Shown: positions 1-64,000 of the stretch, in pieces | Numbering within the stretch: position 1 is the first letter of the stretch | How the letters are laid out: every line of letters starts with the position of its first letter | DNA from: Candidatus Bathyarchaeota archaeon | GTDB lineage: Archaea > Thermoproteota > Bathyarchaeia > 40CM-2-53-6 | Direction: 5' to 3' | NCBI GenBank assembly: GCA_005888735.1 | Contig: VBBN01000027.1 | Location: 1-64,000, forward strand | DNA length: 64,000 nucleotides | The notes under the pieces: generated by a model | Databases searched by the model: none | Seen by the model: only the letters and a program-made list of their open reading frames with translations | Told to the model about the DNA's origin: nothing | Program-made: the position numbers and the translations under genes

Positions 1-263
1 GAGGAGAACACCGTCGGAAGTCGAGTTCACAACTCGCAGTTCACAAGTAAAAAAGGTCTCTGACTCCTCCAGCACGCTCACTGCTATTGAGCTGGAGCGG
101 GAAGAAGAACCTCTTTCCACTTGCTCCAGAGGAAACGGAGGGGTTTCCCAGCCCTTTCACAAGTAGTGAAGGGATTATCCGGGAGAAGGGCTGAAAACAG
201 CCCCCCCAGGTGCTTTATCGGCTCCTTTCGGAGCTAGTCTTTCACTAGTGAACGTGTCCGTTC
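1..263. ncRNA. Candidate structured RNA: chain of nested and competing hairpins
   Basis: This stretch contains no convincing gene (its last 19 bases are the end of the M20 peptidase gene) but is full of inverted repeats. GAGGAG (1-6) pairs with CTCCTC (64-69) around a perfect CGAGTT/AACTCG hairpin (22-36). CTCCAGC (67-73) can pair with GCTGGAG (91-97), or CTGGAGC (92-98) can pair with GCTCCAG (123-129); these exclude each other. Further stems are GGAAAC/GTTTCC (131-148), CAGCCCTT/AAGGGCTG (149-193), GGGCTG/CAGCCC (188-203), GCTCC/GGAGC (221-234), CTAGT/ACTAG (234-248) and GAACG/CGTTC (250-263). I do not recognise RNase P, SRP RNA or a tRNA. The strand is unknown and the element may begin outside the window. 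Confidence 0.35.
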
Positions 264-1531
264 AGGAGTTCGAGGTAGGAGTGGGCAAAAATCTTGGTCA
301 CACTTACTAGGTCGGTTATTCGTACGTGTTCGTCGACCCCGTGGATGTTGCTGTCACTCCGGCTTGCCCCTATTATTACAACTGGGATTCCGAGTGAGCT
401 GACCTGTGCAACATCGGTTGAGCCTTGGCTTCCACGGGGCGGTACATCTTGGCCCAGGACTCGCTTGGCCACTCTCCTTACGACCTTCACCAGGGGATGG
501 TTTGGAGAGGTTTTCATCGGTGTATACCCTGTCACGAGTTTCATCGACGTCTTCAATTCTGTGTCTCTCGAGAACTCCCGGACCGTCTTTACCAATTCTC
601 TTTCGACTTGCGCAGCGTTTTCTTCTGGAATGAACCGTCTATCGACAAGTATGTCGCAGCTATCAGGTATGATGTTGCCTTTGATACCGCCCTTGACCAT
701 TGTTACGTAGAGCCCTGGTCTCATCCACTTGTTTCCGAAGACTGGCTCCGCGGGAATTTTGGATCTTCTCCGGCCTACCTCGACTCCAAGCTTCTTCAGT
801 TTTTCGATAAGAGAGCTGGCGTGTTCTATCGCGTTGATCCCCGTCCATCCCCGTCCCGAGTGCGCAGACTTTCCATGGACTGTGATCAGAAACTCCGAGT
901 CTCCAAGACTCGCAACATCAATGGCTTCTATGTTCGTGTCAGGGGAAAGGCAGTAATCGATGTCCTTTGTGATAACGTGTTTGTCGATGAAATGGTTGAC
1001 GCCCGTGTATCCTCCAACTTCCTCGTCTGTTGTAAAAGTCGGAGTGATGGACCCGTTGAAGTGAACCCCGGTTTCGACCAGCGCTTTCAGAGAGTAGATT
1101 ATGGCAGCGTCAGAACCTTTCATATCCGCGGATCCGCGGCCGTAGATCTTTCCGTTCTTTGTCGTGGCTTTGAACGGGTCGCTAGACCAGCCTGTCGGCT
1201 GCGCCGGAACAACGTCCATGTGGCCGTTAAGAAGGATCTTTGGACCCTCGCCCGCACCCTTCAGGCTCGCGGTGACGTTCGGACGAGGGCCATTCAAACC
1301 AAGCTCCGGGTCAGCTTTTCGTCGTATTGTTGCCTCTGGGATGTAGCTCACAGACGGGGTGATCCCTAGAAGCTTAAGTTCTCCCACAATAAGCTGCGCA
1401 ACACGAGGATAGTTCCGTCCCGGCGGGACAGTTGTGTCAATGTTGACAAGTCTACATGTCAGGTCAACAAGGTCTTTTTGGTGAGCATCAATCCATCGAT
1501 CTACGGTTCTGATTGATGTTTGAAGGGACAA
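245..1531 (-). CDS. M20 family metallopeptidase (ArgE/DapE/CPG2-type deacylase)
   Basis: A 428-residue cytosolic zinc amidohydrolase of the M20 group, which removes acyl groups or the C-terminal residue from N-acylated amino acids or small peptides. The metal-site motifs are all visible: GHMDVVP (H104, D106), GRGSADMKG (D136), TTDEEVGG (E170, E171), the dimerisation-lid histidine in GKSAHSG (H224) and a C-terminal NIHGVDE histidine. Length fits the family. The start is TTG; a TTTAA box lies about 39 bp upstream. The gene is monocistronic and divergent from the CDF exporter. Substrate cannot be told from sequence; ArgE, DapE and carboxypeptidase G2-like roles remain possible. Confidence 0.9.
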   Translation of the reverse strand: MSLQTSIRTVDRWIDAHQKDLVDLTCRLVNIDTTVPPGRNYPRVAQLIVGELKLLGITPSVSYIPEATIRRKADPELGLNGPRPNVTASLKGAGEGPKILLNGHMDVVPAQPTGWSSDPFKATTKNGKIYGRGSADMKGSDAAIIYSLKALVETGVHFNGSITPTFTTDEEVGGYTGVNHFIDKHVITKDIDYCLSPDTNIEAIDVASLGDSEFLITVHGKSAHSGRGWTGINAIEHASSLIEKLKKLGVEVGRRRSKIPAEPVFGNKWMRPGLYVTMVKGGIKGNIIPDSCDILVDRRFIPEENAAQVERELVKTVREFSRDTELKTSMKLVTGYTPMKTSPNHPLVKVVRRVAKRVLGQDVPPRGSQGSTDVAQVSSLGIPVVIIGASRSDSNIHGVDEHVRITDLVSVTKIFAHSYLELLNGHVH

Positions 1532-1674
1532 AGGCCAAACAGTAACAATGCCTGGTCCCCGGTTCGGTTAAATGTTCTTTCAGACTCCTAGATCCGTTGG
1601 CCCATTAGGCTTAGCAACCTGTAAGAGTTAGTTTGTAACAACGTCGCGCCAGACAGGCATCCGGTTCCAAGCTC

Positions 1675-2571
1675 ATGCAGTCATATTCGTTGGCGTTTTC
1701 ACGAGACTCAGAGCATCGACTGTGGTTGACCTTCGGAATAGCCTCCGTGGTCACAGTCATAGAACTCCTCGGCGGAATATCGAGCCACAGCCTCGCGCTT
1801 CTCAGCGACTCAGGCCATGTCTTCACTGATGTCCTTACAATCGGGGTCAGCATTCTGACAATGAGACTCGCGAGGAAGCCACACTCCTCAACCAGAACCT
1901 TCGGTTATCACCGGGCCGAGATCCTTTCCGCCCTAGTCAATGGGTCGACGCTAACATTCATCGCATTTCTCATAATCTACGAAGCATATGGAAGACTCCT
2001 GCAACCGTCCCAAGTGGCAGGTTCCCTGGTCGTACTCATTGCTCTCGTAGGACTTGCAGGCAACCTCGCCGTCGCCCGCCTATTCCTCAAGAGTTGGAGA
2101 AGCTCCTTGAACGTGAAAGCGGTCTTCATTCACGCCATAGGTGACATCTTATCATCATCCGGAGTAATGATCGGCGGATTGGTCGTTACTTTCACAGGCT
2201 ACAATAGAATTGACCCAGCAATAGCCATCCTGATAGGCATTCTCATACTTCGAAACGCCTATGGCCTGGTCCGCGAGTCCACCGAGATTCTGCTAGAGTC
2301 CACCCCGAAACATCTACAGCTCGAAACCGTTGCCAAAGCTATTCTTGCCGTTGAAGGAGTCAACGGAATCCACGATCTACACGTTTGGACAATAACATCG
2401 GGTCTCTATGCTGTCAGTGGGCACATAACTGTGAAGGCTGAAACCATCGATGAGGGTTCCCGAATCATCAGCGAAGTTTCGAGCCGCTTGAAGAACAGTT
2501 TTGGAATAGACCACGTCACACTGCAACTAGAACGTCAAACCCTAGAGAAGATCCAAAGCAACGAAAATTGA
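1675..2571 (+). CDS. Cation diffusion facilitator (Zn/Co/Cd efflux), CzcD-like
   Basis: A 298-residue CDF-family proton-coupled exporter of divalent metals in the cytoplasmic membrane. Six hydrophobic segments fill residues 15-205. The metal site in TM2 is seen as LLSDSGHVFTD (D45, H48, D52) and the one in TM5 as HAIGD at about residues 153-157. The C-terminal cytoplasmic domain (about residues 205-290) holds the typical GVNGIHDLHVWT segment. The H-x3-D pattern in TM2 is that of zinc- and cadmium-type CDFs rather than iron/manganese types, but the exact metal is inference. The gene stands alone, converging on the DUF4430 gene with only 6 bp between their ends. Confidence 0.93.
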   Translation: MQSYSLAFSRDSEHRLWLTFGIASVVTVIELLGGISSHSLALLSDSGHVFTDVLTIGVSILTMRLARKPHSSTRTFGYHRAEILSALVNGSTLTFIAFLIIYEAYGRLLQPSQVAGSLVVLIALVGLAGNLAVARLFLKSWRSSLNVKAVFIHAIGDILSSSGVMIGGLVVTFTGYNRIDPAIAILIGILILRNAYGLVRESTEILLESTPKHLQLETVAKAILAVEGVNGIHDLHVWTITSGLYAVSGHITVKAETIDEGSRIISEVSSRLKNSFGIDHVTLQLERQTLEKIQSNEN

Positions 2572-2577
2572 CCTTGG

Positions 2578-3120
2578 TCACCTGGGACAAGAGGAAAGCT
2601 TCGTTGCGCTTGGGACTGGTGGCTGCCAGGTCGATGGGTCTGAGGTCGGAGGTGCTTGGAAGTACCAAGCAAGGACCATTCGGTTTTTCAACCTGATGAG
2701 GTCTGCACCGACCGGTGACGCGGCCCATCCGCGGCCCGCGTCGCAGAAGGTCCAAAGTGTCCAGTAGGACCTACCCGACCCTCTAACTCCATCTATTCCT
2801 TGGATAAAATGCTCGTTGAGCACCGAGGTGTAAGTTGCTTCCACTTTTGAAATGTTGGCGGTAAGGTCGTAGAAGTTCCAGCTCGGGGGCACGTGCGTTT
2901 TGTTTGCCCACCGACTTGTACCGTTTCCGTAGTTGATTAGTGTGTCTATTGTTAGGTAGCCTCCGTTAGAGCTTGTCCGGAAAAACCCCTCCAGTTGGAT
3001 GTATGCTCCGAGCTGTCCGGCCAGGACTAGTGCAATGACCACAATAAGGCCTATGTAGAAGAATCGGGTCCTGGCTGACGACTTGGCGCTTTTCAAGACG
3101 TAACTCCCGAAGCTAGCCAT
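2578..3120 (-). CDS. Membrane-anchored DUF4430 protein (transcobalamin beta-domain-like)
   Basis: A 180-residue protein with one N-terminal membrane helix (about residues 20-42) followed by an exported domain. Residues about 85-165 follow the DUF4430 pattern: a beta-strand leading to FIQGIDGV, a tryptophan-rich strand, then SPVGADLIRLKN and a hydrophobic closing strand. In human transcobalamin and intrinsic factor this fold is the beta domain that closes over cobalamin. The gene overlaps the end of the upstream ECF S-component gene by 8 bp, so the two are translationally coupled, and it is third in the cluster after the toroid protein. A role as the lid of a corrinoid receptor is inference; other ligands are possible. 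Confidence 0.65.
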   Translation of the reverse strand: MASFGSYVLKSAKSSARTRFFYIGLIVVIALVLAGQLGAYIQLEGFFRTSSNGGYLTIDTLINYGNGTSRWANKTHVPPSWNFYDLTANISKVEATYTSVLNEHFIQGIDGVRGSGRSYWTLWTFCDAGRGWAASPVGADLIRLKNRMVLAWYFQAPPTSDPSTWQPPVPSATKLSSCPR

Positions 3121-3802
3121 GTCCTAGCCGTCGTGACGCAATTATCGTGGCGGGAGCAATTGTTGCAAAAAAGAACAGGTTACTGACCTCATGAACAAGT
3201 GCGAAAGGTGCACCAGTGACAAGCCCGATCACCAGAGCGCTATAGAGCGAAGGTGTCTTGAATAGCCAAGAGGCAAAATTTGTCAGAACGTCATATGCAA
3301 GGGTTGACAGCAACCCTGCAGTACCGAAGAGTAGGCTGAGCCTCCCGTAGGAGATGAGTCTAGTCACGAACCCGCGGAATGATGTTAACCGTATCGCTAT
3401 TCTGGCGCGAAGCGTGCGGAGAGGTGCCGGAACCATCGCGGTTCTTGTCGGGTATTTCTTCTCAACGGGAAGCTCTCTCTCAAGAGAGGTTCGCCTCAAG
3501 GCGAATCCAGTTATTGCGTAGAAGCATTCTCCAGCCACAAGGAAGGAGAGAAGAATTAGGTCATCGGCTCCGTACGGATTGATGAAACCGTAGACTCCCC
3601 ATGAGACGACAGCAACCCCGACCCCTATCCGCAAGCCGAAGAGGAATGCGGCTAGGAATACCAGAGTATCCATCAATTTCACGTTGACAATTCCAATCAT
3701 TGCATAGTTCGAAGCTAGTGAAATTGCTGCAAATACTGCGACTAGGGCTGTCTGTGTGACTGAGCCAGAGAAGACCGGTCGATGCGCAGTCAAACGGGTC
3801 AT
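3113..3802 (-). CDS. ECF-type transporter S component (substrate-binding membrane subunit)
   Basis: A 229-residue membrane protein with about six hydrophobic helices, split by a basic cytoplasmic loop (about residues 105-150). The first half carries the S-component look: a short N-terminal helix, a KLMDTLVFLAAFLFGLR segment and an acidic NPYGADDLILL loop before the next helix. S components bind a vitamin or metal and pass it to a shared EcfA/EcfT energising module, which is not in this window. The gene starts 6 bp after the toroid gene and overlaps the DUF4430 gene, so all three are one operon. Substrate is unproven; context suggests a corrinoid. A non-ECF prenyl-type membrane protein is a less likely alternative. 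Confidence 0.7.
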   Translation of the reverse strand: MTRLTAHRPVFSGSVTQTALVAVFAAISLASNYAMIGIVNVKLMDTLVFLAAFLFGLRIGVGVAVVSWGVYGFINPYGADDLILLSFLVAGECFYAITGFALRRTSLERELPVEKKYPTRTAMVPAPLRTLRARIAIRLTSFRGFVTRLISYGRLSLLFGTAGLLSTLAYDVLTNFASWLFKTPSLYSALVIGLVTGAPFALVHEVSNLFFFATIAPATIIASRRLGHG

Positions 3803-3808
3803 CCATGA

Positions 3809-5215
3809 CTACCCTCGCGAGGCTCTTCGTCTACGCACAAGGAAGAAGGTCACGGTCAGAAGAATCAAAACGATAGCGAGCGGTACGACGGCCAAAAAAA
3901 TAGCTGAAGGAGATGGGGCCGGACTAGCTTGTAAGGGGGCCGGTTGAACATACAAGGCCTGCCAAGTGGTGTCTGACAGAGCTTGTGCAGTCCCAGTTTC
4001 TTTTGCTGTTAGAGTTATCGAGAAATTCCCGGGCCTTGTGTAGACATGGACTGGGTTTACTCCTAACGCTGAAGAACCGTCTCCGAATGTCCAAGAATAT
4101 GATAGATCGTCTCCGTCGGGATCATATGAATCACGCGCGGTGAACGAAACGCCGGTGTTTTCTACCACGCTCTGAGGGCTGAAGATGAACTTGGCAACTG
4201 GAGCGTGGTCTATCTGTTCTAGGTGAGTGCTGAGAGACCCGACTTGAAGAGCTATAGCTGCCCAGCCTGTGTCAAGCGCATTTGGCCCTGACGATCTTGA
4301 GATGTCGTTGAAACTTCCATCAGGGTTTTGCTGGGCTCGAAGACAGGCCAGTGCTCCTGAAGCGTCTTCTAGTCTGTAATATGACACAAACGCGAGTGAG
4401 GAGAGCGCGGCTGCATATGGATGGCCAGGCCCGCCGAGGTTTTCTGAAACAGCCTTACTCAAGAAGTCGAGAGCCTTCATAATCCGAGGATTGTTAATCG
4501 AGAAGGATGCGTCTCTCAGAACAAGAGTGACGAGTGCCGTAATGCTGACGCTGTCTGGTCCTAGGGAGTATATAGGGTCCGAACGCATTCGGTTTGTAAG
4601 ATTGAAACTTCCATCATTATTTTGAAGAGACAGGAGGTAGCTTATTCCCGCCGTCAGGTTTGTTGTTTGTATACCACCTGCATTGATTAATCCCCACAGG
4701 GCTTCGGCCGTATCGACCGAACTCGTGACTGTGTGCATGAGAGACGTGTCGAAGTACCCCTCGAACCCTCCAGTTGGTAATTGGAACTGGAGAAGTCTGT
4801 CATAGACGCCTGTGGAGTCGTGCAGAAGATTGAGTTGTTGGGTCGCGGCGACGGTGTAGAGAAGCACGCCTGGATAGTCTGACTCGCCATACGGAGGCCA
4901 AAACCAGCTTGACGCGCTGTCAAGCTGTCCTGTTATGTTCGTGTATGATAGTCTTGATGAAGCTGAACTTGAATTGTTCAACCAGAGCGCGTAGGCTGCG
5001 GCTGCAGTTTGTTGTTCGTGAAAGTCCCCATAGGAGCCGTCCCTGAGTTGGTGGGAAACGAGCCATTGAAGCGCGGAGGAAACCGCTGATGTTTGAACTT
5101 GACTCTGACGGGTTGGGGAAGTCTTGGGTTGAAGCTGATCAGTCGTCGTGACAAACGGGAAGATGGCTGTTAGAATTAGGAAAGTGGCGGCTAGGAGGCT
5201 GTTCGAAGCGGGCAA
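3809..5215 (-). CDS. Surface-anchored alpha/alpha-toroid (prenyltransferase/transcobalamin-like) protein with PKD domain
   Basis: A 468-residue exported protein. It has a signal peptide (residues 1-25), an alpha/alpha-toroid of repeated helix pairs (about 40-335) with the glycine-rich turns LRDGSYGDF, LPTGGFEGY, NNDGSFNLT and NPDGSFND, a PKD beta-sandwich (about 340-425, with SYSWTFGDGSS) and a C-terminal membrane helix plus RRRR tail. Squalene-cyclase-type toroids also form the alpha domain of transcobalamin and intrinsic factor. It is first in an operon with the ECF S-component and a DUF4430 protein. Start is TTG; a TTTAAG box lies in the 71-bp gap to hyuB. The cyclase DxDD motif is not seen, which argues for binding rather than catalysis. 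Confidence 0.75.
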   Translation of the reverse strand: MPASNSLLAATFLILTAIFPFVTTTDQLQPKTSPTRQSQVQTSAVSSALQWLVSHQLRDGSYGDFHEQQTAAAAYALWLNNSSSASSRLSYTNITGQLDSASSWFWPPYGESDYPGVLLYTVAATQQLNLLHDSTGVYDRLLQFQLPTGGFEGYFDTSLMHTVTSSVDTAEALWGLINAGGIQTTNLTAGISYLLSLQNNDGSFNLTNRMRSDPIYSLGPDSVSITALVTLVLRDASFSINNPRIMKALDFLSKAVSENLGGPGHPYAAALSSLAFVSYYRLEDASGALACLRAQQNPDGSFNDISRSSGPNALDTGWAAIALQVGSLSTHLEQIDHAPVAKFIFSPQSVVENTGVSFTARDSYDPDGDDLSYSWTFGDGSSALGVNPVHVYTRPGNFSITLTAKETGTAQALSDTTWQALYVQPAPLQASPAPSPSAIFLAVVPLAIVLILLTVTFFLVRRRRASRG

Positions 5216-5286
5216 AGTTACCCGCCTGTGCCCGGGTCTCGGTTGGCCATTTAAGGGTTCATTGCCTCATAATCATACGGTGTTAA

Positions 5287-6876
5287 GTGCGTCTGGCTTC
5301 CCTTGACCTAATCGTCTTCGAGATTGTCAAAAACTCGCTAATCTCCACAGCCGAGGAGATGGGCGTTGTCCTGCGACGATCGAGCTTCTCGCCCAACATC
5401 AAGGAGCGGCGAGATTTTTCCTGCGCTTTGTTCGACGGCGCCGGTAATCTTGTGGCTCAAGCAGAGCACATACCTGTTCATCTTGGAGCCATGCCCCATG
5501 CAGTTCGGACTGTTCTCTCAGAGTTCGGCGAAGATATCGCGGAAGGTGACAGCATCATCCTAAACGATCCCTTCCGGGGAGGGACGCATTTACCTGACAT
5601 TACGATTGTCTCGCCTGTATTTCAAAGCGGCAAGCTTGTCGCTTTCGCTGCGAACCGGGCTCACCACTCTGACATCGGTGGTGGGACTCCTGGTAGCATG
5701 TCACCCTTGTCGACAGACGTCTACCAGGAGGGTCTCCGAATCCCACCAGTTAAGCTGACCCAGCGAGGAAAGCTCAACAGGCCGGTTCTTCAAATGGTCC
5801 TTTCAAATGTCAGGACTCCTAAAGAAAGGCTCGGGGACATTAGGGCCCAACAAGCCGCAAACGAGTTTGGCACTAGACGGTTCACCGAGCTCGCGCGGAA
5901 ATTCGGAATCAAAAACCTCTTGTCTGGAATGCGCGATCTGCGAAACTATTCTCGACGGTTGATGTTGGCCGAACTCGCAAAGCTTCCAAAAGGGACCTCA
6001 CGTGCTGTCGACTATCTAGACGATGACGGTGTTGACGAACGACCAATTGCTCTAAGGCTCAATCTCACGATTGGTGATGGAAGTATTGAATTCGACTTTC
6101 GCGGCTCAGCCTCGCAGACGAAAGGCCCTGTCAATGCGGTCTACAGTGTCACTCTCTCCGCAGTTTACTATGTCGTTCGATGTATCACAGAGCCTAGCAT
6201 ACCTGCAAACCAGGGATGCTTCGAGCCCGTGCGGGTGATTGCGCCGGAGGGAACAGTTCTGAACGCGAGGCCCCCCGCTCCCGTGGCTGGAGGTAATGTT
6301 GAGATGTCGCAGCGTATTGTAGATGTCTCTTTGCGGGCGTTTAGCAGGGTTGTCCCGTCGCGGGTCTGCGCCGCGTGCCAGGGAACGATGAATAACATGA
6401 CCATAGGCGGGGTCGATAATCGTACCGGCCAGTACTTCACCTACTATGAGACGATAGCGGGAGGGTTTGGCGCTCGTCACGACAAGGACGGAGTCGATGG
6501 GGTTCACAGTCACATGACGAACACGTTGAACACGCCCGTGGAGGCTCTGGAGACGGCGTATCCATTGCGAGTGAGAAGGTACGAGCTTAGGCCTGGCTCA
6601 GGTGGCCGCGGAAAGTTTCGAGGAGGATTGGGAATAACGAGGGAGGTTGAGATTCTATCTGAGGAAGCGAATATCTCCATTCTCGGGGATCGGCAACGCA
6701 TAAGACCATGGGGGCTAGCGGGCGGCAGTCCTGGATCAGCAGGCGAATACTTCATTCTTCACCAGAAGGGTCGCTTCCAGAGGCTTCCGAGCAAAACCTC
6801 TTTCAAAGCTCGGACCGGCGACGTTCTGAGGGTCTCAACCCCAGGCGGTGGTGGTTTTGGCAGAGTTTCACCCTGA
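5287..6876 (+). CDS. hyuB: Hydantoinase B / oxoprolinase-type subunit
   Basis: A 529-residue HyuB-family protein, the partner of HyuA in ATP-dependent hydrolysis of hydantoins or 5-oxoproline-like rings. Family landmarks are a FEIVKNSL start, RRSSFSPNIKERRDFSCA, ILNDPFRGGTHLPDI, the metal-like AAN-RAHHSDIGG segment, NVEMSQRIVD, and the glycine-rich ends RPGSGGRGKFRGG and STPGGGGFG. Length is normal. Start is GTG. It is divergent from the toroid operon and points towards hyuA, so the two subunits are not in one transcript, which is unusual. Substrate is not predictable: acetophenone and acetone carboxylases share this fold. Confidence 0.92.
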   Translation: MRLASLDLIVFEIVKNSLISTAEEMGVVLRRSSFSPNIKERRDFSCALFDGAGNLVAQAEHIPVHLGAMPHAVRTVLSEFGEDIAEGDSIILNDPFRGGTHLPDITIVSPVFQSGKLVAFAANRAHHSDIGGGTPGSMSPLSTDVYQEGLRIPPVKLTQRGKLNRPVLQMVLSNVRTPKERLGDIRAQQAANEFGTRRFTELARKFGIKNLLSGMRDLRNYSRRLMLAELAKLPKGTSRAVDYLDDDGVDERPIALRLNLTIGDGSIEFDFRGSASQTKGPVNAVYSVTLSAVYYVVRCITEPSIPANQGCFEPVRVIAPEGTVLNARPPAPVAGGNVEMSQRIVDVSLRAFSRVVPSRVCAACQGTMNNMTIGGVDNRTGQYFTYYETIAGGFGARHDKDGVDGVHSHMTNTLNTPVEALETAYPLRVRRYELRPGSGGRGKFRGGLGITREVEILSEEANISILGDRQRIRPWGLAGGSPGSAGEYFILHQKGRFQRLPSKTSFKARTGDVLRVSTPGGGGFGRVSP

Positions 6877-6966
6877 CTTTCTCTACAGGGACCCCTGCCG
6901 ACTGTGGGACCAGAGAACCAGTTGTTTTTTGTGATGGTCCAGTGCTTCAATGAGGATTCTTCGTGT

Positions 6967-7168
6967 CATGTCTCAAATAGCCGCGTCCGTACCCGGTCGT
7001 TTTCTAAAGGCTGATTTTCTGTCTGGTGGAAAAAAATGGGCGATTTCGGGCGGATAGGGCGCAGAATGGAGCGAGTCTAGAATTTTGAGGTGATGGGCTC
7101 GCTAGTATTCTCCTTCAGGTCGTCAGGGCGATCGTTGATGGTCGCTGACAGATTGCGATTCAGGGTTG
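6967..7168. repeat. Dispersed 200-bp intergenic repeat, copy 1
   Basis: Copy 1 of an imperfect repeat whose second copy lies at 54641-54841. Conserved blocks appear in the same order: TCTCAAATAGCCGCGTCCGT followed by ACCCGGTCG, GTCTGGTGG, GGGCGATTTC, GCGAGTCTAG and TGGTCGCTGACAGATTG followed by GATTCAGGG. Between blocks the copies differ freely, with a net length difference of two bases. It sits between the convergent 3' ends of hyuB and a membrane gene and has no open frame shared by both copies. It fills most of the 336-base gap. A non-coding RNA or a non-autonomous mobile element are both possible. Confidence 0.75.
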
Positions 7169-7212
7169 ACTCTAGGGGTCTTGTTCCAGGCTGAACAGTC
7201 CGATGCTGGTTG

Positions 7213-7707
7213 TCAGTTCTGGCTTGCTTTGTGTGATTGCTGGCCTTCAAGCACGTGGACTACGTTGGTGACTACTTTCAGGGTAGGAATGAGGGCCAGG
7301 AGCAGGAAGATCAAGGGGTACGCCCACGGTGAGCTGGCGAAATAGGGGCTTGCAATACCGCTGCTGACCGAGTAGAGGATGACTATTGCCAGTATCTGGA
7401 AGAAGTAGGCTAGCACAGGGGTCCATGCTCGGTAGGCCTTGAAGTTGTCATGGACCGTCATCGAAATCTGAGTCCCGAACTTGAGAACGATGAAAGTAAC
7501 GACCAACCCAATTATGAACACGGCTAGAGTTGCGATCGAGAATTGAGTTCCTGAAATGCTCTGACCTATGCCAGGGAAACCAAGGACTACGGCTTCGAGG
7601 ACAACTAACACGATTACTCCCGCGAGTAGACGTATGAATGCCGGCATTACAGGGCTGAAGGAACCCCACGGGTTGTCGCGGGACGAGCTGGAAGTGGAAT
7701 CTGTCAT
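7213..7707 (-). CDS. Hypothetical four-helix membrane protein
   Basis: A membrane protein of about 164 residues with a serine-rich N-terminus and four hydrophobic helices, followed by a polar tail ending in SHKASQN. I recognise no family. I start it at the ATG encoding MTDSTSS, because a GAATATC box lies about 43 bp upstream; a GTG start at 7758 would add 17 residues. It follows hyuA by about 58-108 bp on the same strand and may share its transcript, so a role in substrate entry for the hydantoinase is conceivable but unsupported. The downstream gap holds the dispersed repeat. Confidence 0.7.
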   Translation of the reverse strand: MTDSTSSSSRDNPWGSFSPVMPAFIRLLAGVIVLVVLEAVVLGFPGIGQSISGTQFSIATLAVFIIGLVVTFIVLKFGTQISMTVHDNFKAYRAWTPVLAYFFQILAIVILYSVSSGIASPYFASSPWAYPLIFLLLALIPTLKVVTNVVHVLEGQQSHKASQN

Positions 7708-7815
7708 TACATTCAACCTTTCGGTAGCTCCTAGTCCGTGAGGAGACGAGATATTCACCTAGCGAAACCGACGCGAACAAGCAACAGTTACAGTTCGGAA
7801 CGGTCGACAACGCTA

Positions 7816-9948
7816 TTAGGAGAGAGAAATTCTGAAGGAGCCAAGTTCGTCGACCACGTATCGAGCCTGGGGTGGAATGACAAGCGTCGAGTCGTAGTCT
7901 TCGACTATGCAGGGTCCTGCGCCCTTGGAACCAGGACCCATTGCGGAGCGAGTGTAAATCGGGCAGTTGTGCACGAACCCTTCATCGAAGAAAACTCTCC
8001 GGTGACTTGTGCCGGCCGTCCTTAGGATTTTCCTTTCCGCCTTGGCTGGACGATTTCTTGCTCTTCCCCTAGCGTAAACCCTGAGGTTCACAAGCTCGAC
8101 CGTATCAGTAGAGGCAGAGTGTCCGTATTGGCCGTGATGGATAATGTGAAATGATCTGATGGCTCGGTTCAGCAGACTTCGGGTGGCCTTCTCCCTTGAG
8201 ACGGGAACCGACAGCTCATAGGATTGGCCGGCGTATCTCATGTCAAACATTCGTTCGAAGACCATATCGCTTTTGTTGACCTGTTCTTTCTCCAGAAGCG
8301 CCCTTCCTCTCTCTTCCATCCCGCGAAAGGTCCTGTCAAGGACAGGAAGGTTCGCGTCTTGAGCGTGGGAGAGCCTTGTTCTTACAAAGTCATGAAGGGG
8401 CTCTGCGAGCAACAAACCCAGGCTGGAGAATAATCCGGCACGAGGAGGCACGAGCACACTTCGAATTTCAAGCTGTCTAGCGAGCTCGCAGGCATGCATC
8501 GGTCCTGCGCCACCAAACGCGACGAGGAGCATCGACCGTGGGTCGCGACCCCGCTCGACACTCGCAGCCCGCAGAGCCTGAGCCATGTTAGCAGTTGCAA
8601 TCCTAAGAACGCCCGCGGCCGCCACGGAAACAGTGGAGTTCATCCGCTTCGCTACATGTTCTCGGACTGATTTCTCAGCCAGTTGAGCATCTATGACAAG
8701 CTCGCCTCCTAGAAGGCGCTCTGGGTTCAGACGTCCAACTACAAGGTTTGCATCGGTCAGGGTCGGCCTGGTACCTCCCAAATTGTAACAGGCGGGTCCA
8801 GGAGACGCTCCGGCACTCTCAGGACCGACGTGCATGACCCCCGCATCGTCGACACTGGCGATGCTTCCTCCACCAATTCCGACTTCGACAAGGTCTACGT
8901 AGGGAAACCGCACCGGGTATCCTGAGCCGACAAGGCGGCGAACATCGTGCAGTCCGCCTCCCACTTCATACTCTTCAGTGGCATCAAAACGATTCCCGGA
9001 CCAGACTCCAGCCTTTGCCGTCGTTCCGCCAATGTCCAGGGAGATTATTTCACGCGCCTTGGCTTCAGTACCGTAGACCCTTGAGGCAACGGCGCCTGCG
9101 ACGGGTCCTGACTCGATGATTCGCGAAGGCTCGCGGGACGCTTGAGTTGACAGGAGTGTTCCGCTGTTGGACTGCATCACGAAGAGAGGGGCCCGAATGC
9201 GTAGGCGCGCCAGCCCTGCCTCGAGAGCTTCGAGATAACGCGAGACTATAGGTTGTAGACACGCATTCACGACGGTAGTGCTTATCCTTTCATACTCTCG
9301 AAACTCGGGAATTAGTTCAGATGATACGGACACATGTATTCCCGGGCAAGCGCGACGAAGTATCTTCGCAGCTATTCGTTCATGTTTGGGGTTCGCGTAA
9401 GAGTGGAGAAAACAGATGGCGACGCTTTCCGTTCCGAGCCTGCGAATCACACCCGCAACTTTCTTGACTTGGGTCGCACGGATGGGTTCGAGCACTCTGC
9501 CTTCATAGGAAATCCGCTCGCGCACCTCGAATCTGTTCCGCCTTGGGACAAGAGGTGGCAAGCGTTCGAATTGCAAGTTGTACAACTCTGGCCGGTTCTG
9601 CCGCCCAATTTCCAGGACGTCCCTGAATCCCTCAGTTGTTACCAGAGCCACCTTTGGCAGTGACCCTGTCAAAAGCGCGTTTGAAGCGAGAGTAGTGGCG
9701 TGCACTACGACTCTAACACGCTTAGGGTCGACTTTGCTACCTTTGAGGAACCTTTGAACCGAGTTTAGCGCACCGTTAGCTGGGAGGACTGGGGTAGTCA
9801 ACACTTTGAAGCGAAAGACTTCGCCGGCCTGCGATTGGGCAACAAGGTCTGTGAAGGTTCCTCCGATGTCGATGGCCAGCCTGATGTCATCAGAATTCGA
9901 ATACGGGTCCTGCAGTTTCACCAGCCTCGACCTGCCCTTTGACAGCAT
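7816..9948 (-). CDS. hyuA: Hydantoinase A / oxoprolinase-type ATPase subunit
   Basis: A 710-residue HyuA-family subunit, an actin-fold (ASKHA) ATPase that phosphorylates the ring amide before hydrolysis with HyuB. Visible motifs are the first phosphate loop [12 protein letters not shown] near residue 27, [13 protein letters not shown], the second phosphate loop [13 protein letters not shown] near residue 300, [19 protein letters not shown]-like GPACYNLGG and the [15 protein letters not shown] adenosine segment. Length is typical. The gene is convergent with hyuB (5287-6876) instead of sharing an operon with it. The upstream region has an ATATTAAG box about 50 bp before the ATG. Confidence 0.93.
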
Positions 9949-10069
9949 CCTTCAATTACGGAGCATGATTATTATCTTCAATTCTCTCCAATCTTAATAT
10001 CAACCCCGGCAACCACGAAGCGGACTCTCTGTCAACATCTTGAGGCGCCTCATTGCTCGCGACTACTGC

Positions 10070-10076
10070 ATTAATG
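10070..10076 (+). promoter_or_regulatory. TATA-like box for the mre11-rad50 operon
   Basis: ATTAATG is centred 26 bp before the ATG at 10099, the spacing expected when transcription begins at the start codon. This supports that start. Confidence 0.5.
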
Positions 10077-10098
10077 GAGTGCACGGGGTAAGGCTGGG

Positions 10099-11250
10099 AT
10101 GACCCTTCAGGTCCTGCTAACCGCCGATAATCACTTGGACCCGTCAGCGGTTCAATATGGTCCAAGGCGTTTCGAACGTAAGCGTGATTTTCAGCGCTGT
10201 TTCGAGGTTCTAGTCAACTTTGCCTTGGAGAACCGACCGGACCTTCTGCTAGTCGGCGGTGATTTCTACGATGGAATCCTCCCCGGCAACCCTGCACGAG
10301 CTTTTGTGGCTGAGCAGTTGAAACATCTCAGCGAGCAAGGCGTGAAGGTTCTAATGGTCAGCGGCCACCATGACACACCTAGAAGCGTCGAGCAGGGAGC
10401 GTCACCGCTAGCGGTTCATGCAAAATCTGGGCAGGTCTACTTTTTCCATGAACAACGACCAGTCTCGAAAACGCTCGAAATAGACGAGCTAACAGTCAAC
10501 ATCACAGGGATGAGCCTAAACCCTGCTCTGCCCCCCGGTGCAGATCCTCTCGAAGGCGCAGCGCTGTCCCGGGAAGGGCAGGTGAAGATTTTTTTGACCC
10601 ACTACCCTATCGAGGGTTTTGAAGGCTACTTTGGACAAGAGACTCACATACAAGCCTCTTCGATCCCGAAGGGATTCCAGCTGTTCGGCGCTGGGCATCT
10701 GCATCGTCACCAAGAGAAGACGCTGAATGGCACGCACGTAATCTACCCGGGCAGTACCGAGCGAGCATCGTTTCAGGAGGAAGGAGAAAAGAAGGGCTTC
10801 GTCTGGCTCGAACTCGACCCTTCCGGAATCATCCACCAAGAGTTCCATCCCACCCCGGCGCGTCCAATGGAGGCAATCAACTGCAGGTTCTCAGGCGGCG
10901 GAAGTCTCACCAGGCAGGTCGAGGAGGCTCTGAAGAGAAGAGCTGATGTCGAGAAAATAATTCGAGTATGCGTTTCAGGCCGGGTCACACTAGAACAACT
11001 CTCGACCTACAAACGCTCCCTCCTTCTAACCTACACTCAGGACAAGTTCTTCCACGCCGAGTTCGATGAGAACGAGTTGAACGTGCTGATGCAGACTCCA
11101 CTCGAATCCCTCCCCCGGACAACTCCTATTCAGGAATTGAACCGCACATTCCAATCCCTTCTTGCAGGAGCACGTGATGACGAGAAGCCTCTCGTCCAAG
11201 AAGCTTGGAAGATGACAACGGCCAGGCTTCAGGAGGAAGGCGTGAACTGA
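10099..11250 (+). CDS. Mre11/SbcD/YhaO-like DNA exonuclease with variant metal motif
   Basis: A 383-residue calcineurin-fold nuclease. Phosphoesterase motifs are LTADNHLD (D10, H12), VGGDFYDG, SGHHDTP, FLTHYP and GAGHLHRHQ. In canonical Mre11 the third motif is GNHD; here the metal-binding asparagine is histidine. Later residues form a capping and Rad50-binding region. The downstream Rad50-like gene overlaps it, so the pair is coupled. Mre11 trims DNA ends for recombination repair. No herA or nurA lies nearby, which is unusual for archaeal mre11-rad50. Together with the membrane-anchored Rad50 partner this looks closer to the bacterial YhaO/YhaN pair than to housekeeping Mre11. Confidence 0.85.
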   Translation: MTLQVLLTADNHLDPSAVQYGPRRFERKRDFQRCFEVLVNFALENRPDLLLVGGDFYDGILPGNPARAFVAEQLKHLSEQGVKVLMVSGHHDTPRSVEQGASPLAVHAKSGQVYFFHEQRPVSKTLEIDELTVNITGMSLNPALPPGADPLEGAALSREGQVKIFLTHYPIEGFEGYFGQETHIQASSIPKGFQLFGAGHLHRHQEKTLNGTHVIYPGSTERASFQEEGEKKGFVWLELDPSGIIHQEFHPTPARPMEAINCRFSGGGSLTRQVEEALKRRADVEKIIRVCVSGRVTLEQLSTYKRSLLLTYTQDKFFHAEFDENELNVLMQTPLESLPRTTPIQELNRTFQSLLAGARDDEKPLVQEAWKMTTARLQEEGVN

Positions 11251-13634
11251 AGCTCCTGAGCCTCTACGCGAGTAATTTCAAGAAGCTCCAGCTCAAACAG
11301 CTCCTAACATTCCCCGAGGGCATAGTGCTCATCACCGGCCTGAATGAGAGCGGCAAGTCAACTGTTCTAGACGCAATTCTCTACGCTCTCTACGGACGAA
11401 TGATGCGGCCGAAAGAGCGACCGAGCAATGAGGACATCATAAGCTATGGAACCGGGGAAGCCCAGGTCCGCCTCGAGTTCTCAGTTGGAGAAAACTCCTA
11501 CAGGGTAGTCAGAGAGGTGCACAGGACACGACCCAGCCGAGCTATGCTCTACCTGCTGAAACCCGACGGAGCCTCGAAAACGCTAGCGACGACCGTGAAC
11601 GACACGACGAGCGAGGTCGAACGTCTTCTCGGCGGAATAACGTACAATGAGATTGTTGCTAGTAGCGTCGTAGCCCAGAAAGACCTCGAACGGCTAATCA
11701 AGCAGAGGCTTGACGACAGGCGCAAGGTAATCAATGTATTCCTAAACCTTGATAGTTTTAACAAGGTTCAGGACGAGCTAGACCAGGAAAAATCCCGCAT
11801 CGAAGGAACGACAAGAAACCCTGGTCAGCTAGCTAGAGAAGAGAGAGAGCTCGAACTCCTGCTGGAGAAGCTCAAAGAATACAAAGACAGAGAGTCTCAA
11901 CTATCCGAACTGGATGAACGAACAACGAAGCTCGAAGCCGAGCTTGGCGAGTCTGAGAAGCGCTTTGCTCAGACCGACTCCCTTTATAAGACTCTTGGCC
12001 GATACGATGAGGCCCTCAAACTACAAGAATCATTGAAGAAAGAAATTCAGAGCCAAATAGCCCTCCGAGACAACCTCAACCAACAACTCACCAGTCTCTC
12101 CTCGAAACGAGCTGAGCTCGAGGAAGCACAACGAAAGCTACGGGAATTCGACGGTATCACGGATATCGAACCCCGCCTGTCTCAAGCTTCAAGATTGCTC
12201 GAAGAGATGAGAGGACACGAGTTTCAACAAGCGAAGTTTAAGGAAAAAGAAGCCCAGCTTGCTTCGGAGATAGCCGAGAAAGGCCGGCGTGTCACATCCT
12301 CCTCGGGAATATCTGAAAACCATGGGCTCCCGTCGAGACGAGTATGGACCTATCTAGCGACAACAGGGGCGCTAGGAGCTGGAACGGTTCTCTCCTACTT
12401 TCTCAGTCCACAAAACTCTATTCTGCTTGTGATGGCTGTGGTTCTCGGGTCTATAGCCAGTATCTCCCTCATCCTTCTCGCACGCCAAATCGCTTCCCTC
12501 TCGCAAGAAGCGGATGTGTCCGGGAAGAAACGGGAGGAGCTTGCTACCGTCCAACTGGTCCAATTGCGGGAGAAGGATCTTGGCGAGGTGAGGCAAAACC
12601 TTGCGAGCTTGGACCAGATGCTCGATAGAGAAAGCACTGAGCTTACTCAGCTTCTCAAGTCAATCCCGCAGTACTCGAAACCCCTCCAAGGTGGAGGGGA
12701 AGACCCAAAGTTGGTTCTCGAGCTGGCTTCTTCACAGTACGAGAAGGACCGACGGGCACAAGCAGCGATTAGTGAGCGAATTAAACTGTTGAAAGGTCAG
12801 CTCGAAGAAGAAATCCAGGTCAAAGAGCATCTTCGCGAAGCCGAGGCACACGTCCAAACTTTGAAGGAAAAGTTTGGGAACGTCCTGCTGCCAGCCCTCC
12901 CTGCGGAGGTTGTCTTCTCCCAAGATCTGCTAGAAGAGGCCGGCCAGTTCCGAGACTCTTTCAACGAGAAAGTCTCTAGGATCCGCACACAAATCGAGGA
13001 CGCCATCGAACGCAAATCAGAGTATAGACGGTTCTTGGAAGAAAACAAGGATGTTGAAGAAACAGTCAATGCCCAACAACGCAAGGTGGGGCTGCTGGAA
13101 AAAGGTCTTGCGGTAGTCAAGTATTCGTTGAGGGGCTTAGAGCAGACTTCTGAATCTTTGAGGAACAGAGTCAAGCCTCAAGTCGAACGCTTCATGGGGC
13201 TAATCCTGCCAGTCATTACTTCAGGACGCTACAAGGCTGTGGAGTTGGACGATGACTATACCGTGAGGGTGTTTGATCCTGAGGCAGGCGAGTTCAGGCC
13301 GAAGGAGGTGTTCTCCGGAGGGACCGAGGATCAGTTGCTTCTCGCGATGAGGCTCGCCTTCGCACTGGCCTTACTGCCTCAGGCCAAGGGCAGGAGCCCG
13401 GAGTTCTTGTTCTTAGACGAGCCGCTAGGCAGTTCTGACAAGATTAGACGAGAGGGCATACTGAAACTTCTCCGCGAGCAGCTTGCTCAGAACTTTCGGC
13501 AGATATTTCTGATCAGCCACGTTGGCGATTTGGAAGCAGAGGCCGATACTGTAATCTTGATGGAAAATGGTAGCGTGCGAGAGGTCCTGAGCCGGAAACC
13601 CTCTTTACCAGAACCCGTTCAGATTCGCGCCTGA
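11205..13634 (+). CDS. Rad50/SbcC/YhaN-like SMC ATPase with two membrane helices in the coiled coil
   Basis: An 809-residue SMC-type ATPase. Walker A is GLNESGKST (about residues 45-53), then a Q-loop region, long coiled coils (about 190-365 and 430-690), the signature FSGGTEDQ (about 703) and Walker B FLFLDEP (about 737) with a downstream SHVGD switch. At the coiled-coil apex, where Rad50 has a CxxC zinc hook, there are two hydrophobic helices (about 381-399 and 405-428), and the protein has no cysteine at all. It is therefore probably a membrane-tethered relative (YhaN-like). The ATG at 11205 overlaps mre11 by 46 bp; a CTG at 11247, 10 bp after GGAGG and overlapping mre11's stop by 4 bp, is an alternative start. 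Confidence 0.88.
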   Translation: MEDDNGQASGGRRELKLLSLYASNFKKLQLKQLLTFPEGIVLITGLNESGKSTVLDAILYALYGRMMRPKERPSNEDIISYGTGEAQVRLEFSVGENSYRVVREVHRTRPSRAMLYLLKPDGASKTLATTVNDTTSEVERLLGGITYNEIVASSVVAQKDLERLIKQRLDDRRKVINVFLNLDSFNKVQDELDQEKSRIEGTTRNPGQLAREERELELLLEKLKEYKDRESQLSELDERTTKLEAELGESEKRFAQTDSLYKTLGRYDEALKLQESLKKEIQSQIALRDNLNQQLTSLSSKRAELEEAQRKLREFDGITDIEPRLSQASRLLEEMRGHEFQQAKFKEKEAQLASEIAEKGRRVTSSSGISENHGLPSRRVWTYLATTGALGAGTVLSYFLSPQNSILLVMAVVLGSIASISLILLARQIASLSQEADVSGKKREELATVQLVQLREKDLGEVRQNLASLDQMLDRESTELTQLLKSIPQYSKPLQGGGEDPKLVLELASSQYEKDRRAQAAISERIKLLKGQLEEEIQVKEHLREAEAHVQTLKEKFGNVLLPALPAEVVFSQDLLEEAGQFRDSFNEKVSRIRTQIEDAIERKSEYRRFLEENKDVEETVNAQQRKVGLLEKGLAVVKYSLRGLEQTSESLRNRVKPQVERFMGLILPVITSGRYKAVELDDDYTVRVFDPEAGEFRPKEVFSGGTEDQLLLAMRLAFALALLPQAKGRSPEFLFLDEPLGSSDKIRREGILKLLREQLAQNFRQIFLISHVGDLEAEADTVILMENGSVREVLSRKPSLPEPVQIRA

Positions 13635-13641
13635 TTCACAG

Positions 13642-14397
13642 TTGAGCCTCGAGTGGCTTTACACCTTCGACGAGCTTCGAGCCTACAGCGTCGATACGAA
13701 GCAAGGAAAGTTGAGGCTAGGGTCGACTATCAAACACATGCCGGATCTATTAGAGACAGCAGGAATAAGCCTCCCAGAGAATCCGAAGGTCCTTTGTCTA
13801 ATGGCTGGCTCTTGCATCGAAGGACTGGCCTTCGCGCAACTCTACAAAGCCGAGGTGACATGTCTAGACGTGCAGAAACGAATGCTTCTGAAAGGCGTCA
13901 GGGAAGCAAAACGACGAAAGCTGAGACTGAAAACCGTCGTGGCAGATGCAAAGGAGCTCACAAAGAAGGTCAAAGGCACATTCGACCTTGTTACAATACT
14001 CGGCTCTCCACTGGCTCACCTTGGAATATCCGACTTCGACGGTGTCGTGACCCAGGTCAAAGAAGTATTACACCGAAAAGGAACTTTTCTCGTCGAACAA
14101 TCAGATATGGTCTTCCGAATAATGCCGTACTACAGAGATGCCATGGTCCCCAACGTCAACCCGCCAGTCATAAACGTCCACATCAGCTTCAACCCAAAAG
14201 AGGGATATTTCGAACGACTGCTCTTTGGGAGAAACAAGCAGGAGGTCTCCAGAGTATTCCTATGGGGTCCTTGGATTATTGAGTACGTATTGAAAAAGAA
14301 CGGGTTCTCAAGCGTCGAGGTTAATCCATACGCCGACCCCTACTTGACGGTACAACCATTTCTCTTTACCGCTCGGAGTAGCTGGAGAATTGTCTAG
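13642..14397 (+). CDS. Class I SAM-dependent methyltransferase of the mre11-rad50 operon
   Basis: A 251-residue Rossmann-fold methyltransferase. Motif I is degenerate but recognisable as CLMAGSCIEGLA (about residues 52-63), followed by an acidic strand end VTCLDVQ, VVADAKE and FDLVTILGSP. The C-terminal half (from about 150) has no known domain to me. The start is TTG, 7 bp after the rad50 stop, so it is the third gene of that operon. The lack of an NPPY motif makes a DNA-adenine target unlikely; small-molecule, RNA or protein targets are all open. Its link with a membrane-bound Mre11/Rad50 pair is unexplained. Confidence 0.78.
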   Translation: MSLEWLYTFDELRAYSVDTKQGKLRLGSTIKHMPDLLETAGISLPENPKVLCLMAGSCIEGLAFAQLYKAEVTCLDVQKRMLLKGVREAKRRKLRLKTVVADAKELTKKVKGTFDLVTILGSPLAHLGISDFDGVVTQVKEVLHRKGTFLVEQSDMVFRIMPYYRDAMVPNVNPPVINVHISFNPKEGYFERLLFGRNKQEVSRVFLWGPWIIEYVLKKNGFSSVEVNPYADPYLTVQPFLFTARSSWRIV

Positions 14398-14780
14398 GAT
14401 ATGTAGCACAACGGGGTGTTGCGCTGAAGTATTGTAAGAGCGGCGAGAAGTTTCTCCTCTGCGTAATGCTTCGTGTCAAGTAGCCCTAGTAGGGCTGAGG
14501 TCCAGAGAAAGTACACTGTTCCTTCGTCTTCTGTTGCTCGGAAAAAGCCCAGCTCTTCAAGTTGGCCAGCCAAGCTGGACATTCTGCTATTTTTCGTTGA
14601 TAGCCCCAAGGTGATTGTCCAGTCTCCGGTCCGGTCTAGAAATATGCTCATTGTGGCTTCGGAGAAGGCGAGCATGACGCTAGACCCTGGTCTGATTGAT
14701 GTTTCGACGAAACTGGTTATGGAGGCAGGGTCTGGAGGGATCTGTACGAGTCTATTGTCCGGTCTGGGCTTTTCCGTCAT
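14394..14780 (-). CDS. Hypothetical protein (128 residues)
   Basis: A 128-residue soluble protein of unknown family with mixed alpha/beta composition and no metal or nucleotide motif. I take this strand as coding because a GTTAAG box lies 29 bp before the ATG, the usual spacing here, and because the opposite frame is serine/proline-rich and looks like an artefact. It converges on the methyltransferase with a 4-bp overlap and is divergent from dph2. Confidence 0.6.
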   Translation of the reverse strand: MTEKPRPDNRLVQIPPDPASITSFVETSIRPGSSVMLAFSEATMSIFLDRTGDWTITLGLSTKNSRMSSLAGQLEELGFFRATEDEGTVYFLWTSALLGLLDTKHYAEEKLLAALTILQRNTPLCYIS

Positions 14781-14807
14781 AGTTGCGCCCTTCGAACCGG
14801 AACGGGC

Positions 14808-14813
14808 TTAACG
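14808..14813 (-). promoter_or_regulatory. TATA-like box for the 128-residue gene
   Basis: Read on the minus strand as GTTAAG, centred about 29 bp before the ATG at 14780, consistent with a leaderless transcript. Confidence 0.4.
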
Positions 14814-14866
14814 GTCGTGTTACCACGCTTAGAAGCGTGCTGGAACGGGCTGCTCTGTTTCAGATG

Positions 14867-14873
14867 TTTATAT
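14867..14873 (+). promoter_or_regulatory. TATA box for dph2
   Basis: TTTATAT lies about 46 bp before the dph2 ATG and predicts a short leader of roughly 20 bases. A CACGCT/AGCGTG hairpin sits just upstream at about 14824-14839. Confidence 0.5.
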
Positions 14874-14915
14874 CGCCGTCCAGCCTTCCAATCTTTTCTC
14901 TCTGTGGCGTTTGCG

Positions 14916-15923
14916 ATGGACATGTTTGACCTAGAGGAGGACAGGCTCGTTGCTGAGATAATGGAGAGAGGTGCCCGAAGGATACTCATCCAGCTGCCGG
15001 ATGGACTAAAGACGGAAGGACCCAGACTCTCCAAGCTGGTTCGAGCAAAGACAGGAGCAGAGGTCTTCGTGTCAGCTGCCCCCGCTTGGGGGGCCTGCGA
15101 CCTATCTCTAGACGCAGCGGCTAGGCTGAAAGCCGATCTATTGGTCCACTACGGACATAACGAGTTCCTGAGAAACGGGTCAAACGGTATTCCAGTGGTC
15201 TACATTCCAGCCAGAAGCAAGCACAAGGTGATGCCCGTGGTAGAGAAAGCAGTCCCCTTGCTTCAAGGAAAGAGAATTGGGCTTGCAACCACCGTTCAGC
15301 ATTTGCACGAGCTCACCACGATGGCCGTGTTTCTCGAGGAGAAAGGTTTCCGAGTAGAGGTTCCTGGGCGCGGGCCTTGGGCCCACGAAACAGGGCAGAT
15401 TCTGGGCTGCGACTATTTCGGGCTACGGAGGGTGCAATCAGCGGTCGACTCGTTTCTCATCGTAGGCAGTTTCTTCCACGGTCTTGGTGCTGCCTTGTCT
15501 GTCGAGAGACCGGCTGTTCTCGCAGACCCGTATGATGGGACAGCACGTTCACTAGAGGAAGACAGGGCCAAGGTTATACGGCAACGATTCGCGATGATAG
15601 AGAAAGCGAGAAAAGCTGCCAACTTTGGAATCATCGTTTCCACCAAACCGGGCCAGTGTAACCCGCAGATTGCTCTCTCGATTCTCTCGCAGCTGGAGGA
15701 GAGGGGGAAAACCGGCGTCCTGTTGTACGCCGACGAGGTCGTTCCCGAGAAGCTGATGGATTTTGCAGGTCTTGACGCCTTCGTTGATACTGCATGTCCC
15801 AGGCTGGCGCTAGACGATCCCGAGAGGTTTCCTAAGCCGATACTGACTAGGGACGAGATTATGGTAGCTGTCGGAGCATGGACGTGGGAGGAGCTACTGG
15901 AACGTGGGCTTGTCCGCCTCTAG
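14916..15923 (+). CDS. dph2: Diphthamide biosynthesis 3-amino-3-carboxypropyl transferase Dph2
   Basis: A 335-residue archaeal Dph2, which uses a [4Fe-4S] cluster and SAM to transfer the 3-amino-3-carboxypropyl group to a histidine of elongation factor 2, the first step of diphthamide formation. The three cluster cysteines are in place: GACDLS (C61), GCDYFG (C165) and DTACPRL (C294), close to the spacing known for the Pyrococcus enzyme. I use the ATG giving MDMFDLEED; an upstream TTG would add 33 residues but would place the TATA box inside the gene. Dph2 is nearly universal in archaea and eukaryotes, so it is a strong domain marker. Confidence 0.95.
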   Translation: MDMFDLEEDRLVAEIMERGARRILIQLPDGLKTEGPRLSKLVRAKTGAEVFVSAAPAWGACDLSLDAAARLKADLLVHYGHNEFLRNGSNGIPVVYIPARSKHKVMPVVEKAVPLLQGKRIGLATTVQHLHELTTMAVFLEEKGFRVEVPGRGPWAHETGQILGCDYFGLRRVQSAVDSFLIVGSFFHGLGAALSVERPAVLADPYDGTARSLEEDRAKVIRQRFAMIEKARKAANFGIIVSTKPGQCNPQIALSILSQLEERGKTGVLLYADEVVPEKLMDFAGLDAFVDTACPRLALDDPERFPKPILTRDEIMVAVGAWTWEELLERGLVRL

Positions 15924-16003
15924 ACGCCTCCTTAGTACTCTGCGCTGATATCCGTCGCCTTCGCTCCACACTTCTTCTGACAACTCCGTAGTGGGGAACT
16001 GGG

Positions 16004-16624
16004 TTGATTGAAGGTAAGAGGACGTTGTCAAAACGCCAGCTGGAAATTAGGCTTGGAAAACTGAAAATTCTCGAGTCCCCCAGGCTGAAGCTAGAGCAAT
16101 ACCCGGTCTCACCGGAGGTGGCGGCCGAGCTTCTCTACATGGCCGGATTCGAACACGACGACCTTCACGGGAAGAAGATAGCTGAGTTGGGGACAGGAAC
16201 AGGAAGGCTGGCCATCGGGGCCGCGCTGATGGGGGCCCAGTCAGTTCTCGGAGTAGATGTGGACGAGAGAGCACTGGTTCTAGCCCGGGAAAACGCCGCG
16301 GGACTCGGAGCTGTCGTGGACTGGGCCAATCGGAGCATGGAAGATGTGAAAGGAGAATTCGACACAGTAATCATGAACCCCCCTTATGGGACCAGGTTAC
16401 GACACCACGATGTCAAGTTCCTGTTGAAGGGCTTCCAACTAGCCCCAGTTACTTACTCGATTCACAAAAGCTCAACACGCGACTTTCTCTCTGAACTCAT
16501 CAAGAAACACGGGAGACGTGTCGATGAAATACGGTCGATGAGGATGGTCATTCCTCACCTCTTCAGCTTTCACAAGAGGAAGTGGGCAGGGATTGATGTA
16601 GACGTCTACAGGACAATGGCTTAG
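16004..16624 (+). CDS. METTL5-like rRNA N6-adenine methyltransferase
   Basis: A 206-residue Rossmann methyltransferase of the archaeal/eukaryotic METTL5 group. Features are the LEQYPVSPEVAAELL segment (about residues 30-44), motif I AELGTGTGRLAIG (60-72), an acidic residue in VDVDERA, and the catalytic NPPYG (125-129). METTL5 methylates one adenine of small-subunit rRNA; that activity here is inferred from family. The start is TTG at 16004; ATG is absent in the first 40 codons. It follows dph2 by 80 bp and may be read through from it, forming a small translation-modification group. Confidence 0.88.
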   Translation: MIEGKRTLSKRQLEIRLGKLKILESPRLKLEQYPVSPEVAAELLYMAGFEHDDLHGKKIAELGTGTGRLAIGAALMGAQSVLGVDVDERALVLARENAAGLGAVVDWANRSMEDVKGEFDTVIMNPPYGTRLRHHDVKFLLKGFQLAPVTYSIHKSSTRDFLSELIKKHGRRVDEIRSMRMVIPHLFSFHKRKWAGIDVDVYRTMA

Positions 16625-16663
16625 TAATTTGCTGTTTTCTCTGCAGCTGGCCGGCGAGAAATC

Positions 16664-18973
16664 CTAGCTGTCCTTCGTGATGACATAGCGACTGGTGTGC
16701 GATTCATTTTGGCCTGTGGTTGGGTTAGAAACCTGTGCCTTGGAACTCGGGCCTTCAACTGTGGTTGAGGGTGATGAGACGGGTCTGGCTGGAGTGTTGG
16801 AAGCAACAAGCTCGTCCAGAAGAAGAAAGAATGCTGCGAGAAAGGAGACCGAGAGCAGAATAAGGGCTCCGAAAGCGTTGATTGTCTCCAAAGCAGTTTG
16901 AGTTAGTTGATTCAAATGAGACTGAACCCAAAGATTGGTTGTGTAGTCCAAGTAACCTGCTCCAACGAGAGCTAAGAGTACAAGCGTCTCAAGTGAAATC
17001 GCGAGTTTCGTCTTCAAAGGAATGCCTGGAATCAGCCTGTCCTCGGGACGGACTGGAACGCGCCTAAGTCGTCCGGGTGCCCACCAGTTCAGTCGTTTCA
17101 TTTGAGTCATGATTGCTGGGACGAGGTAGATTCTGATCAGGCTGGCGTCAAGGAGGACAACGATGAATATTCCCAGTCCCAGCTGCTGCAGCATTGGGAT
17201 TCGTGAGAGCGTCATTGTGCCGAAAGCGCCGGCGGTTACAAGGCCGCTTGCCGTTATGATGCCGCCAGTATGTTCTACCGCCCGCTCAATCGCATCTTCT
17301 TCCCTGGCTCCGCTGACTACGTATTCCCGGATTCGAGTGACTAGGAAAATGTCGTAATCAAGGCCCAGGCCGACCATTATAACGAGCAGCATGATGGGCA
17401 ATATCCAGATTAGTTCTGACCCCATGAATGTCTCGGAGAATATGAGTACGCCAGCCATGGCCCATGAGACGCTGAGGAGGATCGTGAAGATTAGTCTCAG
17501 TGGAGTGAAGACTGAACCTAGGGCGAGAAGGAGCGCTATGAATACTCCCATAAGGACGAGAGAGGTCAGGTTCACGTAGTCCTGCCCGCTTGCGCTGACT
17601 AGGTCGGCGACGGAGGCCGTTGCTCCGCCGACCATCATGGTCGATGAGCGGAGGAGAGAGTTCTGAGCTTGCATACTTCTCACGTTCTCTCTGATTCGCC
17701 CGAGAGTTTGTATTGCGACGTCCGAGTATGGCTCGGTTGCGAGGACTGCCCATACCATTCCTGATTTTCCGTCTGCTCCGACAAATGGCTTCATTGTCTG
17801 AATCATTGCCTGTTGCTCGGCTCGGCTCAGCTGGTCGAACGATGAGTAGGGTATGGCCTCGCCCGCCGGGTGGGTGATTCCATAAATCTTGATTACTCCG
17901 GAGATTTTTAGTGTTGAGTTTTCGGCGTAGGAGAGAGCGTGGAGGGCTGTTACGTTGATCCAGTTGTCCGTGACTAGGAGAGCAGGGGTTTCGACGATTG
18001 TGTAGGTTGGCGTAATTGTCCCGGGGCCGAATCCTCTGCTCAGCACGTCGTAGCCGGCTTTGCTGTCGAGCTGGCTCGGAATTTGGGAGATGAAATCGTG
18101 GCTCGTGTGAGACGTTAGGATTGTACTGGTGGCGGGGAGAGAGATTGCAAGTGCCACGAGGATAATGAGTTTCGAGTGGCGGATTGTGAACTTGGCGGCT
18201 CTCTGATAATAGCTCTCGCTCACAGTTCGCTTTCTCCTGTTGAGACCTACACCGCGGGGCCAGAAAAGCCTGTCACCGAAAAGCGATAGTGCCGCGGGAA
18301 CGAGTGTGAGTGAGACTAGCAGAGCTATAGAGATTCCGAGCATCACCGCGATGCCGATCGAGCGGAGCATACCAAAGCTGGCGATGGCGAGGCTTCCAAA
18401 GGCAATTACGACCGTAGCGCCGCTCGTGGCAATGCTCTCACCTGCCCAAGTGACAGCGTGTTCAACAGCCTCTTCCTTTTCTCTTCCATTCCTACGTTCT
18501 TCGGCGTACCTGCTCACGAGGAAGATGCAATAGTCGGACCCGGCTCCGAACATGGCGACGGGAAGAAGCGTCAAGACCAGAAAATGAATACCGGTGAAAA
18601 GCGAACCTATCAAATAGACGAGCCCGAACGATATCCCGACTGAGAGCCCGATGGCGGAGACGGGGACGAGCGGTGCGGTTAGGCTGGAGAAGAAGAGTCC
18701 GATGATTATGATGATGAGAAGAATGGTTATTGGGTCAATGCGTTCCACGTCTGCTACAGTTTCTGACTCGATATCGTAGTTGAAGGCTGGTGCACCGGTC
18801 ACATATACCCCAGGGCTTAGGCCGGTCGACTGTTTTGTGGCTCCAATATCACCTCTCACCTGTTGTATGCTGTTTCGCGGGTCGGTGCCACTCGATTTGA
18901 AATCCAGTATCACTAGCATCGTGTTGTTGTCGCTAGAAACGAACTGGGAGTAGACTGAGCGACTTGGTTGCAC
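16664..18973 (-). CDS. MMPL/RND-family exporter, C-terminal part (frame-broken gene)
   Basis: These 769 codons hold most of an MMPL-type RND transporter: the end of the first extracellular domain, helices with GSDYCIFLVSRYAEE, a second extracellular domain (about residues 290-450) and a second helix bundle with GLDYDIFLVTRIREY. The reading frame continues upstream of the GTG start through a sensible sequence (about 38 codons) to the spot where the N-terminal part stops, so both parts are one gene. The two parts are joined if one base is added in the CCCAAACC run near 19096-19098. MMPL proteins export lipids or drugs using the proton gradient. The break may be a sequencing error, a true mutation or, least likely, programmed. 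Confidence 0.85.
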   Translation of the reverse strand: MQPSRSVYSQFVSSDNNTMLVILDFKSSGTDPRNSIQQVRGDIGATKQSTGLSPGVYVTGAPAFNYDIESETVADVERIDPITILLIIIIIGLFFSSLTAPLVPVSAIGLSVGISFGLVYLIGSLFTGIHFLVLTLLPVAMFGAGSDYCIFLVSRYAEERRNGREKEEAVEHAVTWAGESIATSGATVVIAFGSLAIASFGMLRSIGIAVMLGISIALLVSLTLVPAALSLFGDRLFWPRGVGLNRRKRTVSESYYQRAAKFTIRHSKLIILVALAISLPATSTILTSHTSHDFISQIPSQLDSKAGYDVLSRGFGPGTITPTYTIVETPALLVTDNWINVTALHALSYAENSTLKISGVIKIYGITHPAGEAIPYSSFDQLSRAEQQAMIQTMKPFVGADGKSGMVWAVLATEPYSDVAIQTLGRIRENVRSMQAQNSLLRSSTMMVGGATASVADLVSASGQDYVNLTSLVLMGVFIALLLALGSVFTPLRLIFTILLSVSWAMAGVLIFSETFMGSELIWILPIMLLVIMVGLGLDYDIFLVTRIREYVVSGAREEDAIERAVEHTGGIITASGLVTAGAFGTMTLSRIPMLQQLGLGIFIVVLLDASLIRIYLVPAIMTQMKRLNWWAPGRLRRVPVRPEDRLIPGIPLKTKLAISLETLVLLALVGAGYLDYTTNLWVQSHLNQLTQTALETINAFGALILLSVSFLAAFFLLLDELVASNTPARPVSSPSTTVEGPSSKAQVSNPTTGQNESHTSRYVITKDS

Positions 18974-19086
18974 GGGATAAGCGTCCGTGGACGGGTCACC
19001 GATGTTGTACGCAGCGAGGGCCCGGGCGGCGAAGCCCCTAAAATCTGTAAGAGACGCGCCGGACCCTAGGTCGTAGATTTGGCCGA

Positions 19087-20226
19087 TTAGAGCGGTTTGG
19101 GCAGAATGTATGTTCGGAAGGCTGACAAGCTGTTCCAGTTATTGCAGATTGCGCAAATGGGATAGAGGTTGAAGAAGCGTGCCGTCCCTAGAAACAGACT
19201 GCGTGTTTGATTGTCAAGTGGGAGAGAGTCTATGAATGGGAGTGTGATGTTGTAGAAGGGTGGTTGAGAAGGAAGACCTGGGTGGCCTTTCGTAACGTTT
19301 TGGGCTCGAAAACGTGGGCTGTCCGGGTTGGGCTGTGAGAGAAGTTGACCTTTGCTGTAGAAAGACGCGGGGAACGTCATGTTCCATGAACGGTAGAACA
19401 TGTTCTGATATGCCAGAGCGATCGGCTGGAATGGCAACGGAACCTGCCCGGCGACGACAGCGCCTATCGAAGCGTTAGCCTGACTATTGAACATCGAGAC
19501 CTGTGCCCGGCTGACATTATCAGGACCCGTATTCACAATGCTAGCCCATGTTGTAGCATAGATGCTAGGAATCCCAAACTCGATGAAAACAGCCAGAGAT
19601 GTCGCGTTCTTCAGCTGGTAGAGCTGGGAATGGATGACACTCGTGTAGCCCAGTAGAAGCCGATAGTAGATATCGAATATGCTAGTAACATTGCTGAGAT
19701 TGGACAGTGTCGAGTCCTGCTGTAAGGTCTTGTTGAGAGTTAAGGTGAAGTATCGAATGCCGTTTCCACGGACATCGCCCGAGCTGATGACGATTACAAC
19801 GCTTGAGCCCTGGTTGATACTGAATTGTCGGCCTACAATGTCCTGTGCGAGACTTGACTCGGAGCCTTTCGAGTTGAAAGCTGTCTCGGAGTAGACTATG
19901 ACGCTTTGTACTTGAAGGATAGCCGGGACACTTACGACTAGGGAAAGAAGCCAAAGGACGAAGACCGCACGATTGTGCCGGGTGATAGTACGGGCTAGTC
20001 TTACGAATACCAGTGTCGGCCTTTCCTCCAGAGGCTTGACGAGGTCGAGGGCCGAAGAGGCGGGAAAGCCGTGCTGTAACCACAAAACCAGAAGCCGAGT
20101 AATCACTCGTCCAACGACTGCGTCACCATTCTCAAAATCCAAGAAATCGGTGTGAGAACATCCGTAGCGTAGTGTCTCTCTTTGCGTCCGTCGCGCAGAG
20201 TTTAATTGGTTAGTAGCAAGCCTCAA
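19087..20226 (-). CDS. MMPL/RND-family exporter, N-terminal part (frame-broken gene)
   Basis: The 379-codon N-terminal piece of the MMPL exporter: a soluble lead, TM1 (about residues 105-125) and the first extracellular domain, rich in N-x-S/T sites. It ends early in LPKPL just where the downstream frame takes over. With one extra A in the AAA run at 19096-19098 the protein would read on through ALIGQIYDLGSG into the C-terminal part, giving about 1187 residues, a normal MMPL length. The first about 70 residues before the membrane lead look atypical; a later non-ATG start is possible. Confidence 0.8.
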   Translation of the reverse strand: MRLATNQLNSARRTQRETLRYGCSHTDFLDFENGDAVVGRVITRLLVLWLQHGFPASSALDLVKPLEERPTLVFVRLARTITRHNRAVFVLWLLSLVVSVPAILQVQSVIVYSETAFNSKGSESSLAQDIVGRQFSINQGSSVVIVISSGDVRGNGIRYFTLTLNKTLQQDSTLSNLSNVTSIFDIYYRLLLGYTSVIHSQLYQLKNATSLAVFIEFGIPSIYATTWASIVNTGPDNVSRAQVSMFNSQANASIGAVVAGQVPLPFQPIALAYQNMFYRSWNMTFPASFYSKGQLLSQPNPDSPRFRAQNVTKGHPGLPSQPPFYNITLPFIDSLPLDNQTRSLFLGTARFFNLYPICAICNNWNSLSAFRTYILPKPL

Positions 20227-20292
20227 AGGCTGACGATGCTGAGACCAGTAATCTTCTGCACTGACCTAGAAACCATGTAGGAAGATTATGGC

Positions 20293-21555
20293 TTGAGTAT
20301 TGCGACAAGCATCACACTAACAGGTCTTGAACTGACCCGGTTCTTCTTCGCAATGGTTCTCCTCTTGTTCACAGCACACTTCTTCGGCTTTCTCTTCTAC
20401 GAGTCCAAGCTTCCCCGCGTCATCGGTGAGATTTTCGGCGGTCTCCTTCTAGGGCCAACATTGTTAGGATACTTTTCGCTGCCGGCAATGAACTGGCTGT
20501 TTGGCGCTTTTCCCGCCGAAGGCAAGTTGATCGCCTTAATCAGCAATTTTGGCCTCGTCCTTTTGATGTTTATCTCTGGCTTTGAAATCCAACGCTCCTT
20601 CTCTCGCGAAGACCGGAGAATAGCCACCGCGTTCCTACTCGGCGCTACTATCGTACCGTTCCTCGTCGGAGTCGCCATTCCCTACCTGTACAACCTAGCC
20701 GCGTATTCAGGACCAAACGGCAATCCGCTATCCCTTGCAATAATCGTCGGAATCGGGGTCTCGGTGACATCCATTCCAGTCATATCAAAGATATTCATCG
20801 ACCTGAAAATCATCAATACTCGCTTCGCAAAGATCGTGCTTGCGATTGCCACGGTCGAAGACGTGATTCAATTTGCTGCTTTGGCAGTGGCTACCGGAAT
20901 CGGAAGCTCGTCATTGACTCTGAACTTAATCCTTACGACTGTTTTTGTGACGACCGCTTTCTTCGCCTTCGGACTGGTCGCGCTCCCGAGAATAGTTGAG
21001 TTCACGAATAGGTCTAGGTTCGACGTTCTGATCAAGTATCACCCGTCCCGATACGCCTTGTTCGTCTGCTTCTCCCTAGTCGCCCTGGCAAGTTTGTTGA
21101 ACGTCAACATCGTCTTCGGCGCCTTCCTGGCAGGAATAGCAATTGGAACTATGCCCGTGAAGGTTTTCGACGCCGCTAAGGCGCAAATAAAATCGATTTC
21201 GCTAGCCTTGTTCACCCCTATCTATTTCGCAGTCGTCGGCCTAAAGCTCGACCTAGTCCACCAGTTCGACCCGGTATTCTTTCTAGGGTTCCTATTGCTC
21301 TCAACAGCGTTGAAAGGTTCCGGGGCATTGCTGGTAGGAAAACTGACACGACAAGGCTGGCTACCTAGTTTGAATCTGGCTATCGCATTGAACGCGCGGG
21401 GAGGACCCGGAATCGTCTTGGCGACAGTCGCGTTTGACCTGGGGCTTATTTCAGAAATGTTCTTCGTTGCACTGGTCCTGACAGCGATAGTCACCTCACT
21501 GGTGGCTGGTTACTGGCTGCGACTCGTCAAAGGGAAAGGATGGAGACTCCTGTGA
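20293..21555 (+). CDS. Kef/CPA2-type monovalent cation:proton antiporter
   Basis: A 420-residue membrane protein with 12-13 hydrophobic helices, typical of the CPA2 (KefB/NapA) family. The segment KLPRVIGEIFGGLLLGPTLLG near residues 38-58 is a family hallmark, and the ion-binding region reads IATVEDVIQF (about 195), with VED in the place of the usual DD or ND pair. There is no C-terminal TrkA-N domain. It exchanges sodium or potassium for protons at the cytoplasmic membrane; the ion is not predictable. Start is TTG; an upstream ATG runs straight into a stop. It is divergent from the MMPL gene. Confidence 0.9.
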   Translation: MSIATSITLTGLELTRFFFAMVLLLFTAHFFGFLFYESKLPRVIGEIFGGLLLGPTLLGYFSLPAMNWLFGAFPAEGKLIALISNFGLVLLMFISGFEIQRSFSREDRRIATAFLLGATIVPFLVGVAIPYLYNLAAYSGPNGNPLSLAIIVGIGVSVTSIPVISKIFIDLKIINTRFAKIVLAIATVEDVIQFAALAVATGIGSSSLTLNLILTTVFVTTAFFAFGLVALPRIVEFTNRSRFDVLIKYHPSRYALFVCFSLVALASLLNVNIVFGAFLAGIAIGTMPVKVFDAAKAQIKSISLALFTPIYFAVVGLKLDLVHQFDPVFFLGFLLLSTALKGSGALLVGKLTRQGWLPSLNLAIALNARGGPGIVLATVAFDLGLISEMFFVALVLTAIVTSLVAGYWLRLVKGKGWRLL

Positions 21556-21738
21556 TAGGCGGCGCAGCGCAAGATACATGCTTCAAGCCTATAACCAAGA
21601 ATTGTCCACGAGCTTACGGGCGACTCCACTACGAAACAAGTTACTCTCCTACTAGCCCAAACGGCCCCGAAACTTTGCGACAAGCAGCACAATCTCCAAA
21701 GCATCGCAGTCCAGGCGGGCAAAGCTAGAAGGAAGAAC

Positions 21739-22458
21739 GTGGACTTTCTAGTCTTCCCGGAGCTTCACCTAACAGGCTACACCATGAAGGATGAGGTCTA
21801 CAACCAGGCCGAGCCAATACCTGGGCCAAGCGTGAAGAAGGTGGAGAAGGTCGCTCGTGAACACGGCCTCCACATTCTCTTCGGAATGCCGGAGGAGAGT
21901 GAGGTCAAAGGTGTTCTGCACAACACCGCTGTTCTAATCGGGCCTAAGGGTTTCGTTGGGAAATATCGAAAGATACACCTGCCAACGCACACTGTGTTTG
22001 AGGAGAGGCGGTACTACAGGCCGGGTCGGGACGCACCAGTGTTCGCGACTCCTCTCGGAACTATTGGGCTAACAATCTGCTACGATTTGTACTTCCCAGA
22101 ACTGACCCGACTCTTAACCCTACAGGGAGCGCAGTTGATTGTCGCCATATCAGCCAGCCCCAGCCTCCGCCGGACCTTCTTCGAAGGCTTCTGCCTGAGC
22201 CGGGCGATGGAGAACGCTGTCTACCTCACATATGTTAACAGGGTCGGTGTTGAAGATGGGCTGCAGTTCTGGGGCGGCAGCAGAGTAGTCTCACCAGGTG
22301 GCTCAATCCTAGCCCAGTGTAAGTACGACGAGGAAGAATTTCAACTATGCAAGATTGACCTAGACGAGGTGTCAAGGTCACGCGCGTTCATCCCGACAAT
22401 AAAAGACCTAGAACCAGCCCTCTTCGACCAGTTACGTATCAAAAGCCGAGAAGCATAG
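21739..22458 (+). CDS. Carbon-nitrogen hydrolase (nitrilase family), true N-terminus lies upstream
   Basis: A nitrilase-superfamily amidohydrolase with the Glu-Lys-Cys triad: FPELHLTGY, KYRKIHLPTHT and TICYDLYFPE. The called GTG start removes the first strand and helix of the fold. The same frame is open back to 21595 and encodes a normal nitrilase N-terminus, beginning KQVTLLLAQTAP right after an ACG codon at 21631; no ATG, GTG or TTG precedes it. The real protein is probably about 275 residues and begins at that ACG, or the ATG has been lost by mutation or sequence error. Substrate unknown. It lies downstream of the antiporter and 4 bp before the next gene. Confidence 0.88.
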   Translation: MDFLVFPELHLTGYTMKDEVYNQAEPIPGPSVKKVEKVAREHGLHILFGMPEESEVKGVLHNTAVLIGPKGFVGKYRKIHLPTHTVFEERRYYRPGRDAPVFATPLGTIGLTICYDLYFPELTRLLTLQGAQLIVAISASPSLRRTFFEGFCLSRAMENAVYLTYVNRVGVEDGLQFWGGSRVVSPGGSILAQCKYDEEEFQLCKIDLDEVSRSRAFIPTIKDLEPALFDQLRIKSREA

Positions 22459-22462
22459 TCAA

Positions 22463-23005
22463 GTGTTGACCAAGAAATATCCAAGGCTAACCCTGGCACA
22501 AGGAGCAAGCCTATCAGTCATCGGCCTCTTCCTTGGAACCATTACGTGGCTAGCGGCCCTAGTTCCCAGCCTCCCCTTGGCAATCAAGCTCCCGCTACTG
22601 CTGTTCACGTGGTTCGCGCTCTGGTTCTTCACCCACGATCTCACCCACCATATAGTGGGAAGTATTGTTGGCGTCAAATTCCAGTACTATTTTCTAGGAA
22701 GGTCGGGAATCACCAAGCTCAAGCTGCCTCTGGTTTCTAGGCTGATGAAACATGTTCCTGTTCTAGTTCTGAAAATAGACAAAGCTTCGCTAGACAAGAT
22801 TTCAGTAGCCTCTCGCAAATGGATGCATGCTTCAGGAGCAATCGCTTCGATGGCTATGCCTGTTCTGATTCTTCCAACCGCTTATACAACAGGACCCGTC
22901 TGGGTAGGAGTCCTCTTCACAATCATGGTGGTAGGGAGTGCAGTGTTCACCCTCTACTTCAGCCCTAAGTCAGGAGACCTATACAGGGCGAGGATTGCCA
23001 AGTGA
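22463..23005 (+). CDS. Membrane protein with HDxxH motif, possibly M50-like
   Basis: A 180-residue membrane protein with four hydrophobic segments. The segment WFFTHDLTHHIVGSIVG resembles the first helix of site-2-protease (M50) peptidases, where the motif is HExxH; here glutamate is replaced by aspartate. A later HASGAIASMAMPV and the end SPKSGDLYRARIAK fit the general M50 layout, but the usual NPxxDG motif is not clear. It may be an inactive or divergent relative. The gene begins with GTG 4 bp after the nitrilase stop, so they are probably co-transcribed. Confidence 0.65.
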   Translation: MLTKKYPRLTLAQGASLSVIGLFLGTITWLAALVPSLPLAIKLPLLLFTWFALWFFTHDLTHHIVGSIVGVKFQYYFLGRSGITKLKLPLVSRLMKHVPVLVLKIDKASLDKISVASRKWMHASGAIASMAMPVLILPTAYTTGPVWVGVLFTIMVVGSAVFTLYFSPKSGDLYRARIAK

Positions 23006-23041
23006 GAACGTCGCGGCGAGTGGCCTGAATGGTTTTCTTTT

Positions 23042-23098
23042 GGAATACAGGTATTCCCAGAGGGGCCTTGAGGGAGAACCCTCATTAGCCCCTTCTGG
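23042..23098 (+). promoter_or_regulatory. Two tandem hairpins in the leader of the L10e gene
   Basis: GGAATA/TATTCC with a CAGG loop (23042-23057) is followed at once by a long stem: CCAGA-GGGGC pairs with GCCCC-TCTGG (one bulged T at 23093) and encloses TGAGGG-AGAA-CCCTCA. The structure ends 26 bp before the L10e ATG. It could end the upstream transcript or control the ribosomal protein operon; no T-run follows, which speaks against a simple terminator. Confidence 0.5.
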
Positions 23099-23124
23099 CC
23101 AAGTCATCCACAGGCGTTTACTCC

Positions 23125-23730
23125 ATGAAGGGTCGCAACTATAGGTCAGCAGCGGGCCAACCCTACACACGGATGAAGTACATTCACGGGTCCCCCGCAC
23201 CCAAGGTCTCCAAGTTCAACATGGGAGACCTAGCGGTCCAGTTTCCTCGACGGGTCCATCTCCTCGCCCGTGAGAGGGTTCAGATCCGACACAACGCGCT
23301 AGAATCGGCCCGGGTTGCGGCTAACAAGGTCCTCTTTGACAAGTACGGTGAGACAGGCTACAGGTTGCAGCTGCGCCCGTACCCGCACATTATTCTCCGG
23401 GAGAATAAGATGATCGCGACCGCTGGAGCGGACAGGTTGCAGGAGGGCATGAGAAGAGCTTTCGGCAAGCCCACAGGACGGGCGGCAAGAGTCATGGACG
23501 GACAGCCAATCTTCACTATCTACGTGAACGTTGACGGCGTGGAAACCGCGAAGAAAGCCTTGGACACCGCCTCGACAAAGCTCCCGATGAAAACCCGGGT
23601 TTTGGTGGAAACGGTTGAGATGAAACCGGAACCCGTTGAAAAAGTAGAGCTAGAGGCCGAAACGGGCGGGTCAGAACTGGAGCAGGCCGAGCCTGAAGCA
23701 GCAGCGGTACAGCAAGCCGCAGGAGCCTAA
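23125..23730 (+). CDS. rpl10e: Large-subunit ribosomal protein L10e (uL16)
   Basis: A 201-residue archaeal L10e (uL16), which sits near the A site and peptidyl-transferase centre of the 50S subunit. The start MKGRNYRSAAGQPYTRMKY, the basic RRVHLLARERVQIRHNALE segment and the RPYPHIILRENK strand are diagnostic. After the fold ends near residue 168 there is an acidic, alanine-rich tail (about 30 residues with repeated EPV and EAE units) that ordinary L10e lacks. It is followed 6 bp later by PEP synthase. Two stable hairpins precede it. Confidence 0.96.
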   Translation: MKGRNYRSAAGQPYTRMKYIHGSPAPKVSKFNMGDLAVQFPRRVHLLARERVQIRHNALESARVAANKVLFDKYGETGYRLQLRPYPHIILRENKMIATAGADRLQEGMRRAFGKPTGRAARVMDGQPIFTIYVNVDGVETAKKALDTASTKLPMKTRVLVETVEMKPEPVEKVELEAETGGSELEQAEPEAAAVQQAAGA

Positions 23731-23736
23731 CAAGTT

Positions 23737-26124
23737 ATGGTTCGCCCCGAAGACCCTATTGTAATCTGGCTTGAGAATGTCCGGAAGGGAGACGTCCACT
23801 TGGTCGGGGGCAAGTGCGCCAATCTAGGCGAGCTGACGGCTGAAGGCATACGTGTTCCACCTGGCTTCGCGGTCACTGCAAGCGCGTTCAAACGGTTCCT
23901 AGACGAGACGAAAATAGAGGAGGTCATTCACAAAACTCTCAAGCATTCTAACGGGTCCAAGGATCCAAGGATGTATGAGGAGGCGTCACAGAACATTCGC
24001 AAGCTCATCGAGTCCGTTCAGATGCCGGATGACATTGCTGTCGAGCTGAGAAAATCGTACAGGTCATTATCAGAAAGAACTGGGGCGAAGGAGACGCTTG
24101 TCGCCATCAGGTCGTCCGCAACAGGCGAGGACCTTCCCGACGCCTCGTTCGCGGGACAGCAGGACTCGTATCTCAACGTGAAAGGTGAAGACCAGTTGCT
24201 ACACTATGTTCAGAAGTGCTGGTCAAGCCTCTACACACCACGCGCAATCTTCTACCGTGAAGAGAAAGGCTTCCCCCATGAAAAAGTGCTCATCAGCGTC
24301 GGAGTCCAGAAAATGGTGGATTCTAAGTGTTCAGGCGTCGTGTTCACTCTCGACCCTGTTAACGGGGACCCGTCCAAGATTGTTATAGAAGCCACGTGGG
24401 GCCTCGGCGAAGCCCTCGTCGCTGGGCACGTGAACCCTGATAGGTACATTGTAGACAAGGGGACATTGCAGCTCGTCCACAAAGACATCGTTCCCAAAAC
24501 CGTCGAACACGTTCCCAACAGGGAGACCGGCTTAACTATGAAACGGGAAGTCGCCTCGGACCGTCGTAATGTTGCCTGTCTATCCGACGAGGAGGCGGTC
24601 GAGCTTGCCAAACTCGCCCTCAACATCGAGGAGCACTACGGCGTGCCCCAGGATATCGAGTTCGCTTCAGAACAGACCAAGGATGGTAACGCCGTGTATA
24701 TCGTGCAGGCACGTCCAGAGACTTTCTGGAGCAAGATGAAGACTCCGGTCGACGAGTCCTCCCGGCACATAGTAGCCCGAATAATGGTCGTCCAAGGGTT
24801 GCCCGCTAGCCCGGGGTTGCACGCTGGTAAAGCGAAGATTATCAACAGCCCACAGGAGGCTGGACGGTTGATGAAGGACAAAGACATTCTGGTTACTAGG
24901 ATGACGAACCCGGACTGGGTCCCGTATATGAAAATCGCCGGGGCAATTGTAACCGAGGATGGGGGGACGACCTGTCACGCGGCTATTGTTTCACGGGAAA
25001 TGGGAATACCATGCATTGTTGGCGCGAGGAATGCCACCCGCTTACTCCAGACCGGGAGCGAGTACACCGTCGATGCCAAGGCAGGAGTTGTATACAGGGG
25101 GCTGGTTGAGGATATTCTCAAGCCGCCGACTCCGGCCCAGCAGATTCCTACCGTTATACCCATCACATCGACGAAAATCTACGTGAACATATCACTCCCC
25201 GAGCTGGCCGAAAAGGTTGCACGCGAGACCCAAGCTGACGGTGTTGGCCTTCTCCGGGCCGAGCACATGATGCTCTCGGTCGGAAAGCATCCGCGAATGC
25301 TGATCGAGGAAGGAGGAGGGCAGCACATGGTCGACGCGTTCGCCGAGGGGGTTCGAAGGGTCGCCACCCCGTTCGCGCCCAGACCTGTCGTCTACCGTTG
25401 TCTCGATTTCAAGCCCGACGAGTTCCTAGGACTACCGGGAGGTGAAAAATACGAGAAGGAAGCAGGCCACGTCGGTCCCAACCCCCTCCTAGGCTACCGC
25501 GGCTGCTTCAGATACGTGAAAGAGCCGGACATTTTCCGGCTGGAATGCAAAGCCATACGAAAAGTCCGGGAAGAGTACAAGCTGACAAACGTGCACGTCA
25601 TGCTGCCATTCGTCAGGACGCTGGAGGATTTCAGGAACGCGAAGAAGATTCTTGAAGAGGAAGGTCTCAAGCGAGGCCCCGACTTCAAGCTGTGGATTAT
25701 GGTCGAGGTCCCAGCGACGGTTCTCTTGATCGACAAGTTTGTCCAAGAAGGAATCGACGGCGTATCATTCGGGACCAACGACCTTACGATGCTCATCCTC
25801 GGCATCGACCGAGACGACGCGTCAATCCAGGAAATTTACGACGAACGGAACCTAGCAGTGCTCAGGGCGATGAGCCATGTGATTAGAATCTGCAACGAGC
25901 ACGGCATCACAACCTCCATCTGCGGACAAGCCCCGTCAAACTATCCTGAAGTTGTCGAGTTCCTAGTCAGGGAGGGGGCTGTGAGCATGAGTGTCAACCC
26001 GGACAGGGTGATTGAGACGAAGCAGCTGGTCGCCTCTATTGAGCAAAAGTTGATCATGGAGGGCATGCGGAAGATGCGGCAGAGTCAGGACCCTGCGGTC
26101 TTCGAGCCCCGTTGGCCCAAGTAG
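23737..26124 (+). CDS. ppsA: Phosphoenolpyruvate synthase (pyruvate, water dikinase)
   Basis: A 795-residue PEP synthase that makes PEP, AMP and phosphate from pyruvate and ATP, the entry to gluconeogenesis. Domains in order: ATP-grasp (residues 1-340, VGGKCANLGEL and AIRSSATGEDLPDASFAGQ), the phosphohistidine swivel domain with GGTTCHAAI (H414), and the PEP-utilising barrel (about 480-780) with GTNDLTM and the catalytic cysteine in SICGQAPS (C729). All key residues are present and length is normal. It lies 6 bp behind the L10e gene and overlaps UPF0146 by 13 bp, so it is probably transcribed with both. Confidence 0.96.
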   Translation: MVRPEDPIVIWLENVRKGDVHLVGGKCANLGELTAEGIRVPPGFAVTASAFKRFLDETKIEEVIHKTLKHSNGSKDPRMYEEASQNIRKLIESVQMPDDIAVELRKSYRSLSERTGAKETLVAIRSSATGEDLPDASFAGQQDSYLNVKGEDQLLHYVQKCWSSLYTPRAIFYREEKGFPHEKVLISVGVQKMVDSKCSGVVFTLDPVNGDPSKIVIEATWGLGEALVAGHVNPDRYIVDKGTLQLVHKDIVPKTVEHVPNRETGLTMKREVASDRRNVACLSDEEAVELAKLALNIEEHYGVPQDIEFASEQTKDGNAVYIVQARPETFWSKMKTPVDESSRHIVARIMVVQGLPASPGLHAGKAKIINSPQEAGRLMKDKDILVTRMTNPDWVPYMKIAGAIVTEDGGTTCHAAIVSREMGIPCIVGARNATRLLQTGSEYTVDAKAGVVYRGLVEDILKPPTPAQQIPTVIPITSTKIYVNISLPELAEKVARETQADGVGLLRAEHMMLSVGKHPRMLIEEGGGQHMVDAFAEGVRRVATPFAPRPVVYRCLDFKPDEFLGLPGGEKYEKEAGHVGPNPLLGYRGCFRYVKEPDIFRLECKAIRKVREEYKLTNVHVMLPFVRTLEDFRNAKKILEEEGLKRGPDFKLWIMVEVPATVLLIDKFVQEGIDGVSFGTNDLTMLILGIDRDDASIQEIYDERNLAVLRAMSHVIRICNEHGITTSICGQAPSNYPEVVEFLVREGAVSMSVNPDRVIETKQLVASIEQKLIMEGMRKMRQSQDPAVFEPRWPK

Positions 26125-26582
26125 TGTTCGAAAACTTCGTTCGGTATATCAAAGAAAACTATTCTGGCGCGCGCAAAATTGTCGAGGTTGGAGTAGGCCA
26201 TCGTATTGACGTTGCGTTGATGGTGAAGCTCTACATTCCGAATGCCGAGGTCATAGTGACGGACAAGGATGAGAAGTGGATACGGACCAGAAAGACTCCG
26301 AAAGTGAGGGCTGTGGCTGACGATGTTGCATTTCCAAGCATGCCCGTGTACGAGGGGGCGGGATTGATCTACTCACTCCAACCGCCATTGGAGCTCGTCC
26401 CATCCATGATTGAACTGGCAGGCAAAGTGAGCGCAGACCTACTCATTGCACCGTTACGCGATGAGCAGGAGGCGTTTCATAGAGCAAACTGGAGTAAGGT
26501 TGTGAGGGAGGGACGAACCGTCGGATGGGTCCTAGCCGCAAGACACAACACCCGTTTCTCACGTGAGGAATACCGCCGCTAG
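26112..26582 (+). CDS. UPF0146 family protein
   Basis: A 156-residue archaeal UPF0146 protein. It has a Rossmann-like start IVEVGVGHRIDVALMV (about residues 22-37), an acidic strand end VTDKDEK and the typical GAGLIYSLQPPLEL segment. The family is conserved in archaea and looks like a degenerate SAM-binding fold; its function is not known to me. The ATG overlaps the end of the PEP synthase gene by 13 bp, so translation is coupled. Confidence 0.88.
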   Translation: MAQVVFENFVRYIKENYSGARKIVEVGVGHRIDVALMVKLYIPNAEVIVTDKDEKWIRTRKTPKVRAVADDVAFPSMPVYEGAGLIYSLQPPLELVPSMIELAGKVSADLLIAPLRDEQEAFHRANWSKVVREGRTVGWVLAARHNTRFSREEYRR

Positions 26583-26735
26583 CACCCTGGATTTTCTGAT
26601 TAGCTGTTCGGGAATTTGGCCTTAAGGTGTGGGGCCATACAAGTCCAGTCTTAATCTCGTACCCTTCTCTTCCCGTCTCATTTGCCTTGATGGGGTTTGC
26701 GAAGGCCTGTGGATCGGTGCTGACGACCTGAGGAT

Positions 26736-27200
26736 TCACAGGTATCTGGCGCAGTTTATGCTCCTGGCGAAGTGCGAGATATGGGCCACGAGAAACAGGA
26801 GAGCTGGTATGACAAGACTGGTGGCTAGGATCCACGTGATCTGGTTTGAGGCTTGGATTTGCGGGCAAGCCCATTGAGCTGTGGGGTCAGCAGGGTAGAG
26901 TTTGGAGTATCCGCAAACATCGACTGTATGGTCAAGCTCAATCGCTGCTCCAATCCAACTAAAGACTCCTAAGACGCCGAGGAAGAAGCCCGAAACCATC
27001 AACGCGCCGACACGGTTGAAGCTAGCTCGTCCTCTAACGACCAGGCCACGGGCTGCGGTGACGATTCCTGTCTCTGCTACCAGCAACGATGGTACAATCG
27101 CCGTAGTTGCGAGGATGTAGACTAACGACATGCGAGTCCATGATAACATGGCAAGTCCTCCATCGGACGATGCTCCTATGGAGACCAGACGCCGGTTCAA
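26736..27200 (-). CDS. Hypothetical membrane protein
   Basis: A protein of up to 154 residues with three or four hydrophobic helices and a polar loop that holds two cysteines (VDVCGYSKLY and WACPQIQ), which might form a disulfide outside the cell. The ATG at 27149 (MLSWTRMSL) or 27131 is a more natural start than the one at 27200, since the first helix begins there. No family recognised. It converges on UPF0146 and is divergent from the gene at 28026 across a long intergenic region. Confidence 0.65.
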   Translation of the reverse strand: MNRRLVSIGASSDGGLAMLSWTRMSLVYILATTAIVPSLLVAETGIVTAARGLVVRGRASFNRVGALMVSGFFLGVLGVFSWIGAAIELDHTVDVCGYSKLYPADPTAQWACPQIQASNQITWILATSLVIPALLFLVAHISHFARSINCARYL

Positions 27201-28025
27201 AGTGGAATGGTCTAGTCCTATGTCGGAGATGCCTACACGCTTTGCGGAAAAACGAGTTGGATAGTTATCGAAATCTTTCAGTCGAAATGCTCTCTTGGGC
27301 TACCTTTCCACTAAGTGTACTACGATGGATTGGAAGTATGGTATTGGCACCTGGTACAGCTACGCCAACTGAGCTCGGTCGAGCGAATCAGGACAAGTCC
27401 CAAACCTGGAAGATGTCGTGCTTCTTCAGGTGACCCGAGAAGTGTCCGGACAGCTCGGCGTCCCCTACTGGTATAAGCAGATTCTATGGGGAAGGTTTAA
27501 CGCGGCGGCGTCGGGTCTGATCTGTCATAAACCCGAAACGTAATTCCGGAAGAACGTCCCGTCCCGGCGCACGAATCGTTATTATTCTCACGTAAGCCCT
27601 AAACCACCTGGCCCGCAAACGAAATTGAGCTACCTAAAAAAGTGCGAAAAACATTTTTTTGGACTCCGCTATTGAAAATCGAACAAAAATTAGCGTTGCG
27701 AAACGGATAATCGAGAATCAATCGTCGAAATCACTATCTTGAAATCAGTCTTTGAAATCAGCCTTGAAAATGGGGTTTCGAAAACCAGCACCCGTGAATT
27801 TTTTCTAGCCTCCGGGGGGGCTACTCGAATCTTGTATGCCAGCCCCGGCATCCCACGCCCTAAGCCGCCCCCTTTGCGAACCCAGTGCCTCCCCCGTCTT
27901 GCCAGAACTCCTAGCAGCGGAGACCCGGAACAAAGCCGGTTAGTGATAACGGTTCCAGGCCCCATGGGTCTAAGAGACACGGTAGCCCTAAATCTGTCGC
28001 AGCCTAACAGTATAACTGTGAGCGG
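27201..28025. other. Long divergent intergenic region with A/T-rich core
   Basis: An 825-base gap between two divergent genes. Open frames in it are rich in proline, arginine or serine and I consider none real. From 27590 to 27790 it is clearly richer in A and T than its surroundings and contains the spaced repeats listed separately. From 27820 to 28000 it is C-rich on the plus strand with several short complementary blocks (GGGGCT/AGCCCC, GTTA-GTGA-TAAC). A regulatory region, an unannotated RNA or a replication origin are possible; no orc1/cdc6 gene is near. Confidence 0.4.
27672..27786. repeat. Spaced TYGAAATCA repeats (iteron-like)
   Basis: Variants of TYGAAATCA occur near 27672, 27711, 27725, 27739, 27752, 27764 and 27777. 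The last six are 12-14 bp apart. Two copies are identical (TTGAAATCA at 27739 and 27752) and others differ by one or two bases. Such spacing suits a DNA-binding protein that loads side by side, but the ligand is unknown. Confidence 0.5.
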
Positions 28026-28331
28026 GTGGGCTGGTTGGGAAGGCGGTCCTCTCTGCGAAGCGATGCTCTAGTATCCTTTCTCCGAATCATAGCCATCTTC
28101 CTAGTCCCGGTCCTCGTAGCCGCTGCCGGCCTGGTCCTCCTGACAAGCCTGCCGACTGCCATTCTATGGGTCGGAATCATCGCCAGCATTACCTACGTCT
28201 ACGTCCGGTTCAACGCGAAGCACAACGAGCACCCAGAATACGACGACCATCCACCACCGGAAGCCTATACCCAAGGGCTCGAAAGCTACCTCCACCTCTT
28301 GGAAAGACAAAGAAGGCGTGGGGAAGATTAA
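28026..28331 (+). CDS. Small two-helix membrane protein
   Basis: A protein of about 100 residues: two hydrophobic helices (about residues 18-60) and a charged cytoplasmic tail rich in histidine, glutamate and proline (KHNEHPEYDDHPPPE) ending in RQRRRGED. A GTATAAC box at about 28010-28016 lies 22-25 bp before the TTG at 28035, so that codon may be the real start rather than the GTG at 28026. No family recognised. A CCCGGG/CCCGGG inverted repeat follows the stop at 28333-28354 and may end the transcript. Confidence 0.6.
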   Translation: MGWLGRRSSLRSDALVSFLRIIAIFLVPVLVAAAGLVLLTSLPTAILWVGIIASITYVYVRFNAKHNEHPEYDDHPPPEAYTQGLESYLHLLERQRRRGED

Positions 28332-28588
28332 CCCGGGAGTCAAATGGACCCGGGCCCTTTCTCTGCGCCCACTAGGGCGTTTGGTCCAGGCCGTCTCCCG
28401 GTTGGTGTGCAACATCTTGCTTGAAATACAAGTATGCAGGACACATTGGCTCGCCTGGAGAGTAGCCGCAGACGCGCACTATAGGAGTTCAAAAAGAAGC
28501 ATACTCTAGAAGACAGCAGATACTAGAGTTTATCCAGGCAAACCCGGGCGCTCACCTTCGAAAGGTCAAGCGCGAGCTCGACCTCGCA

Positions 28589-28999
28589 ATGGGAGTCATC
28601 CAATACCATCTCTACAAGCTGGAAAAAGATCGCGCCATTGTCTCATTGAGACGAGGCCTCTACAAACGGTTCTATCCTAACATGGGGCTCGGGGTTGAGG
28701 AGCAGGAGATTCTCAGCGTTCTCTCCCAGGAGACCGAAAGGGACTTGATGCTCTACCTGATTCGGAAACAGCAAACGAGCCAGAAGGAGCTCTCGGAGTT
28801 CGCTCACATCTCCGCGTCCTCGACAAACTGGCACATGAAGAGGCTAATCGAGGCAGGGCTCGTTGAGGCCAGGCGCGAAGCGGGTTTCGTCCTCTACAGG
28901 TGCAGAGGAGACCCGGCCAGGATCGTGAAGCTCCTCAAGAACTACCATCCAAGGATCTGGGAGACTTGGGCCGAGAGGCTTGCAGACCTCCTCACCTAG
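28589..28999 (+). CDS. Tandem winged-helix transcription regulator, N-terminus extends upstream
   Basis: An archaeal two-wHTH regulator. The second wHTH (about residues 35-110) is complete: QKELSEFAHISASSTNWHMK is the helix-turn-helix and GLVEARREAGFVLY the wing. The first wHTH is cut in its recognition helix by the called ATG; the frame is open back to 28466 and codes for its missing half (QQILEFIQANPGAHLRKVK). No ATG, GTG or TTG is available there; ATA at 28481 is the best-placed codon. It lies 11 bp before a membrane-protein gene, a common archaeal pairing for membrane-stress or surface regulation. Confidence 0.8.
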   Translation: MGVIQYHLYKLEKDRAIVSLRRGLYKRFYPNMGLGVEEQEILSVLSQETERDLMLYLIRKQQTSQKELSEFAHISASSTNWHMKRLIEAGLVEARREAGFVLYRCRGDPARIVKLLKNYHPRIWETWAERLADLLT

Positions 29000-29010
29000 C
29001 CGAACTCGGG

Positions 29011-29376
29011 ATGAGCTTGTATGGAAGCATAGGAGACTGGGCAGTGCTTTCAATAGGTCCCAGCGGGCAGCCTCTCACAGACCCGTTCGAGATTCTTGAG
29101 CTGGGGAGGGGAGTCTTCGCCCTCGTCCTCTTCTCAGTTTCACTCTACGCCTGGTACAAGCGAAGGCAGCCTGCGTTAATCATCGTCTCGCTGGCCTTTC
29201 TCCCTTTTTTCGTTAAATCGGCCCTCGACCTGTTGCCTCTATCATCACCTGCTAACGAGTTCACCCGGCTTTCAATGGACTTTATTGCCCTCGCCCTCTT
29301 TTTCATTGCCATTGTCCTGAGGCCGAGGAAAGATGACAGCAGTGAAACAGTTGTAAAGCAACCGCTCGATACGTGA
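29011..29376 (+). CDS. Three-helix membrane protein paired with wHTH regulator
   Basis: A 121-residue membrane protein with three hydrophobic helices and a polar C-terminal tail. The frame is open further upstream inside the regulator gene, but the ATG at 29011, 11 bp after the regulator stop, gives a sensible start (MSLYGSIGD). No family recognised. Pairs of a wHTH regulator and a small three-helix protein are frequent in archaea, and the membrane protein may act as sensor or anti-regulator; this is inference. Confidence 0.7.
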   Translation: MSLYGSIGDWAVLSIGPSGQPLTDPFEILELGRGVFALVLFSVSLYAWYKRRQPALIIVSLAFLPFFVKSALDLLPLSSPANEFTRLSMDFIALALFFIAIVLRPRKDDSSETVVKQPLDT

Positions 29377-29474
29377 CGTTATTGGTCGCATTGTAGTGTA
29401 TCATTGTTTAGAGAACTGTACCACGACCCCTAATAATCCACGAGGCCGCGTTTTCACGCGACCTTCGGAGAGCA

Positions 29475-29624
29475 ATGCCCTCTGTCGGACCGTTCGAATT
29501 AACCGATGCAGAACTAGTTGGGCTCGAGTTTTTGGGGCAAGAGGATGGGCGAGAGTTGAGACGGATGGCTTTGCAAGCGTCGTGGTGTGGTAGCGAGCTA
29601 ACGATCAAGGTCCACATACCGTAG
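29475..29624 (+). CDS. Possible 49-residue protein
   Basis: A short frame starting with ATG that codes for a balanced acidic protein (starts MPSVGPFELTDAELVGL, ends ELTIKVHIP) with no low-complexity bias, unlike the other frames here. It lies in the 441-base gap between the three-helix protein and the MFS gene, where I see nothing else. No family recognised, no ribosome-binding site visible, and it could be a remnant of a longer gene. Confidence 0.35.
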   Translation: MPSVGPFELTDAELVGLEFLGQEDGRELRRMALQASWCGSELTIKVHIP

Positions 29625-29817
29625 CGGGGTCTTTCCCCGTCCATTGGGCAGGGTCTAGCATCTTGGACGTGTTATCGAGTCCGTTCAGCCAGGATTGAAG
29701 GGTTCTACGCGGAATGGTGGCGAACTTTGTTCGGATTCGCTGGCGATAGACTAGAACTCCCATGGGCCCTAAAAAAGAACGCTGAGATTTTTTCCGGTTC
29801 ATTAACAATTACTCCGC

Positions 29818-31104
29818 GTGGCTGAACTTAAACGCCAGGCCTACGCGGTCTCTCCCGCGATGAACACTGCTAGTCCGCGCAACGACCAGACGATAGTTGA
29901 TAGTCTCAAGGCATCGGTTTCCCCGAGACTACCTTCACGGGTCAAGTGGCTCATTGTCAGTAATGCGTTCACGAGCGCGGGTGTAGGATACCTGATCGTA
30001 TACATTACCGGCTATATGCCGGAGGTTGGCTTCAGTTCTGGAACAGTCGGGTTGTTGGTCGGCGTTTTTGGGCTCGTGACCATAGTCACAGGGATTCCAT
30101 TCGGCCTGATATCCGATAGAATGGGAAGGAAGTGGCTTCTGTTGCTCGGGTCCATAGGTGTCGGGCCTAGTTTGGCAATATTTGCTTTGACGAGCGGCTT
30201 GTCTTACCTCTTGGTGAGCGCTATTCTTCTCGGTCTCGCTGAGGCGGCATCTTTGACCACTTGGAATGCGATAATTGCAGATCAGACTGTGAAAGAGAAT
30301 CGCAACAACGCCTTCTCTTGGTCGTTCGTGGTAGGTACCATATCCTTCGGTGTGGGGTCGGCAGTGCCTTTTGTCTTTCCCCAGCTTCAGACCGCGCTGG
30401 GAGTCAGTTCCGCGACTGTCCACCAGAGCTTCATGATGTTCTTCGCCCTTCTCTCGGTGGCCACTCCAGTGTTCCTGGTTCTGCTGCTCAGAAACTATGC
30501 CGAGGTTGTTCGCCCTGGTGCGAAGTTGCTGAAGTCGGGGCCAAGCATGAGATTGTTGCTGAAGTTTTCAGGCATCAACAGCCTCATCGGGCTGGGGGCA
30601 GGCTTCATCATTCCCCTCATACCAACATGGTTCTACCTCAAATTTGCTATTCCCGACACGTACAGCGGTCCGTTGCTTGCCGTCTCGAATGTCACGATAG
30701 GTCTGTCCGCATTAACTAGCTCACGTCTTGCCAAAACGTATGGGCAGGTGAACTCCATAGCGATGGTGACAGGCTCTGCCACGGTCCTCATGCTCAGCCT
30801 GGCATTCGTCTTCAACCCGCTCCTCGCGGCCGGGCTGTACATTGCTCGGGCGGCTCTGATGAACATGGCCAGCCCGTTAATGGATTCATACCTGATGGGA
30901 ATAATCACTGTTGAAGAGCGGGGTTTGGCGAGCGCGATCAACTCGATAATCTGGAGGCTCCCAAACAGCGTCAGCACAGTGCTGGGCGGGTCAATACTCG
31001 AATCTGGAATGTTTGACCTTCCGTTCTACTTGGCCGCAGGCTTTTACGCAGTCTCGGTCACACTGTTCTACACGGTCTTTCGGAAAGTGAGCCCAAAGAA
31101 CTGA
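29818..31104 (+). CDS. Major facilitator superfamily transporter
   Basis: A 428-residue MFS permease with about 12 hydrophobic helices after a 40-residue polar lead. The loop 2-3 motif is visible as GLISDRMGRKWLLL (about residues 97-110), the family signature. This layout fits drug or sugar efflux carriers of the DHA type, but the substrate cannot be inferred. Start is GTG at 29818; an internal ATG giving MNTASPRNDQ would trim 14 residues. It stands alone between two gaps and converges with the decayed NitrOD5-like locus, overlapping its end slightly. Confidence 0.9.
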   Translation: MAELKRQAYAVSPAMNTASPRNDQTIVDSLKASVSPRLPSRVKWLIVSNAFTSAGVGYLIVYITGYMPEVGFSSGTVGLLVGVFGLVTIVTGIPFGLISDRMGRKWLLLLGSIGVGPSLAIFALTSGLSYLLVSAILLGLAEAASLTTWNAIIADQTVKENRNNAFSWSFVVGTISFGVGSAVPFVFPQLQTALGVSSATVHQSFMMFFALLSVATPVFLVLLLRNYAEVVRPGAKLLKSGPSMRLLLKFSGINSLIGLGAGFIIPLIPTWFYLKFAIPDTYSGPLLAVSNVTIGLSALTSSRLAKTYGQVNSIAMVTGSATVLMLSLAFVFNPLLAAGLYIARAALMNMASPLMDSYLMGIITVEERGLASAINSIIWRLPNSVSTVLGGSILESGMFDLPFYLAAGFYAVSVTLFYTVFRKVSPKN

Positions 31105-31910
31105 CGATTCGGCGAGTACCACTCTTTTGCCCCCTCAATTCCCCGTAAAGGTCGCGGGGGGTCGAAACATAGGTCTCTCCCACTCGCGTGTTCAACCAGA
31201 AAACTTTGTGGTTTCCAGCCTTCTTTGTTTCTAGTGCGCCCAGCGACAAGGTCGTTGATATCTACCTCAATTGACTCGGCCTTTCTTCCAATTCGTAAAG
31301 CCACGCCTTCTAGGCTATCCATGATTTCGGGGTTTTTGGTGGAAGAGTGCCAAAATGTCTCCTCTCGCCTCTGTGCGAGCAGTCTAGCTACAACATCCGA
31401 TCCGATCATTTTGACCTGCCCATAGGGCTTTTCAATTTCTCTTTGGCCATGAGGACCATTGGTTCGAATTCGAACGCACTCCTCTCGTCTTGAGCCACGT
31501 TCAACTCACGATAGAGGGTTTTTACAATCAGCTTCTCTAGAACGAGGGCCCCGTTGTTGAACACCTTCCAGAGAATTCTGTGGACCTCTCCAGCGGTCTT
31601 CGCCTGCTCGTCCAGATGATAGCAGGAGACCAGTGCCCCTAGTGCGGGTTTGCCAAGGATGTTTTGCAAAGTGCGAAGAACGCATTCACCAAAAGCGCGG
31701 GAAAACCATCGGTCGACGTGAGCACCGCTAGTGTTTTCGCCCTGAGCATACGACTCTGTACCACCTTTGTTTCTGGTCCTGATGCTCGTTTACTGGACCC
31801 AGCTACCTTTTCACGTCTCTTGAGAATATGATTTGAAAAAGCTGTAACTCGGGGTCACCTAGCTGGAGGGGCTCCGCTAGGTCAAACGGCGCTTTGCGAC
31901 ACGGGAATCC
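31068..31910 (-). pseudogene. Frame-broken NitrOD5/DUF3227-like gene
   Basis: Several short frames on the minus strand together read like one protein. From about 31870 the frame with KTLAVLTSTDGFPALLVNAFF gives way to another with QNILGKPALGALVSCYHL and ALVLEKLIVKTLYREL (31406-31669), then after an ATGA overlap to a third with GSDVVARLLAQRREETFW (31068-31409). The middle part resembles the NitrOD5 (DUF3227) output domain of Nitrososphaeria as I remember it. At least two frame changes are needed to join them. Alternatively the last two are separate coupled small genes of 87 and 113 residues. Confidence 0.5.
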
Positions 31911-31971
31911 TCGTTGGACGCTCAGTCTGCTTGATTCCGCTTTATCGGGGACTTGTGGGGCTGAAGAGTAC

Positions 31972-33699
31972 CTAATTCTTTGAGGGGGATGCTGCTCGCA
32001 GTACGTACTGCGGCACAAGCTCTTCGCCGAACCTACGCCAGACCGGGTAGCTTTGGTAGTTGCCAGCAGTGAACAGGACTACGAGGTCGAGTTGGGGAAT
32101 GACGATCACGAGCTGGCCCCCATTGCCTTCAGCAGAATGCCCTTTGTACACAATGCCTTGCGCGTGGTATTCGTGTATGTGCCATGCGTACCCGTATCCG
32201 TGCTCTCGGTCGTAGCTTGAGTGTCGCTTTGTCGACTGGTCAACCCAGCTCCTGCTCAAAACTCGGGTTCCATTCCAGGTTCCCCCGGACAAGTACAGCT
32301 GTCCCAGTTTTAGAAGGTCCCGGGGACGCATGTAGACTCCCCCGCCCACGTATCCCTCGCCGGTCGGCATGAGATTCATGTGATAACGACGAATCTGCAT
32401 CGGTTTCGCGTAGTGTTTGTGGAAGAACTCTGGAATCCAAGTTCGCATGGTATTCTTGACGACGCCGCCGAGCAGGTTGATCGTGGCCGAGCAGTAGACG
32501 GCCTGACTCCCTCCCGGCTCGTGCGATACGGGCAAGCCGAGCGTGTACTCGTACCAGTCTGGCTGGAGTCGCTGGCCTTGCATCACGCCCTCGTTTCCTG
32601 GGGAGTCGTCATCGTTGTCGTCGCACGCCAGTCCCGTGGTCATTGTGAGGAGGTTTTCGACAGTCAGGTGCATCTTTCTAGGGTCCATGTTGGGAAACTT
32701 GTACTCGGGAAACAGGGGATAGACCGGAGAATTCACGCCGAATTTGGCGCCACTGTCTATGGCGATGCCGACTAGTACTGAGGCGAAAGTCTTTCCGGCA
32801 GAGCGCGTGTCGTGCGGCCTGTCTTTGTCGAAGCCGTTGAAGTACTCTTCGAGGACTAGTTTTCCGTGGCGGGCTATGAGGAGTCCTTGAACATATGGAG
32901 TTGTGTAGTCTGTAGGTTCAGTGTTGAAAATGTGTTCGACCAGTGACGTGATGGGTTTGGAATCTAGCCCGACACTAGTGAGTGACCCTGTTGTCCAGCC
33001 ATCATCTTCAGAGATGGGCTGTCGGTAAGCGTATCCTGCATTGTTGGGTGTTCGGGGGTAAAATCCATAGGCATTGTTCCTGTCCCGTCGTGTGAGTTCA
33101 AGCGATGCTCCCCAGTCAGGAAGGGCGAAATGCAGCCGGTCGTTTTTCCGGTCATAGTTGCCATGGAGCCTGTCGTTGGGGTTCCGCTTGTTCGAGAATG
33201 TGATAAGGTCGGCATCGACGCTAATGGCGAAAGGCCGGCCTACTCCCAGGTTGAATTCTGGGTTGCGTATGAAACCGCCGAGCGAGCCATCGGCATTCTT
33301 CCGAATTGCCAGGTAGATTGTGAGCGTGTCGTCTAATGGGACGACTTTGCCCCTCCAAACGTTCTCTTCTAATCGTGTGAGAGTGAGAGGGCTTGCGTAT
33401 CGGTCGCTTAGAGTAACGCCAGCGGGTTGAATCCAGTGTCCCTCGATACTATTCGCGGTCCGGCCGACGTGTCCCCGAAACTCGCCATGGCCGCCAGGCA
33501 GCGTGAATGATGTGGAGTTGTCTTTCTGTTCGACGATCGCGTCAAATCCTTTGACGCTCGCAATCCATTCTTGTCCACGGCCGTCAATGGTCAGCTGACC
33601 GCGTATAAGGGGTCCAAAGACAATCTCACCGCCCCACAACCCGAGAAGCTGCTCCAACTCGGTCTCCTGCTGCGGGTTTTCCGTGTTTTGCTGTTGCAA
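31972..33699 (-). CDS. Beta-lactamase-fold serine hydrolase with extra N-terminal domain
   Basis: A 575-residue protein. The C-terminal 330 residues form a class-C beta-lactamase/penicillin-binding-protein-like hydrolase: the SxxK motif is RSAGKTFAS (about residue 292), the second motif YCSATIN takes the place of YxN, and HSAEGNGG stands for the KTG triad. The N-terminal 240 residues are beta-rich, with GRGQEWIAS and GGHGEFRGH segments, and I do not recognise them. There is no clear signal peptide. Such proteins are esterases or D-aminopeptidases in archaea; no link to antibiotics is implied. Start is TTG with a TTTAA box 28 bp upstream. Confidence 0.88.
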   Translation of the reverse strand: MQQQNTENPQQETELEQLLGLWGGEIVFGPLIRGQLTIDGRGQEWIASVKGFDAIVEQKDNSTSFTLPGGHGEFRGHVGRTANSIEGHWIQPAGVTLSDRYASPLTLTRLEENVWRGKVVPLDDTLTIYLAIRKNADGSLGGFIRNPEFNLGVGRPFAISVDADLITFSNKRNPNDRLHGNYDRKNDRLHFALPDWGASLELTRRDRNNAYGFYPRTPNNAGYAYRQPISEDDGWTTGSLTSVGLDSKPITSLVEHIFNTEPTDYTTPYVQGLLIARHGKLVLEEYFNGFDKDRPHDTRSAGKTFASVLVGIAIDSGAKFGVNSPVYPLFPEYKFPNMDPRKMHLTVENLLTMTTGLACDDNDDDSPGNEGVMQGQRLQPDWYEYTLGLPVSHEPGGSQAVYCSATINLLGGVVKNTMRTWIPEFFHKHYAKPMQIRRYHMNLMPTGEGYVGGGVYMRPRDLLKLGQLYLSGGTWNGTRVLSRSWVDQSTKRHSSYDREHGYGYAWHIHEYHAQGIVYKGHSAEGNGGQLVIVIPQLDLVVLFTAGNYQSYPVWRRFGEELVPQYVLRAASPSKN

Positions 33700-33724
33700 T
33701 CTCAGGGTCGCGTCTGCTAGGGCG

Positions 33725-33732
33725 ATTTAAGG
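33725..33732 (-). promoter_or_regulatory. TATA-like box for the serine hydrolase
   Basis: CCTTAAAT on the minus strand is centred about 28 bp before the TTG at 33699, supporting that start and a leaderless message. Confidence 0.45.
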
Positions 33733-33852
33733 ACAAGGGGACAATCAGTCAGTACGAGGGGCCCGTCATTCAGATCTGACAGGAACTCAAAGCTCGAGTG
33801 ATTCTCGAAGGCTTAAGGCAAACCATAGCGGAGAGATACCGAGGTCTGCGCT

Positions 33853-34038
33853 TTGGCCGTCTGCGCCTTCCGTCACGAATACGTCCCAGAGAATTGGCTA
33901 ATTGTATTAGAGACAAGAGGGGCCACCGCACCTGTGTGTCCTCGCTGCCTCACCCTAATCATAGTTCACCGGCGGGTTCATCACATGAAGCTTGAGCAGG
34001 TCATACCCCAAATGGCAATGTCCGACGAGACCAGTTGA
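33853..34038 (+). CDS. Possible 61-residue CPxC protein coupled to the F420-type gene
   Basis: A short frame starting with TTG, with one CPRC pair and a following HRRVHH cluster (about residues 30-45) that could bind a metal. Its TGA overlaps the TTG start of the next gene by four bases (TTGA), the typical sign of coupled translation, which is the main reason to accept it. It lies in the 335-base gap between the divergent hydrolase and the F420-type gene; the rest of the gap has nothing I can name. Confidence 0.4.
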   Translation: MAVCAFRHEYVPENWLIVLETRGATAPVCPRCLTLIIVHRRVHHMKLEQVIPQMAMSDETS

Positions 34039-35114
34039 CCAAGCACAGGCGACCTGCTCGTTTCGGAGTACGAATCTTCCAAGCAGCCGATGAATCCTTC
34101 CAACAGGTCGTCCACAGAACCTACTTTTTGGAGAAGGCTGGCTTCGACTCTGCGTTCTTGGACGATCATCTTCTCTATGGGACCGGTCAAGCGGCCGCCC
34201 CTGAACCGTTCACAACAATCGCCAACCTCGCGGCCCAGACTCGAACGATCAAGATGGGAGTCGCAGTCACCGACCTGGTTCGACGACACCCAGCCATCGT
34301 CGCCCAGACCGCGGCGACCCTGACTGCGATGTTTCCCGGACGCGTCTTTCTGGGTCTTGGAGCTGGCGACCCGATGAACCAAGCCCCGTTCGGCATGCCC
34401 ACCGATTATCGATACGGTAAACTCGAGGAAGGACTCACAGTGATGAAGATACTCTGGGACTCGACAATTGAGCGTCCTGCTACTTTCAAAGGCCAGTTTT
34501 ACAGCCTAAAAAACGCGCACCTGCAGATTCCTAGGAGCAGCCCTGTTCCAATCTACCTTGCAGCCTTCGGGGACAAAATGCTCCGACTGACAGGAGCACA
34601 GGCAGACGGATGGATCCCACACTGCCACAACACAGAGACCTACAGGGAAGACCTAGCGAAAATTCGAGAGTCGGCCAACGAGGCCCAACGGCAACTCCGC
34701 CTGTTCAACCCAGCCTACTACACTCTCGCCAGCGTGTCAAAGCAGCGGGCAGAGGCGGACAAGCAGATTCTCGGCCCCGCAAGATACTTTCTAGCGCTCA
34801 TACCTGAGGCCTTGAGGAAAGTGGACCCTTCGGCTCCGCATCCTGGACGAATTTGGGAACGCCTCGATAACCCAAAGGCGCAACGGAGGGTAATTCACAA
34901 AATTGCCCAGTCCATACCCGAACAAACAGCGTTCGACACAGTGATCCATGGCACGCCTGACGATTGTATTCAACAAGTAGAACGATTCCAAAAGGTAGGG
35001 TGTAGAGAGCTTATGCTAACCTTCGTTCCCGAGGGAGGACTGTGGTCAACGAAGGGAATCCTCCCACAAGCGCGCGTTTTCATAGAGAAAGTGGCTAGCT
35101 ACTTCAGAGAATAA
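34035..35114 (+). CDS. Luciferase-like (LLM) F420-dependent oxidoreductase
   Basis: A 359-residue TIM-barrel flavin/F420-dependent oxidoreductase of the bacterial luciferase-like family. Landmarks are FGVRIFQAAD at the start, FDSAFLDDHLL, GVAVTDLVRRHPAIVAQ, GRVFLGLGAGDPMNQ, IPIYLAA-like VPIYLAAFGDKM and ADGWIPH. In archaea these usually use F420 (as Mer does). Substrate unknown. The TTG start overlaps the small CPxC gene. It converges on a methyltransferase, 15 bp away. A second member is at 58832, but the two are not closely similar. Confidence 0.9.
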   Translation: MTKHRRPARFGVRIFQAADESFQQVVHRTYFLEKAGFDSAFLDDHLLYGTGQAAAPEPFTTIANLAAQTRTIKMGVAVTDLVRRHPAIVAQTAATLTAMFPGRVFLGLGAGDPMNQAPFGMPTDYRYGKLEEGLTVMKILWDSTIERPATFKGQFYSLKNAHLQIPRSSPVPIYLAAFGDKMLRLTGAQADGWIPHCHNTETYREDLAKIRESANEAQRQLRLFNPAYYTLASVSKQRAEADKQILGPARYFLALIPEALRKVDPSAPHPGRIWERLDNPKAQRRVIHKIAQSIPEQTAFDTVIHGTPDDCIQQVERFQKVGCRELMLTFVPEGGLWSTKGILPQARVFIEKVASYFRE

Positions 35115-35129
35115 CACGGCGGCTAACTA

Positions 35130-35867
35130 TCAAGACGTTTTCTCAATAACTGCGACGTACGAGGGTCCCCTTCCGAGAACCCGCCGAGCCTTCCAACCGG
35201 TGCCCTGCAAGAGCTTTTCCATTTCGTCCCGAGAGACGAAGAGATAGTCGAACCACGGTGTTGCAATCTTTCGATAAAGGATCCGCATTCTGATTTGGCC
35301 TCCCATTCTGCCACGTCTCCTGTTTCGTCGGTGGTAGGCGAGATGGTCAGGGTCCCTCGTATCGTAAGGGTCTAGGGTCTCCGCCACAATACGCCCGCCC
35401 GCTCCGGTCACCTTGTGAAGCCTGCGTAACATGAGACGTGCTCTTCTGAAGCTGTGAAAGAGCCCGAAGTTGTTGCCCATCATGATAACGGTGTCAAAGG
35501 TTCCGAGCTTTGAAGAAACATTCTCAAATGACATGACCTTAACCTTCTTCAAACCTCTCCGCTTGGAGATTTTCACAGCGAACGGGGAAGCGTCTATTCC
35601 GATGACATCGAGCTTTTTCTTCTGCTGAAGATACAGCGAATGCCTCCCGGCTCCACATCCGACATCCAGAACTCTTCCCCTGACATAGTTCATAGCGTCC
35701 CTCTCGATTCTAGGCCATTGACGGAATGTCCTGAAGTACATCGAAACGGGGTTGGCTTCGATGAAGCCGTCGTCCCGCTGGATGATTTCGGAAACGTCTC
35801 TCCCTTTGAAGAAGTCATTCATCAAACGACCCTGAGCATCCTGGGTTTCCGTGAGGCTCTTGGGCAT
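35130..35867 (-). CDS. Class I SAM-dependent methyltransferase
   Basis: A 245-residue methyltransferase with motif I RVLDVGCGAGRHSLYL, IGIDASPFAV after it and FDTVIMMGNNFGL as motif IV. Longer frames upstream are open, but the CTATAT box at 35890-35895 lies 26 bp before the ATG encoding MPKSLTET, so I use that start. The C-terminal part (YDTRDPDHLAYH and following) is seen in small-molecule methyltransferases of the Methyltransf_11/25 kind. Target unknown. Its promoter faces the HMA-protein gene. Confidence 0.85.
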   Translation of the reverse strand: MPKSLTETQDAQGRLMNDFFKGRDVSEIIQRDDGFIEANPVSMYFRTFRQWPRIERDAMNYVRGRVLDVGCGAGRHSLYLQQKKKLDVIGIDASPFAVKISKRRGLKKVKVMSFENVSSKLGTFDTVIMMGNNFGLFHSFRRARLMLRRLHKVTGAGGRIVAETLDPYDTRDPDHLAYHRRNRRRGRMGGQIRMRILYRKIATPWFDYLFVSRDEMEKLLQGTGWKARRVLGRGPSYVAVIEKTS

Positions 35868-35889
35868 ACGAACGCCTCTAGCGCTAGGC

Positions 35890-35895
35890 ATATAG
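35890..35895 (-). promoter_or_regulatory. TATA box for the methyltransferase at 35130-35867
   Basis: CTATAT on the minus strand, centred 26 bp before the ATG at 35867. This decides between several possible starts. Confidence 0.5.
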
Positions 35896-35979
35896 GCAAG
35901 ATTTGCAGTCATGGAAATGGGCGTTTCACTCGTGGAAGAACAGGCACGAGCTCGCCAAGCTGGAAGCACGCGTTCGGAG

Positions 35980-36261
35980 ATGGCAAGGGCGACCGTTTTT
36001 GTTGGTGGGATGTATTGCGCGAAGTGTTCAGACGCTATTCGGGACAGCCTATCTAGGGTAAGAGGGGTCGTCGAGGTCCTCGTCACCAATTACGTCGAAT
36101 CACCGTACGGAATAGTCCAGGTCTTCTATGACTCGCGACAGGTAAGAACTGACGAGTTCCTAGCGCACCTCAGAACTCCGTACTGGGCAACTCTCATAGA
36201 AGACAGGGACCCGAAAAGGGAACAGACGCTTCAGAGATACACCGAAATCTACGTCTGCTGA
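35980..36261 (+). CDS. Heavy-metal-associated (HMA) domain protein, copper-chaperone-like
   Basis: A protein of about 93 residues with the HMA ferredoxin-like fold: a first strand ATVFVGG, the metal site MYCAKCSDAI (CxxC), then VRGVVEVLV and a VQVFYDSRQV strand. CxxC HMA domains bind Cu(I) or Zn(II) and pass it to P-type ATPases; none is in this window. I start at the ATG for MARATVF, since the longer frame is a shadow of the divergent methyltransferase promoter region. The C-terminal 25 residues (REQTLQRYTEIYVC) go beyond the fold. Confidence 0.75.
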   Translation: MARATVFVGGMYCAKCSDAIRDSLSRVRGVVEVLVTNYVESPYGIVQVFYDSRQVRTDEFLAHLRTPYWATLIEDRDPKREQTLQRYTEIYVC

Positions 36262-36389
36262 GAATCGGGCCGGGACCAACCGAAAGTATTACTAGGATGC
36301 CGGCTGAATTGCAGACCCTCGATTTGAAGGGTCACAATTGTTCAGGTCGCGAGACTCGGTAGGAAGCGGCTCTAGGGTTGAGCCAACTC

Positions 36390-36650
36390 TTACTGAGTAA
36401 GACCGCCGCTCTTTCGAGCGATGCTCAGAGCGGGTACGAGTTGAGGTCTGTGGTTGCTGTTGCTCTGAATCCCTGTCCGTGATGTTGAGAAAGATGAGAC
36501 TGCTTGGTTTCTGGTGAATGTGCTTTGTCTTGCCCAGTCCGGAATTATGACGGCACGGATGAGCTCTTGAACGCTTATTCCTCGATCCTCAGCTTCATTC
36601 GATAAGAGTCGAAAGTTTTCGTCGCGGAGAGAAAGCATGAATTTTGCCAT
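36390..36650 (-). CDS. Ribbon-helix-helix regulator-like small protein
   Basis: An 86-residue protein whose first 45 residues match a ribbon-helix-helix: strand KFMLSLRDENFRLL, then EAEDRGISVQELIRAVI as the two helices. Such proteins bind DNA as dimers. The C-terminal 40 residues are polar and probably disordered. A TTTATAT box on the minus strand (36697-36703) sits about 49 bp before the ATG. The intergenic region upstream (36651-36826) is shared with the divergent PAC2 operon, which it may control. Confidence 0.7.
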   Translation of the reverse strand: MAKFMLSLRDENFRLLSNEAEDRGISVQELIRAVIIPDWARQSTFTRNQAVSSFSTSRTGIQSNSNHRPQLVPALSIARKSGGLTQ

Positions 36651-36826
36651 TCATTCACCAACGAGTCGCGGAAGAGTTGGTATGATGAGCAGGTCATATA
36701 AACATTTTTGGAAAAAGGTAAGGAATCTTTTGTCGGAACACGGTGAATTTAGTCACAAGGGAATGTCTATCAACACGCTCAGAACAAGGAAATCTATTCA
36801 GAGCCTCGCCTAATGGAGTGTGATTC

Positions 36827-37573
36827 TTGAGAAACCCGATCGACATCCACCTTAACGAAGCTCCGAAGCTGCGAAAGCCGATCATGATCGCTGGACTTCC
36901 CGACAGCGGCCGTGTTGCCAAGATAGTCCTCGATTTTCTCATTAAAACACTCAACGCCCAGCCAATGGGCCATCTATACTCTGACTATCTGCCACCACGG
37001 GTCCTTCTGGACTCTGACAGCTCGCCAAGCCTGATGAGACACGAAATCTATTATTGGGTCAACACAAACGCAGAGCAGGACCTCATTCTATACACCGGAG
37101 ACGCGCAGCCGATACTGCCGGAAGGCGCCTTTCGATTGTCGGAGGCCGTCGTGAACCTTGCTGAACAGCTCGGTGTTGACACGATCCTTACTGTCGGTGC
37201 GTTTATCACGGGAAAGATTGCTGAGAAGCCTAAGGTCTACGGGGCCGCAAGCGATCTTGACCTTGTCAAGGAACTGCAGCAGCTCGACGTGAGCATCATC
37301 GATAGCGGTGCGGTGACTTGGATGAACGGTCTGATTCCGGGTCTGGCGAAGGTCCGCAAGTTGAAAGGTCTCTTCCTGTCAGGGGAGACATCAGGGTTCA
37401 TGGTTGATCCACGAGCCGCCGTCATAATTCTAAAGGTCCTAGCTAGAAAGTTTGGCCTACAGATTGACATGGACGAGCTGGAAAAACAGGCGAAAGAGAT
37501 TGAAGAAGCCTTGCGGAAGAGCGGCGAAAAATTCGGCCGACAAGCAACAGGAAGCTCTGAGTACATAGGATAG
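36827..37573 (+). CDS. PAC2-family proteasome assembly chaperone
   Basis: A 248-residue archaeal PAC2 (PbaB-like) protein. The family pattern is visible in PIMIAGLPDSGRVAKIVLDFLI, LILYTGDAQP, ILTVGAFITGK and LFLSGETSGFMVDPRAA. In archaea these proteins bind proteasome precursors or act as ATP-independent chaperones. The last 35 residues form a charged helix (ELEKQAKEIEEALRK) that may be the docking tail. Start is TTG. The gene is 7 bp upstream of a DNA methylase, so they share a transcript. Confidence 0.9.
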   Translation: MRNPIDIHLNEAPKLRKPIMIAGLPDSGRVAKIVLDFLIKTLNAQPMGHLYSDYLPPRVLLDSDSSPSLMRHEIYYWVNTNAEQDLILYTGDAQPILPEGAFRLSEAVVNLAEQLGVDTILTVGAFITGKIAEKPKVYGAASDLDLVKELQQLDVSIIDSGAVTWMNGLIPGLAKVRKLKGLFLSGETSGFMVDPRAAVIILKVLARKFGLQIDMDELEKQAKEIEEALRKSGEKFGRQATGSSEYIG

Positions 37574-37580
37574 TGGGTCC

Positions 37581-38444
37581 TTGGGAAAAACGGCTGATTA
37601 CCGCGTCATTCTCGGGGACAGCCGTTGGATGCGAGAACTGGCTGACGAGTCTATTCACTTGGTGGTCACCTCGCCCCCGTATCCGATGGTCGCGCTCTGG
37701 GACGGTTTCTTCGCGCAGGAATCATTTCACAGCTATGACAGCATGCACGGTTACTTAGACCAGGTTTGGAGAGAGGTATCGCGTGTCCTCGTCAACGGAG
37801 GACTTGCTTGCGTCAACATCGGAGACGCGACCAGAACGGTCGATGGCACATTCCGCCTCTACCCGAACCATTCACGTGTCATCGAAGCCTTCGAGCGACT
37901 CGGCCTCGCTACCCTTCCGTACATTCTCTGGAAGAAGCCGACTACGAAACCCCATTACAAAGGGAAAGGCGCATTCCTCGGCTCAGGCTTCCTCCCGCCA
38001 AACGCGTATGTCACGTTGGACATGGAGTATATCCTGATTTTCAGAAAAGGCGGGCTGCGCTCGTTCGTCCCGAAGGACCCCGTACGTTACCGGAGCGTAT
38101 TCACAAAGTCAGAACGGGACAAGTGGTTTTCACAGGTCTGGACAGTGACTGGGGCGAGGCAGAACGTCGACGGTGTAGAGAGAAGAATCGCCGCGTTCCC
38201 AGAGGAGATTCCGAGAAGACTGATCCGAATGTTCTCCGTTCTGGACGACATGGTTCTAGACCCGTTTCTCGGGTCTGGGACCAGCCTCAAGGTCGCGCTT
38301 GACCTTCAACGAAGATTTGTGGGGTATGAGCGAATGGCGGAGATGGAAACTCTGATCAGAAAGAGACTAGGTGGAATGTCAACAAATGTCTTGTTCGAAA
38401 AGCAGCCACCAATCGATATTTCAACTTCTCAGGTTGAAAATTAG
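37581..38444 (+). CDS. Orphan DNA N4-cytosine methyltransferase (beta class)
   Basis: A 287-residue DNA methyltransferase in which the catalytic motif TSPPYP (residues 30-35) precedes the SAM motif DPFLGSGTSL (about 228-237), the beta-class order. SPPY is typical for N4-cytosine enzymes. Between them the PNHSRVIEAFERLG and AYVTLDMEYILIFRK segments are usual for this class. No restriction endonuclease or specificity gene is adjacent, so it is an orphan, perhaps regulatory. Start is TTG, 7 bp behind PAC2. Its end overlaps the convergent HAD gene by 24 bp. Confidence 0.9.
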   Translation: MGKTADYRVILGDSRWMRELADESIHLVVTSPPYPMVALWDGFFAQESFHSYDSMHGYLDQVWREVSRVLVNGGLACVNIGDATRTVDGTFRLYPNHSRVIEAFERLGLATLPYILWKKPTTKPHYKGKGAFLGSGFLPPNAYVTLDMEYILIFRKGGLRSFVPKDPVRYRSVFTKSERDKWFSQVWTVTGARQNVDGVERRIAAFPEEIPRRLIRMFSVLDDMVLDPFLGSGTSLKVALDLQRRFVGYERMAEMETLIRKRLGGMSTNVLFEKQPPIDISTSQVEN

Positions 38445-39149
38445 TGGTTGGACCTCTCGGAGCGAGCGGACCTCGTAGTCTGGGTGTCCCATGTTGTTGC
38501 CGTCTCGTCTGACCCTTATCATAACCATGCCAGCAGCTTTCGCCCCATCGATGTCTGTCCTAGGATTGTCGCCGACATAGACGCAGTTTTTTGGGTTCAG
38601 CCCTAGACGACGTGCGACCAGCATGAACGGGGTTTTGCTGGGTTTCACTTTTGGCGTGTCCTCTCCCGCAACAACAATTGTTTCGAGTAGAGTTCTGAAA
38701 CTTTGCAGGCGTATCCTCTTCCTCTTCATTCCTGGTGTTCCGTCGCTATCCGAGACCACTCCTATTTTGAACCCCGCCTTCTTGAACACCTTCAGGGTGG
38801 GCTCTGCGTCTTTGAAAGGTGGGCTTTCTGCCGCGTAGATTTTCCAGTAGTGAAGGGTTGTTTGGTGAACCCAGGTACCCGAAAGATGTGATAATCCCAG
38901 CTCTCTCAGGAGGGTCTTCCACCAAACATCTCTGTTGTACAATCGTTTCTTGCCCAGCATGAACTGGTCGATTAGACGGAGCTGTCTAAGTAGCTCGGCC
39001 TTCCCGTAGACATAGCCCTGTTTCGCCAGGTGTTCGTGAATCATTTCAGAGGCTGACTTGAGCGCTCTCAGCGCACCACGTCTCGATCTAAGCAGTGTAT
39101 TGTCAAGGTCGAAAATGACCCCTTGAACTCGCTGCTTTACGGTTCTCAA
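38421..39149 (-). CDS. HAD-superfamily hydrolase
   Basis: A 242-residue HAD phosphatase with VIFDLDNTLL (nucleophile D14, D16), VVSDSDGT as the threonine/serine motif, VKPSKTPF (lysine motif) and YVGDNPRTDIDGAKAAG as the acidic motif. The cap domain (about residues 25-95) is helical, subfamily I. It probably cleaves a small phosphate ester such as phosphoglycolate, but the substrate is not predictable. It follows the nitrilase-like gene by 3 bp in the same operon as coaBC. Confidence 0.88.
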   Translation of the reverse strand: MRTVKQRVQGVIFDLDNTLLRSRRGALRALKSASEMIHEHLAKQGYVYGKAELLRQLRLIDQFMLGKKRLYNRDVWWKTLLRELGLSHLSGTWVHQTTLHYWKIYAAESPPFKDAEPTLKVFKKAGFKIGVVSDSDGTPGMKRKRIRLQSFRTLLETIVVAGEDTPKVKPSKTPFMLVARRLGLNPKNCVYVGDNPRTDIDGAKAAGMVMIRVRRDGNNMGHPDYEVRSLREVQPLIFNLRS

Positions 39150-39152
39150 CCT

Positions 39153-39929
39153 CTACTGGTAAGTTTCGGGCCGCCTGTCTGCGAATCGAAGTTTCCTCAG
39201 ACGGTTGTGCAAGGGGAGGTCGATGTTTTCAAGAATGATTCCTTCCGACTGTTGCGTTATGGTCCTGATCCTAGGGTGCGCAATCTTTCTCACCGGGTCT
39301 TGACGGAGGCTAACGATGGTAGTTCCCCCTATGAACAGGGGAGGGGCGTAGACGTTGGGGGCGATTATTGGAATGCGGTTCTCCAGTGCGCGGACTGTTA
39401 GGTACTGTTGCCAGGGCCGGTTTCCCCCCTTGATGATCCGGGACGGGCAGAGGATGATGTCTGCTCCGTTTAGGGCGTAGATTCGGGAGGGCTCCGGAAA
39501 GTCAACATCGTAACAGACGAGTATTCCCGCTTTGTAACCATCAAGCTTGAAGACTTGGTAGGTGTCCCCGGGCTTGGCGAGCTTCTTCTCTCTCCAGAAC
39601 AGGTGGACTTTGAACTGGCGACCCAGAAGCCTTCCTTTTGAATTGATGATCGGGCTGCTCAGCCAGACCTGACCCTTGACGCGTTCGAAGAACGCGCCGG
39701 CTACAATGGTGACCCCGTAATCCTTTGCAAGAGACTGGAAGTATGGGATTGGGTCGACAGGTGTCGGAATTATTTCTTCTGGAAGCCAGTGTTCCGGGAG
39801 ACAGATAATGTCAGCTCCTCGCTCCGCAGCTCTTCCCGCAAGTTTGACCCCTTGGTCGATGGTCTTGTCTATAGCTCGGGAGACGGGCCTTACTTGCACT
39901 GCTGCTGCGATGAGCTTGTTACGGGTCAT
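39153..39929 (-). CDS. Carbon-nitrogen hydrolase (nitrilase family)
   Basis: A 258-residue nitrilase-superfamily amidohydrolase with the complete triad: E46 in CLPEHW, K107 in RQFKVHLF and C139 in LVCYDVDFPE. Length is normal for omega-amidase or N-carbamoyl hydrolase types. It lies 15 bp downstream of coaBC and 3 bp before the HAD gene, so all belong to one operon. Its paralogue at 21.7 kb has a different active-site context. Substrate not predictable from sequence. Confidence 0.9.
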   Translation of the reverse strand: MTRNKLIAAAVQVRPVSRAIDKTIDQGVKLAGRAAERGADIICLPEHWLPEEIIPTPVDPIPYFQSLAKDYGVTIVAGAFFERVKGQVWLSSPIINSKGRLLGRQFKVHLFWREKKLAKPGDTYQVFKLDGYKAGILVCYDVDFPEPSRIYALNGADIILCPSRIIKGGNRPWQQYLTVRALENRIPIIAPNVYAPPLFIGGTTIVSLRQDPVRKIAHPRIRTITQQSEGIILENIDLPLHNRLRKLRFADRRPETYQ

Positions 39930-39944
39930 AGAATGAGCGCCAGT

Positions 39945-41204
39945 CTAGGAGTTCAAGTGCTTGACTACAATGTCGACAAGCTGGCGGGCTACCTCTCTCT
40001 TGTCAGCGAGGGGAATATGCGTGACCCTCTTCTCTCCATCTACCACGTAGAGTTCGTTTGTCTCGGTTTGAAAGCCTACCCCTTCGTGTCCGACATCGTT
40101 TGCCGCAACGAGGTCAGCTGTCTTCTCGCTCAGTATTTCGAATGCCTCGTCTACTAGCTGGTCGTTGGATACGTTGTACTCGGTCTTGAAGGCGACGATG
40201 AAGGCGCCGGGCTGGGCTTTTCGAACCTCAGCAATCACTTTCGGGGTTGCCTCTAGGTCAATGGTGACGATTTTTTGTTTCCGGGTCTTGAGCTTGGTCG
40301 GAGAAGCCTTGGCTGGCCTATAATCGCTGGGCGCGCCCGCGGCGAAGACGATCTCGTGGCGGCCCTGTTTCAGCTCTCTGACTGCCGCGCTGAGCATGTC
40401 CTCCGTGCTCTCGACTCTAATGGTTTTAACCCCCTGTGGTGGTTCGGCGCTTCCCGGCCCGAGAATTAGCGTAGTCTCAGCTCCCCTCTCTACGGTTTCC
40501 TTCGCGATCGCGGCACCCATCTTTCCGGAACTGCGGTTCGTGATCACCCGGATTGGGTCTATGTGCTCAATTGTCGGGCCAGCGGTCACGAGGACCCTGC
40601 GCCCCTTCATGTCTTTTTTCTGGGCCGCAAGCCTTGCGATGACCGCTCTGACAATCTTCTCGGTTGGGGCGATCTTCGCCTTTCCCTCTACGACTTCAGG
40701 CTGGATGAACTCAATGCCGGCTTCTTCCAGACGGGCAATGTTCTGCTGTACGATTGGATGATCGTATAGGGGCTCGTGCATTGCCGGTGCGACTAGAACG
40801 GGAATCTTCGACCCGATTGCCGTAGCGGCGACGGTCGTAACGGGAGTATCGTCAATCCCAGACGCCATTTTCCCAATGGTGTTAGCTGTGGCAGGAGCGA
40901 CAAGGACCAGGTCAACCTTCCCGGGGCTGTTACCTGCAAGAGTGATGTGTTCGAGCTGGCCTGTGAGCTTCGTCACGACCGGGTTCCCGGTCGCCCACTC
41001 TAGAAGGTCAGCGCCGACCAGCTTCTCTGTTGCAGGGCTTATGACAGCGTAAACATCTGCTCCATGTCGCATGAGTTCCCGGGCGACCTCTGGCGATTTG
41101 ACAGCTGCTACACTGCTTGAAATTAGTAGCGCGATCTTCCTCTCCGCCAGCTCGCCTCCTTTGCTCCCAATAATGTCCTTGGATGGATGAGTCAGAATTC
41201 CCAC
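39945..41204 (-). CDS. coaBC: Bifunctional phosphopantothenoylcysteine decarboxylase / phosphopantothenate-cysteine ligase CoaBC
   Basis: A 419-residue CoaBC. The N-terminal flavin decarboxylase half (about residues 20-200) has SSSVAAVKSPEVAREL, the active-site histidine in GQLEHITLA, APATANTIGKMASGIDD and PAMHEPLYDHP. The C-terminal ligase half (about 203-415) has VLVTAGPTIEHIDPIRV, NRSSGKMGAAIA and the KASPTKLK lysine segment. It makes 4'-phosphopantetheine for coenzyme A. An 83-residue gene lies 5 bp upstream; nitrilase and HAD genes follow. Confidence 0.95.
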   Translation of the reverse strand: MGILTHPSKDIIGSKGGELAERKIALLISSSVAAVKSPEVARELMRHGADVYAVISPATEKLVGADLLEWATGNPVVTKLTGQLEHITLAGNSPGKVDLVLVAPATANTIGKMASGIDDTPVTTVAATAIGSKIPVLVAPAMHEPLYDHPIVQQNIARLEEAGIEFIQPEVVEGKAKIAPTEKIVRAVIARLAAQKKDMKGRRVLVTAGPTIEHIDPIRVITNRSSGKMGAAIAKETVERGAETTLILGPGSAEPPQGVKTIRVESTEDMLSAAVRELKQGRHEIVFAAGAPSDYRPAKASPTKLKTRKQKIVTIDLEATPKVIAEVRKAQPGAFIVAFKTEYNVSNDQLVDEAFEILSEKTADLVAANDVGHEGVGFQTETNELYVVDGEKRVTHIPLADKREVARQLVDIVVKHLNS

Positions 41205-41209
41205 GACTC

Positions 41210-41461
41210 CTATCGCTTGAGGTGGCCGTTCTCGTAAGCCCAGTCAAGCAGGATGATTATTTCGTCAAGCGTGTATTTTCCCGCGCTGGGAGGGATGCGT
41301 TTCAAGACTTCGGGAAGGCTGGGCAGCATCGACCGGAAGAGCGCTGGCACGCGGTCGTACATAGCTTGAACCCCCGCGATAATTTCCTTCGCATCTCTCT
41401 CGCTGATGTTTGTCCCCTTCAAACCGGCCTTGATGCCCTTACTCATTTCCTTGACTTCCAC
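41210..41461 (-). CDS. Small conserved-looking protein upstream of coaBC
   Basis: An 83-residue helical, charged protein, (ends AYENGHLKR), with no motif I recognise. It is separated from coaBC by 5 bp, so the two are co-transcribed. The GTG at 41461 or the ATG at 41446 (MSKGIKAGLKG) may be the start; a GGTTAG box about 30 bp before the latter favours it slightly. A helper of CoaBC is conceivable, but nothing in the sequence shows it. Confidence 0.65.
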   Translation of the reverse strand: MEVKEMSKGIKAGLKGTNISERDAKEIIAGVQAMYDRVPALFRSMLPSLPEVLKRIPPSAGKYTLDEIIILLDWAYENGHLKR

Positions 41462-41627
41462 GTATACTCCAGCCTAACCCGACGCCCGTACTGCGCCATA
41501 TATCAGGTTCATGAACGAGACAATCAACTGGCCCTAAGCTCTGTTGTTAGGGCTCAGTAGTCTCCGATGAGCCCTGGTTGGAAACTCGATATGCTAGAGC
41601 CTATTACTCAGTCTTCTCTCCTTATCG

Positions 41628-41674
41628 GGAGAAACGAAACTTGAAGCCTTGCACAACTTGGAGCAAGTTTCTCC
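41628..41674 (+). promoter_or_regulatory. Alternative-stem leader upstream of purC
   Basis: GGAGAAAC (41628-41635) can pair with GTTTCTCC (41667-41674), or GAAACTTG (41636-41643) can pair with CAAGTTTC (41664-41671). Both are perfect 8-bp stems and both need the same GTTTC at 41667-41671, so only one can form. The element ends 46 bp before the purC ATG. Such exclusivity suggests a switch, but no known riboswitch motif is recognisable. Confidence 0.4.
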
Positions 41675-41719
41675 GGGAAAACGAGGTCTCCAACTAGCAC
41701 GAGTGGTGGATGCGAAAGA

Positions 41720-42580
41720 ATGACCCAGAAAGATCCAACTCCTCCACCGCAAGTCCCTTTCAAGCGCGGCAAGGTCAAGGACGTATACGACATTGGAAAT
41801 GACCAGTTGCTCTTCGTCTTCACGGACCGGGTTTCAGCATACGACGTGGTCCTTCCGTCGACAATACCGAAGAAGGGCGAGGCGTTGTGCAAAATGGCCG
41901 CGTTCTGGTTCGACTATCTCAAGACACCCCACCACATGGTTCGCCTAAAGGATCCGCAGCGGATGATCGTCCGGAAGCTGAAGATGATACCGGTCGAGTG
42001 TGTCGTCCGAGGTTATCTCTACGGAAGCCTCTACGAGAGATTCACGAAGCACGAGATATTTCTCCCATCGGTGGAGCCAGTTCTCGCCGCCAAACTCCCA
42101 GAACCCATCTTCGACCCGACCACAAAGTCGGAGAAAAAGGACGAGCCGATTACGGTCGAGCAGATTGAAGATGAAGGGTGGCTCGATGCAGAGCAGATTG
42201 CGGCCCTTAAGGAGAGAACCGTCAGCATCTACAAGACAATCCTGGACCGTGCGGACAGCGCTGGTTTCATCCTCGCTGATTTGAAATTAGAGTTTGGCTT
42301 TGATGAGGAGGAGAATATCATCCTCGCGGATTCAGTTGGACCCGACGAGTTCAGGCTCTGGCCTAAAGAAAGCTACGCGCCGGGTAAGGTACAGGAGAGC
42401 TATGACAAACAGCCTATACGTGATTGGCTCTCGAAGGTAGGCTACAAGAAGAATCTTGACCAAGCGCGCAAACAGGGTATGACGGTTCCGAGGCCTCCGG
42501 ACATTCCAGAAGACCTAATTTCCGAGACCAGCAGACGCTACATCATCGCTTATGAGCGCTTGACTGGGCTGAAGCTGTAA
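41720..42580 (+). CDS. purC: Phosphoribosylaminoimidazole-succinocarboxamide synthase (SAICAR synthetase)
   Basis: A 286-residue PurC, which joins CAIR and aspartate with ATP to make SAICAR in purine synthesis. The family signatures are GKVKDVYDIGNDQLLFVFTD-type start (residues 17-36), DRVSAYDVVLPSTIPKKG, ECVVRGYLYGSLYE, LADLKLEFGFDE and DSVGPDEFRLWP. Length is that of the longer PurC form. The ATG lies behind a structured leader. The next gene, purM, starts after a single base, so they form an operon. Confidence 0.96.
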   Translation: MTQKDPTPPPQVPFKRGKVKDVYDIGNDQLLFVFTDRVSAYDVVLPSTIPKKGEALCKMAAFWFDYLKTPHHMVRLKDPQRMIVRKLKMIPVECVVRGYLYGSLYERFTKHEIFLPSVEPVLAAKLPEPIFDPTTKSEKKDEPITVEQIEDEGWLDAEQIAALKERTVSIYKTILDRADSAGFILADLKLEFGFDEEENIILADSVGPDEFRLWPKESYAPGKVQESYDKQPIRDWLSKVGYKKNLDQARKQGMTVPRPPDIPEDLISETSRRYIIAYERLTGLKL

Positions 42581-42581
42581 G

Positions 42582-43631
42582 ATGCCAAGGCCTCGGACGT
42601 CTTATTCGCACGCCGGGGTCAACTTAGATCAAGTCAGCAAGTCTCATCGAATAGTAGCCCGGAAACTAGCTGTTACTTTCCAGACCAGGAAGGGAAAACT
42701 CGGCCGACCAATCTTCCCAATAGGGCACTACGCGGGACTCGTTGATGTAGGAAACAATCGCGTCCTTAGCCTGCACACAGACAGTGTCGGAACTAAAGTC
42801 CTCATTGCACGTATGATGGGAAAGTACGACACTATCGGCATCGATTGTGTGGCCATGTGCGCTAATGACATCATCTGCACAGGCTCAGAACCCATTAGTT
42901 TCCTCGACTATCTCGCAGTATCGAAGCCAAACCCCACGATGGTCGCTAGTATCGCAGAGGGAATCGTGGTGGGGGCGAAACAGGCGGGATTGGCCGTGGT
43001 TGGAGGGGAGACTGCTGTTGTGCCGGATCTACTTTCGGAGGCAGGAATCGACCTAGTCGGAATGGCTGCTGGAATCTGCTCGAAAGGTGACTTGGTCTTA
43101 GGCGATAGGATTCGTAACGGAGATGAGCTAATCGGAGTAGCTAGTTCTGGAATTCACTCCAATGGGCTGACCCTTGCCCGGAAGGTTCTGCTGAAAAATC
43201 ACCCTGTCAGAGAGGTAATCCCAGACTTGGAACGAAGCATCGGAGAGGAGCTGCTCGAACCGACTCGAATCTACGTCAAACCGGTCCTTGAGACCTTGAA
43301 GCAGGCAGAAGTCCACGGCCTCGCACACATAACTGGAGGCGGCTTCTCCAAGCTCAACCGAATAGTCAGCCAAGCCAAGCTTGGAGCCGACCTCGACTAC
43401 ATGCCGACCCCTCCAGTAATATTTCGCATGCTGCAAAGTGAGGGGCGGATTGCAGAAGCTGAAATGTTCCGAACGTTCAATATGGGAATAGGATTTGTGG
43501 TAATCTGCCCAGAGGGACAATCTGCCGCTGTCTTCCGAGTTTTTCGGCGACACAAACAGGGAGCGTTTAGGATAGGGAGCGTCCAGAAGACGCGAGGAAT
43601 AAGAATATTCGGAAGGCTCGTGAGCAATTAG
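42582..43631 (+). CDS. purM: Phosphoribosylformylglycinamidine cyclo-ligase (AIR synthetase)
   Basis: A 349-residue PurM, which closes the imidazole ring of AIR from FGAM with ATP. Signatures are SYSHAGVNLDQ at the start, HTDSVGTKVLIA, GIDCVAMCANDIICTGSEP, GLAVVGGETAVVPDLL, GVASSGIHSNGLTLAR and HITGGGFSKLNR. Length is typical. It begins 1 bp after the purC stop. Other purine genes are not in the window. Confidence 0.96.
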   Translation: MPRPRTSYSHAGVNLDQVSKSHRIVARKLAVTFQTRKGKLGRPIFPIGHYAGLVDVGNNRVLSLHTDSVGTKVLIARMMGKYDTIGIDCVAMCANDIICTGSEPISFLDYLAVSKPNPTMVASIAEGIVVGAKQAGLAVVGGETAVVPDLLSEAGIDLVGMAAGICSKGDLVLGDRIRNGDELIGVASSGIHSNGLTLARKVLLKNHPVREVIPDLERSIGEELLEPTRIYVKPVLETLKQAEVHGLAHITGGGFSKLNRIVSQAKLGADLDYMPTPPVIFRMLQSEGRIAEAEMFRTFNMGIGFVVICPEGQSAAVFRVFRRHKQGAFRIGSVQKTRGIRIFGRLVSN

Positions 43632-43858
43632 GAAGGAGCAGCGAGAGCATCGTATAGTCGGACCAGCGTTTGATGTCGTGATGAGAAAGACGCTTCATTA
43701 GGAAAGTCTTCTCCCGCTCCTGCACCATAGCTTGACCGAGGTCTATGTCCCCGTACGCGACTGTTGCGGTCGCGGAACCTGCGGTTCCCCATGCGATGGC
43801 CAGTTTTTTTGGTTCAGATAGCCCCCGCGACGAGTCTGTTCAGTTTATCGACCTGGGT

Positions 43859-44413
43859 CTAATTTCCAAGTGTTTCATAGATTTCAGCCGCTTTCATGAA
43901 CTGTTCTCCCGCCTCCTTGGTGAGGCCTCTCGTCAGTGCGGCCTCTCCGAGCTGGGTGCGGGCGAGAGCTTCGTGCAACACTCCCCAAGATGTTCCGCGA
44001 TAAAACTCGATACTTTGCAAGAATAGCCCCTTGCCTGTTGGTCCAATCTCCCTTCGCATCCATCAGATGCGCTTGGGCAAGAACGGACAAGATTGAAAGT
44101 GGCGAGCGCATATCCGCAAGCTTCCCAAGGGATTTCAACAGTTTAGAACCTTTTCATACCATTTCTCTCCCTCGGCGATCCGGTTCAGTCTAATCTCTGC
44201 TATGGTAAGCAGGAAACTGGCGTGTGCTTGCCAATAGGCAGAGTTGGCCTTTAGCCCGTTCTCATGCGCCCTCAGAGCCTCTGTCCGGGTCGACTCGAAA
44301 TCGTCAATGTCGTCCCGCACCCGCCGTCGATGTATATGCGCCGAAATGGTGCAACACCGTCGAGTCAGGGAGGCCCAATAGCCTAGTCGACGTGACCATG
44401 GTGCTTGAAACAA
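43859..44413 (-). pseudogene. Decayed tetratricopeptide-repeat gene
   Basis: Three minus-strand frames in a row give TPR-like helices that fit together as one protein: ENGLKANSAYWQAHASFLL and WYEKVLNC (frame ending at 44135), then KSLGKLADMRSPLSILSVLAQAH, then HEALARTQLGEAALTRGL and EQFMKAAEIYETLGN (ending at 43859). Two frame changes, near 44137 and 44050, are needed. No start or upstream domain remains. Homologues are often C-terminal TPR parts of signalling proteins. The rest of the 972-base gap (43632-43858 and 44414-44603) holds nothing I can name. Confidence 0.6.
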
Positions 44414-44603
44414 TCTTACAAAGCTACATTATTAGTGAAATGACAAACGCGGCTACGTCCCTATCAACGAGAAAAGTCCGATCGTCACCGACGTGCTGGA
44501 ACTGCCTAGATGTGAACGTTCAGTTCTTGTTACTGGCTGTTCAGTGTAACCAGTTACGGGACGTTTACCCCGTTCCTGGAACGAGGACTCTATCGAGCCG
44601 GCT

Positions 44604-45131
44604 ATGGCCTCCGAAACTCGCCAGCACTACGCCAAATTTATCGTTCTAGCCGGATTGATACTCACAGGCATTGTTCTGATTGCTCTGCCTACTCCTGTGG
44701 AGCAGAATGTTCAAGTGTTCTCTGCACCGCAAGTTACCACGAATGAGCTTCCAGCTTCGATAGGTTTCGCGCCTCCAGGGTATTATGCGGACGCACACGT
44801 CACCACGAACAACGCGGTTACGGTGAAGCTTGTTCTAGTCGGTTCTGCCGTCCTGTTTTCACAGTCCTTTCCAGGAGGAACCTTTGATATTCCGCGGGTC
44901 CAGATAATCGGGGGAGGGAATCTCTTCCTTACAATTTCGTCCACGAACGGTGCTTTTACACAGATGAACGTGTTCGCGAGGATCTTTCATGATGTCTCGA
45001 CTTACCAATACGCATGGATAGGAATCGGAGTTCTAGGTGTTGCAGGCTTGTTCACTCTTGCTATTCTTCGTCCTGAGACAGGGCTCGGACGGCTGGTCTA
45101 CAAGATTCTCCCAGTCATAGGACGATACTGA
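44604..45131 (+). CDS. Hypothetical membrane protein with exported beta domain
   Basis: A 175-residue protein with an N-terminal membrane helix (about residues 11-28), an exported beta-rich domain of about 100 residues with few charges (GYYADAHVTTNN, GGGNLFLTISSTNGA) and a second helix (about 137-158) followed by a short cytoplasmic tail. No family recognised. It stands alone. The 367-base region after it holds only a short tandem repeat. Confidence 0.65.
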   Translation: MASETRQHYAKFIVLAGLILTGIVLIALPTPVEQNVQVFSAPQVTTNELPASIGFAPPGYYADAHVTTNNAVTVKLVLVGSAVLFSQSFPGGTFDIPRVQIIGGGNLFLTISSTNGAFTQMNVFARIFHDVSTYQYAWIGIGVLGVAGLFTLAILRPETGLGRLVYKILPVIGRY

Positions 45132-45281
45132 GTTTTTCAGCGCATCCATCTCTAATCCGTCAAAACTAACCCGGGTCTGACCCTTTCCAAGATCGGCCAG
45201 AACAAGCCCCGACTCACGATCTCTCAAAGATTACTGAGAACCCGACCGTGAGCAATGGGAGAACGAGAAAAAATGACCGGC

Positions 45282-45327
45282 CAAACGAGTAGCCAAACGA
45301 GAAACGAGCGAGAAACGAGCGAGCGCT
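45282..45327. repeat. Short tandem repeat (CCAAACGAG and AAACGAGCG units)
   Basis: Two copies of an 12-base unit beginning CCAAACGAG are followed by two copies of GAAACGAGCGA, in the 367-base gap between a membrane gene and the exporter permease. The minus-strand frame across it is low-complexity (repeated RFSFG-like residues) and not a real gene. Confidence 0.5.
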
Positions 45328-45498
45328 CAAAAACAGCGGCCGTGGGCCTAGGTAACGGTCCCGGAATTGGGCAAACCTCGTGAGAATCCAACTCAGGCAC
45401 ACTACGCCCGTGTTACAGGTCTACATGATTTGCAGCTTAAGACAAAACGATGAGACCGGCGAGTCGCCTGAATCAAGCCCCAGTTTTTTGCTTACTCG

Positions 45499-48048
45499 CT
45501 AAACCTGTTCGAGCGCCCTTGTAACGTCCATTCTCGAAGCTCGAAGGGCAGGGTACAAGCTCCCTGCAACAACAGCCAGCATCGCAAGAACAAGAGACTG
45601 GACAATTGCATTCCACGGCACGATGAAAGGCAGCCAGAATCCAGCAATCGTCGTGCTGTTAGTAGCTCCCACGAGCAGGAGGAGTCCTCCTGGAATGGCC
45701 AGTAGAAAGCCGAAGAGGCCTAGCGTGACACCCTCGCCAAGAAAGAGCCCGGTTATCTGTCCACGGCTCATCCCTTGTGAGCGCAGCAGGCCAATCTCAC
45801 GCCGCCTATCTGCGACACTCATGATCATCGTCGCAGCGATTCCTAAAGTCGCAATCAAGAGCGCGAAGTAGAGAATCAAGAGTATCAAGGCGAAGATTCT
45901 ATCAATAGTTCCTCGCACCAGCGAGAGAAGCTCTGAAAGTGTCACCGAGTTCTCAGCAAGATCATATTTTGGATACGCGATAGCAATATCATGCGCTATT
46001 GCCGCTGCCTGCGACTTGGTCTCAGGCTTTAGGTTAACGAGGAAGATAGGGGCGTGCATGTTTCCAGCGAAGTATTTCAGCTGGGAAGCAAAGGATACTA
46101 CAATAGACTCGCTGGCGAAATTCTCTCCGAACCGGAGGTACTGAAGAACGGGCCCTGTGAACACTCCTGCGATCTTGAACTGAACGATCTTCCGAAGGCC
46201 CTGCTGGATTGCTGTTAGGCTAACATTGTCCCCTACTCCAACCCTCAGTCTGGACGCGAGTCCGGCTAGCTGGCCGTAGACATGCTCCGGGGTGGGCGAG
46301 TTTATGAAGGCATACGATATTATCTTCGGAAAATTTGCAGGGTCAACCGCGAGAACCCCAATCTGAGATGTTACGTTAGGGTTCAGTGGGTTCACCGCCC
46401 TGACATTGGTGAAGTTTTGGCCTGGTGATAGCGGAGTCGCCACTGATACTTGTGGAAGCTGCGCCAAATTGCTGGTGAAGCTGATAGGTATGGACTGGTT
46501 AGCCACTAGAAAGATATCCGCCCCCAGGGCCTCCCTGATGCCCTGCTCAATTGCCTGCTGGGTACCCGCCTGTATACCGCCGAGCATCACCACGAAGCTG
46601 AGAGTAATCGTGATCATTCCGAAGCAAACGGCGTTCCTGACAAGCCTCCGCCTTCCACTCCTCGAGGCCACATAGCCAACGCCACCGGAGAACTTGACGA
46701 GCGGCGCGGTGATGTACTGACTGGCTCGAGAGAAGGCTAGTCCGCCTAACACTATGAGTCCGAGCGGAATCAAAGCGACATCAAGGTACGATATGTGGAC
46801 CGGTGTTAGCCTGAACGCCTGCAACGAGCCGTACAGCAACATCACCCCGCTAGCTACCCCAATTGTCGAGTCGGAGACCCGCCTTGGCTTGTCTCTGGCA
46901 CTTGGCCTTATCGCGCGAATAATGTCAATTCGACTGGCTGAAACCGCGGGATAGAGTGCGCCTGCGACGACCGCTCCAAGCCCAGCCGCTATGCCGGTCA
47001 AGACTATGTATGGAGTAAGCTGCGTGACGGGTAGGCTGGGGATCTCAAGCAGTTGCTCTGCGACTCTTGTGAAAAGTCTTGAGAGGCCCCATCCGGCAAT
47101 GAGGCCGGCACTCGCACCAACCAATCCTATTAGCAGTCCCTCGCCGAAAAATATTTTGAAGACCTGTCGTCGGGACGAGCCTACAGCCCGCATCACGCCG
47201 ATCTCGTAGGTCCGCTCGTTAACTGTCATGTAGAGAGTGTTGAAAACGATGAAAGAACAGACAACGAGTGAGACCGCGACCATCGCGTTAAGCCCCAGGT
47301 TAAACCCGGTCATCTGGCCCTGAATCCTATGGACGGCCTCCGCTTTCGGCGCGGAGACGTCGAAAGCAGGCATCAGGTGCTGAAGGTCCCTCTGGACCTC
47401 CAGCGCCTTCGAAGGGTCGCTGATTGTGGCGAAGATGTGGGTTATCTTCCCCTGGAGACCGAGAGCTGTCTGCAGCTCGGGAAGAAACACGTACACAGTG
47501 CTCCCGATGTTGCGAAGCGGATTGTTGATTCCGATAACCGTAAGGCTGAGCGCAACTGTTCTCGGAGGCAGTGACGGGGTCTCGCTGAGTACCTTGATTG
47601 TTGAGCCAAGGGCAAGTCCGTACTTTGTTGTTAGAGTGTTCCCGACAACTGCAGAGCCGGGTGAGAGGGGGGCTGTGCCGGTGATGTTGAAAGTGGAATA
47701 GTCGAAGTCTGTCCGGTTAACTCCAATGAGCTGAAAAACTGTCATGTTATCTAGCGAACCGAACCAGTCTAATCGTTGGACTGTCTGGCGAATCTCCGGG
47801 ACCTGGTTGACGATGCTGAGATTTCCATTTGCTTCAAACGGAAGGGGTCCTATTCCCGGGTACCGGACAATAATGTCGGTCGCCCCCCAGAACCTGTTGA
47901 TGTATCCTGTGAACTCACTGCTCGCGGCAGCGGTTGCCAGGTTTATGCCGACAAGCAGGGCAACGCCTAGCATCACGGCGACAATTGTCAGAACAGTTCT
48001 GGCTTTCCGACGTGGAAGGTTGCGGTAGGCAATCTTGGCTGAGAGCAT
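45499..48048 (-). CDS. MacB/FtsX-type ABC transporter permease with two FtsX domains
   Basis: An 849-residue permease. TM1 (about residues 17-38) is followed by a MacB-type extracellular domain, an FtsX bundle of three helices (about 255-385, YEIGVMRAVGSSRRQVFKIF), a second lone pair of helices and extracellular domain, and a second FtsX bundle (about 710-845, REIGLLRSQGMSRGQITGLF). Fusion of two FtsX units gives a full LolCE-like permease in one chain. It is 20 bp behind its ATPase gene. Such systems act by mechanotransmission on surface lipids, peptides or drugs rather than by carrying substrate through the membrane. Confidence 0.93.
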   Translation of the reverse strand: MLSAKIAYRNLPRRKARTVLTIVAVMLGVALLVGINLATAAASSEFTGYINRFWGATDIIVRYPGIGPLPFEANGNLSIVNQVPEIRQTVQRLDWFGSLDNMTVFQLIGVNRTDFDYSTFNITGTAPLSPGSAVVGNTLTTKYGLALGSTIKVLSETPSLPPRTVALSLTVIGINNPLRNIGSTVYVFLPELQTALGLQGKITHIFATISDPSKALEVQRDLQHLMPAFDVSAPKAEAVHRIQGQMTGFNLGLNAMVAVSLVVCSFIVFNTLYMTVNERTYEIGVMRAVGSSRRQVFKIFFGEGLLIGLVGASAGLIAGWGLSRLFTRVAEQLLEIPSLPVTQLTPYIVLTGIAAGLGAVVAGALYPAVSASRIDIIRAIRPSARDKPRRVSDSTIGVASGVMLLYGSLQAFRLTPVHISYLDVALIPLGLIVLGGLAFSRASQYITAPLVKFSGGVGYVASRSGRRRLVRNAVCFGMITITLSFVVMLGGIQAGTQQAIEQGIREALGADIFLVANQSIPISFTSNLAQLPQVSVATPLSPGQNFTNVRAVNPLNPNVTSQIGVLAVDPANFPKIISYAFINSPTPEHVYGQLAGLASRLRVGVGDNVSLTAIQQGLRKIVQFKIAGVFTGPVLQYLRFGENFASESIVVSFASQLKYFAGNMHAPIFLVNLKPETKSQAAAIAHDIAIAYPKYDLAENSVTLSELLSLVRGTIDRIFALILLILYFALLIATLGIAATMIMSVADRRREIGLLRSQGMSRGQITGLFLGEGVTLGLFGFLLAIPGGLLLLVGATNSTTIAGFWLPFIVPWNAIVQSLVLAMLAVVAGSLYPALRASRMDVTRALEQV

Positions 48049-48068
48049 ACGCGAATCCTAGGGCATTG

Positions 48069-48842
48069 CTAGTTAGGCTGGAACAGTGATTGTTGGCGTT
48101 CCGGAGGAACAGATTCTACTGCTCTAATCAAGTGCTGTTCTACAGAGGGTCTCGCAGGCTTTCCCTCATTGATCACCCCGTCTCGCATCTCGAAGAGCCG
48201 GTCAGCTCTGCTCGACACAACCGGATCGTGTGTGACCACCATCACCGTGGCGTTCTCTTGCTTCGCAAGCTCGTACATCACCTGGACAACCGCTGAGCCT
48301 GTCTTGGTGTCAAGGTCGCCTGTCGGCTCATCGGCAAGTATGACCTTGGGACTGTTCGCCAAAGCTCGTGCAATCGCGACACGTTGCTGTTCTCCACCGC
48401 TAAGCTCGTCGGGCAAGTGATCCGTTCGATCTGCAAGCTCTACCCTTCCCAGTAGCGAATGGGCGCGCTCCCTAGCCTTTTTCGATTTCACACCAGCGGT
48501 CAGAAGGGGAAGCTCCACGTTCTCCAAGGCTGACAAGACCGGAATCAGGTTGTGGAATTGGAAGACGAAGCCGATTTTGTGCCGGCGCAGCTTGGTTAGC
48601 TGTCCATCCTTCATCCCAGAAAGGTCTTGTCCATCGATGAGGACTCTTCCACTAGTTGGCTTGTCAAGGGTTCCGATGATGTTGAGCAGTGTTGTTTTTC
48701 CTGAGCCCGAAGGTCCGGTTACAACGACGAACTCTCCCGGATGAAGTGTAAGACTCACTCCGCGAAGAGCCTTAACAACGTTCTTGCCTAAGCGGTAGCT
48801 CTTCTCCAATTTTTCTGTCTGAACAACCGCTGGAGCCTGCAA
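48069..48842 (-). CDS. LolD/MacB-type ABC transporter ATPase
   Basis: A 257-residue ATPase for the FtsX permease downstream. Motifs are Walker [11 protein letters not shown]-loop [10 protein letters not shown], signature [15 protein letters not shown], Walker [13 protein letters not shown] and H-loop VVTHDPVV. The [16 protein letters not shown] stretch is typical for the LolD/MacB subgroup. The two genes are separated by 20 bp. The promoter faces the RNase H-fold gene. Confidence 0.95.
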
Positions 48843-48927
48843 CAGTCTCTTACTTGTACAGGCCTCTGTCGTATCCGGAATATGTTCCTTTGCCGGGGAT
48901 GAAGCCTTAAGCCATCAGGTCTATCTC

Positions 48928-49473
48928 GTGAATCGTATGGCAGTCAGAGCCGTCATTCTCGACATTGAAACCTCATCACTGGAAGCAGATGGGGGAATCG
49001 TCGTCGGCGCGGGACTCGCCCCAGAGAAGGGCAGGAGCGAATACTTTCAGGTCAAACGGAGTCGTGAAGAGGGGACAGTTCTTTCAAAGCTGGCCCAGCG
49101 GATTCAATCATACGACGTCTTGGTGACTTGGAACGGGCGTGGCTTCGATATTCCGTTTCTCACTACTCGATTTCTCAAGCATGGGTTAGACCCGAGGCCG
49201 ATTAGCTCCAAACGACACATTGACTTGAATGAGGTCGTGAAGAACCGGTTGAGGCTCACCTTCACCTACTTGGACCACGTCTGCGATTTCTTCGCGATCG
49301 CCAAGAAGAAAGGGCCAATGGGAATGGACGTGCCACAGCTCTACGTTCGCGCACTGGAGGGAGACACCAAAGCCCTCGGAGCGATCCGGGACCACTGCCT
49401 CGATGACTTGCAAGCCACTAGGAACGTGTATCTCCGACTCAAACCTCTGATAGAACAATGGATGACCCAGTGA
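48928..49473 (+). CDS. RNase H-fold 3'-5' exonuclease-like protein (RNase_H_2/YprB group)
   Basis: A protein of about 180 residues with a DEDD exonuclease layout: DIETSS (D-x-E) at the start, VTWNGRGFDIPFL in the second position with its aspartate, and HCLDDLQATRNVY with the third and fourth acidic residues. This is the arrangement of the RNase_H_2 (YprB) family, related to DNA polymerase proofreading domains. The GTG at 48928 is the longer start; a CTTAAG box at 48906-48911 is 28 bp before the ATG at 48937, which may be the true one. It is divergent from the ABC transporter. Confidence 0.85.
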   Translation: MNRMAVRAVILDIETSSLEADGGIVVGAGLAPEKGRSEYFQVKRSREEGTVLSKLAQRIQSYDVLVTWNGRGFDIPFLTTRFLKHGLDPRPISSKRHIDLNEVVKNRLRLTFTYLDHVCDFFAIAKKKGPMGMDVPQLYVRALEGDTKALGAIRDHCLDDLQATRNVYLRLKPLIEQWMTQ

Positions 49474-49486
49474 CGCCTGCTCCGTT

Positions 49487-50268
49487 TCAGAATCTAAGCA
49501 AAAGGTAGGCGATCGGAGCCACGCAGAGAAGCGCCAGCCCAGTACCCACTAGGGCCCCGAACAACGGAAACACGAGCCCCGCGATTATACTGTATGGAAG
49601 GGCTGTTGCAAGGGCCGCGGTCATAAGAGGCTTGACGATCGCGCGAGAAAATTCCTCTCCTTCGGTCCTGTAGGTAAAGAGAAGTGTCAGGCTGAAAACA
49701 GCCGGAAAGGCGGCAAATATTCCGCTCCATATCGGGCCCAGCTCTTGGCTCAACAGTACGACTGTGCCCACGACCGCGCCTCCTGATAGGCCACGCCGTA
49801 GGATTTCTCGCTTGGCAGGCCTTGCACCTCCTCCCCTGATGGGAGCCAGTTTCATCTTTCGAAACAGTAGGATTGCGAGTGTGGAAACTACGGCGAGGAC
49901 AACTATCGCAAGCGAAGAGTCCTTGAAATTGTAGGCTGCCGCTGGGACGGAAAGTCCAAGCCAGACTAGGATTGAGGTCGACAATGCGAATCCTGGGCCC
50001 TTTCGCACAGCGTAAGCGTACATGATGAAGAATAGGATTGTGAAGCTAAGTGCCAGTGGAAAAGAACGGGTTGCGTCGGCAGCCGCTTGAGGAGACTGAT
50101 CTAGGCTGATGAATAGAAAGGAGAAGGCGGAGATTGACGGAAGGCCTCCTATCGTACCCCCAAGCCTGGTTCCACGGCGACTCGCTATTGCTGTAGCAAA
50201 GCTAATCCAGGACCCGCGGTCAGTGCCGCAAGGCCTACTCCAAGAATGCTGAGAAGAAGGTCAGGCAT
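49487..50268 (-). CDS. Multi-helix membrane protein, broken by one frameshift
   Basis: A membrane protein of about 260 residues with seven or so helices. The downstream 178 codons (49487-50023) are intact, and the same frame is open further up to about 50205 with a clear continuation (GTRLGGTIGGLPSISAFSF, then SFPLALSFTILFF). The natural start is an ATG at 50268 (MPDLLLSILGVGLAA), but that frame ends at a stop; a one-base change in the GGG run at 50213-50215 joins them through GSWISFATAIASRRG. Family not recognised. It follows UPF0182 by 49 bp on the same strand. Confidence 0.75.
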
Positions 50269-50317
50269 GGTCTAGTCGCACCGCTATGTCGAACAGTGTG
50301 TAAACCCAGATTACGTA

Positions 50318-53300
50318 CTATGGTAAGTTGACCTTGATCACTATGCCGGTGGCGTCGTAGACGACTGATATCTGGCCAGAGCCAACAGCAGTGCTAACAA
50401 TTTTCGCTCTTTCTGGTTCGGAGAGGGTTTCCACCTTCGCCAAAACAGTCACCGGGGGTCCGCTGGTTGGTGTAATTGTCAACAGCCATCTGGTGTTTCC
50501 CCCGAGCTCATACTGGTATCTGCTGGTAAGGGTTCCATTGATAGTGGTCTGCCCCGTTGGGATGGTTCCCAGGCTTGCCACTGCGTCCGCGGTGGCGCCT
50601 TGGACCTCAACCGGGTCGTTTGGATTGCTTAGGAAGTGGGCACCGACCTTCTTGGTTTGGCCGTCCACCACTGCCACCATCTCTGGGACGGTAAGATTGC
50701 CCTGTGATCCGTAGTATGGGATTACGTAGGTCCATTGTCCGTTGATTACGTATAGGAGTATGTTTCCGGGGATCCAGTTTGGGTTCAGGGTGAGCTTGGC
50801 CCTCACATTAGGATCTGTAGCTACCGCTGAGACGGCTGATTGAGGCCCGATTACCGTGAATCCTTCTGGGAATTTGATTAGGAAGACTTGCCCCGTGTCC
50901 TTTCCGGCTGGAGCTATGTAGAGTCCCGCGAGGTTCTGCGACGGGCTCTGGTAGATTTCGACTAGGCGAACAGCGGCCCAGGTCAAGTTGCCGTTGATGG
51001 GTACTATTATGAAACGGGTGTCTTCTGTGTTCAGAAGGAACTGGTTTCGTTGCCATTGTAACGGGTCTGTTTGGAAGTAGAAGTTGTAAACGCTCTGTTG
51101 GGTGTTGAAGTATTGTTCGGGGTATCGTAGCTGGGGGACGAGCCATGATGGAATCCGCTGGTTCCATTGTGGATACATTGTGCGGTAGAACGATGTGACA
51201 TAGTCGTTTCTCAAGCCAGGGTAAAGGTAGCCAGTGACTTCTCCCGTTTTCATGTTAGTCAGGACTGTAGCGAATAGTCTCAGGATTGACGTGTCTTGGT
51301 GGTCGGGATAGTCAGCGAAGTCGTGCGGACTAGTCCAGTCAATCCATGTCCAGTGTAACAGGTAGATGTTGCCCATGTCATCGACGACCGGGTAGGGGTC
51401 CGAGTCGGTTGCCATTCGGGGAAGGAGGAGTTTTGAGACGCGCGAGTCGACGTCACGGTCAACTAGAGCTTTGATGTCGCCATAGTTGCCTTGTGCGAAG
51501 TCTAGTCTGCCCTGCCAGAAGAATTTCCAGTATCTCCAGAAGCCCGAGTAGGTATAGTCTAACGCTCCATTGTAGGAGGGGGGACCAACGTACCCTGTCA
51601 GGTGGGTCTCGTTGAATGATGGTATGTTCAAGTAGACTTCGTCAACCGAGCTCCAAAGGCCACCTTCGCCATAGTAGAGTTGAGGTGTCTGGTTCAGGTT
51701 CCAGACCTTGCTTATATCAACGGTCTCTGTGGTGGCAGCGTTTACTGCTAGGACTTTTTCCGAGTGGGTCAAGAGGAGATGCTGGGTCCGCCATGTGTCA
51801 ACGTCTCCTGAGATCGTTGGCTGAACTAGCTGGAGTGCTGAGACCCAGTATTCTGTTCCCTTGATGAAGATGATATCGACGCCTGCATTTTGGATGGACA
51901 TCCAGTTTACCCCGACGAGGGGCTTCATGTTATTCTTCGCCGAGTCCGCTGTGAAAATTCGAATGTGGTCTAGTACGTTTGTCTGGTTGGTTGAGGCTGT
52001 TATGATCGCTTTGTCAGCGCTGGTTATAGAGTCAACTCCGTAAGCCCAGCGTGTGTAGTCGATTGTTGGAACGTAGGCGGGAGTCCACTGGTATTCGATG
52101 TAGCGTCCTGACTGTCCGCGTAGGAATGCGCTGTAGGCGGGGAGTGTGAAGATGGAGACTATGACGATGGCTAGGATGATGATGCCTCTGGTTCGGGTTA
52201 GGGCTCTGGTGTGGAATATTCTGCGTGTGCGGGTGAGGACTGTGAGGAATATGGTGCCTCCCATGAGCAGGATTGTTGTCCAGAGGACTAGTGGGGTTCC
52301 TACGTCGTAGACCATTGTTCCTGCGTTGAGGAATACGTAGACTACTGGTAGGACGATGATTGCTAGGATTTCGCTTAGTGCTCTCCTGGACATGCCCATT
52401 GCGCCGATGTTGGTGGTTCCAACGGCTAGGTTGGCTACGGCTGATAGTCCTAGTCGTAGGCCGAAGAGGACGAAGGCTAGTGAGAGGAATGTCTGTAGGA
52501 ACCTGAAGACTTCGAAGGTGAAGGTGTTGTCGATTCCGAAGCTTGCGGGGACGGTGTACGCTCCTCCGATTCTCATCCCGAGGATGCCGAAGTAGCTTCC
52601 TAGTTGGGCTTGCCAAGTGCTGCCTGTCTGGCCGAGATAGTTCTGAATCGTGACGAACCTCAGGGCAATGTCGCCGGCGAGGGTTGCTGCTATTGCGAGG
52701 CCGACTAGGAGCTTGAAGGCTGTCCAGGCGAGGAAGGATGGTGATGATACGCGGAAGCGGTCGTTCCATTGCATCTTGCCGTTCTTGTTGATCATGGCGT
52801 GGTCCGGGTTGGTTCCAACGTCCCACTCTACCTGTTTCGGAGTGGAGGCAGTCGGCATTTCCCAGCGGCGTCTTCTCCCGGCCGCGAGGAACTGTCCGAG
52901 GTTGGATTTGGCGAGGAGCCGGAGTAGCCCGAGGAATTTGCTGTGCATGTAGAAGCGTCTTACGCCGTCATCGCCGGTGGCAGGGGAGACTCGAGGGTCG
53001 CTGAACATGAAGAGTGCTGTTAGGATGAATATTGTCCAGATGACGGAGCCGTTGAGATAGAGCAGTCCAAGATAGTTGAATCCTGACTTTGTCAGAAGGG
53101 TGGTGTATCTCACGTCGCTGCCGAGTCCGAAGTTGATGCCGTCTCCGAAGCTGCCGAATGTTGCTAGGCCGAGGAGGAGGTAGTAGATTATCCAGTAGCG
53201 TTTCTCTCCGCCTCGTCTTTTCTGGACTTGGGAGAACAGGTAGGAGCCGGCTACCGCGAAGATGAGTATGGGGGCGGCGTCTTGGAGGAACTGGATGAGG

Positions 53301-53446
53301 AGGAGCCAGCCGCCTATCGGGGTCTTGAAGACTGAGAGTTGGACTAGGAGGGCGAGTTGGAGAGTGATGCTGATGAGGATGGCTGCGAGTGCGGCGATAA
53401 CTCCGATTTTGAAGAGTCTGCGGGAGGTGTCTTTGGGCTGGTTCAC
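50318..53446 (-). CDS. UPF0182 family membrane protein
   Basis: A 1042-residue UPF0182 (COG1615) protein: about seven membrane helices in the first 430 residues, followed by a large extracellular domain. Family features are the paired helices with LFFALRL-like segments, then EYQWTPAYVPTIDYTRWAYGVD, GPPSYNGALDYTYSG and YPEQYFNTQQSVYNFYFQTDP. The family is frequent in actinobacteria, cyanobacteria and some archaea; its function is not known to me. Length is slightly above usual. It is the first gene of a likely two-gene operon with the frame-broken membrane gene. Confidence 0.9.
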   Translation of the reverse strand: MNQPKDTSRRLFKIGVIAALAAILISITLQLALLVQLSVFKTPIGGWLLLIQFLQDAAPILIFAVAGSYLFSQVQKRRGGEKRYWIIYYLLLGLATFGSFGDGINFGLGSDVRYTTLLTKSGFNYLGLLYLNGSVIWTIFILTALFMFSDPRVSPATGDDGVRRFYMHSKFLGLLRLLAKSNLGQFLAAGRRRRWEMPTASTPKQVEWDVGTNPDHAMINKNGKMQWNDRFRVSSPSFLAWTAFKLLVGLAIAATLAGDIALRFVTIQNYLGQTGSTWQAQLGSYFGILGMRIGGAYTVPASFGIDNTFTFEVFRFLQTFLSLAFVLFGLRLGLSAVANLAVGTTNIGAMGMSRRALSEILAIIVLPVVYVFLNAGTMVYDVGTPLVLWTTILLMGGTIFLTVLTRTRRIFHTRALTRTRGIIILAIVIVSIFTLPAYSAFLRGQSGRYIEYQWTPAYVPTIDYTRWAYGVDSITSADKAIITASTNQTNVLDHIRIFTADSAKNNMKPLVGVNWMSIQNAGVDIIFIKGTEYWVSALQLVQPTISGDVDTWRTQHLLLTHSEKVLAVNAATTETVDISKVWNLNQTPQLYYGEGGLWSSVDEVYLNIPSFNETHLTGYVGPPSYNGALDYTYSGFWRYWKFFWQGRLDFAQGNYGDIKALVDRDVDSRVSKLLLPRMATDSDPYPVVDDMGNIYLLHWTWIDWTSPHDFADYPDHQDTSILRLFATVLTNMKTGEVTGYLYPGLRNDYVTSFYRTMYPQWNQRIPSWLVPQLRYPEQYFNTQQSVYNFYFQTDPLQWQRNQFLLNTEDTRFIIVPINGNLTWAAVRLVEIYQSPSQNLAGLYIAPAGKDTGQVFLIKFPEGFTVIGPQSAVSAVATDPNVRAKLTLNPNWIPGNILLYVINGQWTYVIPYYGSQGNLTVPEMVAVVDGQTKKVGAHFLSNPNDPVEVQGATADAVASLGTIPTGQTTINGTLTSRYQYELGGNTRWLLTITPTSGPPVTVLAKVETLSEPERAKIVSTAVGSGQISVVYDATGIVIKVNLP

Positions 53447-53521
53447 GCGCTTCTCTTCCTAAACTGGTCTTCGCTTTCAGGGAGACTACGGGATAAACCC
53501 TTGACTGGAGGCTTTTCGTGC

Positions 53522-54421
53522 TTAGGCTGGGATGCTTTGATAAGATGTCTCTCTCAGCCGTGTGAGTTCTTCGCTTACCTGCCAGAGCCGGTGGGCTGCC
53601 GCCTCGTCGTATGAGCACCTTGAGGACTTGGCTTCGTTCATTTTCGCATAATACTTTCCGGTGACGCCTTCCACTTCGGCTGACGTGCAGAGATATGTGA
53701 CTGACTGGGCGGCCGTTCCCGGGTTTGTATAGAACAGTTTCAACGTTCGGAAGACCTTCGGGAAGAGGCCAGGTTCTCCCTCGCCGAGGTGTGAGGCTAC
53801 GGCGCCGGGGTGGAGCGCGTTCGCGGTTACGCTTGTTCCTCTCAGTCTCCTCGACAGCTCATAGGTGAACAGGACATTGGCCAGTTTTGATTGTCCGTAG
53901 GCGCGCAGTCCGCCGTACTTCTTCTCGCCGTTGAGGTCGTCGAAGTAGATTCTGGCTCCGTTGTGAGCGTCTGAGGCGAGGTTGACTATGCGGGAGGGTG
54001 CGCTTTTCTTGAGGAGGGGGAGGAGTTGGTTGGTTAGGAGGAAGGGTGCGAGGTGGTTGACTTGGAATGTTTCCTCGTAGCCGTCTTTGGTTAGGTATCG
54101 TTTTGTCCGTAGGACGCCTGCGTTGTTGACGAGGATGTCTAGTCTTCCGTATTCTTGTTTGAAGTCTTGGGCGAGATGGCGGACGGAGTCGAGGCTACGG
54201 AAGTCTGCTTGTAGCTTGTTGATGCTGCCGGCGCGATCCATTATGCCGTAGAGTCGTTCTTGGATGTTGTTGACGGCTCGTTGGCCCTGTTCTAGGTCGC
54301 GGCAGGTTAGGACTACGTGTCCGCCCTGGGCGGCGAGTTGGAGGGCGGCGCTCCAGCCTATTCCCCGGGTTCCGCCGGTGACGAGGCAGGTTTGGCCGGT
54401 GATCCGGCCCATCATCTTCAC
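53522..54421 (-). CDS. Short-chain dehydrogenase/reductase (retinol-dehydrogenase-like)
   Basis: A 299-residue NAD(P)-dependent SDR. The cofactor loop TGGTRGIG is at residues 15-22, the CRDLEQGQ segment after the second strand suggests NADP, LDILVNNAGVLR is the conserved turn, the serine is in VNLASDAH and the catalytic pair is in YGQSKLANVL. It most resembles the retinol dehydrogenase/WW-oxidoreductase branch. Substrate not predictable. Alternative starts at the third or fourth codon exist. Upstream lies the 652-base gap with the second repeat copy. Confidence 0.92.
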   Translation of the reverse strand: MKMMGRITGQTCLVTGGTRGIGWSAALQLAAQGGHVVLTCRDLEQGQRAVNNIQERLYGIMDRAGSINKLQADFRSLDSVRHLAQDFKQEYGRLDILVNNAGVLRTKRYLTKDGYEETFQVNHLAPFLLTNQLLPLLKKSAPSRIVNLASDAHNGARIYFDDLNGEKKYGGLRAYGQSKLANVLFTYELSRRLRGTSVTANALHPGAVASHLGEGEPGLFPKVFRTLKLFYTNPGTAAQSVTYLCTSAEVEGVTGKYYAKMNEAKSSRCSYDEAAAHRLWQVSEELTRLRETSYQSIPA

Positions 54422-55073
54422 GCCTCCATCACGTCTCCTAGGGATGATGCGGTTCTATGCAGGGTCTCGTCGCTTTGATGCTCTTTAACCTGTCCTAAGC
54501 CAGCGAGTCTGGCTGTGCTGCGTCCCCGTGTGGATTGTTTGTTCGGGGTCGACGGGTTTTGTTCTGGCTCGCCGGGAGAGACAAGGGGCCCCTCGGGCCC
54601 ATAAAGAATGTTTGATTTTTCTTTTGGGACTCGGCTCTTTCACGTCTCAAATAGCCGCGTCCGTACCCGGTCGAAAAATCGAGGGTCGTTTCTTGTCTGG
54701 CGGTAAGAACGGGCGATTTCAGGCTGATAGGGGCGAGAATAGGCGAGTCTAGGATCTTGGCAAAGTGGATTCGTTAGCGTTTTCCTTCACACGATGGAGG
54801 CGAGCATTCTTGGTCGCTGACAGATTGTGATTCAGGGCTTGTTCTGGGCGATTTGTCGTGACTCTATTCTCCGTCTCTCCGGTCTTGTGTCTCGAGAAGG
54901 CCACACGATTACACATTTCTCCTGGAGAGGTCTGCTGTCTGGGCGTGATTCTGGGCTTGTTTCCCGCTGATTAGCCTGTTACGGGCTTGTCCAGTGTTTT
55001 GGGACCCATGCGTATTCCCCTAGGGTTAGCTGTGGAATAGGCGGGTCTGGAAATCTCGGGCTTATTTTGCAGA
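54422..55073. other. Intergenic region holding repeat copy 2
   Basis: A 652-base gap between two minus-strand genes. The middle third is the second copy of the dispersed repeat. The rest (54422-54640 and 54842-55073) has no open frame I trust and no strong hairpin; the sequence after the repeat is G/T-rich on the plus strand. Confidence 0.6.
54641..54841. repeat. Dispersed 200-bp intergenic repeat, copy 2
   Basis: Second copy of the element at 6967-7168. The first 33 bases (from CACGTCTCAAATAGCC to CCCGGTCG) differ at one position only; later blocks GTCTGGCGG, GGGCGATTTC, GCGAGTCTAG and TGGTCGCTGACAGATTG keep order and spacing. This copy lies between the promoter side of the SDR gene and the end of the DUF1801 gene, so it is not simply a shared terminator. 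Confidence 0.75.
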
Positions 55074-55472
55074 TTAGGCTTGATTCTGGACGATTTGATA
55101 GGCGGGGACCCGCTTGGAGCGGCGGGCGGCGTTCTCAGCCACGCGCGCTTTCACGATGCGCGTGACTAGGCGGGTGGGCAGGGGGTGGTCGGGCGTGAAG
55201 CGCAAGGTTCCTTTCCCCGTGTCGAACGGTTTCAGTTCGCGCGAGAACTGGCGGCGGACTTGGGCGCTTCCCGGGAAAAGGCTACAGTGTTCTTTGAACG
55301 CGGCATAGTAAACGAGTATCCCCTTCTGCCGGAACGCTGGCATGTTGTAGCTGATGACCTCTTCCGCGTCGGGGGCGGCGGCCTTGATTGTCTTACGAAG
55401 CTTGTTAATAGCCGTGCGCATTTCTTTCGGCACTGATTCTAGATACTCGTCTACTGAATCGACTTTTTTCAT
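55074..55472 (-). CDS. DUF1801 (YdhG-like) protein
   Basis: A 132-residue DUF1801 protein of the YdhG/YjhX-like fold. The family pattern is DEYLESVPKEMRTAINKLR, then EEVISYNMPAFRQKG, YYAAFKEHCSLFP and GKGTLRFTPDHPLP. The fold is found in iron-chaperone-like frataxin relatives, but the biochemical role is unclear. The ATG is followed by a normal start MKKVDSVDEYL. It is divergent from the RibD-type gene. Confidence 0.9.
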   Translation of the reverse strand: MKKVDSVDEYLESVPKEMRTAINKLRKTIKAAAPDAEEVISYNMPAFRQKGILVYYAAFKEHCSLFPGSAQVRRQFSRELKPFDTGKGTLRFTPDHPLPTRLVTRIVKARVAENAARRSKRVPAYQIVQNQA

Positions 55473-55586
55473 GACAATACCTCTTTGCTTATCCCTCTGT
55501 CAAACACAGACTATAGCGTCCAAAAAAGGCCGAAGAGGCAATAAAGCTGATGTAGTCTACAGGACGACGATGAAAAATACGGAGTT

Positions 55587-56177
55587 ATGGCAATGAGAAA
55601 AATAATCCTAGCGATGCAGGTAACCCTCGACGGCTTCGTTGCTGGTCCGAAGGGCGAACTAGACTGGCTTGCGGACGACGAGGAGCAGGGGAAAGACCTT
55701 TTCAGAATGCTGAGGTCGGCGGACACTTTTCTATTGGGACGCGCCATGTATCCTGGTTATGCAAAATACTGGCGTAGCGTGCTTGCAAACCCGGCGGCCA
55801 AGAAGGGCGAACTGAAATTTGCGCGTATCGCCGAAAAAACGCCGCACATTGTTTTTTCGCGGACGATGAAAAAGGCCGACTGGAAGAACACAAGGATCGA
55901 GAGAAGAGGCGCCTCGGAAGCGATTCGAAGACTGAAACAAAGGGCGGGCAAGAACATGGTCGTATGGGGAGGCGCCCGCTTTGCGTCCAGTCTCATCGGC
56001 CTTGGTCTTGTGGATGAATACCGGCTACTTGTGAATCCCGTCATACTTGGCAAGGGAAAACCCTTGTTCAGAAGCATGAATGAGAGGCGCAGGATTAAGC
56101 TGGTGGACGCGAAGAAGTTCAGGTCAGGGATCGTCCTGCTCCGCTACAAGGCCTTGAAAAAGCCGAGAAAGGAATAA
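55587..56177 (+). CDS. RibD C-terminal/dihydrofolate-reductase-like oxidoreductase
   Basis: A 196-residue member of the RibD_C family (DHFR fold), typified by the bacterial YyaP/YwjB proteins. Landmarks are AMQVTLDGFVAGPKGELDW at the start, FLLGRAMYPGYAKYW, NMVVWGGARFASSLIGLGLVDEYRL and NPVILGKGKPLF. It probably reduces a small substrate with NADPH; not the riboflavin enzyme itself, as the deaminase half is missing. ATG at 55587 or 55593 are both possible starts. Confidence 0.9.
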   Translation: MAMRKIILAMQVTLDGFVAGPKGELDWLADDEEQGKDLFRMLRSADTFLLGRAMYPGYAKYWRSVLANPAAKKGELKFARIAEKTPHIVFSRTMKKADWKNTRIERRGASEAIRRLKQRAGKNMVVWGGARFASSLIGLGLVDEYRLLVNPVILGKGKPLFRSMNERRRIKLVDAKKFRSGIVLLRYKALKKPRKE

Positions 56178-56258
56178 GAGAGTAGTTCAGAGAAACATAG
56201 GAAGGTGAGGCACGCTCTCCATTAAAGGCCGGCGGCGTCGGGGCCGTAGCGTTGTAGA

Positions 56259-56631
56259 ATGTCTACCTCCTTGGTTTGTCCCCATTGTGGATATGCTAAT
56301 CCTGAGGGGGCCAGCTTCTGTGCAGACTGCGCTGGAGTCCTCTCACCCGCCGACCATGCTGAGGTATCACCTGGCGAATGTGTTAGACCTCCAGATACGC
56401 AGGAGGCAGGTGGTCCAGTGCAATGTTCTTCTTGCAAGATTCCAATGGAACAAACAAGGGACGTTCCCTTCAGGATTGGCGGTTATGTTGGCGCAAGAAG
56501 ATTTGCTATGGGGGACGTGGCTGAGGCTTGCAGAATACCTCATGCTCGTGGATCTCTACATTTGTCCAAAGTGCGGGTCCATTCGCCTCTATGCAAACCA
56601 GAAGACAAAGCAGGCTCTGCCTCGACGCTAG
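56259..56631 (+). CDS. Double zinc-ribbon protein, broken by a frameshift in a G run
   Basis: Two overlapping frames make one sensible protein of about 124 residues. The first gives a zinc ribbon (CPHCGYANPEGASFCADCAG) and the start of a second domain (CSSCKIPMEQTRDVPFRIGG). The other ends with VDLYICPKCGSIRLYANQK, the second half of that domain, and a stop at 56631. Removing one G from the GGGGG run at 56510-56514 joins them as RFAMGTWLRLAEYL. The pattern (two CxxC pairs, a VPFRIGG motif, then YICPKCG) is known from many archaeal and bacterial zinc-ribbon proteins. Function unknown. Confidence 0.7.
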
Positions 56632-56692
56632 AAATTGTCTGTAAGAACGGAACCTGGGTTCATTATGACCACCCGTCCCCAGTTTGGCTTCG

Positions 56693-57079
56693 CTAGCCAA
56701 GCTGAGTTATCTGTATCAGGTTGCCGCACGTATCATTAAACCTAGCGATTGTTGAGCCGGTTGTTTTTGTTGGCTCCATGGTGAATTTCACGCCGAGTCT
56801 CTTCAGTCTCTGGTATTCTTTCTGGATATCGTCAACGAAGAACATTGATGCGGGGATACCTTGCTTGAGGATGGATTCTTGGTATGATTTGGCGGCGGGG
56901 TTGTCGTTAGGCTCAAGGACCAGCTGGGGCCCGTTTGAGTCTTCAGGGGAGACAACTGTTAACCAACGGAACTTCCCCGCGGTGAAATCGGCCTTTTTAA
57001 CAAAGCCCAGGATCTTCGTGTAGAACTCAAGCGCCTTGTTTTGATCGTCGATAAATACACTGGTCAGCTTGATTTTCAT
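56693..57079 (-). CDS. VOC-family (glyoxalase/bleomycin-resistance fold) protein
   Basis: A 128-residue VOC-superfamily protein made of two beta-alpha-beta3 units: VFIDDQNKALEFYTKILGF at the start and FFVDDIQKEYQRLKRLGV in the second half, ending in FNDTCGNLIQITQ, where the aspartate-containing end usually carries the metal ligand. The family includes glyoxalases, isomerases and binding proteins; without metal ligands assigned, the activity is open. A TACTTAA box is 28 bp before the ATG, so the transcript is probably leaderless. Confidence 0.9.
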   Translation of the reverse strand: MKIKLTSVFIDDQNKALEFYTKILGFVKKADFTAGKFRWLTVVSPEDSNGPQLVLEPNDNPAAKSYQESILKQGIPASMFFVDDIQKEYQRLKRLGVKFTMEPTKTTGSTIARFNDTCGNLIQITQLG

Positions 57080-57103
57080 AAATCGTCATCAGCTGGAATC
57101 CAC

Positions 57104-57111
57104 TACTTAAG
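57104..57111 (-). promoter_or_regulatory. TATA-like box for the VOC gene
   Basis: CTTAAGTA on the minus strand, centred 28 bp before the ATG at 57079. Being nearly palindromic, it could also serve the divergent PHP gene 44 bp away. Confidence 0.45.
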
Positions 57112-57151
57112 CGATGATCTTAGACCTTGAAAATAGTTCGGGCATCTAGAA

Positions 57152-57913
57152 ATGATTCGCATCGACCATCATAATCACATACTCCTCGCGGAAATAACGG
57201 AGATGGTTGCTGCAGCGAAGGCGAGCGAGGTCCGCGAATTTTCTATCACGGAGCATGTTTCCCAGTTCGGAGAGCCGAGAATGTCCGTCGGGTTCGGCTC
57301 AGTGCATTCTAGCGGTAGGATCTTCGAGACTCTGAAGGAGTACCGTGATGAGTTTAGGAAGGTGGACGATCGAGCGGGGTTGGGGATGAAGGTCAATCAG
57401 GGCCTCGAGGTCGATTTTTCCCCGCGTTACGAGAAGAAGGTAGGAGATTTTGTCAACCAGGAGGAGTGGGACATGCTGCTCTGCTCTGTTCACGAATTCG
57501 AAGATGGGAGGGACATCGAGAAAGGTGCTGGCCCGGTTGACCCGGCTCTGGCGAATGAACGCTGGCGCGATTATCTCAGATTGGAACGGATGGCGCTCGA
57601 GAGCGACTTTGTCCCTTTCACGGTGCTCTCTCATCCAGTTAGATTGTCGAGGGGGACAAAGACTGTTCCTCCCGAACTTGACGAGCTATTGTTAGACCTC
57701 GCGAGAATTGCCCAGAGACGGAATAGGGCCCTTGAACTGAATGGGAACGATATCGACAACGCCCCAGGACTTGTTCATAGACTCGCGACAGCCTGCTCAA
57801 TGGCTGGCTGCAAGGTGAGTCTCGGGTCGGATGCTCACCACCCGAGGGACGTGTTCAGAAACATGCGAGTCGCCATGGCTCTAGTTAACGAGTTCAATTT
57901 GGAAACCATCTAG
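57152..57913 (+). CDS. PHP-domain phosphoesterase (histidinol-phosphatase-like)
   Basis: A 253-residue PHP-domain protein with the metal histidines of a trinuclear site: RIDHHNHIL (residues 3-11), ITEHVSQFG, a glutamate in QGLEVDF, CSVHEF, LSHPVRL, and the final SLGSDAHHP. It resembles HisK-type histidinol phosphatases and related phosphatases, but no histidine-synthesis genes are nearby. A decayed copy of its 3' end lies 4.7 kb downstream (62524-62664). It ends 61 bp from the convergent metalloprotease. Confidence 0.9.
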   Translation: MIRIDHHNHILLAEITEMVAAAKASEVREFSITEHVSQFGEPRMSVGFGSVHSSGRIFETLKEYRDEFRKVDDRAGLGMKVNQGLEVDFSPRYEKKVGDFVNQEEWDMLLCSVHEFEDGRDIEKGAGPVDPALANERWRDYLRLERMALESDFVPFTVLSHPVRLSRGTKTVPPELDELLLDLARIAQRRNRALELNGNDIDNAPGLVHRLATACSMAGCKVSLGSDAHHPRDVFRNMRVAMALVNEFNLETI

Positions 57914-57974
57914 ACACTTCTCGTCGAAGCTCGTGAAGTTGAGGTTTCTTGAGGAGCTAGGAAGTGGGCTTTGA

Positions 57975-58763
57975 TTATTTCAGTCGGTTGATGTTTGCTG
58001 CTTCCAAGAAATGTTTCAGGACATCGGCGAGCAATGTCCCGTAGTTGTCTTCCGTGAGGTCTTGTCTGAGATTGGTGAGTAGATTCTCGAAGTATGGGTA
58101 GTGTTCTGCCATTTTTGGTGGAATGCTGGCAAGAAACTTCTGGTTGGCCAGTTTTGCCCGATTGTCCACGTCTTTGACCCCGTGTCTGTGCATCTGGGCT
58201 AGTGCGCGAGCATTGTGTTCCATGATGCTGGCGTTTGTCCAATTGTCCTTCTTGACATCGTCAGTTTTAGCCGGCTTGTCTTTGACCCATGACTGCAAGA
58301 AGTCTGTCGCCTGAGAGTCGTTCATTATCTTGTTTTTCCGGATAACCTGAAACGAAATATCGTCAGCATACAAGTCCTGAATGTCATTTAGAAGGTCGAA
58401 CAGTATCTTCTCTTGGTAAGGCCGCATTTTTCCAAGATTCCCGACTGCTTCCTGCAGTATTGTCCCGTTGTGGGATGGGTGCTGTGTTCGTATGCGGTAG
58501 ACGTGTGACATTTCATGAACAAGCAATCCTTCTAACAATCCAGATTCTACTGACCCGCCTGAGACGACTATTTTGAAGCCCCCGCGCTGTGGAGCGGTGT
58601 ATCCCATGAACGGGAGTTTTGGATCAATGACAGCGTCCACATTGTTGCCAATGTCGTAGCCCGCATCACGGAGCATACGCGACGCGTTCTCACGGGCCTT
58701 TCTGACTATTTCCGTTGTCTCAAGATCTTTGTTTGCAGTCTGAGTTTCCGCTCGTGGATTCAT
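57975..58763 (-). CDS. Archaeal zinc metalloprotease-like protein (DUF5781-like)
   Basis: A protein of 262 residues with a clear zinc protease motif VHEMSHVYRIR (HExxH, about residues 82-92) and a helical region after it. The DNARAL-like stretch and the charged C-terminus have no known motif. It resembles archaeal DUF5781 proteins, as I remember them. A TATATAAG box on the minus strand is 28 bp before the ATG encoding MNPRAET, so I choose that start over the GTG five codons upstream. It is divergent from the second F420-type gene. Confidence 0.8.
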   Translation of the reverse strand: MNPRAETQTANKDLETTEIVRKARENASRMLRDAGYDIGNNVDAVIDPKLPFMGYTAPQRGGFKIVVSGGSVESGLLEGLLVHEMSHVYRIRTQHPSHNGTILQEAVGNLGKMRPYQEKILFDLLNDIQDLYADDISFQVIRKNKIMNDSQATDFLQSWVKDKPAKTDDVKKDNWTNASIMEHNARALAQMHRHGVKDVDNRAKLANQKFLASIPPKMAEHYPYFENLLTNLRQDLTEDNYGTLLADVLKHFLEAANINRLK

Positions 58764-58787
58764 GTTCCGTGAACCCACGCGGTCTTA

Positions 58788-58795
58788 CTTATATA
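58788..58795 (-). promoter_or_regulatory. TATA box between the metalloprotease and the F420-type gene
   Basis: CTTATATA reads TATATAAG on the minus strand, 28 bp before the metalloprotease ATG at 58763. On the plus strand it lies 41 bp before the LLM gene at 58832 and may serve both. Confidence 0.55.
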
Positions 58796-58831
58796 CTTAG
58801 TAGTGCAACCTTACTGGACGGGCCAAGTACT

Positions 58832-59833
58832 ATGGTTAGTGCGACCCTTACGAAATCCGCCGCGGCTGTGAGTAGGTCTCGGAGAGACTTCTCGGGTCTA
58901 GCTCACAGAGAGCCTGTTTTCGGATTGAGCATTACTCCTGACAATGTGGAGAAAGCCTTCACCCTGGCGAAGGAGGCGGATGAGCTCGGGTTGGACATGA
59001 TCGGCGTTCAAGATCATCCCTACAATGGGAGTTTCCTCGACACCTGGACTCTCATCGGCGCTCTTGCCGGGTCGACAAGGAAGATTCGTTTCTTTACTGA
59101 CGTGAGTGACCTTCCAATGAGGCCGCCGGCTATGCTCGCAAAAGCGTCAGCCTCTCTTGACATCATAACAAGGGGACTTATTGAACTGGGCCTGGGAGCA
59201 GGCGCGTTCTGGGACGCGATTCACTCGTACGGTGGGCCCAGGAGACGGCCTGGGGAGGCTGTTGCTGCTCTTGAGGAGGCAATGCAGGTGATTCGTCTCA
59301 TCTGGAATTATGGAGGTCCTCGAAGGCGCGTCAGTTTCCCGGGAAAATACTACCAGCTGGAAAATGCGCAGGCGGGTCCAAGCCCTCACCACAACATCGG
59401 CATCTGGCTCGGGGCAAAGCGGCCGGGGATGATGGAGCTCATCGGACGGTCAGGTGATGGATGGGTAATTCCACTGAGCTCGTACATGTCCGCTAGCGAG
59501 ATGAGGGCCGCGCAGGAGCTAATCAACGCTGCGGCACAGAAAAGCGGCCGATCGCAGGACTCGATTGCCCGGATTTCTAACATAATCGGTGTAATCGACG
59601 AGGAGAGCGGGTTGAATAGATCCAGTGGTGAGAAGACTACGTTCGTGGGCTCGTCCTCTCAGTGGGTAGACTGGATTGTATCTTCCTACAGGGATCTTGG
59701 TGTGGATACGTTCGTCTTCTGGCCGGCTGCCCAGGGACAGGAGGAAAGCCAGCTCCGTCTTTTTGCCGAGCGAGTCGTCCCTAAGGTCCGCGCCTCTATC
59801 AGGGAGAAACCAACGAAGTCCAAGGTGACTTAG
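58832..59833 (+). CDS. Luciferase-like (LLM) F420-dependent oxidoreductase
   Basis: A 333-residue LLM-family enzyme. Key segments are VFGLSITPDNVEKAFTLAKE, LDMIGVQDHPYNGSFLDTW, ELGLGAGAFWDAI, IGIWLGAKRPGMMELIGR and GDGWVIPLSSYM. The barrel binds F420 or FMN; an F420-linked role is inferred from the archaeal host. I start at the ATG encoding MVSATLTKS, because the longer frame would run through the TATA box and the divergent gene. A paralogue sits at 34 kb. Confidence 0.9.
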   Translation: MVSATLTKSAAAVSRSRRDFSGLAHREPVFGLSITPDNVEKAFTLAKEADELGLDMIGVQDHPYNGSFLDTWTLIGALAGSTRKIRFFTDVSDLPMRPPAMLAKASASLDIITRGLIELGLGAGAFWDAIHSYGGPRRRPGEAVAALEEAMQVIRLIWNYGGPRRRVSFPGKYYQLENAQAGPSPHHNIGIWLGAKRPGMMELIGRSGDGWVIPLSSYMSASEMRAAQELINAAAQKSGRSQDSIARISNIIGVIDEESGLNRSSGEKTTFVGSSSQWVDWIVSSYRDLGVDTFVFWPAAQGQEESQLRLFAERVVPKVRASIREKPTKSKVT

Positions 59834-59878
59834 ACATGAGAGGGCTTCGGGGAGGAAGGTACTGTTATAATCGAACTA

Positions 59879-60433
59879 TCAACCTGGGGTTATGCGACCG
59901 ACCCGCATTTCCTCGGTGACAATCCATGTCTTCCCCATGTCCCGAGATTCAACTGCTCGCCAGCGGAAGGATAGAGGGGTAATCTCGGAGAAGATCCAGT
60001 GCTCAGGATACCCTTCCCTCGTCTTGCCCCTCAGCACAATCTCGTCGCTCTCTTTCCGTGCCACGAAAGTTTGCAGAACGCCTTGTTTGGGTGAGATCCA
60101 GATATTGTGCCAAGCGTCTATCTTGGGGTCGTAGTACCTGACAGTCGTCCCGGATGGAATCGCCTTTCCCGTTCGCTCATCTTTGCTCATCCAGACATCC
60201 TGTACGGCTCTCCCGTTGAGAATCCAGCCGAAGTGGATCTCGCCTTTGGTTTTGATTTCGGTTCCATCGGGTTGAGCATAGCGAGCATCCATTTCCCAAT
60301 CTCCCACGAACTGACCGAAGAGCATCAGCTTCTCTTTGAGTTCCGGGAATGGACCTTCAGCTCCCAATCCCTTGATTGTCCAAACCTGACCTGGCTGGAG
60401 CGAACCAACGACCTCCTTCATCATGAAGCCCAT
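59879..60433 (-). CDS. Lipocalin-like DUF1579-type protein
   Basis: A 184-residue soluble protein rich in beta strands with few helices. The segments FVGDWEMDARYAQPDG, GEIHFGWILNGRAVQDVWM, TVRYYDPKIDAWHNIWISPKQG and EHWIFSEITPLSFRWRAVESRD follow the DUF1579/lipocalin-like pattern, a barrel that probably binds a small hydrophobic ligand. Function unknown. The start may be the first, fourth or fifth codon (MGFMM). It converges on the LLM gene. Confidence 0.75.
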   Translation of the reverse strand: MGFMMKEVVGSLQPGQVWTIKGLGAEGPFPELKEKLMLFGQFVGDWEMDARYAQPDGTEIKTKGEIHFGWILNGRAVQDVWMSKDERTGKAIPSGTTVRYYDPKIDAWHNIWISPKQGVLQTFVARKESDEIVLRGKTREGYPEHWIFSEITPLSFRWRAVESRDMGKTWIVTEEMRVGRITPG

Positions 60434-60604
60434 CTCGCTTTCGACTGGTTGAGTAACGCGTGGCCTGTCCTCATTCTAATTCGCCTACGAATTGGAGTGC
60501 GCGCTTTTCAGATAAGCGGTTCGCTGTCAAACACCGGCACTTTCGGGACAGAGAATTGTAATCGTCTGACCTTTCTGCCCTACCGGTCTGAAGCCAGTTG
60601 GTTT

Positions 60605-60638
60605 TTGACGGCACGCTGATAATACCGTCAATTGACGG
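60605..60638 (+). promoter_or_regulatory. Palindromic operator upstream of the HTH-10 regulator
   Basis: TTGACGG (60605-60611) is followed after 13 bases by the perfect palindrome CCGTCAATTGACGG (60625-60638). The three half-sites are identical or complementary. The palindrome ends 8 bp before the TATA box of the regulator gene, the usual place for an archaeal activator or BRE-site regulator. Self-control by the HTH-10 protein is likely but inferred. Confidence 0.55.
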
Positions 60639-60646
60639 GTATCGAG

Positions 60647-60652
60647 ATATAT
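60647..60652 (+). promoter_or_regulatory. TATA box of the HTH-10 regulator
   Basis: ATATAT centred 27 bp before the ATG at 60677, as for a leaderless message. It decides against the TTG at 60632, which is part of the operator palindrome. Confidence 0.6.
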
Positions 60653-60676
60653 CCTCCCGGCTCCGTGTTCTGGACA

Positions 60677-61375
60677 ATGACCCACTACGAGGTAGCCTTC
60701 AAGCTCCAGCACGAATGTCCCTACAACGCCTTCTCTACAAAATATCCCAGCGTCATAATCTCCCACTGGTGTAACTGGAGCAGAGACGTGCTTGAGATTG
60801 CCCACAAGGACTTGGAAAATCAGACAGTAATCAAGAGTATCCGGGATTTGGTCAGTCAGCTCGGGACTAAGGTCATCCGAAAATCTCAGGCGATGTCAAA
60901 CTTGCAAGTAGTGTTGCAGCACTGCGCTTGTGACAAGCTGCCGCCACCTACCCTTCCAGTGATTGAGCGGCGCAACTGTCTCGAAATCCAGCCCGCAGTC
61001 TACACGGGAGGTTGGGAATGGTACCGCGTCGTGGCCTTTTCCGAAAGGGACCTAAGGAGCCTCTTCAAAGATCTGGACAAAGATTGCATTGTAGAAATCA
61101 TGTCTAAGAGAGCAGTCTCCGATGAATCAGTTCGTGAAACCTTTCCTGTTTCGACAGCCACGTTGCTGGGCAAACTGACCGGGAGGCAGCTACAAGCATT
61201 GGTGGTGGCACTTGACAACGGCTATTATAACATCCCGAGGACCGCTACCGCTGGAGAGATTGCTCAAAGGCTTCGCGTTCCGCGCACAAGCTTTGTCGAT
61301 CATCTTCGGAAGGGAGAGAACAAAGTGCTCCAAGGCATCGGGCCATACCTCCGCCTCAAACCAGCGGAGATTTGA
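60677..61375 (+). CDS. HTH-10 (Bat-type) transcription regulator
   Basis: A 232-residue regulator. The C-terminal domain from about residue 165 is a bacterio-opsin-activator-type HTH_10: LTGRQLQALVVALDNGYY, then PRTATAGEIAQRLRVPRTSFVDHLRKGENK. The first 160 residues are an unassigned input domain with several cysteines (ECPYN, SHWCNWS, HCACD), perhaps metal- or redox-sensing. The ATG encoding MTHYEVAFK lies 27 bp after the TATA box, and a palindromic operator precedes it. Such regulators are usual in Nitrososphaeria and haloarchaea. Confidence 0.88.
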   Translation: MTHYEVAFKLQHECPYNAFSTKYPSVIISHWCNWSRDVLEIAHKDLENQTVIKSIRDLVSQLGTKVIRKSQAMSNLQVVLQHCACDKLPPPTLPVIERRNCLEIQPAVYTGGWEWYRVVAFSERDLRSLFKDLDKDCIVEIMSKRAVSDESVRETFPVSTATLLGKLTGRQLQALVVALDNGYYNIPRTATAGEIAQRLRVPRTSFVDHLRKGENKVLQGIGPYLRLKPAEI

Positions 61376-61485
61376 CCTGTCTCGAAGGCTGGATGTTGGA
61401 CAGAAACCGTCACTTGACAGCTAACAGATTATGTCGCAGGATCGCATGTAAGAGATGAGTGAGGACTGCAAGGGAGGTGGAGTGT

Positions 61486-61572
61486 ATGGGGCAGTACAAA
61501 TGCGAGGTTTGTGGTGACTTTTCCAGTCAGCCAGGACAGTGTTGCGGACAGGAAATGAAGAAGGTAGCCTAG
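61486..61572 (+). CDS. 28-residue zinc-binding micro-protein
   Basis: A tiny frame reading MGQYKCEVCGDFSSQPG then QCCGQEMKKVA. Two cysteine pairs (CEVC and CC, 12 residues apart) make a rubredoxin/desulforedoxin-like knuckle that probably binds zinc or iron. A full ribosome-binding site GGAGGTG lies 6 bp before the ATG, unlike the leaderless genes around it, which shows it is translated. It lies in the 362-base gap after the HTH-10 gene; the rest of that gap holds the next promoter only. Confidence 0.7.
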   Translation: MGQYKCEVCGDFSSQPGQCCGQEMKKVA

Positions 61573-61707
61573 AATCACAGCTCTTGGGTTAAGAGGATTG
61601 ACCGGCCACTTTTCTCACCTCTTGGCCCCAAGGCTGGATTTCAAGCCCCTCTTTTTCAGACGATGAACATACCGGTTGCAATTCGGCTAGTTCAAGTCCA
61701 CGCAAGA

Positions 61708-61713
61708 TTATAC
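61708..61713 (+). promoter_or_regulatory. TATA box of the nucleotidyltransferase gene
   Basis: TTATAC centred 27 bp before the ATG at 61738, typical leaderless spacing. Confidence 0.5.
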
Positions 61714-61737
61714 GAAACATGAGACGTGTGATTTTTC

Positions 61738-62481
61738 ATGTTCACAGTTGAGGAGCGCGATCGGGTCCGCAACCGCCTCGTGGAAATGAGCCGTAAGGAC
61801 CCTCGACTAGTCGCAGGCGCACTAATCGGGTCTACTGCGGCAGGTGGTGGAGACCGGTGGTCGGACTTGGACCTCACTTTTGGGCTGGTCGACGGTGCGA
61901 CTGTGGAGAATGTGCTTGCCGATTGGACGACTCATCTTGTGAGCGAGTTCGGGGCTGTTCACCTGTTCGATCTTCCGTATCTGTCAACAGTGTACAGGGT
62001 CTTCCTCTTGCCGGGCAATATGCAGGTGGATTTGTCGTTCACTCCGGGGAACAAGTTTCTCGCTCGGGGTCTCAAGTACGACTTGCTCTTCGGGAACGCT
62101 CTTGAAAGGGACCAGGCCAAACCCCTCTCCCCTGGACATGCCTTCGGGCTTGCTGTGGTCTATTTGCTCCACGCGTGCGCCTGCGTTGCCCGGGGGAGGA
62201 TGTGGGAGGCTGAGTACTCTATCAGTGCAGCCCGTGACCAGGCGCTCTTGCTCGCGTGCCATCATCGGGGTCTAAAGACAACCTACGGTAGGGGTTTCGA
62301 TGATTTGCCCCCAGAAGTCCTAGAGCCCTTCAATAGAGCTCTTGTAGGTTCACTCGAAAAAGCTCAGTTATTACGTGTACTTGGCAGAAGCGTTGACGTG
62401 CTTCTGTGCAATTCACAAGATGTTTCGGTGCTTGCTTCGAATCTCGAACCGCAGCTTCGCGAGCTCGAGTCGTCCCAATAA
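61738..62481 (+). CDS. Nucleotidyltransferase-fold protein (aminoglycoside adenylyltransferase-like)
   Basis: A 247-residue protein with the polymerase-beta-type nucleotidyltransferase start: GALIGSTAAGGGDRWSDLDL (residues 27-46; the GS and the paired aspartates of SDLDL bind metal and NTP), and a third carboxylate in NMQVDLSF. The C-terminal half is helical (about 125-247) and similar to the HI0074/substrate-binding region of minor aminoglycoside-type enzymes. The target is unknown; most archaeal members have no tested activity, and no resistance role is implied. Confidence 0.85.
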   Translation: MFTVEERDRVRNRLVEMSRKDPRLVAGALIGSTAAGGGDRWSDLDLTFGLVDGATVENVLADWTTHLVSEFGAVHLFDLPYLSTVYRVFLLPGNMQVDLSFTPGNKFLARGLKYDLLFGNALERDQAKPLSPGHAFGLAVVYLLHACACVARGRMWEAEYSISAARDQALLLACHHRGLKTTYGRGFDDLPPEVLEPFNRALVGSLEKAQLLRVLGRSVDVLLCNSQDVSVLASNLEPQLRELESSQ

Positions 62482-62523
62482 GGCTCGCGAGAAGAACGGA
62501 CTGCTAATAACCTTGGCGTCCGC

Positions 62524-62664
62524 AGACTCGCGACGGCACGCACAAGGGCTGGTTGCAAGGTGAGCCTTGGATCGGACCCTTACTAAACCGAGGGATGTGT
62601 TCAGAAACATGCGAGTCGATATTGGGTCTAGTCCAACGAGTTCAACCTGGAACCTATCTGAACA
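62524..62664 (+). pseudogene. Remnant copy of the PHP gene's 3' end
   Basis: This stretch is clearly similar to 57779-57913, the last 45 codons of the PHP-domain gene. AGACTCGCGAC, GGTTGCAAGGTGAG, CGAGGGATGTGTTCAG, AAACATGCGAGTCG and ACGAGTTCAA match with scattered changes. It keeps AGCKVSLGSD in frame and then hits a stop, and has several indels. It is a partial duplication left in the gap between the nucleotidyltransferase and the decayed membrane gene. Confidence 0.8.
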
Positions 62665-62742
62665 ATCGCATTCGGAGTTCGAAGAGGTTTGGTCGCTTGA
62701 AGGGTTGGTCGGCTCAGAGCCCATAATTAGTTCATCCCCTCG

Positions 62743-63794
62743 TTGAGGTTGAGTTTCGTCCTAAGAATGGGTATTCCCGAGAAATCTACGCTAATAGAAA
62801 GATTCGTACAGCTGATACCGCTAAGGTATCCGCTAGCTGCCCTTGCCTGGGCGATCATTCTGGGAACACCCGGCTACCGTCTCTTTGAATACATTGACCA
62901 TAGCTCAACCGGGTTCTCGCTTGAGCCTGCACGTCTTTTCAACGACTTCCTCTACTGCCTCGTCCCGTTCTAGGCGCTTTACGTTGTGCGATATCTCCGG
63001 CTCAGAATTGTAAAAGTGGAACCGCAAATCACTCCTATCATGCTGGGCGGGGAAACCGCGTATCATTCAGCGTTCGGACGCGTCAGCAATACTCTTGCCA
63101 CCTGTCACTCTTGTCGTAATCCTTTCAGCAGTAGCCCTTCTGCAGCAATTCCCGACATACACCTTTCAATCCTTGTGGTCGAAAATTTCATCGCCTTGTT
63201 CATCAATACCTTGGCCATAGCCACACTTCTCTGGGCATACACGGTTTCTAGCTGGGGTCTCCACAGACTTGGAGAATCTCAGATCAAGCTGAAATTCTTC
63301 CTTGAAGATCGCATGATGGGAGCAAAACCGATCGGGAATTGTTGCGCCATCATTGACCGTCGCATATCTTGGAGGAGTACTGCTCGTCTTCTTGCTCTTT
63401 CCATCGTTCTTCCTCACCAACCCTTCCTTCCAAGGCCTGATGGCTTTCTTCCTGGTTATCGGGATTATCATGTTCTTCCTTCCACTGAACAGCTTACACA
63501 AGAAGATGCAGGCAGAAAAATCCGACAATCAAAGAGCACTTGGCCACCAATTCTTAAGGATGAAACAGGCGAGCCAAGCTCATTCCGGTGATGGTCCCGT
63601 GTCTGTTGACAAGGTTGAGAATCCGATTGTGGAACTGTTACGACTGAAAGACTTTGAAATCACAGACAGGAAGCTTGCCAGTATCACCTACATGGCCCTT
63701 TGACGTTCAGCTCCTGGCCAAACTGATAACAATCGTCCTACCTATCACGGCAGTCCTTCCCTCCAGAATCATCGTCAACTTTCTCGAGATCTAA
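62743..63794 (+). pseudogene. Decayed multi-helix membrane protein gene
   Basis: Pieces in different frames fit together as one membrane protein of about 340 residues: LIPLRYPLAALAWAI, then an in-frame TAG at 62971-62973, TLVVILSAVALLQQFP (in another frame), INTLAIATLLWAYTVSSWGL, VAYLGGVLLVFLLFPSFF and LITIVLPITAVLPSR with a stop at 63792-63794. One nonsense codon and at least three frame changes are needed, so it is not a single sequencing error. A charged stretch (ENPIVELLRLKDFEITDRKL) precedes the last helix. Family not recognised. Confidence 0.65.
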
Positions 63795-64000
63795 CAGGTC
63801 CGTCCACCGCCCTTCCCCACGTCGCCTTTCAACGCATCTAAGTTGTAATTGGAATCCCCGAATCCGAGGAAAGGACGCTTCCGCGCGCGGGCACCCGCTG
63901 GGAGGCAGCATCTGAGAATTTCTAGGCACTATGCCTTCCCTGCCATTTAGATGCTCGTGTCAAGAAAGGGCTTAAGACCCTCGTAAAGTGAAGCGTATTT
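63795..64000. other. Right edge of the window, no gene seen
   Basis: The last 206 bases have no open frame I trust. A CTTAAGA box at about 63971-63977 may be the promoter of a gene that begins beyond the window. Confidence 0.4.

Follow-up and report, generated by a model that had tools for sequence, protein, structure and literature searches.

A three-gene operon of a Bathyarchaeota genome most likely encodes a system for the capture and import of vitamin B12 or related corrinoids (cobalamin and/or cobinamide). The genes, here called T, S, and D, encode a toroid protein, an ECF S-component, and a DUF4430 protein. They lie in the window, which is the whole stretch of DNA analyzed (64,000 nucleotides of contig VBBN01000027.1, Candidatus Bathyarchaeota archaeon, assembly GCA_005888735.1). 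The computed observations comprise gene order and its conservation, the modeled folds of D and S, the kinship of S to the cobalamin S-component CbrT, the B12 enzymes of the genome, its missing BtuC and corrin methylases, and bacterial relatives of the operon with riboswitches. S and D very probably take up corrinoids and have a corrinoid as their ligand. T is probably, with somewhat less assurance, the second half of a corrinoid clamp formed with D.

Operon Layout, Conservation, and Genome Context

Open reading frame calling in the window places all three genes on the minus strand in the order T-S-D, with a gap of 6 nt between T and S and an overlap of 8 nt between S and D. The first gene, T (3809..5215, minus strand), has a TTG start and encodes a predicted secreted protein of 468 aa with an alpha/alpha-toroid, a PKD domain, and a C-terminal membrane anchor. 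Its N-terminus is signal-like. Pfam and the family alignment place the toroid region at about residues 41-325 (4241..5095, minus strand) and the PKD domain at residues 337-415 (3971..4207, minus strand; PKD_4 E 1.7e-20). The C-terminal transmembrane anchor, at about residues 443-465 (3821..3889, minus strand), is a hydrophobic stretch followed by RRRR. S (3113..3802, minus strand; 229 aa) is a multi-pass membrane protein and, from its AlphaFold model, VIA, and profile matches, a CbrT-like ECF S-component, predicted to be the corrinoid-translocating subunit. D (2578..3120, minus strand; 180 aa) is an anchored DUF4430 protein and the predicted corrinoid capture or lid domain, based on AlphaFold, Foldseek, VIA, and hhalign. 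It has an N-terminal transmembrane helix at about residues 15-47 (2980..3078, minus strand), seen as a long helix in the model and as hydrophobic sequence, and a transcobalamin-type beta-domain at residues 53-158 (2647..2964, minus strand), the range aligned by Foldseek and VIA. Pfam matches are clear for T; those of S and D taken singly fall below the curated cut-offs, and both proteins are supported by families built from relatives.

Of 151 related genomes, 65 encode S and 77 encode D, each as a single or nearly single copy per genome. D adjoins S in 38 of the 39 loci compared, usually touching or overlapping it, and a pairing of this kind between nearly single-copy genes is not due to chance. 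T stands beside S and D solely in the family of the window (15 loci) and is absent from that position in most of the class. Thus, S and D form the conserved core, and T is an addition. In other families of the class, a single chain with a toroid followed by DUF4430 is encoded in operons with D and S (L104-L108). The operon at L109 combines a toroid-DUF4430 fusion, a DUF4430 protein, EcfT, a double EcfA, and a CbrT-type S. In the sister genus g2, a BtuF-type gene adjoins S (L042 5057-5980, PF01497); it was considered as a partner gene and set aside, as the window has none beside S.

The genome encodes one complete ECF module (EcfA, 287 aa; EcfA', 280 aa; EcfT, 277 aa), located on contig C11 (L072 4656-7115). 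The module lies outside the operon, in keeping with a shared group II system. B12-dependent methylmalonyl-CoA mutase, with two large subunits and a small B12-binding subunit, and a PduO-type cobalamin adenosyltransferase are also present, marking a genome that needs B12. Searches of the same genome found no FecCD/BtuC permease, with a search control that was positive in 13 of 14 genomes, and no corrin-ring methylases. The only protein of the TP_methylase family resembles diphthine synthase, and de novo synthesis of the corrin ring is therefore improbable. As the genome is 93% complete, these gene absences are likely rather than certain. Across the 151 relatives, a strong FecCD match is lacking in 57 of the 65 S-positive genomes vs. 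41 of the 86 S-negative ones (Fisher p 1.9e-7). This complementarity is only supportive, being confounded by family (outside the two largest blocks, p is 0.036).

The sequence-only reading had described three overlapping or touching genes for an anchored toroid-PKD protein, an ECF S-component, and an anchored DUF4430 protein, and the open reading frames, their order, and their domains agree with that description. The EcfA and EcfT genes and the B12-dependent genes that it proposed to look for were found in the genome, the latter as the methylmalonyl-CoA mutase. Its term "split transcobalamin" fits the window, where the toroid and DUF4430 are separate genes, but it applies to one variant only, since the class-wide unit is S with D.

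Predicted Folds and Kinship of S and D

Taken alone, S has weak Pfam matches to ECF S-component families, the best to the riboflavin S-component family (E 5.8e-5) and a further one at 2.6e-3, both below the cut-offs. ECF_trnsprt is matched by 26 of 31 S homologues (best 2.5e-10). The AlphaFold model of S (pLDDT 88.7) indicates a six-helix S-component fold. In VIA, it matches 22 ECF or S-component-type entries at Z 11.2-15.7, and the next unrelated fold reaches 8.2. Foldseek and VIA rank FolT, RibU, and ThiT for this model; 6fnp is absent among the matches listed and is not thereby excluded. The ligand of S cannot be read from the structural ranking; sequence profiles are more informative.

A profile of the S family searched against all PDB chains up to E 10 returns CbrT (6fnp_A) as its sole match, at E 8.3e-6. 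With divergent relatives added to the profile, CbrT is found at 3.4e-23, and the next family (RibU type) at 0.15. By hhalign, S aligns with a CbrT-type profile at 98.6% over 174 columns with about 18% identity. The CbrT-type profile consists of proteins from other genomes (19 bacterial and one marine archaeal). When searched against the genome, it finds S at E 5.9e-7 and misses the other S-component encoded there, which is clearly RibU-type (PF07155, E 6.7e-30). By these profiles, the nearest solved relative of S is CbrT, the proven cobalamin/cobinamide S-component of ECF-CbrT (PMC5997447), and S represents a divergent branch. The substrate of S could have shifted, given this divergence. Treating S as a plain CbrT orthologue by its motif set was dropped because its motifs differ. 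For the S of L106, a search with one sequence already gives CbrT at 6.9e-11, and the two proteins have PNVQPxT, SNxFLGxGxWTxxQ, and FDxxHAxGN in common.

The Pfam match of D to DUF4430 (PF14478) is weak as well (E 8.7e-4; 20.1 bits vs. a cut-off of 23.8). Of its 31 homologues, 18 match DUF4430 at E<=0.01 (best 1.4e-7). The AlphaFold model of D (pLDDT 88.2) gave 17 Foldseek matches at E<=0.001, comprising 15 transcobalamin or haptocorrin chains and two of one DUF4430 structure; intrinsic factor follows just below in the list (E 1.6e-3 and 2.7e-3). VIA superposes the model on 2bb6_A with Z 13.5 and 1.7 A over 96 residues. The beta-domains of transcobalamin, haptocorrin, and intrinsic factor score Z 12.5-13.5, or 12.5-13.8 with the bacterial DUF4430 structure included, compared with 6.5 for the best unrelated fold. 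By hhalign, D aligns with the beta-domains of the three carriers, using carrier sequences taken from PDB alignments, at 81.7% (E 1.1e-5). A direct profile search of the PDB with D returned chance matches only, so structure and hhalign are the basis for assigning the beta-domain. The model thus gives D the beta-domain fold of transcobalamin and intrinsic factor. An S-D unit that lacks a toroid is plausible, since a structure of the isolated human beta-domain complexed with cyanocobalamin has been solved (PDB 5np4, entry title).

In the PDB, the nearest bacterial DUF4430 structure, 3u7z, is labelled a putative metal-binding protein.

Protein T and CbrT-Type Loci in Other Genomes

Besides the PKD domain, Pfam detects TED_complement (1.3e-11), Prenyltrans (7e-9), and SQHop_C (1.2e-8) in T, and no match to PF01122. 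The PKD domain is a variable feature, present in some T homologues and missing from others in the family alignment. A PDB profile search with T finds squalene cyclases, alpha-2-macroglobulin, and prenyltransferases, and no transcobalamin. By hhalign, the T family scores 0.8% against the animal alpha-domain, where two control toroids score 1.3% and 0.9%. The toroids of bacterial CbrT operons, however, score 94.4% against the animal alpha-domain, and the bacterial DUF4430 proteins 97.1% against the beta-domain. A profile of toroids from bacterial CbrT loci finds T at E 1.5e-11, compared with 0.0037 for a control toroid from this genome, and a profile of DUF4430 from bacterial loci only finds D at 3.2e-5. 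T also aligns with the archaeal toroid-DUF4430 fusions at 96.8% (hhalign). On these comparisons, the tie between T and the animal alpha-domain appears to run through the toroids of other CbrT operons and not through the sequence of T itself.

The wider distribution was assessed at 79 CbrT-type loci in species genomes from Bathyarchaeota, Chloroflexota, Bacillota, Actinomycetota, marine Euryarchaeota, and others. DUF4430 and/or toroid genes flank the CbrT-type S in 62 of these 79 loci, which were chosen for CbrT and not for DUF4430 or toroids; the flank profiles were iterated on sequences from this analysis. The typical gene order is (toroid)-DUF4430-EcfT-EcfAA-CbrT, and in lactobacilli DUF4430 lies directly upstream of CbrT. 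Toroids recur beside CbrT and DUF4430 in other Bathyarchaeota, in Chloroflexota, and in Bacillota, often fused to DUF4430. A cobalamin riboswitch precedes the operon in 8 of the 16 bacterial loci scanned (L132, L140, L141, L143, L152, L160, L165, and L167); scans of the window and of seven Bathyarchaeota genome loci found none.

These results in large part support, and also refine, what had been proposed from the sequence alone. The vitamin-type importer subunit is upheld by the modeled fold of S, where the absence of an S-component fold had been named as grounds for rejection (VIA Z up to 15.7), and by its profile kinship to CbrT. The view of the toroid and DUF4430 as the two halves of the animal carriers holds for the modeled fold of D (AlphaFold, Foldseek, VIA) but is not borne out by the sequence of T taken alone (hhalign 0.8%). 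An archaeal corrinoid capture and uptake system not based on BtuF is favored by the CbrT kinship, the riboswitches of the bacterial relatives, and the lack of a BtuC permease in the genome, but such systems are not confined to archaea, since most of the bacterial CbrT-type loci found have these extracellular parts as well.

Proposed Mechanism and Comparison with Known Systems

In the mechanism that we propose, D would be tethered outside the membrane and bind a corrinoid through its transcobalamin-type beta-domain. T, also tethered outside, would most likely provide the toroid half; the two proteins could then clamp the corrinoid as the alpha- and beta-domains of intrinsic factor do, here on two chains. 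The corrinoid would then be handed over to S, which would topple in the membrane, driven by the shared EcfA-EcfA'-EcfT module on contig C11. After import, the PduO-type enzyme may adenosylate the corrinoid for use by methylmalonyl-CoA mutase.

The placement of T is the part of this mechanism most exposed to another explanation, in which D and S form the corrinoid importer and T is an unrelated surface protein (an adhesin, a thioester-type protein, or a carbohydrate-binding protein) that lies upstream by chance in this family. The restriction of T to the window's own family would suit such a protein, as would its PKD domain, which is common in surface proteins, its best Pfam toroid match to the macroglobulin TED domain, and the lack of a sequence match to the animal alpha-domain. 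However, T is co-directional with S and touches it, toroids are found again, often as DUF4430 fusions, at CbrT-DUF4430 loci of other Bathyarchaeota, Chloroflexota, and Bacillota, and the bacterial operon-toroid profile separates T from the control toroid of the same genome (1.5e-11 vs. 0.0037). We therefore regard a chance association of T as rather doubtful.

The ligand and the mode of transport could also be read differently. That S and D import another vitamin or cofactor (e.g., riboflavin or a corrinoid precursor base), with DUF4430 as a generic small ligand- or metal-binding domain, is improbable. The clear RibU-type S-component is the genome's other one, the profile searches pick CbrT alone for S, and cobalamin riboswitches precede homologous operons. 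These points stand against the riboflavin family being the best single Pfam match of S (5.8e-5, below cut-off), the structural ranking that does not single out CbrT, and the metal-binding name given to 3u7z. It is more improbable still that S acts as a solitary transporter or sensor without an ECF module, although the EcfAA'T genes do lie outside the operon. BtuM offers a precedent: although solitary, this S-component-like protein can sustain growth that depends on B12 (PMC8123684). However, the genome has a single complete module, which fits a shared group II system, and relatives encode S, EcfT, and EcfAA in one operon. Corrinoid uptake by S and D, energized by the shared module, remains the preferred reading.

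Descriptions of CbrT usually have it bind its ligand unaided. Our data suggest a widespread capture module built from both folds found in the human B12 carriers; gene order links this module to CbrT, as do cobalamin riboswitches in Bacillota. This bears on how B12 is captured outside the membrane in archaea and Gram-positive bacteria that lack BtuF. It also gives DUF4430 a putative function, predicts that uncultured Bathyarchaeota are B12 auxotrophs that take up the vitamin, and supplies a prokaryotic relative for studying the origin of intrinsic factor and transcobalamin. Tentatively, the animal B12 carriers may trace back to an extracellular module of prokaryotes that captures corrinoids for CbrT-type ECF importers and exists in fused, split, and beta-domain-only forms, of which the window would hold the split, two-chain clamp.

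Parts of this picture are already known, namely the CbrT transporter and an annotation that links DUF4430 to it. In Lacticaseibacillus, the DUF4430 lipoprotein LGG_02295 / LRHMDP2_2713 is annotated as an "additional lipoprotein component of putative cobalamin ECF transporter"; the label is an automatic annotation, and the gene lies next to that of a B12-dependent reductase (PMC9963975). In the papers available to us, a search returned no account of toroid/DUF4430 proteins with ECF transporters, of the toroid part, of fused carriers, or of archaeal systems. The lactobacillus lipoprotein resembles D in that DUF4430 is associated with CbrT. Unlike T-S-D, it is of the soluble lipoprotein type and has no toroid.

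The closest importer with a known structure is ECF-CbrT of Lactobacillus delbrueckii (PDB 6FNP), with which S shares the modeled S-component fold and a full-length profile match. S and CbrT both have a conserved N-V motif following the first helix and an H-x3-N motif close to the end, and the ECF module is encoded apart here, as it is in lactobacilli with CbrT. The motifs NVKxMD, NPxG, and HExSN of S differ from PNVQPxT, FLGxGxWTxxQ, and HAxGN of CbrT. Unlike CbrT, S is co-transcribed with anchored capture proteins. The proposed system would resemble BtuCDF in feeding an ATP-driven importer by extracytoplasmic corrinoid capture, but the capture fold and the importer are unrelated to those of BtuCDF, and the genome has no BtuC-type permease. 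Animal transcobalamin, intrinsic factor, and haptocorrin share the predicted beta-domain fold with D, and the single chains of related operons, with the toroid followed by DUF4430, have the domain order of the animal carriers. In the window, the two parts are instead separate membrane-anchored chains, with a PKD domain on T, whereas the animal carriers are single chains. The animal carriers pass to an endocytic receptor, whereas the system described here would hand its corrinoid to an ECF transporter.

Genes flanking the operon

The toroid, S-component (S) and DUF4430 (D) genes of the window have a cation-efflux (CDF) gene nearby (1675-2571, plus strand), homologues of which lie at most four genes from S in 17 of the 39 S/D loci compared. 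Genes of the hydantoinase B type (5287-6876, plus strand) and hydantoinase A type (7816-9948, minus strand) are oppositely oriented and flank a gene for a small membrane protein (7213-7758). This protein matches no Pfam family at E<=0.01, and its homologues adjoin the operon repeatedly (10 of the loci compared).

BtuF-like and soluble-looking toroid proteins

A BtuF-like protein of family PF01497 is encoded at locus L042 (5057-5980 in locus coordinates, minus strand), divergently from the adjoining S, and homologues occur beside S in 11 loci of the sister genus. Its N-terminus, MRICSLLPSATEI, has no evident signal peptide. No PF01497 gene occupies the corresponding place beside S in the window. 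Elsewhere in the window's own genome, a squalene-cyclase-type toroid gene with a soluble-looking product (L073, 2040-3125, plus strand) adjoins the gene for the methylmalonyl-CoA mutase small subunit.

CbrT-type loci and multidomain proteins

In marine Euryarchaeota of the Thalassarchaeaceae type (L188, L189 and L192), a DUF4430 protein gene immediately precedes the CbrT-type S-component. A Dehalococcoidia genome (L126) carries, near its B12 operon, a TPP riboswitch (14997-15095), along with a second CbrT-superfamily S-component (18270-18983).

In another family of the window's own class, a four-gene operon (L104) begins with the gene for an anchored protein with three DUF4430-type and two PKD domains (3575-5452, plus strand); the others encode S, D and a fused toroid-DUF4430 protein. 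At Clostridium loci of CbrT, the vitamin B12 S-component (L140, L142, L144, L147 and L151), the encoded proteins include very large ones, the longest of 2147 aa. These contain several toroids and DUF4430 domains and are apparently multivalent B12 binders.

Follow-up and report, generated by a model that had tools for sequence, protein, structure and literature searches.

The window analysed, a 64,000-nucleotide stretch of contig VBBN01000027.1 from a Candidatus Bathyarchaeota archaeon (GenBank assembly GCA_005888735.1), contains three consecutive genes arranged head to tail on the plus strand, which encode an Mre11-like nuclease, a Rad50-like ATPase and a class I SAM methyltransferase (Table 1). 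The limits of this locus given in a first-pass annotation (10099-14397) are correct.

Table 1. Genes and sequence features of the mre11-rad50 locus, in positions of the window
Feature	Position	Strand	Remarks
mre11-like nuclease gene	10099..11250	+	383 aa; PF00149 41.9 bits
Mre11 motif III, GHHD instead of GNHD	10363..10374	+	direct reading
rad50-like ORF as read from TTG 11205	11205-13634	+	809 aa
Shine-Dalgarno-like AGGAGGAAG, within the mre11 3' end	11231..11239	+	direct reading
rad50-like ATPase gene	11247..13634	+	795 aa from probable CTG start 11247
rad50-like ATPase, model matches			AAA_23 73.9 bits; Rad50 PRK03918 125.6 bits
Walker A GLNESGKST	11337..11363	+	E at fourth place, as in YhaN
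Apex transmembrane hairpin (predicted) VWTYLATTGALGAGTVLSYFLSPQNSILLVMAVVLGSIASISLILLA, replacing zinc hook	12342..12482	+	aa 380-426
ABC signature FSGGTEDQ	13311..13334	+	hook-type Rad50 has SGGE
Walker B FLFLDE, catalytic glutamate present	13404..13421	+	direct reading; conserved in family
Class I SAM methyltransferase gene	13642..14397	+	Methyltransf_25 44.5 bits; 8 bases 3' of rad50

Comparison of start regions suggests that the true start of the rad50-like gene is most likely the CTG, which overlaps the mre11 stop codon as CTGA and follows AGGAGG. The start codon aligns across relatives as ATG, GTG, TTG or CTG, the latter occupying this position in 11 of 13 soil Bathyarchaeota loci, and GGAGG is kept at the Shine-Dalgarno-like position in most relatives. 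In two soil Bathyarchaeota loci (L142 and L147) an in-frame TAG is found immediately 5' of the CTG, so that the latter is the only plausible start there. Recoding of the in-frame stops reported in the rad50-like genes of some relatives was rejected, since these stops precede the probable true start.

Several other genes of the window were also noted. A minus-strand gene (14394-14780), located between the rad50/methyltransferase genes and dph2, encodes a 128-aa protein of no known family that is kept throughout the family at about 40-48% identity. Genes for hydantoinase B-like (5287-6876, plus strand) and hydantoinase A-like, caprolactamase alpha-like (7816-9948, minus strand) proteins lie close together on opposite strands, and relatives have the same layout. 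On the minus strand (16664-20226), a frameshift near 19100 breaks an RND/MMPL-like transporter gene into two ORFs (769 and 379 aa), while in most relatives it is a single ORF of about 1150-1186 aa.

The AlphaFold model of the Mre11-like protein (pLDDT 91.8) retrieved Mre11 in all its top Foldseek hits, and its fold matches Mre11 of M. jannaschii and P. furiosus; the former is also the best PDB match of the family profile (E 4e-26). The metal-site D and H motifs and GHxH are conserved, and the score of the protein is far below the cut-off of the curated Mre11 model. The GHHD at motif III, pointed out in the first-pass annotation, was confirmed by direct reading. It occurs only in members from Bathyarchaeia, HR02-like archaea, LC30, G297 and G437, whereas GNHD is retained in Thermofilum-like, Hermod, Thor, G080 and G308 members. 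Being confined to a sub-branch, GHHD was rejected as a marker of the unusual Rad50 type described below, and it may alter the metal chemistry of Mre11.

In the ABC head of the Rad50-like protein, Walker A, Q-loop, signature, Walker B and H-loop are all conserved. Foldseek matches of its AlphaFold model are Rad50 heads, and the best PDB match of the family profile is M. jannaschii Rad50 (E 1.6e-35). The protein itself scores far below the cut-off of the curated NCBIfam Rad50 model (125.6 bits against 700). The Walker A glutamate was found in 26/26 proteins of the type with an apex hairpin and in 10/10 YhaN, but in none of 27 hook-type Rad50, SbcC and SMC proteins. A signature with T, A or M at +4 and Q at +7 is present in all 26 hairpin-type proteins; if V is allowed at +4, this pattern is common to the hairpin type and YhaN, with the exception of one YhaN.

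The Rad50-like protein has no cysteine and no CXXC zinc hook. The place of the hook is taken by a 47-residue run without D, E, K or R, predicted as two hydrophobic helices with a short turn, whose best Kyte-Doolittle window reaches 2.75; basic residues flank it on either side (PSRR...RQI) and are missing from the turn. Hydropathy, the uncharged run and the cysteine count thus agree with the first-pass annotation, which had noticed both the two apical hydrophobic helices and the lack of cysteine. The central Kyte-Doolittle maximum was 1.98-3.05 in 26/26 Rad50-like proteins of the broader family, all without CXXC, whereas the corresponding region did not exceed 1.33 in 21 hook-type archaeal Rad50s, three SbcC and three SMC proteins; CXXC was found in 20 of these 21 archaeal Rad50s and the hairpin in none. 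Such a gap indicates that the apex hairpin is more than a chance feature. In 23 of the 26 members the uncharged run comprises 35-48 residues, with K or R flanking it on either side but scarce in the turn, which is the pattern expected under the positive-inside rule for a hairpin that would enter the membrane from the cytoplasm.

No sequence of the window's own family lacks the hairpin, whose mean pairwise identity (75%) exceeds that of the adjacent coil (53-59%). The hairpin was called by hydropathy and charge pattern rather than by a trained transmembrane (TM) predictor. An AlphaFold model, proposed in the first-pass annotation as a check, does show helices at residues 381-398 and 407-485, distally on the coiled arms, but with low confidence at the hairpin itself (pLDDT about 50-60). 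A search of the openly accessible literature gave no account of TM helices in either Rad50 or YhaN, nor of an Mre11-Rad50 complex with such an apex.

The methyltransferase, listed in the first-pass annotation as the third gene, is adjacent to rad50 here, but it adjoins rad50 only in G000 and G020 (56% identical), that is in 2 of 11 family loci, and is absent from this position in the other nine. It was therefore rejected as a component of the system and, judged by gene neighbourhood, is an accessory gene and not a conserved part of the locus. Methylation of Mre11-Rad50 after irradiation has been reported in Sulfolobus (PMC8708640), and nothing ties that report to the methyltransferase found here.

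The distribution of the hairpin type was derived from a genome scan and phylum searches. It was found in soil Bathyarchaeota (e.g. 13_1_40CM_3_52_10 and BA_23) and other Bathyarchaeota, in Archaeon HR02 and other Caldiarchaeum/HR02-type archaea, in Njordarchaeum, in Thermofilum-like complete genomes, and in Hermod-, Thor- and Lokiarchaeota MAGs. Among sampled genomes, about 25 of 398 carry it in the window's phylum and about 15 of 196 in the phylum of Hermodarchaeota. Scores in the window's phylum fall into two groups: among the proteins read, all those above about 200 bits have the hairpin and all those at 130 bits or less have a CPxC hook.

The genes adjoining mre11-rad50 bear on the likely function of the complex. 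Outside the window's family, most lineages with the hairpin-type rad50 have the gene order nurA-herA-mre11-rad50, which was read in loci of Bathyarchaeia f4, Thermofilum-like, Caldiarchaeum-like (G075), Hermod, Thor, Loki and LC30 genomes, and in G036 herA-mre11-rad50 follow a nurA fragment at the contig end. The HerA proteins of these operons have their best matches to the repair HerA model. This arrangement is the known one for end resection in thermophilic archaea (PMC2288612, PMC8708640), so the likely job of the complex is the processing of double-strand-break ends and not envelope surveillance. In the window's family nurA and herA are not beside mre11-rad50, and the pair is located alone between a hydantoinase-like gene and dph2 in conserved synteny. 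Only two divergent NurA/HerA-like pairs, unlinked to mre11-rad50, were found on other contigs of the same genome (L119:5550-8457 and L120:2864-5401), with scores to CedD models about equal to those to HerA models.

A second complex was searched for in the genome, which is 93% complete, with PF13476, PF04423, PF00149 and the Mre11 and Rad50 proteins as queries. The AAA_23 search returned this rad50-like gene, one SMC and one SMC-like protein of 653 aa, and the mre11-like gene was the only match of its kind; neither a second Mre11 nor a second Rad50 was found by profile and protein searches. A second complex was therefore rejected; the matches that could be identified are the two SMC-related proteins, ABC transporter ATPases, the PolD small subunit, YfcE and a PdeM-like phosphoesterase. 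The 653-aa ATPase (L011:1489-3450), encoded beside a TFB-like gene, has the Walker B AIDEFDVHMDP and is nearer to SMC than to Rad50 models.

The Rad50 zinc hook model PF04423 had no match in 21 genomes of the window's family, a result limited by the sensitivity of the model, as some CPxC proteins also gave no match. The hairpin type thus appears to be the only Mre11-Rad50 in this family; other members of the class have short hook-type Rad50s. Thermofilum-like and a few other genomes have a separate hook-type Rad50 in addition to the hairpin type, and there the roles may be divided. In two Thermofilum-like genomes (L235 and L237) the second, hook-type Rad50 has no recognised adjacent mre11. The idea of an accessory complex existing beside a canonical mre11-rad50-herA-nurA set, for which the first-pass annotation proposed a genome search, was thus not borne out: the genome searches turned up no further Mre11 or Rad50, no zinc hook was matched in the 21 family genomes, and in other lineages the hairpin type itself occupies the nurA-herA operon.

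A link to the bacterial YhaO/YhaN (SbcE, PF13514) complex, which the first-pass annotation said the pair looked like, is supported. A strong PF13514 match was present in 21 of 41 Bacilli genomes; in all 14 Bacilli YhaN loci that were read the apex is hydrophobic and lacks CXXC, and an Mre11-like gene lies next to yhaN. In Lactobacillus genomes only SbcC-like and other matches were obtained in place of YhaN, and three Lactobacillus matches from the genome scan proved to be SMC by size and position and served as outgroup. On a tree of head lobes, from which the hairpin columns were excluded, the hairpin type and YhaN split from the rest with support of 100/98. With long branches removed the hairpin type formed one clade (97/86), while with long branches kept one of its members joined YhaN. 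Ordinary clustering with archaeal hook-type Rad50, named in the first-pass annotation as contrary to its reading, was not obtained; a topology constraining the two together had an AU p of 0.065 and is not formally rejected. YhaN is a long branch.

Profile comparisons favour archaeal Rad50 instead, with an N-lobe hhalign score of 282 versus 116 to YhaN, and the match of the Rad50-like protein to AAA_27 (PF13514) is just at the threshold (22.7 bits, cut-off 22), its best stretch covering only residues 34-69. On the Mre11 tree YhaO does not group specifically with the Mre11-like partners. The hairpin, the Walker A NExGK and the T..Q signature are shared with YhaN, and the profile similarity lies with archaeal Rad50; put cautiously, the hairpin type of archaea seems to lie between archaeal Rad50 and YhaN. 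The bacterial yhaO-yhaN genes are listed as LexA/SOS-regulated and peroxide-induced (PMC3896406), and a paper cited there (Krishnamurthy 2010) assigns YhaN/SbcE to double-strand-break repair in its title; both favour a role of the present pair in processing DNA ends.

Compared with the archaeal Mre11-Rad50 of the herA-nurA operon in Pyrococcus, Sulfolobus and Methanocaldococcus, the present proteins have the same Mre11 and Rad50 folds, and their relatives share the nurA and herA partners. They differ from the archaeal hook type in the lack of CXXC, replaced by the predicted apex TM hairpin, and in having NExGK and SGGT..Q where the hook type has NGxGK and SGGE. SbcCD likewise combines a coiled-coil ABC ATPase with an Mre11-like nuclease, but SbcC keeps a CPVC hook and the SGGE signature and is distant in the tree.

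Taken together, these data indicate that the locus probably encodes the DNA-end-processing Mre11-Rad50 complex of this lineage, with a Rad50 in which a predicted membrane hairpin of two helices takes the place of the zinc hook. Both coil arms would lie in the cytoplasm, the hairpin being inserted into the membrane from inside, and with about 150 residues per arm the ATPase heads and Mre11 would reach roughly 20 nm into the cytoplasm. ATP-driven engagement of the heads would let Mre11 open or trim DNA ends, which HerA-NurA-type enzymes would then resect. The hairpin would do the work of the hook, two Rad50 arms being held together or in register by helix packing in the bilayer, and would additionally fix the broken end at the membrane. 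We infer membrane insertion and the function of the complex from protein sequences and gene order, and insertion itself is a prediction; of the membrane-anchored complex proposed in the first-pass annotation, the membrane-type apex hairpin is supported by hydropathy and charge pattern, and the missing hook by the lack of CXXC.

The hydrophobic apex could also act away from the membrane, the hairpins of two Rad50s pairing as a buried four-helix bundle that forms a water-soluble substitute for the hook. The arms could dimerise by hydrophobic packing alone, packing could be favoured by the small residues found in the helices (GAGA, FGSLA), and the AlphaFold model gives two helices and a short turn at the apex. 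This arrangement is nevertheless unlikely given the long uncharged runs of 23 of the 26 members and the basic flanks, which follow the positive-inside rule. In S. haemolyticus, moreover, surface shaving yielded YhaN, which has this hairpin too and is predicted to be a membrane protein (PMC7137321). Somewhat less probable again is an accessory YhaO/YhaN-type complex for DNA surveillance at the envelope or defence against incoming DNA, roles tentatively suggested in the first-pass annotation. The YhaN-like apex architecture and shared motifs are compatible with it, SMC-like complexes can be defence systems (PMC10586767), and the Rad50-like protein gives 95 and 84 bits with the PADLOC models LmuB and mad3, respectively, the LmuB match spanning both lobes. 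These matches are, however, generic to the ATPase, and PADLOC had none in the Mre11-like or methyltransferase proteins. Lamassu LmuB, although also a Rad50-like ATPase, is about 650 aa long, often has a zinc hook and generally carries an E to Q change in Walker B (PMC10586767), whereas the Walker B glutamate is kept here; the partner is Mre11-like, and neither LmuA nor LmuC was recognised. A scan of viral_contigs gave only weak ATPase matches, for which reason a viral origin was rejected. With no true viral homologue and no defence partner recognised, and with the only Mre11-Rad50 found in the genome standing in conserved synteny in the family and in the nurA-herA operon elsewhere, the surveillance role gained no support.

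Least probable, and improbable in itself, is that the membrane tether is there for chromosome organisation or DNA uptake, the complex holding or processing membrane-located DNA in segregation, conjugation or natural transformation, with break repair being secondary. YhaN/SbcE reportedly takes part in competence as well as in double-strand-break repair, going by the title of a 2010 work by Krishnamurthy cited in PMC3896406, and archaeal DNA transfer also involves HerA-like ATPases, as reflected in the CedD matches of the second HerA-like pair. The relatives nevertheless have the resection enzymes HerA and NurA as operon partners, the best matches being to the repair HerA model, and a search for transfer genes next to the operon recognised none.

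Conservation of the Rad50 zinc hook has been described from archaea to humans and viruses, with lethality when the hook is disrupted (PMC5093744). With a Rad50 that has a predicted membrane hairpin in place of the hook, lies in a break-repair operon and is the sole one detected in some genomes, one can ask whether the role of the apex is metal binding, dimerisation or tethering. Its occurrence in several archaeal phyla, including Asgard lineages, suggests that DNA-end resection may occur at the cell membrane. The poorly studied bacterial YhaN gains an archaeal relative with a clear operon context, and since Thermofilum-like organisms are cultured, the protein can be tested. The broadest reading, to which roughly even chances are given, is that soil Bathyarchaeota, Thermofilum-like, Caldiarchaeum-like and Asgard archaea possess a Rad50 class not described before, in which apex membrane insertion would replace zinc dimerisation and double-strand-break ends would be processed at the membrane. 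This class would be the sole Mre11-Rad50 in the window's family, the 'universal' hook would be dispensable, and YhaN would be a fast-evolving relative.
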